Of a DNA stretch of 37,618 nt, positions 1 through 37,618 are shown piece after piece. The position numbers and the translations under genes are program-made. Position 1 is the first letter of the stretch; the number at the start of each line of letters is the position of its first letter. Origin of the DNA: Myxococcales bacterium (GTDB lineage Bacteria > Myxococcota_A > Polyangia > Haliangiales > Haliangiaceae); contig JAEUJY010000169.1 of NCBI GenBank assembly GCA_016794525.1, positions 1-37,618 on the forward strand. Reading direction: 5' to 3'. The notes below the pieces were generated by a model. It did no database searches. It worked only from the letters and a program-made list of their open reading frames with translations, and had not been told where the DNA came from.

Positions 1-378
1 GCGCCACCGCCGCCGGTCGTCACGCCGCCGCCGCCGCCGGTCGTCACGCCGCCGCCGGTCGTCGCGCCACCGGCCCGGGCCGCGACGGTCGGCGTCGCCA
101 GCGTCGCGGTCGACGGCGCGCTGGCCGCCGGCGCGGCGCGCAAGGGCGTCGATCGCGCGCTGCCCGCGCTGCGCGGCTGCATCCCCGGCGCGACGCCGGG
201 CACGGTCACCGTCAGCTTCACGATCGGCGAGGCGCGCCGCCCGCAGCGGGTCAGCGCCCGCGGCGGCAGCGCCGCGACGCAGGCGTGCGTGGCCGCGGCG
301 ATCGGCGGCATCCGCACCGACGCCGCGCCCGACGTGGGCGACGCGCGGGTCACCGCGCGGGTGGCGTTCACCCCATGA
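1..378 (+). CDS. AgmX/PglI-type C-terminal domain protein, 5' end cut by window edge
   Basis: The reading frame is open from base 1 to a TGA at 376-378, so the start lies outside the window. The visible part begins with a proline-valine linker (PPPPPVV units, roughly residues 1-25). About 100 residues follow in the layout of the AgmX/PglI C-terminal domain: an amphipathic helix, an Arg-Gly-Cys, a beta strand of the type VTVSFTIGEA, a second Cys and a final strand ending RVAFTP. In myxobacteria such domains sit on gliding, adhesion and envelope proteins and resemble TonB C-termini. That family role is established knowledge; the specific job here is unknown. The stop overlaps the next start as ATGA, so the two genes are probably co-translated. 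The Pro-rich DNA at 1-70 is itself a short imperfect repeat. Confidence 0.7.
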   Translation, partial: APPPPVVTPPPPPVVTPPPVVAPPARAATVGVASVAVDGALAAGAARKGVDRALPALRGCIPGATPGTVTVSFTIGEARRPQRVSARGGSAATQACVAAAIGGIRTDAAPDVGDARVTARVAFTP

Positions 379-827
379 TCGGCGCGCGCGGCGCGTGGCT
401 GCTGGTCGTGCTGCCCGCGGTGGCCTGCGTCGACGTGCTCGGCCCCGAGGTCGGTCCGCTCGACGACAACCGCTGCGAGATCACCGACAGCGCTCCGGCG
501 ACCACCGTCAGCTTCGCGACCGACCTGCTCGGGGGCGCGCTGCGCCGCACCGACACCGACTGCCTGCGCTGCCACACCGCGGGCGGCACCGGGCTGCGCG
601 ACAGCGGCCTCGACCTCGGCAGCTACAGCGCGCTGCGGCTCGGCGGCAACCGCTCGCGGCAGACGATCGTCGTCGCCGGCGATCCCTGCGCCAGCGTGCT
701 GGTGCAGAAGCTCGGCGTGGCGCCGCCGTTCGGTGCGCGCATGCCGCGCAACGGCCCGCCGTACCTGCCGGCCAGCGACGTCGCGCTGATCACCGACTGG
801 ATCGTCGAAGGGGCCCATGACAACTGA
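375..827 (+). CDS. Lipoprotein with one c-type haem motif
   Basis: This 150-residue protein starts at the ATG overlapping the previous stop by four bases. An N-terminal signal ends in a lipobox-like AVAC, so it is probably a lipid-anchored periplasmic or surface protein. Around residues 61-65 it has CLRCH, the CxxCH haem-attachment motif. A GLDLGSYSAL segment follows, then a C-terminus (ARMPRN, later ALITDWIVEGA) typical of the small planctomycete-type cytochrome c modules common in myxobacteria. A distal Met in the MPR segment could be the second haem ligand. It appears complete. A second protein of this type lies at 28257-29024. Electron-transfer partners cannot be named from the window. 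The next coding frame begins immediately after the stop but lacks a proper N-terminus. Confidence 0.75.
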   Translation: MIGARGAWLLVVLPAVACVDVLGPEVGPLDDNRCEITDSAPATTVSFATDLLGGALRRTDTDCLRCHTAGGTGLRDSGLDLGSYSALRLGGNRSRQTIVVAGDPCASVLVQKLGVAPPFGARMPRNGPPYLPASDVALITDWIVEGAHDN

Positions 828-1438
828 GGCCCAAGGCCGGCGCCGACGCCACCGACTTCGACTTCACGCTGTCGCGCTCGCCGGGCCAGTACTACACCGA
901 CACCAACTCGCAGCCGATCGTCGGCGCGCGGGTGGCGGGCACGATCGAGTTCGACGACGCCAGCGACCTCACGCTCGGCGGCTCGGCGATGGCCGGCACC
1001 TACGATCCCGGCCGCGACCTCGACTTCGTGATCGCCGGCGTCGACGCGGTGGCGCGGCTGCCGGTGGTCACGCTGCGCGGCGAGTACCTCGTGCGCCGCA
1101 CCCGGGTCGCGATCGGCGACACGCCGGCGCTGCGCTGGAAGTACGGGCCGGGCCCCGACGGCACCTACGCCGACTACTTCGTGAAGGACGGCTTCTACGT
1201 CGAGGGCGAGGTGCCGGTCGGGCGGGTCGAGCTGATCGCCCGCTGGGACGGCCTGCGCCGCAAGGGCAACGTGCTGGTCACCAGCCCGCTCACGTCGCGC
1301 GCCGCGATGTACCGCTACACCGCCGCGGTGGCCGTGCGCGTCGACCCCGCGGTGCGGCTCAAGGGCTCGGTCGAGCTCTACGATCTGGGCACCAGCCGCG
1401 AGCTGGCGCTGCACCTCGGCGTCGCGACGCCGTTCTAG
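821..1438 (+). pseudogene. Headless outer-membrane beta-barrel protein (C-terminal fragment)
   Basis: An open frame runs from just after an in-frame TGA at 818-820 to the TAG at 1436-1438. It contains no ATG near its beginning; the first usable starts are CTG at 824 or GTG at 932. The sequence shows alternating polar/hydrophobic strands (for example VGRVELIARWDG, YTAAVAVRVDP, ELALHLGV) and ends in Phe (ATPF), the usual last residue of outer-membrane barrels. About 200 residues remain, while barrel proteins of this look usually have 350-500. There is no signal peptide. I read it as the 3' part of a porin-like gene whose 5' part was lost at a junction directly after the upstream lipoprotein, either in the genome or in the assembly. 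An alternative is a real short protein starting at GTG 932, but it would lack export information. Confidence 0.6.
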
Positions 1439-1464
1439 CCGCGCGCGCGGCGACGCGGTGCGCG

Positions 1465-1869
1465 CTAGCCGCGCGCCAGCGCGACCGCCAGCGCCGCGGC
1501 CAGCGCGATCACGCTGGCGGCGACGCCGAGCACCGCCACCGCCTCGCCGCGCCGGCGCGCCCGGGCGCCGACGATCCGGACCAGCGCGATCGTCGAGACG
1601 ATCAGCCCGAGCGGCGGCAGCGGGAGCGCGAGCGCCGCGCCGATGATCGCCAGGCGAGACGTCCGCGGTGGCGGCGGCGCGGCCACCGGCGGCGGCCGCG
1701 GGATCTCGGGCACCCGCAGCGCCGCCAGCGAGGCGATGACCCGCGGGTCGTCGACCTTGAGCGTGCCGACGATCGCGGGGCCGTAGACGGTGGCGCGCGG
1801 GTCGGCGGCGGGCGCCCAGCCGCCGGAGGCGCTGGCGACGGAGGGTGGGCGGAGATCGGTGGCTGGCAT
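1465..1869 (-). CDS. DUF4190-like small membrane protein
   Basis: This 134-residue protein has a soluble Pro/Ala-rich N-terminal half (about residues 1-70). The C-terminal half has two hydrophobic helices (IIGAALALPLPPLGLIVSTIALV and AVAVLGVAASVIALAAALAVAL) separated by a short Arg-rich loop (RARRRGEA). This two-helix hairpin with a basic loop is the layout of DUF4190-type proteins, whose function is not known. There is no signal peptide, so the N-terminus is probably cytoplasmic. A TAGCCT element lies four bases before the ATG, slightly closer than in other genes of the window. It converges on the barrel fragment with a 26-base gap. Confidence 0.65.
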   Translation of the reverse strand: MPATDLRPPSVASASGGWAPAADPRATVYGPAIVGTLKVDDPRVIASLAALRVPEIPRPPPVAAPPPPRTSRLAIIGAALALPLPPLGLIVSTIALVRIVGARARRRGEAVAVLGVAASVIALAAALAVALARG

Positions 1870-1906
1870 GCCGAGGCTATCGGCCAGGCCGCGCGGCGGT
1901 TGCGCC

Positions 1907-2653
1907 CTATTTCTTGCAGGCGCCGACCTTGAGCGCGTCCTTGGCGAAGTCGGGCCAGACCGCGTCGGGGTTCATGCCGCCTTCCCACGTCAACATGCCC
2001 ACCACCCGCACGCCGCGGGTGGCGTCGGGCGCGAACAGCAGCTCGTAGTTGGCGTCGTACTCGCCGGCGCCGCCCGAGCGGCACAGCGCGTACTTCCACG
2101 GCGTGCCGCCGACCGGGGCGTCGCCGCCGGCGGGGTCGGGGCGTGCGCCGAACGTCGGGTCGGCGGTGGCCAGGAACTCGTTGCTGCAGATCAGCTCGTG
2201 GTCGACGTACGCGGGGTCCTTCTTGCCCTCGGCCTGCTCGCGCATCAGCGTCTTGGCGTCGTCGGTGAAGCGCGTCGCCGCCTTGGCCCCGCAGTGGCGC
2301 TTGATGACGTCGGGATCGGCCTTCTCCATCGCGCCCGGCATGATGATGTGCTCGAGGTAGCCCTCGGCCGGATCGACGAACCGCGCCGCCGGCACCTTGC
2401 CCTCGGCGATCGCGGCGATCAGCGCCTCGACGACCACCTCGGGGACCTCGTCGGCCGCGCCCAGCCCGGTCCGCTTGCCCTGGCGCGCCGCCGCCTCGGG
2501 ATCGCCCGCGTCGACCGCGACCGGCGCGGCGTCGACGGTGATCGGCGCGGCATCGACGGCCGGCGGCGGCGGTGGGGGTGGCGCCGCCGGTTCCTTCTTC
2601 TTGCAGCCGGCGAGCGTGGCGATGGCCACCGCGATGATCGAGACCTGGCGCAT
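1907..2653 (-). CDS. Hypothetical lipoprotein with Val-Asp-Ala linker
   Basis: The protein has 248 residues. A 16-residue signal ends in LAGC, followed by KKK at +2 to +4, so it should be lipid-anchored. Residues about 20-50 are a Pro stretch and repeated VDAAP units, a disordered tether. The rest is a folded alpha/beta domain of about 190 residues with four or five Cys (RHCGAK, LICSNE, YALCRS, VGACKK) that could form disulfides, consistent with export. I do not recognise the family. Unlike most neighbours it has a strong ribosome-binding site: GAGGAGG ends a few bases before the ATG. This contrasts with the leaderless-looking start of the divergent lipoprotein at 2783. Confidence 0.75.
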   Translation of the reverse strand: MRQVSIIAVAIATLAGCKKKEPAAPPPPPPPAVDAAPITVDAAPVAVDAGDPEAAARQGKRTGLGAADEVPEVVVEALIAAIAEGKVPAARFVDPAEGYLEHIIMPGAMEKADPDVIKRHCGAKAATRFTDDAKTLMREQAEGKKDPAYVDHELICSNEFLATADPTFGARPDPAGGDAPVGGTPWKYALCRSGGAGEYDANYELLFAPDATRGVRVVGMLTWEGGMNPDAVWPDFAKDALKVGACKK

Positions 2654-2747
2654 GCGTCCTCCTCGTGGCCCGCGGCCACCGGCCCGAGCCTACGCTGCGG
2701 CGGTCCGACGCACCTCACGATGGCGGTGGTGATTTCGCCGCGCGTGG

Positions 2748-2782
2748 GTGACAGCGGCGGCCGTGCGGTCGACACTGGAGCC
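2748..2782 (+). promoter_or_regulatory. Predicted sigma-70-type promoter, leaderless
   Basis: GTGACA at 2748-2753, 17 bases, then GACACT at 2771-2776, then six bases to the ATG at 2783. The predicted transcription start falls on or next to the start codon. Both hexamers are imperfect matches, but spacing and position are ideal. Confidence 0.5.
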
Positions 2783-3373
2783 ATGCGCGCATCCTTCCTC
2801 GCCGTCATCGCTGCCCTCGCGTTGCTCGCGTGCGGCCACCCCGCGGCCAAGCCCGCCGGTCCGCCGCCCCCGTCGGGGCCGGTCACCGAGGCGGCCATCG
2901 TCGGCTACCTCCAGCAATCCTTCCCCGCGGCGGTGGCCGAGGGGACGCTCAAGCTCGACTGGGGCTCGCCCGACGTCCCCGCCGAGGTGGTCGACGAGCT
3001 GGCGATCATGGGGATCGACGACATGGGCGAGGTCGCCGCGCTGGTGCCGGCCGACTTCGCGACCAAGGGCCTGGACGCGATCAAGGCCGAGGGCGGGACC
3101 AACGCCGCCGGGCTGATGCGCGACCTGATGATCATCCACGACGTGCGCGGCTACTTCGAGAAGGCGTGGCGCAACCACTGGTCGGCCAACGGGCCCGAGG
3201 ACTTCCCGCTGCCGGTCGCGTACGGCGTCGACTTCCAGGTGATCGCCGACCTCGGCGTCTTCGACGGCGGCGGCGAGGGCTACGACGAGGGTGACGACGG
3301 CAGCGACAGCGCGGACGGCGACGACGACGACGGTGACGACGACGGCGGCGACGACGACGACGGCGGCTGGTAG
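2783..3373 (+). CDS. Lipoprotein with highly acidic C-terminal tail
   Basis: The protein has 196 residues. The start at 2783 gives a clean signal peptide (MRASFLAVIAALALLAC) ending in a lipobox. After a short Pro linker, residues about 35-160 form an alpha-helical domain I do not recognise (segments such as VVDELAIMGIDDMGEVAALV and LMIIHDVRGYFEKAW). The last 30 residues are almost only Asp, Gly and Ser and end in GGW. Such a tail could bind divalent cations or stay extended at the surface; this is inference. The stop TAG abuts the stop of recD2 on the other strand without any gap, forming TAGCTA. Confidence 0.8.
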   Translation: MRASFLAVIAALALLACGHPAAKPAGPPPPSGPVTEAAIVGYLQQSFPAAVAEGTLKLDWGSPDVPAEVVDELAIMGIDDMGEVAALVPADFATKGLDAIKAEGGTNAAGLMRDLMIIHDVRGYFEKAWRNHWSANGPEDFPLPVAYGVDFQVIADLGVFDGGGEGYDEGDDGSDSADGDDDDGDDDGGDDDDGGW

Positions 3374-5620
3374 CTACGCGGCGTCGCCGGGCTCGAGCTC
3401 GGCGCGGATGCGCTCGGCGAGGTAGGTCCAGCGGGCGCGCGCGGTGGCGTTGCCGACCGCCAGCGCGATCGCGCGGCGCGAGCCGACGACGACGACCAGC
3501 CGCTTGCCGCGGGTGACCGCGGTGTAGAGCAGCGAGCGGCCCAGCATGACGAAGTGCTGGGTGGCCAGCGACAGCACCACCGCCGGGTACTCGGAGCCCT
3601 GGCTCTTGTGGATCGACACCGCCCAGGCGTGGACCAGCTGGTCGAGGTCGTTGCGCTCGTAGTCGGCGACCCGGCCGTCGCCGAAGCCGACCCGGACCTT
3701 GGCGCCGTCGGCGTCGATCGACTCGATCACGCCGATGTCGCCGTTGTAGACCGAGCGGTCGTAGTCGTTCTTCTGCTGCATCACCTTGTCGCCGGCGCGG
3801 AAGGTGCGCTCGCCGCGCAGGATGACGGTCGCGCCGTCCTTGGGCGGGTTGAGCTTGGCCTGCAGCGCGGCGTTGAGCGCGGTGGTGCCCAGCTCGCCGC
3901 GGTGCATCGGCACCAGCACCTGGATCTCGGTGGCCGGGTCGAGCCCGAACCGCGCCGGGATGCGCTCGGCGACCAGCTCGACGATCGTGGCCTGGGCCGC
4001 GGCCGGCTCGTCGCGGGCGATGAAGTAGAAGTCGCTGTCGCCGCTGGTGGCGAGGTCGGGCACCTCGCCGCGGTTGATCTGGTGGGCGCTGGTGACGATC
4101 TTCGACGCCGCGGCCTGGCGGAAGATCTCGGTCAGCCGCACCACCGTCGCCGCGCCCGACGCGATCACGTCGGCCAGCACCGCGCCGGCGCCCACCGACG
4201 GCAGCTGGTCGATGTCGCCGACCAGCACCAGCTGCGCGGTCGGCCGCACCGCCACCACCAGCGCGCGGAACAGCGCCAGGTCGACCATCGACACCTCGTC
4301 GACGACGATCACGTCGGCCTCGAGCGGGTTGTCCTTGCCGCGGGCGAAGGTGCCGAGCTGCGGCTGGTACTCGAGCAGCCGGTGCAAGGTCACCGCCTCG
4401 GTGCGGGTCGACTCGGCCAGCCGCTTGGCGGCGCGGCCGGTGGGCGCGGCCAGCGCGATCGAGCGGCGCGCGCGGCCGGCGAGGTCGACGACCGCCTTGA
4501 CGATCGTGGTCTTGCCGACGCCGGGACCGCCGGTGATGACGACGCACTTGTCGACGGCGGCGGCGGCCACCGCGGCCCGCTGCTGCGGCGCCAGCGCCAG
4601 GCCCGAGCTCACCTCGAACTGGCTGATCGCGTGCTCGACGTCGAGCACCGTGACCCGCGGCGGCGTCATCACCAGCTCGGCGAACGCCGAGGCCGCCGAG
4701 CTCTCGAGCGCGGTCACCTCGGCCAGCGCCAGGCACCGGCCGCGCTCGCCGAGGATCTCGCGGGTCGTCAAGCCGCGCTCGACCAGCGCGTCGACCCGCG
4801 CCGGCAACAGGTCGCGCGCCACGCCGAGCAGCTCGGCGGTGCGCTCGAGCAGGATGCCCTCGGGCACGTGGGCGTGGCCGTCCTCGACGTGCTCGCCCAG
4901 CACGTGGATCAGCCCGGCGTCGAGCCGATCGGGCGAGTCGCGGGCGATGCCGAGGCGCTCGGCGATCGCGTCGGCGGTGCGGAAGCCGATGCCCCACACC
5001 TCGACCGCCAGCCGGTACGGGTTGGCGCGGACGACCTTGATCGCGTCCTTGCCGTAGCGCTTGACGATCCGCGCGGCGAACCCGATCGAGACGCCGTGGC
5101 CGAGCAGGAACACCATCACGTCCTGGACGTGGCGGTGCTCGGCGAACGCCGCGGCGATCTTCTGCGCGCGGTGGCGGCCGATGCCGTCGACCTCGGTCAG
5201 CCGATCGGGCTGGCCCTCGACCACCGCCAGCGTCTCCATCTTGAAGTGCGCGACCATCCGCCGGGCCAGCTCGAGGCCGATGCCGGGGATGATGCCGGAG
5301 CCGAGGAAGCGCTCGATGCCGGCTAGCGTCTCGGGGGTGCGGGTGGCGTAGCCCGCCAGCTTGAGCTGGCGGCCGAACTTCTTGTCGTCGACCCACTGGC
5401 CGCGGACCGTCAGCGGCATGCCGGGCGGCAGCTCGGGCAGCTCGCCGACGATCGTCGCCTCGGTGCCGTCGGTCAGGTTGAGCCGCGCGACCGTCCACAG
5501 CGTCTCGGGGTTGCGGAAGACCACCCGGCCCAGCTCGCCCTCGAGGGACGCCAGCGTCGGCTCGGGCCCGGCGAACAGCCGGCCCTGATCGCCCGAGGCG
5601 GAGTCGCGATCGCTGGCCAC
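3374..5620 (-). CDS. recD2: RecD2-type ATP-dependent DNA helicase
   Basis: This is a 748-residue superfamily 1B 5'-3' DNA helicase of the RecD2 (YrrC) type, which acts in DNA repair without RecBC. The N-terminal 330 residues carry the OB-like and helix-hairpin-helix parts ([38 protein letters not shown]). The motor follows: Walker [10 protein letters not shown] near residue 363, Walker [10 protein letters not shown] near 437, motif [14 protein letters not shown] near 467, LTEIFRQ, then HKSQGSEY near 672 and YTAVTRGK near 702. Length matches the family. I chose the GTG at 5620: residues upstream of it are Arg-rich noise overlapping another promoter, and TAAGGT lies five bases before the GTG. 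An ATG at 5734 is possible but unlikely. No recB or recC is in the window. Confidence 0.93.
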
Positions 5621-5631
5621 GCGCGACCTTA
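5621..5631 (-). promoter_or_regulatory. Predicted -10 element of recD2 (leaderless)
   Basis: On the minus strand TAAGGT (plus 5626-5631) is followed by five bases and the GTG start of recD2. I see no clear -35. The AAGG could alternatively serve as a weak ribosome-binding site. Confidence 0.35.
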
Positions 5632-5676
5632 CCGCTGCGGCCTGGCGACGGCGACCCCGCGGCCTCGCGTTTGTGC

Positions 5677-5711
5677 TTGACCGGAGTGTCCGGGATCCGT
5701 ACAAGAGGCGC
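5677..5711 (+). promoter_or_regulatory. Predicted sigma-70-type promoter before a 15-codon ORF
   Basis: TTGACC at 5677-5682, exactly 17 bases, TACAAG at 5700-5705, then six bases to an ATG at 5712. This is one of the best -35/-10 pairs in the window and should drive the short ORF and the hypothetical gene at 5844. Confidence 0.55.
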
Positions 5712-5759
5712 ATGTCGACGATCGCCGAGCCCAACCGCTTCGCCGTCGTCGTGGCGTGA
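5712..5759 (+). CDS. Possible 15-residue leader peptide
   Basis: An ATG six bases after a good -10 opens a 15-codon frame ([15 protein letters not shown]) closed by TGA at 5757-5759. Between it and the next gene (5844) lies a GC-rich self-complementary stretch (CCGCCGCCGGCGG, about 5786-5800) and then GGGAG just before the next ATG. The layout would fit a leader peptide that couples or attenuates the downstream gene. It could equally be the leftover N-terminus of a broken gene. Nothing in the peptide points to a particular amino-acid signal. This is inference from position only. Confidence 0.3.
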
Positions 5760-5843
5760 GCTGGTAGCGCGGGATCGTCCGATCACCGCCGCCGGCGGCT
5801 CCCCACGACGCAACCTCTCCTCGCGTCTGGATTCGGGAGCCCC

Positions 5844-6575
5844 ATGGCCCGTCGTGATCTCGCGCGCACCGTCATCGAGGGCGGGCGCTACAACTACAAC
5901 CGCTGGGAGCGGCGGCAGTCACACGCCGAGGCCCGCGCCACCGCGCACGCGTGGCTGCGCCGGCTGACGGTCGACGACGCCGCGGCCGGCGCCAGCGCGC
6001 CGCCGCCGTTGCGGCCGGTGCACCGCGCGTTCTACGACAAGCTCGCGCCGCTGTACCGCTGGCTGCATGCGCAGGTCGGGCGGCGCTGGGACGACGTCCG
6101 CGCCGACGTCGCGGCGCGCTTCGACGTCCGGACGATCGCCGGCCAGCACATCGTCTACGACCACCTGCTGTTCGAGGTCGAGCCGCGCTGGCCGCGAGAC
6201 CCTCGCTACCAGCGGTTCGTGATCGACCCGGCGGGGGTCTTGCGCCACGGGCCGCGCTGGCAGCGGCGTCGCAAGCGCCCGCCGCGGCCGGCGTGGGCGC
6301 CGCCGTGGTCGGCGGCCCGCGTCGATGGCGCGTGGTGGTGGATCGGCGATCGCCCGTGCGGGCGCTGCGTGGTCGGCGACCGCTGCCGCTACGGCCACCT
6401 GCGGATCGACGGCGCCCGCTACCACTTCACGGCGGCGACGCGGATCCGCCGCCTGACGCCGACCGAGGTCGGCCGGCTGACGTCGTCGCCGCCCGAGGTG
6501 CGCGCGCTGCTGGCGTGGGCCGGGCCGACGCTCGCGCCCGAGGCGGCGGCGCTGTCGCGGCAGGGGCGGCCGTGA
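5844..6575 (+). CDS. Conserved-looking myxobacterial hypothetical protein
   Basis: The 243-residue soluble protein has no signal peptide or membrane segment. It begins MARRDLARTVIEGGRYNYN and is rich in Trp, Arg and Tyr. Recognisable blocks are FYDKLAPLYRWLHAQVGR (about residues 62-80), RTIAGQHIVYDHLLFEVE (about 95-112) and a Cys pair in RPCGRCVVGDRC (about 170-182) that could bind a metal. I have the impression of a family recurring in myxobacterial genomes, but I know no function for it. The start is preceded by GGGAG and four bases. It ends three bases from the convergent EamA gene. Confidence 0.7.
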   Translation: MARRDLARTVIEGGRYNYNRWERRQSHAEARATAHAWLRRLTVDDAAAGASAPPPLRPVHRAFYDKLAPLYRWLHAQVGRRWDDVRADVAARFDVRTIAGQHIVYDHLLFEVEPRWPRDPRYQRFVIDPAGVLRHGPRWQRRRKRPPRPAWAPPWSAARVDGAWWWIGDRPCGRCVVGDRCRYGHLRIDGARYHFTAATRIRRLTPTEVGRLTSSPPEVRALLAWAGPTLAPEAAALSRQGRP

Positions 6576-6578
6576 TCG

Positions 6579-7469
6579 CTACGCCGCCGGCGTCGGCGCG
6601 GGCTTGCGCTGCGACAGCGCGACCGCGCCCAGGATCACCGCGACGCCGGCGTAGGCCTGGGGGCCGAGCCGGGTGTGCGACTCGAACAGCGCGTCGACCG
6701 CGAGCGCGATCACCGGCAGGACGAAGCCGAGCACGTTGGCGGCGAGCAGGCTGACCCGCGCCAGGAGCCAGAAGTACGCGACGAAGCCGATCGCGGTGCC
6801 GGCCACCGCCAGGTACACCAGCGCCAGGGTGGCGTTGACCGGCAGCGGCCACGGCATCGCCTCGTGGTCCGAGAACCCGGCGGCGATCCACAGGCAGACC
6901 GCGGTCACGCCGACGAACACCGTCGTCGAGGCCAGCACGTGGGTGCGGCCGCCGTGGCGCTTGATCACCATCGTGTACAGCGCCGACACGACGACCGACG
7001 CGATGACCAGCACGACGCCGACCGCCTGGCCGCCCGACACCGCGAGCTGGTCGGCGAAGATGATCGCCACGCCGATCAGCGCGATCACCGCGCTGGCGAC
7101 GTCGTGGACGCGCACGGTCTCCATGCGGGTCAGGAACAAGAGCGCCGCGACCACCAGCGGCTGGGTGCCGAACAGCACCGCCGCCAGGCCGCCCGGCACC
7201 TCGCGCTCGCCGAGGTAGATCAGCGCGTAGCCCAGCGCGTTGAGCATGCCGGCGACGATCAGCCACGGCCACTGCGCCCGCTCGGGCCACGGCCGCGCCC
7301 GCCACGCCATCGGCACCAGGATCGCGGTCGCCAGGGTGAAGCGCAAGGCCGCCGCGAGCATCGTCGGGAACCCGTCGGGCCCCATGCTCTCGCGGATCGC
7401 GAACCACGTCGTCCCCCAGATCACCGCCAGGGCGAGGTACGCGAACGAGGTCTTGCGTGCGGCGGTCAC
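6579..7469 (-). CDS. EamA (DMT superfamily) transporter
   Basis: The 296-residue inner-membrane protein has about ten hydrophobic helices arranged as two EamA repeats. The N-terminal signature YLALAVIWGTTWFAIRESMG is typical of the drug/metabolite transporter superfamily, as are GEREVPGGLAAVLFGTQPLVVA in the first half and LAVAGTAIGFVAYFWLL in the second. The family exports amino acids and other small metabolites; the substrate cannot be told. The GTG start at 7469 overlaps the stop of the upstream lipoprotein gene as GTGA, so translation is probably coupled. The C-terminus is short and basic (SQRKPAPTPAA). Confidence 0.88.
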   Translation of the reverse strand: MTAARKTSFAYLALAVIWGTTWFAIRESMGPDGFPTMLAAALRFTLATAILVPMAWRARPWPERAQWPWLIVAGMLNALGYALIYLGEREVPGGLAAVLFGTQPLVVAALLFLTRMETVRVHDVASAVIALIGVAIIFADQLAVSGGQAVGVVLVIASVVVSALYTMVIKRHGGRTHVLASTTVFVGVTAVCLWIAAGFSDHEAMPWPLPVNATLALVYLAVAGTAIGFVAYFWLLARVSLLAANVLGFVLPVIALAVDALFESHTRLGPQAYAGVAVILGAVALSQRKPAPTPAA

Positions 7470-8659
7470 GGCGTCGCCGGCTTCTTCTTCTTGCCGCCGC
7501 GCTTGGCCTCGCGCGCGGCCTTGGCCTCGGCCGGCGTCGTCGTGAACAGCTGCGACGGGAAGTCGGTGAGGCCCTTCACCGGCATGCGGCCCATCATCAT
7601 GTCGACGCTGCGGGCCCAGCCGTCGTCGAGCCACGCCTTGAACGTGTCGAGCGGCTGCGCGCTGTAGCGGTAGTCCTCGTTGGCGTTCGACGACTGGGTG
7701 TGCAGCGCCAGCGACTTGGCGTCGGTCGGCAGGCCGCGGACGTTGGCGCGGAACTGGTCGGTGTACGTCCAGTACTCCTCGGCGTTCGACAGGTACAGCG
7801 TGCGCACCGGCAGGCCGACCTTCGTCATCGCCTCGCCGATGCCCTTCATGCCCTTGTCGGCCAGCAGGTCGACCAGCAGCGGCCGCACGCAGCCGTTCTT
7901 GATCATGTTGCGGATGAAGTCGTAGGTGGCCTGATCCGACAGGTAGGTCGGCGTGCCGGCGAGGTTCTTCTCGAGGCGCGCCATCCGCCGGCGCATGCGC
8001 GGCTGGCCCTGGCCCAGGATGTGGAGCAGGCGCTTCTTGGCGCGGGGCTCGGGCGCGATCTGCGCGATGATCGCCTTGGCGGCGTCGCTGTGATCGTTGC
8101 GCCACATCGCCTTGTACTCGGCGGGGGTCGCCGACGCGGCGATGAACGCCTGCTGCAGCTCGTGCATGCCGACGACCTGGTCGTCGTAGTCGACGGTCCA
8201 CGCGAACTGCGGCCGGGCCCACCCGATGTAGAGGTAGGCCTGGTCCGAGCCGATGCCGACGTAGCCGCCGCCGCTGTTCTCGATGTACTGCTTGAAGCGG
8301 TCGGCGTGGCCCTCGTCGCTGACGTAGTAGTGCTGGCCGAACTTCTCGGGGCGGACGCCGTCGAGCAGCTCGGGCTTGGCGTCCGACGTCGTGCCCCACA
8401 GGATGTCGCGCATCGCCTGGCTGGGCGGGGTGACGCTGCAGTCGGCGGGGAACACGTCGGGGGGCGGCGTCGGCGGCGGCGCCGGCTGGGTCGCGACCAG
8501 GTCGGGCGTCGGGGCCGGGGGCGGCGCGGGCGTCGGGCTCGGGGCCGGGGCGGGGACGGGCGGGGTCGGCGCGGCCCGCTCGTCGGTGCGGGGGGCGCGC
8601 TGGCCACCGCAGGCGGCGACGGCAGCGAGCGACAGAACGACGGCGGGCAGCTTGGTCAT
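7466..8659 (-). CDS. LIC_10091-like lipoprotein
   Basis: The protein has 397 residues. The signal ends in VAAC followed by GG, then a Pro/Ala/Thr-rich linker to about residue 75. The folded part has the hallmarks I associate with the LIC_10091 family: GIGSDQAYLYIGWARPQFAWTVDYDD, then MHELQQAFI, and later TLYLSNAEEYW. These resemble the nucleotide-binding layout of methyltransferase-like folds, but no activity is established to my knowledge. Family members are often cytoplasmic, so a lipid-anchored form with a long tether is notable. The C-terminus is Lys-rich (KRGGKKKKPATP). It is the first gene of a two-gene unit with the EamA transporter. Confidence 0.7.
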   Translation of the reverse strand: MTKLPAVVLSLAAVAACGGQRAPRTDERAAPTPPVPAPAPSPTPAPPPAPTPDLVATQPAPPPTPPPDVFPADCSVTPPSQAMRDILWGTTSDAKPELLDGVRPEKFGQHYYVSDEGHADRFKQYIENSGGGYVGIGSDQAYLYIGWARPQFAWTVDYDDQVVGMHELQQAFIAASATPAEYKAMWRNDHSDAAKAIIAQIAPEPRAKKRLLHILGQGQPRMRRRMARLEKNLAGTPTYLSDQATYDFIRNMIKNGCVRPLLVDLLADKGMKGIGEAMTKVGLPVRTLYLSNAEEYWTYTDQFRANVRGLPTDAKSLALHTQSSNANEDYRYSAQPLDTFKAWLDDGWARSVDMMMGRMPVKGLTDFPSQLFTTTPAEAKAAREAKRGGKKKKPATP

Positions 8660-8801
8660 CGGCAGATCAACGGTGCGAGGGCGGAGCTAATTCCGGTCCG
8701 ACCGCGGTGGCGGACGCGGCAGGTTCGGCCAGCGCCCCGCCGCCGTCAAGTTTCGCCGGCGGTGATCGCCGGGGCCAGAATTCGGCTCACACCGACGCTG
8801 A

Positions 8802-10091
8802 TCAGGCCTCGGCCAGGGCCGCCCGCACCGACATCCGGATCGCCCGCCGGGCGGGCGCCAGGCTGGCCAGCGCGCTGCCGATCAGCGCCGCCAGCGACCA
8901 CCCGATCATCGCCGGAGGCGACAGCGCGAACGGCGGCTGCCCGATCACCGCGACCCGGTCGACCACCAGCGCGGTCAGCGGCGCGGTCAGCGCCAGCGCC
9001 GCGATCACCGCGACCGCGCCGATCGCCATCGCCTCGCCGACCACGACCGCCACCAGCCGCCGGTCGCTGGCGCCGATCGCCCGCATCACGCCGAGCTCGC
9101 CGGTGCGCTCGGCCACCGACACGCCCATCGCGATCGCCAGCCCGAGCAAGCCGACCGCCGCCACCACCGCGGCCAGCGCCACGACCGCGCGCACGACCAT
9201 CGCGACGTGGTCGGCGATGATGGAGTGCAGGCCGTGGATCGGCAGCGCGTAGATCACCGGCACGCCGTCGAGCGCGCGCTCGACGCCGGGCAGCGCGCCG
9301 GGGTCGGCGGCGATGCGCAGGAGCGTCGGCCCGGCCTGGCCGGTGACCCGGCGGAACGCCGCCGGCGTGACGAACGCCGAGCGCCCGGCGAGCTCGTCGA
9401 CCACGCCGACGACGGTCCAGGCGCTGACCCGGCCGTCGACCGTCAGCTCGATCCGCGCGCCGATCGGCGCGCCGCGATCCGACAGCACCACCGCGTCGTC
9501 GTCGTCGGGGCGCAGCCAGCGCCCGGCGCGCAGCGGGAACTGCGCCAGCGTCGTGCCGTCGGCCGGCGGCGCGGCCAGCACGAACGCGCCGTGGCCGCCG
9601 TCGGGGTGCGTCCGTGCCACCGGGCCGCGGGCGGCCGGCGCCACCGACCACGCCTCGACCGCGCGCACGCCGGGCGTCGCGCGCACCGCGGCCAGGCGTC
9701 GCTCGTCGAGCGGCGCGGCGGTGCGGACCTCGAGCTGGTAGCGGCGGGCGTCCTCGACGCGATCGGCGGTGCGCGCCAGCCCGCGCTGCACGCCGGCGGC
9801 GGTCATCACCAGCGCGCCGCCGGTGATCATCAGCGCCAGCGTCGGCACCAGCCGGCCCGGGCGGCGCAGCGCGTTGCGCGCCGCCAGCGGCAACCACGTC
9901 GCGCGCACGACGGCGCCGCGCGGGCCGCCGGCGGCCAGCGCCGCGCGCACCGGCAGCCGCGCCGCGCGGGCGATCGGCACCGCCGCGAACGCGAGCGGCA
10001 CCGCCAGGCCGAGGCCGATCACCGCCAGCGGCACCCAGGTCGGGATCGCCGGGTCCTGCACCGCGAGGTTCATCATCGCGGCGATCGCGTC
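8802..10091 (-). pseudogene. FtsX/MacB-type ABC transporter permease, N-terminal half missing
   Basis: The surviving C-terminal part (about 425-430 residues) begins inside the last helix of a first permease unit (WVPLAVIGLGLAVPLAFAAVPIARAARL). It then carries a complete second unit: a helix (LVPTLALMITGGALVMT), a large periplasmic domain, and three helices with the FtsX signature SVAERTGELGVMRAIGASDRR. The end is SLAPARRAIRMSVRAALAEA. Full-length two-unit permeases have about 800 residues plus an ATPase partner, and neither is present. An ATG pair at 10071-10076 could in principle start a shortened product but has no ribosome-binding site. The homologous frame runs into a GCGATCGC site at 10081-10088, where it meets the equally headless kinase fragment. 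Confidence 0.75.
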
Positions 10092-10298
10092 GATCGCGGC
10101 GTCGGGATCGCGCCCGAGGACCAGCCGCGGGTGTTCACGCCGCTGTTCCGCGCCGATCGCAGCCGGTCGCGCGCGTCGGGCGGCGTCGGCCTGGGGCTGG
10201 CGCTGGCCCGCCGCATCGTCGTCGCCCACGGCGGCGCGATCGGCTTCACCAGCGAGGTCGATCGCGGCTCGACGTTCTGGCTGACGCTGCCGGCGTGA
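10083..10298 (+). pseudogene. Sensor histidine kinase, C-terminal ATPase fragment
   Basis: Only the end of a HATPase_c domain is left: the G1 box DRGVGIAPED, the F box RVFTPLFR, the G2 box GGVGLGLALARRIVVAHGG and the closing strand STFWLTLPA. The phospho-acceptor His domain, N box and sensor region that must precede it are absent; upstream DNA is antisense to the ABC permease. The break falls within about 10077-10092. It cannot act as a kinase as it stands. It probably once belonged with a response regulator and the divergent ABC exporter. Confidence 0.8.
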
Positions 10299-10324
10299 GC
10301 GCCGCGGTGGTAGGGTGCGCCGGC

Positions 10325-11413
10325 GTGCGCGTCCTCGCCTACGTCTACCCCGGCTGGCACCCGATCCCCGAGCGCGACGAGTCGTTCTACCCGGGCTTCA
10401 CCGAGTGGGACCTGGTCTACGACTCGCCGCCGCGCTTCGACGGCCACGTCCAGCCGCGGCTGCCGGCGTGGGGGCGCTACGACGATCGCGATCCGGTGGC
10501 GGTCGAGCGGCGGATCGCGCTGTGCCGCGACCACGGCGTCGACGGCTGGGTCTACGGCTTCTTCTGGTGCCGCGGCAAGCGGGTGTTCCAGGACGCCCTC
10601 GATCAGGGCTTCCTCGGCGCGCCGTCGGGCGACCGCTACCCGTTCGCGCTGATGTGGGCCAACCGGATGCCGCGCCGGGTGCTGCCGGTGCGGCGCACCG
10701 ACACGCCGGTGATCGAGGCCGATCGCCTGGTGCCGGCCGACGTCGACGACTTCTGCGCGTTCGTCCGCTACGTCGCCGAGCGCTACTGGGTGCGGCCCAA
10801 CTACCTGCGGGTCGACGGCCGCGCGTACTTCTCGATCTTCGACAGCACCTACTTCATGAAGGAGCTGGGCGTCGACGGCGCGCGCGCGGCGATCGCCGCG
10901 GCGCGGGCGATGCTGGCATCGGCCGGCCTGCCGCCGATGTACCTGACCGCGATCGAGCCCAACGCCGACGTGATCGCGCAGGTCGCGACGATCGGCTTCG
11001 ACGCGGTGACCAACTACGTGCTGCTGCCCGAGTGGAAGGGCGAGTTCCTGCAGGACTACGACGCGTGCGTGGCGCGGCGCGCGGCGCAGTGGCCGCAGAT
11101 CGCGGCGGCGGCGGGGCTCCCGTATCATCCGGCGGTGACCCCCGGCTGGGACGCGTCGCCGCGCGGCGCCGACTTCGGGCCGGCCCGCCCCGACAAGTAC
11201 CCGTGGTCGCCGGTGGTGGTCGGTGAGCACCCCGACAAGTTCCGCGCCGCCGTGGCGCGGGCGGTCGCCTACGCGCGGGGCGCGGGGCGCGGCGCCGACG
11301 AGCAGCTGGTGCTGGTGTCGTCGCTCAACGAGTGGAGCGAGGGGCACTACCTCGAGCCCGACACCCGGTTCGGCACCGCGTGGATCGAGGCGGTGCGGGA
11401 CGGGCGCGCGTGA
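10325..11413 (+). CDS. WbsX-like / GH99-like glycan-processing protein
   Basis: The 362-residue protein has the layout of the WbsX (GH99-like) family found in polysaccharide and O-antigen clusters. It opens with LAYVYPGWHPIPERDESF, followed by PGFTEWDLV and FDGHVQPRLP. WVYGFFWCRGKRVF and FALMWANRMPRR follow, and the end is SSLNEWSEGHYLEPDTRFG. These proteins act on mannose-containing or related surface glycans, either as transferases or hydrolases; which applies here is open. I chose the GTG at 10325 because TAGGGT lies eight bases upstream. A GTG at 10295, overlapping the kinase stop, is an alternative. The stop overlaps the rfbC start by four bases, tying it to dTDP-rhamnose synthesis. Confidence 0.82.
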   Translation: MRVLAYVYPGWHPIPERDESFYPGFTEWDLVYDSPPRFDGHVQPRLPAWGRYDDRDPVAVERRIALCRDHGVDGWVYGFFWCRGKRVFQDALDQGFLGAPSGDRYPFALMWANRMPRRVLPVRRTDTPVIEADRLVPADVDDFCAFVRYVAERYWVRPNYLRVDGRAYFSIFDSTYFMKELGVDGARAAIAAARAMLASAGLPPMYLTAIEPNADVIAQVATIGFDAVTNYVLLPEWKGEFLQDYDACVARRAAQWPQIAAAAGLPYHPAVTPGWDASPRGADFGPARPDKYPWSPVVVGEHPDKFRAAVARAVAYARGAGRGADEQLVLVSSLNEWSEGHYLEPDTRFGTAWIEAVRDGRA

Positions 11414-11982
11414 AGGTCGAGGCGACGCCGCTGGCCGACGTGGTCGTGCTGGCGCCCGAGGTCCACGCCGACGCGCGCGGCACGCTGATCGAGGCCTGGC
11501 GCGACGGGCGCTACGCGGCGCTCGGCATCGGCGGCTTCGCGCAGCGCAACCTGTCGACGTCGCGGCGCGGCGTCGTGCGCGGCCTGCACTACCAGCGCAC
11601 GCGGTCGCAGGGGAAGCTGGTGACCGTCGCCCACGGCGCGATCTACGACGTCGTCGTCGATCTGCGCCGCGACTCGCCGACGTTCCGGCGGTGGTGGGCG
11701 ATCGAGCTGACCGCGGTCGGCGCGCGGCAGCTGTGGATCCCGCCCGGCTGCGCCCACGGCTTCCAGGCGCTCACCGGCGACGCGGTGGTCGCCTACGATC
11801 TGACCGTCGCCTACGACCCGGCCGACGAGGGCGCGGTGCGGTGGGACGATCCGATGCTCGACATCGGCTGGCCGATCATGCCGGCGATCGTGTCGGCCCG
11901 CGACAGCGCCGCGCCGTCGCTGGCGGCCGCGCCGCTGCCGGCGGTCACGGCAGCGCGCACGGACCGACCGCCGCCACCGTGA
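11410..11982 (+). CDS. rfbC: dTDP-4-dehydrorhamnose 3,5-epimerase
   Basis: The 190-residue cupin enzyme is the third step of dTDP-L-rhamnose synthesis, supplying rhamnose for LPS or other glycans. Visible hallmarks are QRNLSTSRRGVVRGLHYQ, with the catalytic His at residue 60, DVVVDLRRDSPTF with the expected Arg, and WIPPGCAHGFQAL around residues 109-121. The Asp-Tyr region is LTVAYDPADEG. The GTG start overlaps the WbsX-like stop (GTGA), so the two are probably co-translated. The last 25 residues are a low-complexity extension ending in four prolines. It overlaps the end of the convergent lipoprotein gene by 38 bases. Confidence 0.92.
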   Translation: MKVEATPLADVVVLAPEVHADARGTLIEAWRDGRYAALGIGGFAQRNLSTSRRGVVRGLHYQRTRSQGKLVTVAHGAIYDVVVDLRRDSPTFRRWWAIELTAVGARQLWIPPGCAHGFQALTGDAVVAYDLTVAYDPADEGAVRWDDPMLDIGWPIMPAIVSARDSAAPSLAAAPLPAVTAARTDRPPPP

Positions 11983-12778
11983 GCGTGCGGCGCCAGCGCA
12001 CCGCGCCCCCGCGCTCGCCGATCAGCGCGGCGGTCGGCTGCACCGGCTGCGGGCGCGCCTCGGGCGCCAGCGCCGGCGTGCGCTGATCGACGCGCACGGT
12101 CCAGGCGCCGTCGACGTAGCTGAACGCGGGCGGCGGCAGCCGCGCCGGCATCGTGCGGGTCGGGACGTCGGGCCCGGCGGCGCAGCCGGTGGCGGTGATC
12201 GTGATCGTGAACGGCAGCGGCGGCGGCAGCTGGTACGGGCGGGCCGCGCCCGACGGCACCTCGCGGGTGAACGGCGTGACGTGGAGGCGGCCGGCGGCCT
12301 GGCGCCAGTCGGCGTCGTCGCCCTGGCTGTCGGCGGGCGGCGCGCACTGGAAGCGGACCGCGCCGTCGCGGCGGCCGAGCACGGCCAGCGCGCCGCCGCT
12401 GGCGACCACGACGTCCCCGTCGGGCAGCTGGCCCAGCACTCGCTGCCAGGCCGGCGCGGTCCACCGCGGCTGGCCGGTCGCGACGTCGATGCCCTCGACG
12501 TGGGTGACCGGGCGATAGCCGCACGGGCCCTCGACGCGGTCGAGCCAGGTCCACGGCACGATCCCGTCGACGACCGCGACCGCCTCGACGGACAGCGCCG
12601 GGCCGCTGAGGGCCGGCGCCGCGTCGATGAGCGCGCTGGCCTCGACCGGCGCACCGGCATCGACCGCGGGCGGCGCGGGTGCGTCGGCGGCCGGGGGCGG
12701 CGCGGGGCTGCGCGGGAACGGCGGCGGTGGGGTGGTGCAGGCCGCGATGGCGATCAAGGCGAGGGCGCGCGGGTGCAT
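11945..12778 (-). CDS. Hypothetical lipoprotein, possible single-blade beta-propeller-like
   Basis: The protein has 277 residues. The signal MHPRALALIAIAAC gives a lipobox, followed by a long Pro/Ala/Asp linker (to about residue 60). The rest is beta-rich. A segment reading GIDVATGQPRWTAP then LPDGDVVVASGGALAVLGRRDGAVRFQ resembles one or two blades of a PQQ-type propeller, too few for a closed ring. The C-terminus contains Cys pairs (FQCAPP, TGCAAG). The function is unknown. It sits between rfbC and rfbD on the opposite strand, which separates two genes of one pathway. A TACCGT element lies ten bases before its ATG. Confidence 0.7.
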   Translation of the reverse strand: MHPRALALIAIAACTTPPPPFPRSPAPPPAADAPAPPAVDAGAPVEASALIDAAPALSGPALSVEAVAVVDGIVPWTWLDRVEGPCGYRPVTHVEGIDVATGQPRWTAPAWQRVLGQLPDGDVVVASGGALAVLGRRDGAVRFQCAPPADSQGDDADWRQAAGRLHVTPFTREVPSGAARPYQLPPPLPFTITITATGCAAGPDVPTRTMPARLPPPAFSYVDGAWTVRVDQRTPALAPEARPQPVQPTAALIGERGGAVRWRRTLTVAAVGPCALP

Positions 12779-12830
12779 GGGCCTGGTGACGGTAACGCGC
12801 GACCGCCGCCGCGGCGCTATCGCCGGCTCG

Positions 12831-12843
12831 TATAGTCGGCGGC
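12831..12843 (+). promoter_or_regulatory. Predicted -10 element of rfbD (leaderless)
   Basis: TATAGT at 12831-12836 is followed by seven bases and the GTG start at 12844. It is among the strongest -10 matches in the window and there is no ribosome-binding site. No convincing -35 is visible. Confidence 0.5.
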
Positions 12844-13677
12844 GTGACGATCCTGATCACCGGCGCCGGCGGCCAGCTGGGGCGGGCGCTCGCGCGGGCG
12901 GCGCCGGCGGCGATCGCGCTCGATCGCGCGGCGTGCGACGTGACCGACGCCGACGAGGTGGCCGCGGCGCTCGACGCCCACGCGCCGACCGCGGTGATCA
13001 ACGCGGCGGCGTACACCGCGGTCGATCGCGCCGAGGGCGACCGCCTGGCGGCGTTCGCGGTCAACGCCACCGGCGCCGGCGTGGTCGCGCGGGCGTGTGC
13101 GGCCCGCGGCGTGCGATCGATCTACGTCTCGACCGATCACGTCTTCGATGGCGCGCTGGGGCGGCCAGCGCGCGAGGACGATCCGGTCGCGCCGGCCAAC
13201 GTCTACGGCGCGAGCAAGGCCGCCGGCGAGCGCGCGGTGCGGGCGGCGGGCGGGACGGTGGTGCGCACGTCGTGGCTGTTCGCGCCCGACGGCTGGGGCT
13301 TCGTGCCGGCGATCGTGCGCGCGGCGCTCGCCGGCGAGCCGATCCGCGCGGTCGCCGATCGGGTCGGGCGGCCGACCGCCGTCGACGATCTGGCGGCGGC
13401 GCTGCTGGCGCTGATCGCCGCGCCGCCGGACGTCTATCACTACGCCGGCGCCGAGGAGACCACCTGGCACGGGCTGGCGTGCGCGGTGGTCGCGGCGCTC
13501 GGCGTCGACGCGCCGGTCGCGCCGATCGCCAGCGCGGCCTGGCCGACCGTGGCGCCGCGGCCGACGACGTCGGTGCTATCGACCGCGCGGGTCGCGGCGC
13601 TGGGGATCGCGGTGCCGTCGTGGCGGCCGGCGCTGGCGCGCGCGGTGGCGGCGCTGGCGTCCGCTGGCACGGCGTAG
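12844..13677 (+). CDS. rfbD: dTDP-4-dehydrorhamnose reductase
   Basis: The 277-residue short-chain-dehydrogenase-type enzyme makes dTDP-L-rhamnose from the product of RfbC using NAD(P)H. It shows the nucleotide-binding start TILITGAGGQLGRAL (residues 2-16), AVINAAAYTAVDRAE, STDHVFDG (family norm STDYVFDG), and the catalytic YxxxK as YGASK at residues 121-125. WLFAP and a terminal VAALASAG helix follow. It has its own leaderless promoter, so it is not co-transcribed with rfbC. RfbA and RfbB are not in the window. The Tyr-to-His change before VFDG is unusual but outside the catalytic pair. Confidence 0.92.
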   Translation: MTILITGAGGQLGRALARAAPAAIALDRAACDVTDADEVAAALDAHAPTAVINAAAYTAVDRAEGDRLAAFAVNATGAGVVARACAARGVRSIYVSTDHVFDGALGRPAREDDPVAPANVYGASKAAGERAVRAAGGTVVRTSWLFAPDGWGFVPAIVRAALAGEPIRAVADRVGRPTAVDDLAAALLALIAAPPDVYHYAGAEETTWHGLACAVVAALGVDAPVAPIASAAWPTVAPRPTTSVLSTARVAALGIAVPSWRPALARAVAALASAGTA

Positions 13678-13690
13678 CGCGCGGCGCCCG

Positions 13691-14218
13691 TCACCTGGCG
13701 GAGAACAGGAGCACGCTGCGGGTGACCGCCGGCGCGCCGATCGCACCGAAGTCCGTCGCCCAGACCGCGGCGCAGACGCAGGCCAGCCGCCCGGCGTCGA
13801 CGTCGTCGGCGCGGACCTCGGCGCCTCCGACGTGGCCGTCGGGGCGGATCGCGATCCGCAGGTCCACGCGCGTGGTGCCTCCGGCCAGGTCGGGCGCGGA
13901 CATGCAGCGCAGCAGGCTCGCCCGGTTGGCGCGCAACCCGACATCGATCGCGCGCGTGTCCAGATCGGCGAGCTCCGGCGCGCTGGCGCGCGGGGCCGTC
14001 GGCGGCGCCGGGGTCGGCTCCCACGGCATCGGCTCGCGCATCGGGGTCGCGGCGCGGCGCGGAGCCGGCGCGGGCAGCGGCCGACCGCAGGTCGCGACGC
14101 CGGGGGCGGCGGGGGCTGGCCGCTGCGGGGGCACCGCGCGCCCGCAGCCTGCGGCCAGGAGCGCCGCCAGCGCGCATGGGCACCAGCGCGAGATCGTGAG
14201 GGCCGTGGACGCGGGCAT
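13691..14218 (-). CDS. Lipoprotein with AgmX/PglI-type C-terminal domain
   Basis: The 175-residue protein has a signal ending LAAGC (lipobox) and a Pro/Ala/Arg linker to about residue 80. The C-terminal domain reads GLRANRASLLRCMSAP, VDLRIAIRPDGHVGGAEV, RLACVCAAVW and VTRSVLLFSAR. This is the helix-Cys-strand-Cys-strand arrangement seen in the truncated gene at the left edge of the window. Such domains are TonB-like in fold and occur repeatedly in myxobacteria; the partner is unknown. A TATCCT lies about 23 bases before the ATG, so this gene may have a short untranslated leader. Confidence 0.7.
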   Translation of the reverse strand: MPASTALTISRWCPCALAALLAAGCGRAVPPQRPAPAAPGVATCGRPLPAPAPRRAATPMREPMPWEPTPAPPTAPRASAPELADLDTRAIDVGLRANRASLLRCMSAPDLAGGTTRVDLRIAIRPDGHVGGAEVRADDVDAGRLACVCAAVWATDFGAIGAPAVTRSVLLFSAR

Positions 14219-14347
14219 GTCGTGCGGTGGTGAGGGACGTCAGGATACCGCACCGCGGCGCCGCCGTCCCCGACGCCGCTCCGCGTCGCGCGCGTCGCGC
14301 GCCGTCGCGGATGTCACCGGTTGGCGCCCCGGCGCCGGGGTTCCGGG

Positions 14348-14359
14348 TACGATGCGCGC
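14348..14359 (+). promoter_or_regulatory. Predicted -10 element (leaderless)
   Basis: TACGAT at 14348-14353, six bases, then GTG at 14360. The identical hexamer and spacing occur before the pirin gene (29973-29984). No good -35 is seen. Confidence 0.5.
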
Positions 14360-15589
14360 GTGGAGCGCTTCGACGTGATCATCCTCGGCGGCGGCCTGCT
14401 CGGCTCGGCCACCGCCATGCACCTGGCCGCGCGCGGCGTGACCTCGATCGCCATCCTCGACGTCGATCTCGGCGGTCGCTACTCGAGCTCCGAGCTCAAC
14501 GCCGGCGGCGTGCGCGCGACCTGGCGGTCCGAGATGAACGTCGCGCTGGCGCTGCCGTCGATCGAGTTCTTCGAGAGCGTCAAGGACGAGATCGCCTTCG
14601 ATCAGAAGGGCTACCTGTGGATGTACGACGAGGCGCGCTGGCCGGGCGCGCTCGAGGCGATGGCCTGGCAGAACCAGCACCACCAGCTCGGCGTGCAGGC
14701 GCTCGACCCGACGCAGCTGGCGGCGCACTGCCCGTACCTCGACACGCTCGACGGCGTCGCCGGCGCGACGTTCTCGCCCAAGGACGGGCTGCTCAACCCC
14801 AACCTGGTCAAGGAGCTGTACCGGCGCGAGGCGCGGCGGCTGTGCGGCAGCGGGCTGCGGCTCGAGAACTACGCCTACGTCGCCGGCATCGACCTCGATC
14901 CCGACAAGGTGACGGTGCGGGTGCTGAAGTTCCAGGAGTTCTCGCCGGCCGGCGACGCCGCGATCAAGGCGATCCTGTGCGACGCGATGCCGCCCGACGA
15001 CGCGGCGGTGCTCAACGTCGTCGGCGACATCGTCATCAACTGTACCGGCGCGTGGGCGCGGCGGGTCGCGCCGATGTACGGCCACGCGGTGCCGGTGCGG
15101 CCGGTGCGGCGGCAGATCGCGATCGCCCACGCGCCCGAGGTCGACCTGCGGCCGTACGGCATGTTCGTCGACACCAGCGGCGTGTACTTCCACCGCGAGT
15201 CGACCCACATCCTCGCCGGCTGGGCCGACCCCGCCGAGCCGACCGACTACCGCTTCAGCTACGACGGCCCGGGCTGGTTCGAGGAGCACATCTGGCCCGC
15301 GCTCGCCGGGCGGATGTCGAAGTGCGCGCGGATGAAGCACCGCTCGGGCTGGAGCGGCCTCTACGAGTACACGCCCGACCTGTGCGGCATCATCGGCTTC
15401 GCCCCCGGCCACGAGCGGGTCATCGAGGCCTTCGGCTTCACCGGCCGCGGCGCGATGCAGTCGTGGGCCGCCGGCCGCGCCGCCGCCGAGCTCGCCACCG
15501 CGCGCCGCTTCGAGACCGTCGATTGCACGCCGCTGCGCCCGACCCGGTTCGCCGACGGCCAGCCGGTGAAGGAGAGCCTCTTGATCTGA
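14360..15589 (+). CDS. FAD-dependent oxidoreductase (DAO family)
   Basis: The 409-residue flavoenzyme of the D-amino-acid-oxidase/sarcosine-dehydrogenase-like family begins FDVIILGGGLLGSATAMHLAARG, a clear FAD-binding GxGxxG. Other hallmarks are the RYSSSELNAGGVRATW loop, NCTGAWARRVAPMYG in the middle, and the C-terminal FAD loop GFTGRGAMQSWAAGRAAAEL. Members oxidise amines or amino/hydroxy acids; the substrate is not deducible. There is no signal peptide, so it is cytoplasmic. The GTG at 14360 fits both the family N-terminus and the -10 six bases upstream. No partner gene is adjacent. Confidence 0.85.
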   Translation: MERFDVIILGGGLLGSATAMHLAARGVTSIAILDVDLGGRYSSSELNAGGVRATWRSEMNVALALPSIEFFESVKDEIAFDQKGYLWMYDEARWPGALEAMAWQNQHHQLGVQALDPTQLAAHCPYLDTLDGVAGATFSPKDGLLNPNLVKELYRREARRLCGSGLRLENYAYVAGIDLDPDKVTVRVLKFQEFSPAGDAAIKAILCDAMPPDDAAVLNVVGDIVINCTGAWARRVAPMYGHAVPVRPVRRQIAIAHAPEVDLRPYGMFVDTSGVYFHRESTHILAGWADPAEPTDYRFSYDGPGWFEEHIWPALAGRMSKCARMKHRSGWSGLYEYTPDLCGIIGFAPGHERVIEAFGFTGRGAMQSWAAGRAAAELATARRFETVDCTPLRPTRFADGQPVKESLLI

Positions 15590-15628
15590 ATTGCAGGGGG
15601 CTCGTCGCCGGCGTTTCTCGACAACCTG

Positions 15629-16468
15629 CTACAGCGGCTGCTCGCCGCGGCCGACGTCGAAGACGACCTTCCAGCCGTCGGCCTCGGCGCGCCAGATCGT
15701 CAGGTAGCTGCCGCGCCAGGTGACGCGGGCGTGATCGACGATGCGGGCGCGGCCGACGGTGGCGGCCCACTGGCCGTCGGGCGAGCGGCGGCTCCACACC
15801 GGCTCCCACAGCAGATCGGCGCGCGCGAGGAGCGGCGCGATCGTCGCGCGGATGGCGGGGCCCTCGACGCGCTTGCCGGCGCGCATCATCGCGCCGTCGG
15901 TGGCGAACGCCGCGACCCAGCCGTCGGCGCCGTCGGCGTCGGTGGCGCGGGCGAACGCCACGTCGGCGGCCTCGGCCTCGGGGGCCGGCTCGCCGGTGAC
16001 CGCGGTCATCGGGATGACCAGCTCGCCGCGCGGCCCGCTGACCGTGGCGGTGAGCGCGTCGCCGCCCGGCGCGTACGCGATGATCTGCGGGTCGTCGTGC
16101 TGCGGGTTCGCGAAGCGCAGCGCCTCGGGATCGGCGTCGGCCGCGGTGAAGACGGTCTCGGCGGCGCCGCCCGGCATCGCGAACAGGCGCAGCACGCCGT
16201 CGGGCTTGCCGTCGGCGTCGGCGGGCGCGTCGTCGATGATCATCGCCTCGAAGCCGCCGTCGGCGAGGAACCCGACGCCGTAGAACGCGCCGGCGGTGGC
16301 GACCCAGTGCTCGCGGCCGCCCGGGTGCTCCCAGTCGCCGACCATCCAGCGCACCGGCGCCAGCGCCGGCGACAGGTCGGGCCCGGACTGCGGCTCGGGG
16401 CCGGCGGGGCGCGGCGGCGAGCCGCCGCACGCGGTGACGATCAGGAGCGACAGGGCGGCGCGGCGCAT
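15629..16468 (-). CDS. Lipoprotein fusing DUF6265-like and SnoaL/DUF4440-like domains
   Basis: The protein has 279 residues. The signal peptide MRRAALSLLIVTAC ends in a lipobox. Residues about 35-160 match the DUF6265 pattern (MVGDWEHPGGREHWVATAGAFYG, later LRFANPQHDDPQIIAYAPGG). Residues about 170-279 look like a DUF4440/SnoaL-type nuclear-transport-factor fold (ADVAFARATDADGADGWVAAFA, ending TIWRAEADGWKVVFDVG). Both families occur fused or side by side in many bacteria; neither has a firm function. It may bind a small ligand at the membrane. It starts six bases after TATGCT and lies 26 bases downstream of the DUF1838 gene on the same strand. Confidence 0.78.
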   Translation of the reverse strand: MRRAALSLLIVTACGGSPPRPAGPEPQSGPDLSPALAPVRWMVGDWEHPGGREHWVATAGAFYGVGFLADGGFEAMIIDDAPADADGKPDGVLRLFAMPGGAAETVFTAADADPEALRFANPQHDDPQIIAYAPGGDALTATVSGPRGELVIPMTAVTGEPAPEAEAADVAFARATDADGADGWVAAFATDGAMMRAGKRVEGPAIRATIAPLLARADLLWEPVWSRRSPDGQWAATVGRARIVDHARVTWRGSYLTIWRAEADGWKVVFDVGRGEQPL

Positions 16469-16480
16469 GCGCCGAGCATA
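16469..16480 (-). promoter_or_regulatory. Predicted -10 element (leaderless)
   Basis: On the minus strand TATGCT (plus 16475-16480) is followed by six bases and the ATG at 16468. A near twin, GATGCT with six bases, precedes the MarR gene at 17980. Confidence 0.48.
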
Positions 16481-16494
16481 CGCGGGCGCGCCGG

Positions 16495-17412
16495 TCACGG
16501 CGGCGGCGCGGGGCCATGCGGTCGCGCGGCGGCGGGACACTCGTCGGGATCGACGGGCGCTGGCCGCGGGAACTCGGCGCCCGCCAGGTAGTCGGCGAGG
16601 TGCGCGGCGAAGTACGTCCACGAGGTCTGGTTGCGCGCGTCGACGACGCAGGTCGGCGCGTGCGCGAACAGCGGCAGGCGGTCGCGCAGCTCGGCGCGCA
16701 GGAACGCGGGCAGCTCGTCGAGCGAGCCCAGCTTGCGGCCGCTGGCGCGGTAGAGCAGCACGCCGGGGCGGTCGCCCATCTGCATCCACGGCAGCCACGG
16801 GCCGAGGCGGTGCCAGGTGAGCTGCATCGTCGGCGCGGTGGTCGCGGTGAGCGCGGCGGCGGGGACGCTGAGCGTGAAGAACTCGCCGCCCTGGTAGCTC
16901 GGGCTCGGGCCGTACGCGGCCAGCGCCGGATCGGCGGCCAGCGGGTTGGGATAGAACAGCGGCACGTCGATGCTGAGCGTGGCGCGACCGTCGGCGATGG
17001 TCAGCGGGACGCCACCGCCGAGCGGCGCCTGCACCAGGCGGTTGGCGACGTGCACGACCGGCACCTCGACGTCGGTCCACGGGTTGCGCCAGCGCCGCAG
17101 CGGCGTGGTGCCACCCGGCGCCAGGTAGTACATGAGCTCGCGCGACGTGAGGGTCCAGCCGGCGTCGATCGGCAGGCACCGCGCGACGTTCACGCCGACC
17201 ACGTCGAACAGCGCCCGCGGGCGCTCGTCGCGCGGGTAGGCGTAGACCGTGCCGGTCCAGCTGGTGATCACCTCGGTGGCGTCGGCGGCGCAGCGCACCC
17301 GCACCAGCTCGTCGAGGCTGGCGGTCCGGGTCACCGGCGGCGGGGGCGGCGGCGCGGCGCGGGTCGCGGCGCAGCCGGCCAGGGTCAGCGACACGATCGC
17401 GACGGCGCGCAT
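16495..17412 (-). CDS. DUF1838 family lipoprotein
   Basis: The 305-residue protein carries a signal ending LAGC. Residues about 30-290 match the DUF1838 pattern: VITSWTGTVYAYP near the start, ARCLPIDAGWTLTSRELMYYLAPG, LRRWRNPWTDVEVPVVHVANR, and near the end TSWTYFAAHLADYL. Members are exported proteins, sometimes Tat-dependent, of unknown function. The gene follows the MarR gene by 13 bases on the same strand, so they may form an operon. A TACGGT five bases before its ATG suggests it can also be transcribed alone. The last residues are Pro-rich. Confidence 0.8.
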   Translation of the reverse strand: MRAVAIVSLTLAGCAATRAAPPPPPPVTRTASLDELVRVRCAADATEVITSWTGTVYAYPRDERPRALFDVVGVNVARCLPIDAGWTLTSRELMYYLAPGGTTPLRRWRNPWTDVEVPVVHVANRLVQAPLGGGVPLTIADGRATLSIDVPLFYPNPLAADPALAAYGPSPSYQGGEFFTLSVPAAALTATTAPTMQLTWHRLGPWLPWMQMGDRPGVLLYRASGRKLGSLDELPAFLRAELRDRLPLFAHAPTCVVDARNQTSWTYFAAHLADYLAGAEFPRPAPVDPDECPAAARPHGPAPPP

Positions 17413-17425
17413 GACCGACCGTAGC

Positions 17426-17980
17426 CTACTGCGGCCGCCGGCGCGGCCGACCTGGCGTCGCGGGCGGCGGCGCCGCCTCGCGCGCGTCCCACAGCTGATC
17501 GAGGCACGCGGTGAGGTAGCGGAGGAACTGCGCGCGCGCGGCGGGCGCGACCGCGGCGAGCAGGCGCTGGTTGGCGGCGCGGCGCAGCGGCTGGATCTGC
17601 GCGATCGCCTCGGCGCCGCGGTCGGTCAGCGCGAGCTGGCGGCGGCGGCCGTCGGCGGGATCGGGCGCGTCGGTGATCAGCCCGCGACGGCGCAGCGCCG
17701 CGACGACGGCGCTCACGGTGGCCCGCGACACGCCGCGCACGCGGGCGATCTCCGACGGCAACACCGGCGTGGTGGCGCGCCCGGCGCGGCTCGGGAAGTT
17801 GGGATCGCCGGCGACGTGCAACAGCACCAGCCACTGCTGGGTGGTCAGCCCGGCCGCGGCGGCGAGCTCGTCGCCGCGCCGCACCAGCTGGTTGGCCAGG
17901 TCGAACAGCGCGAGGACGATCGCCTCCTCGACGCCGTCCGGCAGCGCCGGCGCGGCCGCGGGCGGCTTGCGCTTGGTCAT
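17426..17980 (-). CDS. MarR family transcriptional regulator
   Basis: The 184-residue winged-helix protein is of MarR type. The core reads LFDLANQLVRRGDELAAAAGLTTQQWLVLLHV (dimer helix and helix 2). The recognition part is PSEIARVRGVSRATVSAVVAALRRRGLI, and the wing is DPADGRRRQLALTDRG. Extensions at both ends are Pro/Ala- and Arg-rich. MarR proteins usually repress nearby genes until a ligand binds; the DUF1838 and DUF6265-like lipoprotein genes immediately downstream are the natural candidates. That link is inference from spacing. GATGCT lies six bases before the ATG. Confidence 0.88.
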   Translation of the reverse strand: MTKRKPPAAAPALPDGVEEAIVLALFDLANQLVRRGDELAAAAGLTTQQWLVLLHVAGDPNFPSRAGRATTPVLPSEIARVRGVSRATVSAVVAALRRRGLITDAPDPADGRRRQLALTDRGAEAIAQIQPLRRAANQRLLAAVAPAARAQFLRYLTACLDQLWDAREAAPPPATPGRPRRRPQ

Positions 17981-18021
17981 GGGCCGAGCATCGGCCACCC
18001 GGGCGACCGCGTCGAGGGCGG

Positions 18022-19695
18022 TCACGGCGCGATGCGCTGCCAGTCGAGGTTGAAGCCGGGCGCGGTGTCGCCGCCGACCTGATCGACCACCACCCAGAAC
18101 GTCGCCGGCTGGGTCGGCGCGCCGCCGAGCGAGGTGGGGTAGAGGATGTTCAGCGCCGCGGCGTCGCAGCCGGTGATCCCGCAGAAGCCGACGTTGTACT
18201 CGTTGGAGCCGCACGCGGTGGTGTTGTCGAAGTCGGGCCAGCTGCCGCCCGGGCAGGTGTCGAGCAGGTAGATGCCGGCCTGGCGCCCGTCGGTGAGCTC
18301 GGCGCGCAGCCGCAGCCGGTCGCCGGGGTTGAGCGTGATCGCGAACACCCGCTCCTTGCCGCGCGCGTCGTAGACGACCGAGCAGCCCGGCGGCAGCCCC
18401 GACGTGGTCAGCGGGTTGTAGTCGTCGCTGGCGCCGAAGCTGGCGCTGACCCGGTGGGTGTAGGTGGCGACCGGCGTCCCGGTCGACGCCGCCAGCAGGT
18501 CGAGCGCGGTGGCGCAGCGCTCGCCGTCGCCGGCCGGCGGCGCGTCGGGGGTGCCCGCGTCGAGGGCCGGCGGCGCGTCGGGCGCGCCCGCGTCGATGGC
18601 GAGCGGCGCGTCGATGGCGGCGGCGTCGACCGCGAGCGGCGCGTCGGGCACGCCGGCGTCGGTGGCCGGCGCCGCGCCGACGCACACGTCGTTGGGCCGG
18701 CAGGTGCCCTGGCACAGGCCCGAGGCGCACTCGTCGCCACCGCCGCAGCTCGCGCCGTCGGCGCGCAGGGCCTCGCAGCGCTTGCTGCCGAGCACGTCGC
18801 ACCACGACACCTCGCACACGCCGAGCAGGTTGAAGCTGGCGTCGACGCAGGTCGCGCCGACGGCCAGCGGCGTGTCGACCCCGGCCCGGCACTGGTCGGT
18901 GGCCGAGTCGCAGTCGGCGCCGGTGGCGCACAGCTGCAGCGGCAGCCCGGTCGAGCACGCCTGGCCGACCGCGGCGACCGGCTGGCAGGTCCCGGGACGG
19001 ACCGCGCCGTCGGCGGCGAACGGGAACTGGCAGCCGGGGCTGCCGGCGACGCCGTAGCAGCAGAACGCCTGGGTCGGATCGCAGCTGCCGTAGAACACGC
19101 CGCCGAGCCCGTCGCGGATCGGCGCGCAGGCGGCGCCGGTGGTGCGCGATCGGGCGAACATCCGGCGCTGCTCGGCGCCGCCGCCCGGCGCGGCGTAGGC
19201 GAAGCAGGTGGAGTCGTACAGCGCGGCGCGCGCCGGAGCGCCGCAGGCGGCGGCGCCGAGCTCGGCCACGCACGCGCCGGCCGCCGCCGGGAGGTACGCG
19301 ACCTCGCCGCGGCGCGCGGCCGCGACCCAGTCGCCGAACGGCGCGACGTCGTAGATCTCGCGCAGCACCGCGCGGCACCCGGCCTCGTCGAGCGTCGCCG
19401 TCGGCGGCAGCCGGTCGGCGAACGCGGCCAGCCGCTCGTCGGTCCGGAACGGCGCGAAGTACGCGACCAGGTCGTCGTCGCAGCAGCGGAACAGCGCGGC
19501 GCACACCGCGTCGGCCGCGGTGGCGGTGAAGCCGTCGAGCTCGACCGGCGGCGCCGGCGGCGCGTCGGTGGTCGCGGCGTCCACGCCGCCAGGCGCGTCG
19601 ATCGTGGCGGCGGGGTCGCTGGTACCGCAGCCGGCGAGGGCCAGCGCGGCGACCAGGCCGGCGCGGCCGAGCAAGGAGAGGGCGGGCTGGTGCAT
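18022..19695 (-). CDS. Large Cys-rich lipoprotein with IDA/PDAP linker
   Basis: The protein has 557 residues and starts at MHQPALSLLGRAG, with a signal ending LAGC. A first linker carries APGGVDAATTDAPP. Residues about 45-330 form a Cys-rich region with many CxxxC-type pairs (RCCDDD, QLCATGADCDSATDQCRAG, CASGLCQGTC), common in myxobacterial surface proteins. A second, longer DAP/DAG linker (about residues 335-385) is built of near-repeats. The last 170 residues are a beta-rich domain (VFAITLNPGDRLRLRAELTDG, TFWVVVDQVGGDTAPGFNLDWQRI) resembling bacterial pre-peptidase C-terminal or jelly-roll domains. Its role is unknown; a surface-exposed sensor or adhesin fits. Confidence 0.75.
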   Translation of the reverse strand: MHQPALSLLGRAGLVAALALAGCGTSDPAATIDAPGGVDAATTDAPPAPPVELDGFTATAADAVCAALFRCCDDDLVAYFAPFRTDERLAAFADRLPPTATLDEAGCRAVLREIYDVAPFGDWVAAARRGEVAYLPAAAGACVAELGAAACGAPARAALYDSTCFAYAAPGGGAEQRRMFARSRTTGAACAPIRDGLGGVFYGSCDPTQAFCCYGVAGSPGCQFPFAADGAVRPGTCQPVAAVGQACSTGLPLQLCATGADCDSATDQCRAGVDTPLAVGATCVDASFNLLGVCEVSWCDVLGSKRCEALRADGASCGGGDECASGLCQGTCRPNDVCVGAAPATDAGVPDAPLAVDAAAIDAPLAIDAGAPDAPPALDAGTPDAPPAGDGERCATALDLLAASTGTPVATYTHRVSASFGASDDYNPLTTSGLPPGCSVVYDARGKERVFAITLNPGDRLRLRAELTDGRQAGIYLLDTCPGGSWPDFDNTTACGSNEYNVGFCGITGCDAAALNILYPTSLGGAPTQPATFWVVVDQVGGDTAPGFNLDWQRIAP

Positions 19696-19731
19696 GGCGG
19701 TCAGATATGCGATCCGCCGCGGCCCGGTCAA
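19696..19731 (-). promoter_or_regulatory. Predicted sigma-70-type promoter, leaderless
   Basis: Minus strand: TTGACC (plus 19726-19731), 18 bases, TATCTG (plus 19702-19707), six bases, ATG at 19695. The -35 is good and the -10 lacks the last T. A one-base shift would give ATATCT with a 17-base spacer. The region just upstream is notably AT-rich. Confidence 0.5.
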
Positions 19732-19751
19732 TATGATTCGTTCGCTGAACT

Positions 19752-19777
19752 AATTAAATGGCGCCGGCCGGCCGGCG
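19752..19777 (-). terminator. Possible intrinsic terminator after the HAD gene
   Basis: Downstream of the HAD stop, reading the minus strand, there is a perfect 16-base GC palindrome (plus 19762-19777). It is followed directly by an AT run, ATTTAATTA. A hairpin plus AT tract fits intrinsic termination, but the tail is not a pure T run. Confidence 0.3.
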
Positions 19778-19815
19778 GGCGGCCTCCCCCCGCGCGGCGC
19801 CCCGCCCCGCGCCGG

Positions 19816-21129
19816 TCAGTACGCCGGCTCGAACTGGTCGGCCATCGGCTGGCCGGCCTCGTCGACGATCAGGTCGCCGCGCGCGTCGCGGGTGGTGCTG
19901 CACGGGTAGGCCGAGGTGCGGCGCGCCCGCGGGTTGATGAACATCGGCTGGAACAGCCAGCGGTCGTCGTAGTTGCTGAGCGCGTTGCACATCAGCTGGA
20001 TCTTGGCGCGGTTGATCGCGAGCTTGAGGACGGTGGCGTCCTTGACGAACGCGATGTCGGTGTCGGAGTCACCGGCGGCGAAGACCGCGCGGCGGCCTGG
20101 GTCAGGGTTGGCCGCGAGCTGGGCGTCGACCGGCTCGCGGTAGATGACCTTGTTGATCCAGCAGCGCTTGCCCTCGTCGAAGGTGATCATCGTGTTGGCG
20201 CCGTCGGCCACCGGGCCGCAGCCCGCGGTGTCCGCGGTGACCCGGCCGTGGCGGACCAGCTGGCGGATGCCGATCACGTGATCGGGCTCCACGCCGACCA
20301 GATCGTCGGCGACCGCCTCGATCACCAGCTGCGGCGACGCGGTCACGATCCACACGTCGAAGCCGTTCGCCTGCAGCACGGCGATCAACTCGTGGACCTG
20401 GTCGTAGATGCGGATCCAGCCGTTGTCGACGTAGGTCCCGACGGTCGTGGTCGCCCCCTCGGGGGCGGCGAGGCCTTCGGCGATCGCCGCCCGCGCGAAC
20501 CGCCGGATGTCCTGCGGCTTGTGGCCGGCCATGATCTGCGCAGTGAGCTGGTAGGTGTAGTTCGCGTACGGCGTCACCGTCGCGTACCGCCACGCCGGCA
20601 GGCCGGCGACGGTCTTCTCGGTGATGTACGCGGCGTAGATCTCGTTGGCGCAGGCCGGGTGGGTGCTGGTCGGCAGCGGCTCGCCGGGCGCCGCCAGGCT
20701 GCCGCAGGCCGCGGCGAGCGCGGCCCGCGCCGCGTCGGACAGGTGCGGGCTGACGTTGGCCCAGTCGCCGGCCGCCGGCTGCAGCACCTTGTCGTGGTTG
20801 ATCATCCAGAACGTGAACCGATCGCCGGTGTCGTTCTTGGTGATGGTGTTGTCCCAGTCGAGCGTCACCACCGGGCGGTCGTGGGCGTCCCAGGTGGGGC
20901 TGCGCCGGCCCAGGGCCGCGATCATCGCGTCGATCCGGTCGCGGTTGTCGCCGAACCAGCCGGAGGCGGTCAGCGTCGGCAGCGCGTGGCGCGCTGCGGC
21001 TTCGGTCGCCGCACCCGTCCGGTCGTCATCATCGCTATCGGCACAGCCCACCAGGGCCGTCGCCAGCAGGGCCGCCGCCGCCATCGAGCCGCGCCAACCT
21101 CGGTACGTCGCCAGGTCATGGTTCTTCAT
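19816..21129 (-). CDS. Exported HAD-superfamily phosphatase lipoprotein
   Basis: The 437-residue protein has a basic N-terminus, a hydrophobic segment and a lipobox LVGC, so it is probably a lipid-anchored phosphatase outside the inner membrane. The HAD motifs are complete: motif I LDWDNTITKND (nucleophile Asp near residue 91), motif II VTAS, a conserved Lys in the following region, and motif IV GDSDTDIAF near residue 353. This resembles the phosphoserine-phosphatase-like branch. The ATG at 21129 is preceded by AAAGGAA and six bases, one of few strong ribosome-binding sites here. Cys residues (ACGSLA, PACAN, GCGP, RCWIN) are compatible with an oxidising compartment. Confidence 0.85.
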   Translation of the reverse strand: MKNHDLATYRGWRGSMAAAALLATALVGCADSDDDDRTGAATEAAARHALPTLTASGWFGDNRDRIDAMIAALGRRSPTWDAHDRPVVTLDWDNTITKNDTGDRFTFWMINHDKVLQPAAGDWANVSPHLSDAARAALAAACGSLAAPGEPLPTSTHPACANEIYAAYITEKTVAGLPAWRYATVTPYANYTYQLTAQIMAGHKPQDIRRFARAAIAEGLAAPEGATTTVGTYVDNGWIRIYDQVHELIAVLQANGFDVWIVTASPQLVIEAVADDLVGVEPDHVIGIRQLVRHGRVTADTAGCGPVADGANTMITFDEGKRCWINKVIYREPVDAQLAANPDPGRRAVFAAGDSDTDIAFVKDATVLKLAINRAKIQLMCNALSNYDDRWLFQPMFINPRARRTSAYPCSTTRDARGDLIVDEAGQPMADQFEPAY

Positions 21130-21281
21130 GTCCGTTCCTTTCGCGGTGGTCGAGTCCACCCACGGCGCACTCTGCGCCCGCGGGGCGTGACGGCGCGTGG
21201 GGGTCGGCGTGAACAACGCGTGAAGCGGTCGATGGGCGGGCACGTTGCGCGCGCCGCGGCGTGGGGCGACAATGGTCGCGG

Positions 21282-22937
21282 ATGTCGACGCCGGGCCGGA
21301 TCCGGGTGGCGCCGTGGGGGCCCGCGAGCACGCGCGAGGAGGCGCGCGCGTACGTCGAGTCGCGGCTGGCGCTGTTCGCGACGCTGATGTTCTGGATCTT
21401 CTGGATCCTGGTCGCGTTCCTCTACGGCATGTACACGATGTGGCCGGACGTGCGGCCGTCGAACGTCGGCTTCGTGTTCCAGACCGCGCTGGTCGGGCAG
21501 CTGACGTTCGCCGCGATCTGGTACTTCGGGCTGCGCCGGCAGCGGCTGAGCCTCGAGTGGTTGTACCGCATCGACGCGTTCTGCGTGATCGTGATCGGCC
21601 TCGAGCTCGGCGTCTCGGCCTACGCCCAGGCCGAGCTGCACGCGGCGATCTACAGCGCGTTCATCTGGCACAACTTCACGATCCTCGCGCGCACGCTGAT
21701 CGTGCCGTCGAGCGGTCGCCGCACCGCGGTCGTCACCGCGATCTCGTTCGTGCCGCTGCAGCTCGCGGCGATCGCGCTCGCCGTGTGGCACGACGCAAAG
21801 CTCGACGTGCCGGGCGGCGCGCTGGTGATCGGGACCGCGGTCTACGCCGGCGTCGCGGTGTGGCTGGCGACCACCGGCTCGCGCCTGATCTACGGCCTGC
21901 GCCGGCAGGTCAGCGAGGCGATGCAGCTCGGCCAGTACACCCTCGAGGTCAAGATCGGCGAGGGCGGCATGGGCACCGTCTACCGCGCGCGCCACGCGAT
22001 GCTGCGTCGCCCGACCGCGATCAAGCTGCTGCCGCCCGAGCGGCACGAGGCCAGCAGCTTCAAGCGCTTCGAGCGCGAGGTGCAGCACATGAGCCAGCTC
22101 ACCCACCCCAACACCGTCGCGATCTTCGACTACGGCCGCTCGATCGACGGCGTCTTCTACTACGCGATGGAGTACCTCGACGGGATCGATCTCGAGCGCC
22201 TGGTGCGCAGCCACGGTCCGCAGCCGCCGGCCCGGGTCGCGCACGTCCTGGCCCAGGTGTGCGGCTCGCTGGCCGAGGCCCACGGGCTCGGCCTGACCCA
22301 CCGCGACGTCAAGCCGGCCAACGTGATCCTGTGCCAGCGCGGCGGCCACGCCGACGTCGCGATGGTGGTCGACTTCGGGCTGGTGAAGGAGGTGGCGCGG
22401 ACCGACGACGACAGCCGCACCGCCGCGATCGCCGGCACGCCCGCGTACATGTCGCCCGAGGCGATCACCGACCCGTCCCAGGTCGGGCCCGCTAGCGATC
22501 TGTACTCGCTGGGCGCGCTCGGCTACTTCCTCCTGACCGGCACCCGGGTGTTCGAGGGCAAGACCGCGATGCACGTGTGCGCGCAGCACGTCACCGACGC
22601 GCCGGTGCCGCCGTCGCGGCGGGTCGCCACGCCGATCCCCGAGGCGCTCGAGGCGCTGATCCTGCGCTGCCTGGCCAAGGAGCCGTCGGCGCGACCGGCG
22701 AGCGCCCGCGCGTTGCGCGCCGCGCTCAAGGCGCTGCCGCTCTACGCCGAGTGGGACGAGGCGCTGGCGCAGGCGTGGTGGGACGTGTACCAGCGCGCGC
22801 GCGCCGAGGACGCGGCGGCGCCGACGACGCCGGTGACGACCACCCGCGAGTTCGCCAGCCTGACCGACCGCGAGGTCACGCCGCGCGCCGGCGCGGACGA
22901 CGCGGGTCAGGCGACCGAGACCGGCCAGCTCAGGTAG
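21282..22937 (+). CDS. Membrane Ser/Thr protein kinase with N-terminal sensor helices
   Basis: The protein has 551 residues. Residues about 25-205 hold six hydrophobic helices (first: LFATLMFWIFWILVAFLYGM). The kinase domain spans about 220-490: glycine loop KIGEGGMGTVYRARH, Lys in PTAIKLL, catalytic loop HRDVKPANV near residue 342, DFG as VVDFGLVKEV, and activation segment GTPAYMSPEAI. A Thr-rich C-terminal tail (TTPVTTTREF) could be autophosphorylated. Most bacterial kinases of this class have one helix after the kinase domain, so an N-terminal multi-helix module is less usual but known in myxobacteria. GACAAT lies eight bases before the ATG. Its end overlaps the FHA regulator gene by 31 bases, tail to tail. 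Confidence 0.92.
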   Translation: MSTPGRIRVAPWGPASTREEARAYVESRLALFATLMFWIFWILVAFLYGMYTMWPDVRPSNVGFVFQTALVGQLTFAAIWYFGLRRQRLSLEWLYRIDAFCVIVIGLELGVSAYAQAELHAAIYSAFIWHNFTILARTLIVPSSGRRTAVVTAISFVPLQLAAIALAVWHDAKLDVPGGALVIGTAVYAGVAVWLATTGSRLIYGLRRQVSEAMQLGQYTLEVKIGEGGMGTVYRARHAMLRRPTAIKLLPPERHEASSFKRFEREVQHMSQLTHPNTVAIFDYGRSIDGVFYYAMEYLDGIDLERLVRSHGPQPPARVAHVLAQVCGSLAEAHGLGLTHRDVKPANVILCQRGGHADVAMVVDFGLVKEVARTDDDSRTAAIAGTPAYMSPEAITDPSQVGPASDLYSLGALGYFLLTGTRVFEGKTAMHVCAQHVTDAPVPPSRRVATPIPEALEALILRCLAKEPSARPASARALRAALKALPLYAEWDEALAQAWWDVYQRARAEDAAAPTTPVTTTREFASLTDREVTPRAGADDAGQATETGQLR

Positions 22938-23764
22938 TAGCCGCGGCCGGGCACGGTCGCGACCAGCCCCTCGGCGCCGAGCTCGGCGAGCGTGTCGCGC
23001 AAGCGGCGCACGACCTGGCGCACGTTCTCCTCGTTGGCGTAGCGCGACTGGAACGGCAGCCGGCGCACCAGCACCTTGGTCGCCACCGTCGCGCGCACCC
23101 CGGCGGCGTCGCCGGCCTCGACCGCCGCCTCGCACAGCAGCTGCAACAGCCGGTGCTCGAGGCGCGGCAGCGCCAGCTCGTTCCAGGCGGCCGCGCCGCG
23201 GCGGCGGTGCAGCAGCACGCCCGCGCCGTCGCCGTCGTCGCCGTGGCTGCCGAGGTGGCACAGCTCGCGGACCCCGTCGCTCATGATGTGGCGCATCGCC
23301 GCGGCGCCGGCGTGGCTGGTCTCGATCGACGCCGGGTCGTCGAGCGTCAGGTCGTCGGTGCGGTGGCACAGCCACAACGCGACGTCGCCGAAGCGGACGG
23401 TCGCGCCGTCGGCCAGCGCGCTGCGGCCGGCGACCCGCACGCCGTCGACGAACGAGCCGTTGCGGCTGCCGAGATCGCGCAGCTCCCAGGCGTCGCCGGC
23501 GCGCCGCAGCTCGGCGTGGTCGCGCGAGATCGACGTGTTGTGGATCGTCAGATCGGCGCCGGGGCGGCGGCCGACCACCGCGCGCGGCGTGGCCACGCGG
23601 TGCGCGACGCCGAACCCGTCGATCAGCCACGCGCCGGTGGGCGGGCCGGCGGGCGACGCGATGTGCGCGGGGAGCAGGCCGCTCACCGTCGGCAGCAGCT
23701 CGGCGCAGCCGGTGCACAGCAGGCCGCGGATCGCGGGAGACTGGCAGCGCAGGCAGGGACGCAC
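22907..23764 (-). CDS. Zinc-ribbon / FHA / winged-helix regulator
   Basis: The 285-residue protein has three parts. Residues 4-20 form a zinc ribbon (CLRC, nine residues, CTGC). Residues about 62-125 form an FHA domain with the expected phosphothreonine-binding signature (VVGRRPGADLTIHNTSISRDHAEL, then DLGSRNGSFVDG). Residues about 180-280 form an OmpR/PhoB-like winged helix (HRLLQLLCEAA, then NEENVRQVVRRLRDTLAELGAEGLVATVPGRGYYLSW). FHA domains read phosphothreonine, so it could bind the adjacent kinase or a substrate and control transcription. Mycobacterial EmbR has similar parts in the opposite order. GTG 23764 is chosen because TACAAT lies six bases upstream and it keeps the zinc ribbon. 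Confidence 0.85.
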   Translation of the reverse strand: MRPCLRCQSPAIRGLLCTGCAELLPTVSGLLPAHIASPAGPPTGAWLIDGFGVAHRVATPRAVVGRRPGADLTIHNTSISRDHAELRRAGDAWELRDLGSRNGSFVDGVRVAGRSALADGATVRFGDVALWLCHRTDDLTLDDPASIETSHAGAAAMRHIMSDGVRELCHLGSHGDDGDGAGVLLHRRRGAAAWNELALPRLEHRLLQLLCEAAVEAGDAAGVRATVATKVLVRRLPFQSRYANEENVRQVVRRLRDTLAELGAEGLVATVPGRGYYLSWPVSVA

Positions 23765-23776
23765 GCCCCGATTGTA
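23765..23776 (-). promoter_or_regulatory. Predicted -10 element of the FHA regulator (leaderless)
   Basis: Minus strand TACAAT (plus 23771-23776), six bases, GTG at 23764. The hexamer is one mismatch from TATAAT and there is no ribosome-binding site. Confidence 0.5.
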
Positions 23777-23865
23777 GGCACGTCGGCGGCGCGCCTGCCT
23801 GGGTCCGCGTGTCACAGTCCGCACGATCACCGATCGCTCACGAGCGGTTCACGCCGGGTTCACGC

Positions 23866-24453
23866 TCACGCCGTCACCGTGCACAGCAGCGCCGCGCCGT
23901 AGCCCGCGAGCAGCGCGCCGACGCCGCGCGTGAGCTGCGCGACCCGGCGGCTGCGGCCGAGCGCGCTCGCGACCAGCGCGTACCAGCCGGTGGTGCCGAC
24001 GGTGACGCCGACGATCAGCGGCGCGGGCGCGAGCGCCGGCAGCGCGGCCACGGCCGCGGCCACCAGCGCCGCCCACATCAGCACCGCGCCGGGGTTCGCC
24101 ACCAGCAACGCGAAGCCGACGGCGACCCCGGGCACCCGCGATCGCGCCGATCGCGCCGGCGCCGGCTGGCCCGCGGCGCGGCGCGCGCGCAGGCCGCACA
24201 CCAGCAGCGCGGCGCCGCCGGCCACCCGCGCCATCGTGGCGCTGCCGGCCTGGCCCGCGAGCCAGGTGCCGACGCCCGCGCACGCGAGCGTCGCGCACGC
24301 CGCGTCGCCCAGCCCGGCGCCGACCCCGATCGCCAGCGCGCGGCGCCGCTGGCGATGGCGGGTCGCGGTCAGCACCGCGAGCCCGCACGGCCCCGGCGCC
24401 AGGCTCGACCCGACGCCGAGGGCGACGCCGGCGGCCAGCGACGCCGCGATCAC
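23866..24453 (-). CDS. LysE family exporter
   Basis: The 195-residue inner-membrane protein has about six hydrophobic helices. The start GVALGVGSSLAPGPCGLAVLTAT contains the PGP segment typical of LysE/RhtB amino-acid exporters, followed by an Arg-rich loop (RHRQRRR). GVGAGLGDAACATLA and a C-terminal half with FALLVANPGAVLMWAALV (family NP motif) also match. The substrate is unknown. The GTG start overlaps the methyltransferase stop as GTGA, so it is probably translated by coupling. It is the second gene of a two-gene unit. Confidence 0.82.
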   Translation of the reverse strand: MIAASLAAGVALGVGSSLAPGPCGLAVLTATRHRQRRRALAIGVGAGLGDAACATLACAGVGTWLAGQAGSATMARVAGGAALLVCGLRARRAAGQPAPARSARSRVPGVAVGFALLVANPGAVLMWAALVAAAVAALPALAPAPLIVGVTVGTTGWYALVASALGRSRRVAQLTRGVGALLAGYGAALLCTVTA

Positions 24454-25250
24454 GCGCCCACCGCCAGCGCGGCCGGCGCGCCGGGCACGTCGACGAGCCA
24501 GGCCTGGTTGGTCCAGATCGACCAGCCGATGCGGAAGCTGCGGGTGACGCGGGCGCCGGCGTGGCAGCGCCGGAACATCCCGCCGCGGCAGAACACGTCG
24601 TCGTCGAGGGGGCGCTGCAGCGTCGGGTGGCCGTAGAGGATCGCCGCCGGCCGGGGCCGCGCCGCCACCGCCGCGACGACGCGGTCGATGACCTTGGCGG
24701 CGATCGGCTCGCGGAACGGGTGGTAGAGGTAGAGGACCAGCGGGCCGGGCGGGACGGCCAGCGCCGTCGCGTCGCCGAGCTCGAGCTCGATCGGCGCGGC
24801 CAGCGCGCGGTGGCGTCGCATGATCGCCAGGTTGCGCTCGGCGATCGCGTGCAGCACCGGCGACAGCTCGACGCCGCGGGTCGCGCGGAACGGCCGCATC
24901 GCGGCCAGGAACAGCGCGCGACCCTTGCCGCTGCCGACGTCGACGAACGTCGCCGCGCGCAGCAGCGCGTCGGGCCAGGCCAGCGCGGTCAGCATCGCGT
25001 CGAGGTCGGCGTCCATCGACGGCAGGTACATCGTCGCGCCGCGCCGGCGCGCCGCGGGCAGCGCGGCCTCGACCGGCGTCAGGCCGGTGGTGGTGTCGGT
25101 GCCGAACCGGGCGTCGAAGCCGCTGTCGGCGGCGCGGGCGTCGGCGTCGGTCGAGTAGGCCAGGAGCCGCGTGGCGATCCGCCGCGGGCCGATCGCCCGC
25201 CACGAGTACGCGATGATCGACCACAGGTGACGCAGGTGACGGATGGGCAT
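24450..25250 (-). CDS. Class I SAM-dependent methyltransferase
   Basis: The 266-residue soluble protein has the SAM-binding motif I at FVDVGSGKGRALFLAA (about residues 103-118), an acidic end of strand 2 (RGVELSPVLHAIA) and motif IV-like LVLYLYHPFREP. The N-terminal 50 residues are basic and Trp-containing and may associate with membrane. The substrate is unknown. The start is preceded by AGGAGGAG with five bases spacing, the strongest ribosome-binding site of the window. It is followed, with a four-base overlap, by the LysE exporter, suggesting that a small molecule is modified and exported; this is inference. Confidence 0.8.
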   Translation of the reverse strand: MPIRHLRHLWSIIAYSWRAIGPRRIATRLLAYSTDADARAADSGFDARFGTDTTTGLTPVEAALPAARRRGATMYLPSMDADLDAMLTALAWPDALLRAATFVDVGSGKGRALFLAAMRPFRATRGVELSPVLHAIAERNLAIMRRHRALAAPIELELGDATALAVPPGPLVLYLYHPFREPIAAKVIDRVVAAVAARPRPAAILYGHPTLQRPLDDDVFCRGGMFRRCHAGARVTRSFRIGWSIWTNQAWLVDVPGAPAALAVGA

Positions 25251-25379
25251 GGGCGCTCCTCCTGCGGTCACGATGGGGCCGGCGGGCGTCGCCTCGCCGC
25301 GGCCTGGGCGTGAAGCGGGCGTGAGCCGGCGCGCGTCGGCGGGCTTCTCACCGCGACCGCGCGGTGGCACGATCGCGGC

Positions 25380-26369
25380 ATGTGGCGACGCGCAGGAGTC
25401 TTGTTGGCGACCCTCGGGCTGGCGGCGTGCGGCGGTGACGACGGCGGCGGCACGGTGATCGGCGGCGGCGGGCCGTACTTCCCGGCCGGCGCGTTCTGGG
25501 ATCAGGACGTCAGCGGCGTGGCGCCGGCGGCCAACAGCGACGCGATCATCGGCTCGCTGCGCGGGGCCGGCGGGTGGGGCAACGGCGACACCTTCCAGAT
25601 CGACTTCTCGATCGACGTGCTGCGCGCCGACGGCGCCAGCCCGGCGAAGCGGTCGTTCACGCCGACCGCCGACTTCTACGAGCCCGACTGCGACGCGGTG
25701 CCGATGCCGGTGCCGGCCGGCGGCAACGTCGAAGGCGAGGCCGGCTACGCGTGCACCGGCGACGGCGACTGCCACCTGCTGGTGTGGGCCCCCGACGAGA
25801 AGCAGCTGTACGAGATGTGGCGGGCCAACATCGTCGGCGATCAGTTCGACGGCGGGTGCCTGGCGGTGTGGGACACCAGCCGCAACTACGGGGCGACCGG
25901 CCGCGGCGAGCAGTGCACCAGCGCCGACGCCGCCGGCTTCCCGATCGCGCCGCTCTTGTTCACCGCCGACGAGGTGGCCGCCGGCGAGATCGACCACGCG
26001 ATCCGCTTCATCCTGCCCAACGATCGCGTCCAGCGCGGCTACGTCCGCCCGGCGACCCACGGCACCAACACCACGGGCGACGCCAACGCGCCGTACTACG
26101 GCGTCCACCTGCGGCTGCGCGCCGACTACCCGCTCGACACGCTGCCGACCGAAGGCGCGCGCGTCGTCGCGCGGGCGCTGCAGCGGTACGGCATGTACCA
26201 CGCCGACGGCGGCAACATCGCGCTCACCGCCCAGAGCGACCGCTACACCACCGCGAAGTGGGACGGCCTGCTCGAGCCGCGCGACCTCAGCGCGCTGCAG
26301 GTCGAGGACTTCGACGTGATCGATCACGGCGCGCCGATCGACCTCACGTTCGACTGCGTCCGCAACTAA
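25380..26369 (+). CDS. Hypothetical lipoprotein, beta-rich
   Basis: The 329-residue protein has a signal ending LAAC and a short Gly/Asp linker. The mature part is beta-rich with aromatic and Asn residues: FPAGAFWDQDVSG, CTGDGDCHLLVWAPDEKQLYEMWRANI, DHAIRFILPN followed by PATHGTN, and near the end HADGGNIALTAQSDRY. The HAIRF...PATH segment recurs in exported bacterial and fungal proteins of unknown activity; I cannot name the family. Four or more Cys could form disulfides. CACGAT lies six bases before the ATG, so it is another leaderless candidate. Confidence 0.72.
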   Translation: MWRRAGVLLATLGLAACGGDDGGGTVIGGGGPYFPAGAFWDQDVSGVAPAANSDAIIGSLRGAGGWGNGDTFQIDFSIDVLRADGASPAKRSFTPTADFYEPDCDAVPMPVPAGGNVEGEAGYACTGDGDCHLLVWAPDEKQLYEMWRANIVGDQFDGGCLAVWDTSRNYGATGRGEQCTSADAAGFPIAPLLFTADEVAAGEIDHAIRFILPNDRVQRGYVRPATHGTNTTGDANAPYYGVHLRLRADYPLDTLPTEGARVVARALQRYGMYHADGGNIALTAQSDRYTTAKWDGLLEPRDLSALQVEDFDVIDHGAPIDLTFDCVRN

Positions 26370-26555
26370 GGTTCACGCGGCGCGGCCGCGGTCAGCGCCT
26401 CCGCGCAGCGCGCGTGGTGGACGCGCCGTCTTGAAGTGCGTCAGATTGTCTAATCGGTAGCCTTCTTGTCTGAGATCGAGGCGGCCGATGCCACGTCACT
26501 CCCGTAAGTTCGGCTACATAGATTTCGCGCACGAGTCTTGCTCCGAACGGCTCGC
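26370..26555 (+). promoter_or_regulatory. Low-GC upstream region of the phospholipase gene
   Basis: This gap is visibly less GC-rich than its surroundings. It holds an inverted pair TCAGA...TCTGA (about 26443-26474) and a possible -10, TACATA at 26515-26520, which would give a leader of about 30 bases. No ribosome-binding site is seen before the ATG. No other gene or RNA is recognisable here. Confidence 0.3.
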
Positions 26556-27290
26556 ATGTCGAAGCACATGGGGCTGTGCATCGGATTGGTGATCGCGACG
26601 GCGGCGTGTAGCGAGCCCGATCCGGGCCCCCGCGCGCTGCGGCTCGATCAGCTCGACGCCGAGCGCGTGGCCGGCGCGCTGATCGTCGGCGACCGCGAGG
26701 TGCCGTTCGCGAGCGCGCGCGCCGCCGATGGGGTCTACGCGGTCCGGTTCGAGCTGCCGGGCGGCGAGGTCGGGACCGACGTCGACTGGAACGCGTACGC
26801 CGCGATGCCGCGCGCCGGCGCCACCTGGGCGATGAGCGCCGACGATCGCGCCGACCTCGACGCCCTGGCGACCGCGCTCGCCGACAGCCTCGATCGCGCC
26901 GACCCCGTGGCCGACAACCTGGTGCGGCAGGCCGGGCTGTGGGCCCGCCACCCGACCGGCGCGCTGGTGCTGCAGCCGATCGTGGCCGATCGCGAGCGCA
27001 GCTGGACGACGCTGTGCAACGGCACGAGCTATCGCACGTTCAACTGGACCTGGGGCTCGACCGCCAAGAGCGAGTACCTGAAGTACGGGCCCGGCGACAC
27101 CGCCAACCCGTGCCGCGCGCGCTGCGGCAACGGCTGCAACGCGATCGTCGGCACCAGCGCGTGGACCGTCGACTGTGCGCGCCACGATCGCTGCGAGCAG
27201 TACGGCGGCTCGGGCGTCAACAGCCAGTGCAACGACGAGCTGGCCTCGGCCAGCGACGACTTCTCGTTCGCGCCCAACTGCAGCTACTGA
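26556..27290 (+). CDS. Phospholipase A2-like secreted lipoprotein
   Basis: The protein has 244 residues. A signal peptide with lipobox TAAC is followed by an alpha/beta region of about 130 residues. The C-terminal 95 residues look like a bacterial phospholipase A2-type domain: LCNGTSYRTFNWTWGSTAKSEYL, a calcium-loop-like RCGNGCNAIVG, and the catalytic VDCARHDRCEQYG with His-Asp near residues 207-208. Cys spacing fits several disulfides. The expected activity is release of fatty acid from phospholipids outside the cell, useful for attack on prey membranes; family-based inference. ATG 26556 and 26568 are both possible starts. The stop overlaps the protease start by one base (TGATG). Confidence 0.78.
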   Translation: MSKHMGLCIGLVIATAACSEPDPGPRALRLDQLDAERVAGALIVGDREVPFASARAADGVYAVRFELPGGEVGTDVDWNAYAAMPRAGATWAMSADDRADLDALATALADSLDRADPVADNLVRQAGLWARHPTGALVLQPIVADRERSWTTLCNGTSYRTFNWTWGSTAKSEYLKYGPGDTANPCRARCGNGCNAIVGTSAWTVDCARHDRCEQYGGSGVNSQCNDELASASDDFSFAPNCSY

Positions 27291-28246
27291 TGCGCGCGAT
27301 CGCGGCCGCCCTGGCGATCGTGGGCGGCGCCCCCGACGCGGGCGACCCCGCCGTGGTCGCGGTGGTCGAGCGATCGCTGACCTGCCCGACGCGGTCGCCG
27401 GCGCTGGTGTGCAGCGGGACGGCGATCGGGCCGCGCGTCGTGCTCACCGCCGCGCACTGCGTCGGCGATCGCGACGCCGCCGGGCTCGACGTGATCGTCG
27501 GCGCCGATCTCGGCGGCGCGGCGACGCCGGTGATCGCCGCGGCGATCGCCCCCGACGCCGACCTGGCGGTGCTGACGCTGGCCGCGCCGCTGGCGGCCAC
27601 CGTCGCGACCGCGCCGCTGGCGCTCGAGGTCGGCGCGACGGTGCGCGTGGTCGGCTTCGGCGCGACCGACGGCGCGGCGGCGACCGCCGGCGTCAAGCAC
27701 GCCGGCACCAGCGCGATCACCGCCACCGGCGCGGCGACCGTGACGCTGGCGCCGGGGCCGGCGCTCACCTGCCACGGCGACTCCGGCGGGCCGGTCTTCG
27801 ACGGCGACGCGCTGGTCGCGGTGACGTCGGCGGGCGACGCCGGCTGCGCGGTCGACGGCGTCGCGGTGCGGGTCGACGCGCACGCGGCGTGGATCGCGGT
27901 CGCGGCCCAGGTCGCGGCGCCCGCCCCGCGACCGCCCTTCGATCCGGCGGCGTCGCTGTGCGCGCGGCCCTGCGCCGTCGACGCCGAGTGCGCGGCCGGG
28001 CTGGTGTGCCGCGGCACCTGCACCGTCGCCGGCCTGCCACCCGGCGAGCTCGGCGCGGCCTGCGGCGACGACGCCGACGGCGCGTGCGTCGCGGGGCCCG
28101 ACGGCTGTCGGCGGTTCGCGCCGTGCGGCACCGACGGCGGCGGCTGCGCGGTCGGGCCCGGGGCGCCTGGCGCGACCCCGCTCGTGCTCGCCGCCCTCGC
28201 GCGGTGGATGGCGCGGCGGCGCCCGCGGCGACGCGCCCTCGGGTAA
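27290..28246 (+). CDS. Trypsin-like serine protease with MYXO-CTERM-like tail
   Basis: The 318-residue S1-family protease has the complete triad: His in VVLTAAHCVG (near residue 55), Asp in PDADLAVLTL (near 90) and Ser in CHGDSGGPVF (near 165). The activation-type sequence IVGG stands at residues 10-13, directly after a very short hydrophobic start, so signal and pro-peptide are compressed. After the protease domain come Cys-rich segments (CARPCAVDAECAAGLVC) and then a small hydrophobic stretch plus Arg cluster (TPLVLAALARWMARRRPRRRA). That resembles MYXO-CTERM sorting signals for surface anchoring. It is probably co-expressed with the phospholipase. An earlier in-frame start would lie inside that gene. 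Confidence 0.85.
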   Translation: MRAIAAALAIVGGAPDAGDPAVVAVVERSLTCPTRSPALVCSGTAIGPRVVLTAAHCVGDRDAAGLDVIVGADLGGAATPVIAAAIAPDADLAVLTLAAPLAATVATAPLALEVGATVRVVGFGATDGAAATAGVKHAGTSAITATGAATVTLAPGPALTCHGDSGGPVFDGDALVAVTSAGDAGCAVDGVAVRVDAHAAWIAVAAQVAAPAPRPPFDPAASLCARPCAVDAECAAGLVCRGTCTVAGLPPGELGAACGDDADGACVAGPDGCRRFAPCGTDGGGCAVGPGAPGATPLVLAALARWMARRRPRRRALG

Positions 28247-28256
28247 CCTGAGCGGA
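28244..28256 (+). promoter_or_regulatory. Predicted -10 element (leaderless), overlapping upstream stop
   Basis: TAACCT at 28244-28249 is followed by seven bases and ATG at 28257. Its first bases are the TAA stop of the protease gene, so the promoter is embedded in the end of the upstream gene. Confidence 0.45.
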
Positions 28257-29024
28257 ATGTGCGCTCCACGCGATGCGGTGACTCGACGGCTCGCGCTCGG
28301 CACGCTCGCCGGCCTCGGCGCGCTCGCGGCGTGCGGCGATCCCGAGCCCGCGCCGGGGATCGACGCGCCACCGGCCATCGACGCCGCGATCGACGCCGCG
28401 ATCGACGCGCCGATCGACGCGCCGCCCAACCTGCCGCCGCAGGTCGGCGCGATCGCCGGGCCGACGACGCTGCTGGCGGGCGCCAGCGGGACGTTCGCGG
28501 TGGTCGCCACCGACGCCGAGGGCGACCCGCTGACCTACGCGTGGTCGGCGAGCGGCGCGCCGACGCCGGGCACCTGGGCCGCGCCCGCCGCCGCGTCGTC
28601 GGCGTGGTTCTCCGGGGCGATCGCCGCCACGGGCCCGGCGCAGCTCCAGGTCAGCGTCAGCGACGGCGTCAACCCGCCGGTGGTGCAGTCCCTGGCGGTC
28701 ACCGTCGCGGTGCCGCGCTTCACCGACCTGCAGCCGATCTTCGGGATGGTCTGCACGAGCTGCCACGGCAACGCCGGCGGGCTGCGCCTCGACCCCGCCA
28801 ACGCGTACGTCGAGCTGGTCGGCGTGGCCACCAGCAACACCGCGTGCAACACGCTGGTGCGCGTCGCGCCCGGGGCGCCCGATCAGTCGTCGTTGATCCG
28901 CAAGATGACCGGCACCACCTGCGGCGATCGCATGCCCCGCGCCGATCCGACCTACTTCGACGACAACCCCGGCCTGGTGGTGCGGGTGCGGTCGTGGATC
29001 CTCGCCGGCGCCGCGAACGACTGA
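28257..29024 (+). CDS. Lipoprotein with Ig/PKD-like and c-type haem domains
   Basis: The protein has 255 residues. The twin-Arg-containing N-terminus (TRRLALGTLAGLGALAAC) could be a Tat or Sec lipoprotein signal. A linker of repeated AIDA/PIDA units follows. Residues about 60-150 form an Ig- or PKD-like beta sandwich (VGAIAGPTTLLAGASGTFAVVATDAEGDPLTYAWS). The last 100 residues hold FGMVCTSCHGNAGGLRLDP with a CxxCH haem motif and a closing RMPRADP...VRSWILAGAAND, similar in plan to the lipoprotein at 375. It probably acts as a surface or periplasmic cytochrome-like protein. An alternative start is the GTG at 28278. Confidence 0.75.
   Translation: MCAPRDAVTRRLALGTLAGLGALAACGDPEPAPGIDAPPAIDAAIDAAIDAPIDAPPNLPPQVGAIAGPTTLLAGASGTFAVVATDAEGDPLTYAWSASGAPTPGTWAAPAAASSAWFSGAIAATGPAQLQVSVSDGVNPPVVQSLAVTVAVPRFTDLQPIFGMVCTSCHGNAGGLRLDPANAYVELVGVATSNTACNTLVRVAPGAPDQSSLIRKMTGTTCGDRMPRADPTYFDDNPGLVVRVRSWILAGAAND
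28377..28424 (+). repeat. Four tandem 12-base units within a lipoprotein gene
   Basis: Units start at 28377, 28389, 28401 and 28413. Two read ATCGACGCCGCG and two ATCGACGCGCCG. They encode the Ile-Asp-Ala-Ala/Pro linker and keep the frame, so copy number could vary without frameshift. Confidence 0.8.
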
Positions 29025-29057
29025 CGCGCGCCCCGATGCGGGCGCGCTCCCTGGAAC

Positions 29058-29972
29058 TCAGGCCGCGAGGCGGCCGGCGCGGTAGTCGGCCACCGCCTGG
29101 TCGAGCTCGGCCTCGGTGGTCATGACGAACGGGCCGCGGCGCGCGACCGGCTCGCCGATCGGCGCGGCGGCGAGCACCAGGCACCGGCCGCCGGTGGCGC
29201 TGGTGGCGCGCAGCTCGTCGCCTGGCGTGAGCACCGCGAGCTGGCCGGCGTTGACCGCGGCGCCGGTGGCGCCCAGCGCGACCGCGCCGTCGAGGACGTA
29301 GGCGCACGCGGCGTGGCCGCCGGGGAGCGCGAGCGCGAAGGTGGCGCCGGCGGGCACGGTGACGTCGAGCATGGTCGGCGCGACGTCGATGCCGTCGACC
29401 GGGCCGCGGGCGCGACCGACGGCGCCGGCGACGACGCGGACGCGGGCGTCGGCGACGTCGATGGTCGGGATCGCGGCGGCGCCCAGGTCCTGGTAGCGCG
29501 GCGCGATCATCTTGCGCGCCGCCGGCAGGTTGACCCACAGCTGCAGGCCCCACACCTCGCGGGTCGCGGTCGGTTGCGGCATCTCGCTGTGGACGATGCC
29601 GCGCCCCGCGGTCATCCACTGCGCGCCGCCGTCGGCGATCAGGCCGTGGTTGCCGACGCTGTCGGCGTGGGCGAAGCCGCCGCGCAGCACGTACGACACG
29701 GTCTCGAAGCCGCGGTGCGGGTGGGTCGGGAACCCGGCCTCGTAGTCCGCCGGCTCGGCGCTGTGGATCTCGTCGAGCATCAGGAACGGGTCGAGCAGCG
29801 GCAGCGCCCGGCTGCCGAGCGACCGGCGCAGCGCGACGCCGGCGCCGTCGCGGCCCGGCACCGCGGCGACGATCGTCGCGACGACGCGGCCGGTGCGCGA
29901 CCGCCGCTGGCAGGCCACGGCCAGGCCCGCGGCGGCGGCGGTGCCGGTCAACAGCTGGCGGCGCGACAGCAT
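29058..29972 (-). CDS. Tat-exported pirin family protein
   Basis: The 304-residue protein begins MLSRRQLLTGTAAAAGLAVAC, a twin-arginine signal ending in a lipobox. The pirin cupin follows with metal ligands in FPTHPHRGFETVSYVLRG (two His), later AQWMTAGRGIVHSEMP, the usual HxH and E/H set. The C-terminal pirin domain ends with PIGEPVARRGPFVMTT. Pirins are mostly cytoplasmic metalloproteins, some with quercetinase activity; a Tat lipoprotein version is unusual. TACGAT with six bases precedes the ATG. It is divergent from the nitronate monooxygenase gene, 55 bases apart. Confidence 0.88.
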   Translation of the reverse strand: MLSRRQLLTGTAAAAGLAVACQRRSRTGRVVATIVAAVPGRDGAGVALRRSLGSRALPLLDPFLMLDEIHSAEPADYEAGFPTHPHRGFETVSYVLRGGFAHADSVGNHGLIADGGAQWMTAGRGIVHSEMPQPTATREVWGLQLWVNLPAARKMIAPRYQDLGAAAIPTIDVADARVRVVAGAVGRARGPVDGIDVAPTMLDVTVPAGATFALALPGGHAACAYVLDGAVALGATGAAVNAGQLAVLTPGDELRATSATGGRCLVLAAAPIGEPVARRGPFVMTTEAELDQAVADYRAGRLAA

Positions 29973-29984
29973 CGCCCCATCGTA
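29973..29984 (-). promoter_or_regulatory. Predicted -10 element of the pirin gene (leaderless)
   Basis: Minus strand TACGAT (plus 29979-29984), six bases, ATG at 29972. It is identical in hexamer and spacing to the element at 14348-14359. Confidence 0.5.
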
Positions 29985-30027
29985 CCTGAACCGCCTCCAG
30001 GTCGCGCGGGCGTGCGAAGGTCGGCCG

Positions 30028-30975
30028 ATGTCGTGGTCCCGGCTGATCGCCAACCTGCGGCTGCCCGTGATCGGGTCGCCGCTGTTCATCATCTCCAACC
30101 CGGATCTGGTCCTCGCGCAGTGCCAGGCCGGCGTGATCGGCGCGTTCCCCGCGCTCAACGCGCGGCCGCCGGAGCTGCTCGGCACGTGGCTCGAGCGCAT
30201 CACCGCCGAGCTGGCCGCGTACGACGCCGCGCACCCCGACGCGCCGGCGGCGCCGTTCGCGGTGAACCAGATCGTCCACAAGTCCAACGATCGGCTCGAC
30301 CACGACCTGGCGCTGTGCGAGCAGCACCGCGTGCCGCTGGTGATCACGTCGCTGGGCGCGCGCGAGGACGTCAACGCGCGGGTCCACGCCTGGGGCGGCC
30401 TGGTGCTGCACGACATCATCAACGTGACCCACGCCAAGAAGGCGCTCGACAAGGGCGCCGACGGGCTGATCGCGGTGTGCGCCGGCGCCGGCGGCCACGC
30501 TGGCACGCTGTCGCCGTTCGCGCTGGTCGAGGAGATCCGCCGCTTCTGGGCCGGGCCGCTGGTGCTGGCCGGCGCGATCGGCACCGGCCGCGCGGTGCTG
30601 GCGGCGCAGGCGATCGGCGCCGACCTGGCCTACGTCGGCTCGGCGTTCATCGCGACCCGCGAGGCCAACGCCACCGAGGCGTACAAGCAGGCGATCGTCG
30701 CCGGCACCGCCGGCGACATCGTCTACACCAACCTGTTCACCGGCGTGCACGGCAACTACCTCAAGGCGTCGATCGTCGCGGCCGGCCTCGATCCCGACAA
30801 CCTGCCGGTCAGCGACCCGTCGAAGATGGACTTCGGCGGCGGCGCGGCCAAGGCGTGGAAGGACATCTGGGGCTGCGGCCAGGGCATCGGCACGCTCGAC
30901 GAGGTGCCCGGGGCCGGCGACCTGGTGGCGCGGATGCGCCGCGAGTATGACGCGGCGCGCGCCAAGCTGCGGTAG
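30028..30975 (+). CDS. Nitronate monooxygenase (2-nitropropane dioxygenase family)
   Basis: The 315-residue FMN-dependent TIM-barrel enzyme starts LRLPVIGSPLFIISNPDLVLAQCQAGVIGAFPALN, the usual first strand and loop. The FMN-phosphate region appears as AGAGGHAGTLSPFALVEEI (about residues 151-169) and then LAGAIGTGRAVLAAQAIGADLAYVGSAFIAT. The family oxidises toxic nitronates such as propionate-3-nitronate to carbonyls. The start ATG is preceded by GAAGG and eight bases, a moderate ribosome-binding site. It is cytoplasmic, and the neighbours suggest no pathway. Confidence 0.88.
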   Translation: MSWSRLIANLRLPVIGSPLFIISNPDLVLAQCQAGVIGAFPALNARPPELLGTWLERITAELAAYDAAHPDAPAAPFAVNQIVHKSNDRLDHDLALCEQHRVPLVITSLGAREDVNARVHAWGGLVLHDIINVTHAKKALDKGADGLIAVCAGAGGHAGTLSPFALVEEIRRFWAGPLVLAGAIGTGRAVLAAQAIGADLAYVGSAFIATREANATEAYKQAIVAGTAGDIVYTNLFTGVHGNYLKASIVAAGLDPDNLPVSDPSKMDFGGGAAKAWKDIWGCGQGIGTLDEVPGAGDLVARMRREYDAARAKLR

Positions 30976-31012
30976 CGCTTGCGCGGCGGTGCCCGCGTGG
31001 GATGGTAGCGGC

Positions 31013-31852
31013 GTGATCTCGCGACGACGGTTCGTGCTGGGCGCGCTGGCCACGCCAGCGCTGGTCGGGCTGGCCCGCGCGGCGCCGCGGCCCGGGCAGC
31101 TGCGCGCCGGGCGTCCGCGCCGGCCGCACCTGGGCGGGCCGCTGCCGGCGCTGTACCCGTACGGCGCGATCAAGCTGGGGCGCGCGACGCCGATCCGCCG
31201 CGCGGCGGTGTTCTCGATCGCCAACGCCAACGACCGCTACGTCGCGTCGATCGCGACCCGCGGCGGCGCGCGCGACCAGCTGTACCTGACGGTGGCGGCC
31301 GGCGCGGTGCCGGCGTCGTCGTGGGGTGGCGACACCTCGACCTTCACGCTCGATCGCGCCACCGCCGACGAGGTCGCCGGGCTGCTGCGGGTGCCGCGCC
31401 GCGATCGCACGCCGCTCGGCGCCGGCTTGTTCGGCACGTGGCGCGCGGTCGGGCAGCCGTTCACCGTCGGGCAGCCGATGCCGATCGCGCTGTCGATCGC
31501 GCACACCGGCGGCGATCCGGTGGCGGTGACCGTCGGCGGCCGCCAGCGCGGCCCGCGCGACAACCGCTTCGCGTTCACCGCGACCGATCGCGCCGGCCAG
31601 GCGCTGCCGGTGATCGACGCGCCCGACTTCGGCGGCGTGATGACCTACCGGCCGATGGTCGCGGGCGATCGCGTCGAGCTGACCGCCGATCTCCGGAGCT
31701 GGGTCGCGATCGACCGGCCCGGCACCTACGCGATCACCTGCCAGCACCAGGTCGAGCTGGCGCCGACCACCGCCGGCGCGCCGTGGCCGGAGCACGGCCA
31801 CGAGGCCTGGGACCTGACGCTGGCCGGCGCGCTGACGATCACCGTCGCGTGA
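31013..31852 (+). CDS. Tat-exported protein of unknown function
   Basis: The 279-residue protein has a clear twin-arginine signal: [21 protein letters not shown] with a likely cleavage after ARA. The mature part is beta-rich and Arg-rich. Segments include [49 protein letters not shown] and [20 protein letters not shown], which read like Ig-like or cupredoxin-like strands. A few His are scattered but no clear metal site is seen. I do not recognise the family. GTG 31013 is chosen since it gives the complete signal; GATGGT lies six bases before it. Its TGA abuts the stop of ohr (TGATCA). Confidence 0.72.
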
Positions 31853-32269
31853 TCACGCGACCGACAGCGTGACCTCGATGTTGCCGCGGGTGGCCTTGGA
31901 GTACGGGCACACCTCGTGCGCGGCCTTCATCACGCCCTCGGCCTGCTCGCGCGCCAGCTCGGGGAAGTGACCGACCAGCTCGACCGCGAGGCCGAAGCCG
32001 GTGTCGTCCTTGCCGATGCTCACCTTGGCGGTGATGTCGTGCGCGCCGAGGTTGATCTTCTGGGTGCGGCCGACGAGGCCGACCGCGCCGCCGAAGCACG
32101 CCGCGTAGCCGGCGGCGAAGAGCTGCTCGGGGTTGGTGGTGCCCGGGGTCTCGGGCCCGCCGAGGCCCTTGGGCATCGACAGCGGCAGATCGATGGTGCC
32201 GTCGCTGGACTTGACGTGGCCGGCGCGGCCGCCGATGGCGTTCACAGAGGACGTGTACAGAGGGGTCAT
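31853..32269 (-). CDS. ohr: Organic hydroperoxide resistance protein (OsmC/Ohr family)
   Basis: The 138-residue thiol peroxidase reduces organic hydroperoxides. Both catalytic cysteines are present: Cys58 in [11 protein letters not shown] and Cys121 in [13 protein letters not shown]. The N-terminal [21 protein letters not shown] is characteristic of the Ohr rather than the OsmC branch, and the length is typical. It is cytoplasmic. The ATG overlaps the stop of ohrR by four bases (ATGA), so both are made from one transcript under control of the OhrR-type repressor. Confidence 0.93.
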
Positions 32270-32724
32270 CGCACTTGCTCCTGGGAAGCGGCGCCGCGCA
32301 GGCGGTCGCCGAGGTCGGTGAGCTGCGCGCGCAGGCGCGCGAGCTCGGGAAGATCGAGGGCCATGTGGCACAGCATCTGGCGGGGCACGTCGACGGCGCG
32401 CCGGCGCAGCGCGCGCCCGGCGGCGGTGAGCGCGATGCGCACCACCCGCTCGTCGTCGGCGTCGCGGGTCCGGGTCACCAGGCCCTGGCTCGCCAGCCGC
32501 TTGAGCAGCGGCGTCAGCGTGCCGGAGTCGAGGTGCAGCCGGGCGCCGAGGTCCTTCACCGCGACGCCGTCGTCCTCCCACAGCACCAGCATCACCAGGT
32601 ACTGCGGGTAGGTGAGCCCGAGCGGCGCCAGCACCGGCTGGTAGGCCTGGGTCATCGCCCGCGACGCCGCGTGCAGGGCGAAGCAGAGCTGCCGGTCGAG
32701 CTGGAGGAAGTCCGCAGGCGCCAT
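32266..32724 (-). CDS. ohrR: OhrR-type MarR family peroxide-sensing repressor
   Basis: The 152-residue winged-helix protein of the OhrR branch has its redox-sensing Cys at residue 14 in the expected context [16 protein letters not shown]. The DNA-binding part contains [28 protein letters not shown] and the wing [15 protein letters not shown]. OhrR proteins repress ohr until the Cys is oxidised by organic peroxide; that is established for the family. The ATG at 32724 fits the family N-terminus; an upstream TTG at 32757 would lie in the promoter. It is the first gene of the ohrR-ohr unit. Confidence 0.92.
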
Positions 32725-32768
32725 CGATTGATGTCGATCATATTGCGCACAATTCAATCGCGCGTCAA
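32725..32768 (-). promoter_or_regulatory. Promoter and likely OhrR operator of ohrR-ohr
   Basis: This is an AT-rich island in GC-rich DNA. Reading the minus strand: TTGACG (plus 32763-32768), 17 bases, CAATAT (plus 32740-32745), then 15 bases to the ATG. TATGAT three bases further is an alternative -10. Inverted arms CGATTGA at 32725-32731 and TCAATCG at 32754-32760 flank an inner TGCGCA palindrome. Such symmetrical AT-rich sites are typical for MarR/OhrR binding, suggesting autoregulation. Confidence 0.5.
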
Positions 32769-32794
32769 GGGGCGATCGTCCGGCGCGGCGACGT

Positions 32795-33439
32795 TCACGG
32801 ACAGGGCGCCGGCGTGGCGGCCAGGGCCGCGCCCAGCGCCGGCCACGGCTCGGCGGCGCCGGCCGCGAGCGTGGCCACCGCCACCACCCGCAGCGCGCCG
32901 TCGATCGGGGCCAGCACGATCACGTCGCGCGGCTGCTCGGGCACCAGCGGCACCGTGCGGCACACCGCGTGGCGGCCCAGCGGCGCCAGGGCCCCGGTGG
33001 GCGCGGCGGCCAGCGCGCCGTTGTCGCAGCTGAGCAGCGCCGCCCCTCCGCGCTCGAGATCGAGCGCGCGCCCGACGTAGGTCGCCGCCACGTCGCGGGC
33101 CGCGCCGCCGCACCGCCGCGCGACCTTGCCGTCGACCGCCTCGTACACGCCGCGGGCCGGCGCCAGCACCGCCGACAGCGAGGTGCGGCCGGCGGCCACG
33201 GACTCGAGCAGCCCCTCGGTGGCCACCGCGGGCGCGCCGCTGACCACACCGTCGTCCTGGCCGACCCGCCGGGCCGCCTCGTCGGCGGACACCGGCCGCG
33301 CGGCGTCGATCGGCAGCGGCGGCGCGTCGATCGGCGGCGCCACCGCGGCGTCGGGGCGGACCGCCGCCGCGGGCTGGCCGCGCTTGTCGCTGCCGCACGC
33401 CACCGTGACGATCACGCCGAGGCCGAGGATCACGCGCAT
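32795..33439 (-). CDS. Hypothetical lipoprotein with PIDA linker
   Basis: The protein has 214 residues. The signal MRVILGLGVIVTVAC ends in a lipobox. Residues about 25-50 are a linker of the PDAA/IDAPPLPIDAA type seen in several lipoproteins of the window. The mature domain of about 160 residues is Ala-rich with four Cys (RRCGGA, LLSCDNGA, HAVCRTV, PAPCP). It has strands such as DVIVLAPIDGALRVVAVATLAAG. The function and family are not recognised. No clear ribosome-binding site or close -10 is seen. It is divergent from metG with 105 bases between. Confidence 0.68.
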   Translation of the reverse strand: MRVILGLGVIVTVACGSDKRGQPAAAVRPDAAVAPPIDAPPLPIDAARPVSADEAARRVGQDDGVVSGAPAVATEGLLESVAAGRTSLSAVLAPARGVYEAVDGKVARRCGGAARDVAATYVGRALDLERGGAALLSCDNGALAAAPTGALAPLGRHAVCRTVPLVPEQPRDVIVLAPIDGALRVVAVATLAAGAAEPWPALGAALAATPAPCP

Positions 33440-33544
33440 GGCGCGCACTTCACCACCACCCGGGCGGCCTTGTCGACACCGCCGCCGCCTCGACGGTCGG
33501 GCCCCACCTCGGCGCTCGCGCGCCGCGTGGTAGAACCGCGGCCG

Positions 33545-35239
33545 ATGCGTCACCTGATCACGAGCGCGCTCCCGTACATCAACGGCGTCAAGCACCTGGG
33601 CAACCTGGTCGGCTCGATGCTCCCGGCCGACGTGTACGCGCGCTACCTGCGGGCCCGGGGCCACGAGGTGCTCGCGATCTGCGCCACCGACGAGCACGGC
33701 ACCCCCGCCGAGCTGTCGGCGCTCGAGGCCGGGCTGCCCGTCGACGAGTACTGCACCAAGATGCACGAGGTCCAGGCCGACCTCGGCCGGCGGTTCTCGC
33801 TGTCGTTCGATCACTTCGGCCGCAGCTCGTCGCCGCAGAACCGCGAGCTCACGCAGCACTTCGCGGCGCGGCTCGCCGAGCACGGCTTCCTGATCGAGCG
33901 CGTGACCAAGCAGGTCTACTCGATCGACGACAACCGCTTCCTCGCCGATCGCTACGTCGCTGGCACCTGCCCGCACTGCGGCTCCGACAAGGCCCGCGGT
34001 GATCAGTGCGACAGCTGCACGCGCGTCCTCGATCCCGCCGATCTGATCAAGCCGTACTCGACGCTCTCGGGCTCGACGCGCCTCGAGCTGCGCGACTCCA
34101 AGCACCTGTTCATCGACCTGCCGGCGCTGGGCGCCGAGGTCCGCGCGTGGATCGACAGCCACAGGGACGACTGGCCCACGGTCACCACCTCGATCGCCTA
34201 CAAGTGGCTCGACGAGGGCCTCCAGGCCCGCGGCATCACCCGCGACCTCAAGTGGGGCGTGCCGGTCGATCGCCCCGGCTACGAGGACAAGGTGTTCTAC
34301 GTGTGGTTCGACGCGCCGATCGAGTACCTGGGCGCGACCAAGGAGTGGGCCGATCAGGATCCCGCGCACCGCGACTGGAAGGGCTGGTGGCAGGGCGGCG
34401 ACGCCGTCCGCTACACGCAGTTCATGGCGAAGGACAACGTGCCCTTCCACACCATCATCTTCCCGTCGACGATCTTCGGCAGCCGCGAGCCGTGGAAGCA
34501 GCCCGACTACGTGAAGGGCGTCAACTGGCTCACCTACGAGGGCGGCAAGTTCTCGACCCGCGAGCACCGCGGCATCTTCATGAACGACGCGCTCGAGCTC
34601 TTGCCGTCCGACGTGTGGCGGTACTGGCTCATGGCCAACACGCCGGAGTCGAGCGACGCCGACTTCCTGTGGGACCAGTTCGCCGCGCAGATCAACAAGG
34701 ACCTGGTCGGCGTCTACGGCAACTTCGTCAACCGCGTCGTCAAGTTCGCGCTGTCGAAGCTCGGGCCCGACGTGCCGGCCGGCGGCGCGCCCGGCGAGCG
34801 CGAGGCCAAGCTGTACGCCGACCTCGACGGCCGCGTCGCCGAGCTGTGCCGCCACCTCGACGAGGTCGCGTTCCGCAAGGCCATGCAGGAGCTGCGCGCG
34901 ATCTGGGTCGAGGCCAACACCTACCTGGCCGACGCCGCGCCGTGGTCGGCGATCAAGACCGACCGCGATCGCGCCGCGTGCGTGGTGCGCACCGCGCTCA
35001 ACCTGGCCCGGGTGCTGGCCATCCTGTCGGCGCCGGTGATGCCGGTGACCTCGCACAAGATCCTCGACGATCTGCAGGTGCCGGCCGACGCCCGCGGCTG
35101 GCCGACCCGGCCCATGGCCGAGGAGCTGGCGGTGCTGCCGGCCGGCCACGCGTTCGTCGACGGCGGCCTCCTGTTCGCGAAGATCGAGGACGCCCAGGTC
35201 GCCGAGTGGGCGGCCCGCTTCGCCGGCAAGCCGGCCTGA
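33545..35239 (+). CDS. metG: Methionyl-tRNA synthetase
   Basis: The 564-residue class I aminoacyl-tRNA synthetase charges tRNA-Met in the cytoplasm. The HIGH-equivalent is VKHLGN (residues about 15-20) after ITSALPYING. The zinc knuckle is CPHCGSDKARGDQCDSC near residues 141-157. The KMSKS-equivalent is KFSTR near residue 334, and WFDAPIEYLG and the anticodon-binding GVYGNFVNR are present. It lacks the C-terminal EMAP-II-like tRNA-binding domain found in longer forms, which is common. The Arg at the end of the KMSKS loop departs from the usual Ser. TAGAAC lies eight bases before the ATG. Every Asp GAT codon in this gene is followed by C. Confidence 0.95.
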   Translation: MRHLITSALPYINGVKHLGNLVGSMLPADVYARYLRARGHEVLAICATDEHGTPAELSALEAGLPVDEYCTKMHEVQADLGRRFSLSFDHFGRSSSPQNRELTQHFAARLAEHGFLIERVTKQVYSIDDNRFLADRYVAGTCPHCGSDKARGDQCDSCTRVLDPADLIKPYSTLSGSTRLELRDSKHLFIDLPALGAEVRAWIDSHRDDWPTVTTSIAYKWLDEGLQARGITRDLKWGVPVDRPGYEDKVFYVWFDAPIEYLGATKEWADQDPAHRDWKGWWQGGDAVRYTQFMAKDNVPFHTIIFPSTIFGSREPWKQPDYVKGVNWLTYEGGKFSTREHRGIFMNDALELLPSDVWRYWLMANTPESSDADFLWDQFAAQINKDLVGVYGNFVNRVVKFALSKLGPDVPAGGAPGEREAKLYADLDGRVAELCRHLDEVAFRKAMQELRAIWVEANTYLADAAPWSAIKTDRDRAACVVRTALNLARVLAILSAPVMPVTSHKILDDLQVPADARGWPTRPMAEELAVLPAGHAFVDGGLLFAKIEDAQVAEWAARFAGKPA

Positions 35240-35259
35240 GCGCGCTCACCGCGGCGCGA

Positions 35260-35973
35260 TCACAGCGCCGCGACCGCCGCGGCCAGCATCTCGCGCCGCG
35301 CCGGCTCGGTGGCCGCCGCGGCACCCGCGCGCAGCGCCGCCAGCGACTCGTCGAGCGCCCCCGGCGGCAGCGCCGCGGCGACCCGCGCGATGGCCGCGCC
35401 CAGCCGCGCCGCCACCTCGGGCGGCGACGCCGGCAGGCCGGGGTCGAGCAGCATCCCCACCGTCGAGCCGACCCCGCCGCGCAGGCCGTCGGCCATGATC
35501 GCCAGGCCCTGCTCCCGCTGCGCGCGCTGCGGCGAGCCCGCGGCCGCCGCGTCGCGCAGCGCCGCGCCCACCTGCAGCGACGCCGCGTAGCCCTCGAGCA
35601 GCGCCGCGTTCGCCGCCAGCGTCTCGGTCGGCCGACCGCACCGCAGGTACGTGCCGTACAGCGCCAGCCACGCGTCGTCGAGCCGCTTCAGCTCGGCCTG
35701 GCGCGCCTCGAGCGGCTGCGCCGGCACCTCGTCGTGCAGCTCGGGCCCGACCAGCCGCGCGAACGCCGCGGTGCCGTAGGTCGGCAGCCGCAGCGGCGCG
35801 CTGGTGCACACCGCGTCGAGCTCCACCGCCGCCGCGGCCAGATCGTCGATGGTCCACGCCCGGTCGAGCGGCGGCAGCGCCAGCGGCGGCGGCGGCGGCG
35901 GCGCGGCCTTGCGGTCGCCGCACGCCAGCGCCAGCAGGCTCAGCACCGCCACGAACGCGCGCGCACAGTGCAA
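35260..35973 (-). CDS. Hypothetical Ala-rich lipoprotein
   Basis: The protein has about 237 residues and ends 20 bases from the convergent metG gene. The N-terminus contains ARAFVAVLSLLALAC, a lipoprotein signal, then a Pro/Leu linker. The mature part is largely alpha-helical and Ala-rich (TIDDLAAAAVELDAVC, LDDAWLALYGTYLRCG, LARLGAAIARVAAAL-like stretches). The function is unknown. The start is uncertain: I use the TTG at 35973 because it gives a basic residue before the hydrophobic core. A GTG at 35952 would follow TAACCT (plus 35973-35978) by 20 bases, and a GTG at 36033 is also in frame. Confidence 0.6.
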   Translation of the reverse strand: MHCARAFVAVLSLLALACGDRKAAPPPPPPLALPPLDRAWTIDDLAAAAVELDAVCTSAPLRLPTYGTAAFARLVGPELHDEVPAQPLEARQAELKRLDDAWLALYGTYLRCGRPTETLAANAALLEGYAASLQVGAALRDAAAAGSPQRAQREQGLAIMADGLRGGVGSTVGMLLDPGLPASPPEVAARLGAAIARVAAALPPGALDESLAALRAGAAAATEPARREMLAAAVAAL

Positions 35974-36195
35974 GGTTACGAGACGGGTAGGACGGACGTG
36001 GGCGAGCACGGGTGCCGCGACGCACGATGCCACCGGATCGAGACCTCATCAACCGCCGGCTCGCGCTCACTCCCGCGCGAGCGGCTGGCGTGGGCAGGAC
36101 ACCGCCCGGGGTGATCGCACGCCCTGAGCGCGACGTGCAGAGCGCGTGAGGACGGCGCCCCGGGGGGCTGGGGCGTCGCAGGCTCACCCAGGAGG

Positions 36196-36255
36196 GCGTG
36201 AGAATGAGCGTGAGAATGAGCGTGAGAATGAGCGTGAGAATGAGCGTGAGAATGA
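36196..36255 (+). repeat. Five perfect tandem 12-base repeats
   Basis: GCGTGAGAATGA is repeated at 36196, 36208, 36220, 36232 and 36244 without a mismatch. Decayed relatives (AAGAATCACC, TCGAATCC) follow. The purine-rich strand is the plus strand. The location is intergenic. Confidence 0.95.
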
Positions 36256-36332
36256 CCCCAAGAATCACCCCTCGAATCCACCGTCCCAAACCGGAACACC
36301 TTCTCGAAACGGGACGATACCCCACGGCTACC

Positions 36333-36368
36333 TTGACGAGGAACTCGCAGATCCCCTAGCGTCGACGC
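36333..36368 (+). promoter_or_regulatory. Predicted sigma-70-type promoter, leaderless
   Basis: TTGACG at 36333-36338, 18 bases, TAGCGT at 36357-36362, six bases, ATG at 36369. Together with the sites at 2748, 5677 and 19696 it defines the pattern seen across the window. Confidence 0.55.

Positions 36369-37618
<1,250 letters not shown>

Follow-up and report, generated by a model that had tools for sequence, protein, structure and literature searches.

In the window (the whole 37,618-nt stretch of DNA analysed, part of genome G000), a gene encoding a membrane Ser/Thr kinase meets, tail to tail, a gene encoding a regulator with a zinc ribbon, an FHA domain, and an OmpR-type winged helix (Table 1). 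The 31-bp overlap of the two genes reported in the initial annotation was confirmed from the ORF coordinates. The Thr-rich stretch TTPVTTT had been placed right at the overlap, but this was an error, the stretch occupying 22824–22844, ~60 bp before it. Pfam matched Pkinase at kinase residues 219–478 (E 1e-44, 153 bits); the HRD, DFG, and KPxN catalytic motifs are present, and neither the catalytic residues nor a W..A..WW segment varies among 31 kinases. The six-helix module described N terminal to the kinase domain is seen in the AF2 model (mean pLDDT 83), which is disordered from residue 514 onward. With the whole kinase model as query, Foldseek matched nothing but kinase domains, and the PASTA-kinase (PknB/Stk1) model NF033483 was matched by the kinase domain only, at 247.9 bits against a cut-off of 450.

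Table 1. Features of the kinase–regulator locus and small proteins of related loci. Nucleotide positions are those of the window unless a locus is given.
Feature	Location	Strand	Remarks
Predicted operator CGTGAACAACGCGTGA	21208–21223	+	11-bp direct repeat; 58 bp before kinase start; best match in window, 29.2 bits
Membrane Ser/Thr kinase gene	21282–22937	+	551-aa ORF
Kinase, six-helix N-terminal module	aa 18–213
Kinase, Hanks-type kinase domain	aa 219–478
Kinase, W..A..WW helix	aa 491–500		followed by disordered tail
Kinase, tail peptide TTTREF (aa 519–524)	22836–22853	+	divergent form of family motif T-x-x-[VI]-D-[LIV]-x-x-R
Tail-to-tail overlap of kinase and regulator genes	22907–22937		31 bp; not kept in relatives (nearest one excepted)
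ZnR-FHA-OmpR-type regulator gene	22907–23764	-	285-aa ORF, GTG start
Regulator, zinc ribbon	C4, C7, C17, C20
Regulator, FHA domain	aa 41–136
Regulator, OmpR/PhoB-type winged helix	aa 156–281
Predicted operator, three tandem repeats CGTGAACCCGGCGTGAACCGCTCGTGA	23838–23864	-	upstream of regulator start
Predicted third operator CGTGAAGCGGGCGTGA	25309–25324	+	55 bp before predicted lipoprotein gene
Predicted lipoprotein (MWRRAGVLLATLGLAAC...)	25380–26369	+	candidate regulon member
Small protein, x-x-V-D-L-x-x-R	L078:5698–5844		behind repeat
Small protein, x-x-V-D-L-x-x-R	L080:2514–2711		behind repeat
Small protein, x-x-V-D-L-x-x-R	L081:3211–3441		behind repeat
Small protein, x-x-V-D-L-x-x-R	L082:6409–6648		behind repeat
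Small protein, x-x-V-D-L-x-x-R	L084:5660–5809		behind repeat
Small protein, x-x-V-D-L-x-x-R	L085:5835–5954		behind repeat
Small protein, x-x-V-D-L-x-x-R	L086:2008–2142		behind repeat
Small protein, x-x-V-D-L-x-x-R	L106:6835–7002		behind repeat

The domain architecture assigned earlier to the regulator is supported by Pfam and by structure comparison of the AF2 model (mean pLDDT 89). The ribbon has the spacing first given (C4xxC7-x9-C17xxC20), and its four cysteines are invariant in an alignment of 23 regulators. Pfam detected FHA at residues 63–126 (E 3.5e-17), a sandwich in the model with a Z score of 14.7 to the FHA domain of EmbR. Trans_reg_C matched residues 197–278 slightly below threshold (25.5 bits versus a cut-off of 26.2), while in the model the OmpR/PhoB-type winged helix is complete, including its N-terminal beta sheet (Z 13.5 to ToxR and 12.8 to PhoB). 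Loss of the FHA phosphate-binding residues had been named as grounds for dropping the proposed function; G65, R66, S78, S80, R81, H83, S100, R101, and N102 are invariant in 23/23 regulators, and the recognition helix is mostly invariant across the same 23 sequences. Pfam identified no receiver domain, the ribbon and FHA domain filling the N-terminal half, and a BTAD was found neither by Pfam nor in the AF2 model or structure comparison.

PknH and EmbR of Mycobacterium tuberculosis provide the closest likeness in working, comprising a membrane Ser/Thr kinase and a regulator with an FHA domain needed for kinase interaction, an OmpR-type DNA-binding domain, and envelope targets (PMC4601284), a set of properties that is predicted here; the EmbR FHA domain likewise has the phosphothreonine-binding Arg, Ser, and Asn. 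However, PknH possesses an extracellular sensor domain in place of a six-helix membrane module preceding the kinase domain, and EmbR is ordered wHTH-BTAD-FHA without a zinc ribbon, in contrast to ZnR-FHA-wHTH without a BTAD. The original description of EmbR parts in inverted order is thus true with respect to EmbR, but an FHA-first, HTH-last order already exists in mycobacterial EspM, which binds DNA and lacks a zinc ribbon; no paired kinase is described in the passages of the EspM report consulted (PMC7002343). The regulator reached 29.3 bits with the EspM model (NCBIfam NF052403), below the cut-off of 550. OmpR/PhoB systems resemble the locus in their membrane sensor kinase and winged-helix regulator, and in 11-bp direct repeats with sites in the promoters of the pair itself (predicted here), whereas in this locus a Ser/Thr kinase replaces the histidine kinase and an FHA domain replaces the receiver domain. 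Since the EmbR domain order, BTAD, and receiver domain are all absent, the pair is a member of neither group, although it resembles both in working. In a search of a literature collection, no FHA/OmpR/Ser-Thr system described from myxobacteria was found.

Conservation of the gene pair in Kofleriaceae

Regulator orthologues (clade 1) were taken as the 23 close matches (E below 1e-114), which are cleanly separated from more distant paralogues at E about 1e-48. G001, of the same genus as G000, also carries a regulator. Twenty of these 23 Kofleriaceae regulators have the same six-helix kinase no more than 1.3 kb away, so the two genes, which the initial annotation would have dissociated had they been neighbours in no relative, are indeed found together. 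Within that distance, 17/23 are convergent with the kinase and 3/23 (L073, L075, and L077) follow it in the same direction, stop and start codons overlapping by 4 bp (GTGA in two pairs and ATGA in one). The remaining three comprise L085, with the kinase 3.3 kb away, L079, a tandem copy, and L086, without an adjoining kinase. L079:5964–8384 (G024) is a tandem array of two full-length regulators plus a third, fragmentary one, next to a single kinase. The main subgroups of the kinase and regulator trees match, and no conserved neighbours other than the pair were found in the window. A chance neighbourhood was rejected. The pairing expected in other Myxococcota is present in relatives but is limited to one family: none of the loci examined outside it (L104, L107, and L129–L148) has a regulator near the six-helix kinase, and a Myxococcota-wide spread was rejected on this basis.

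Because the pairing is retained through a change of orientation, comparison of these loci provides strong evidence for a joint function of kinase and regulator. We consider it probable that they constitute a dedicated Kofleriaceae signalling pair, a Ser/Thr analogue of an envelope (EnvZ/OmpR-type) two-component system. A somewhat doubtful alternative is that the regulator receives input from several kinases, of which the neighbour is just one, with an FHA domain able to dock any of ~150 Ser/Thr kinases. The genome of the window contains 157 kinase-domain matches, one per about 62 kb, and EmbR is phosphorylated by PknA, PknB, and PknH (PMC4601284), both consistent with many inputs, but a neighbourhood kept in two orientations points to a preferred partner. 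The distant paralogues, regulators of a second clade (clade 2) at about one per genome, often lie a few kb from a same-strand Ser/Thr kinase of another type; compared with the genome density of kinases, this proximity raises the prospect that the ZnR-FHA-wHTH architecture may be a general kinase partner in the family. In L088, L089, L155, L156, L163, and L165, a Ser/Thr kinase of another type follows the clade-2 regulator in the same direction, ~0.7–1 kb downstream.

The 3' overlap of the two genes is incidental. Stop-to-stop gaps in 18 convergent pairs range from −42 to +3339 bp, and the 31-bp overlap is common to the window and its nearest relative, L068, only. That antisense transcripts from the overlapping 3' ends couple expression of the two genes, as had been suggested, is highly improbable. 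The shared 31 bp in the nearest relative would agree with such coupling, but the spread of gaps, the three codirectional pairs, and a small gene filling the gap in genus g5 all speak against it; as the overlap is not conserved, antisense control is unsupported.

A predicted direct-repeat operator

A search for motifs upstream of both genes had been recommended, and comparison of the kinase and regulator promoters side by side yielded CGTGA-N6-CGTGA direct repeats. In the window, these precede both genes of the pair and a predicted lipoprotein gene. The 11-bp period is PhoB-like, PhoB recognising two 11-bp direct repeats (PMC3978041). Genome-wide, 39 matches were obtained in 9.8 Mb, 4 of them in the 37.6-kb window, as compared to 3 for the reversed pattern. 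The strict form of the operator (CGTGARNNNCRCGTGA) occurs 1–17 times per genome with the regulator (17 genomes) versus 0–4 times without it (11 genomes; Mann-Whitney p=1.6e-5), and in genus g5 the ranges separate fully (6–17 with versus 1–4 without; p=0.0016); both p-values are inflated by relatedness of the genomes, the contrast within g5 being the more trustworthy. G000 has one strict site. Against the proposed pathway, the repeat is missing from the regulator promoter of genus g5 and from the three codirectional pairs.

It is improbable that the repeats are owned by another regulator sharing the same genome history, with the kinase and FHA protein merely two of its targets. Persistence of 1–4 sites in some genomes without a detected regulator would be explained in this way, and both phylogeny and the incompleteness of genomes confound the co-occurrence. 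However, the g5 counts split completely by regulator presence, G007 and G016 have the kinase, no regulator, and zero sites, and the repeat geometry is that expected for an OmpR/PhoB-type domain. A+T content is slightly raised ~29–35 bp downstream of the sites, which weakly suggests an activator-like placement of the predicted operators just upstream of the core promoter.

Candidate targets were sampled from 82 sites in 80 stretches (twelve paired genomes and G017). By crude scoring of signal peptides and lipoboxes, 38/76 ORFs adjoining sites (50%) were predicted to be exported, versus 29/137 controls (21%) in the same stretches (p=1.7e-5). Judged by these predictions, the regulated targets are probably cell-surface proteins.

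The kinase tail peptide, tail-like small proteins, and a proposed mechanism

Following a variable linker, the C termini of 23/31 kinases carry the motif T-x-x-[VI]-D-[LIV], against a shuffle mean of 0.1. By its sequence, the Thr-containing tail of the kinase in the window belongs to this conserved peptide family, as one of two divergent forms (TTTREF in the window and TITREI in the nearest relative), with Arg rather than Val or Ile at +3. Kinases of other families also bear the tail, as T-[VILM]-A-V-D-L-x-x-R; these six-helix kinases have no regulator nearby, so the tail is not specific to the FHA domain of the regulator. The +3 residue often determines FHA specificity, and the FHA domain of DgcB prefers Val at this position (PMC6733907). 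Since Val or Ile at +3 fits the FHA pocket described for DgcB, the first Thr of the tail motif is a plausible FHA ligand. In Bdellovibrio DgcB and in GarA/OdhI, too, a short Thr tail whose +3 residue is hydrophobic is read by an FHA domain (PMC6733907), as we infer here; in those proteins, however, FHA domain and tail belong to one polypeptide, and the output is something other than DNA binding.

In the mechanism that we propose, the kinase would sense an envelope state and autophosphorylate on Thr, in the activation loop and/or the tail T-x-x-[VI]-D-L-x-x-R. The FHA domain would read that phosphothreonine, upon which the regulator would be recruited, phosphorylated, or released. Its winged helices would then bind the 11-bp repeats head to tail, and the bound regulator would autoregulate the pair and control envelope genes, presumably by activation rather than repression. 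The membrane-to-promoter phosphothreonine pathway of the initial annotation is strengthened by the predicted operator, while contact of the FHA domain with the tail is a step that we infer.

In genus g5, an ORF of 40–80 aa lies between the kinase and regulator genes and is read from the same strand as the kinase; its product has one or two hydrophobic segments and a kinase-tail-like C terminus (e.g., HTITVDLSRRS or QKIVVDLSKRL), and the predicted operator precedes each such ORF. Small membrane proteins with a similar C terminus were found at about 14 loci, beside the kinase, the regulator, or operators; related small proteins adjoin the regulator in L068, L069, and L070 and distant operators in L299 and L305. 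Tail-like ends terminate 11/40 hydrophobic short ORFs at loci of the pair or of sibling kinases, versus 0/52 at control loci. Most of the small proteins lack the Thr, the common element being VDLxxR. A search of G000 for such a microprotein returned chance-level matches only.

As Thr is usually missing from the small proteins, recognition of the shared peptide may not require phosphate. It could well be, although we would not expect it, that the peptide is a phosphate-independent docking tag through which the kinase and the small membrane proteins hold the regulator, or a different partner, at the membrane, and that the FHA domain reads a different phosphothreonine, for example in the activation loop. 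Retention of x-x-VDLxxR in the small proteins, usually without Thr, and conservation of the tail in kinases without a regulator nearby are consistent with such a tag, whereas Thr at position 0 in most kinases and Val or Ile at +3, as the DgcB FHA domain prefers, argue for phosphothreonine reading.

Within the dedicated signalling pair that we favor, the small proteins with a kinase-tail-like C terminus, often linked to operators, would probably act as feedback competitors for the tail-binding partner. The fullest version of this model is a tentative one and on balance unlikely: a complete Thr-phosphate counterpart of an envelope two-component system that has an operator and regulon of its own and a feedback loop closed by membrane microproteins, which are under operator control, mimic the C-terminal docking peptide of the kinase, and compete at the membrane for the regulator. 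The pair also draws attention to a class of tail-mimicking microproteins that lacks annotation. To our knowledge, the route from such Ser/Thr kinases to promoters is largely open. Kinase, phospho-reader, predicted DNA site, and predicted regulon come together in this pair, making every step testable; if the proposal is true, the pair would offer a clearly bounded example of Ser/Thr signalling built like a two-component system.

Linked operon and other neighbouring genes

In many loci, a three-gene operon (gA, gB, and gC) encoding exported beta-rich products is divergent from the kinase (e.g., L068:6714–9445, L076:55–2873, and L171:2579–5416); it is present as a single copy in most of the family. 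No convincing match to the three products was found in Pfam or PDB sequence searches. The operon is also linked to six-helix kinases without the regulator (L101 and L103), and its association with the kinase is therefore probably older than the regulator pairing. As a neighbour of the kinase in the window the operon was rejected, since in G000 it is located on contig C172, with no repeat upstream.

Several other genes adjoin the regulator or the predicted operator. In the window, the gene preceding the regulator (23866–24400) encodes a LysE-type exporter, and a similar exporter (MLGLFLFGLALGIGSSIVPGPCGLAVL) in G021 (L258) has a strict operator in its promoter. In L244 (G018), another Ser/Thr kinase gene has a strict operator 59 bp in front of it, hinting at kinase cascades. 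Divergent from the regulator at L071:3612–4067 is a gene for a small acidic protein (MASADRVLPLCDLLLAAAYADDHLDDREAERV..., TerB-like by eye), which is conserved in L072, L074, L076, and L105 (one g1 pair).
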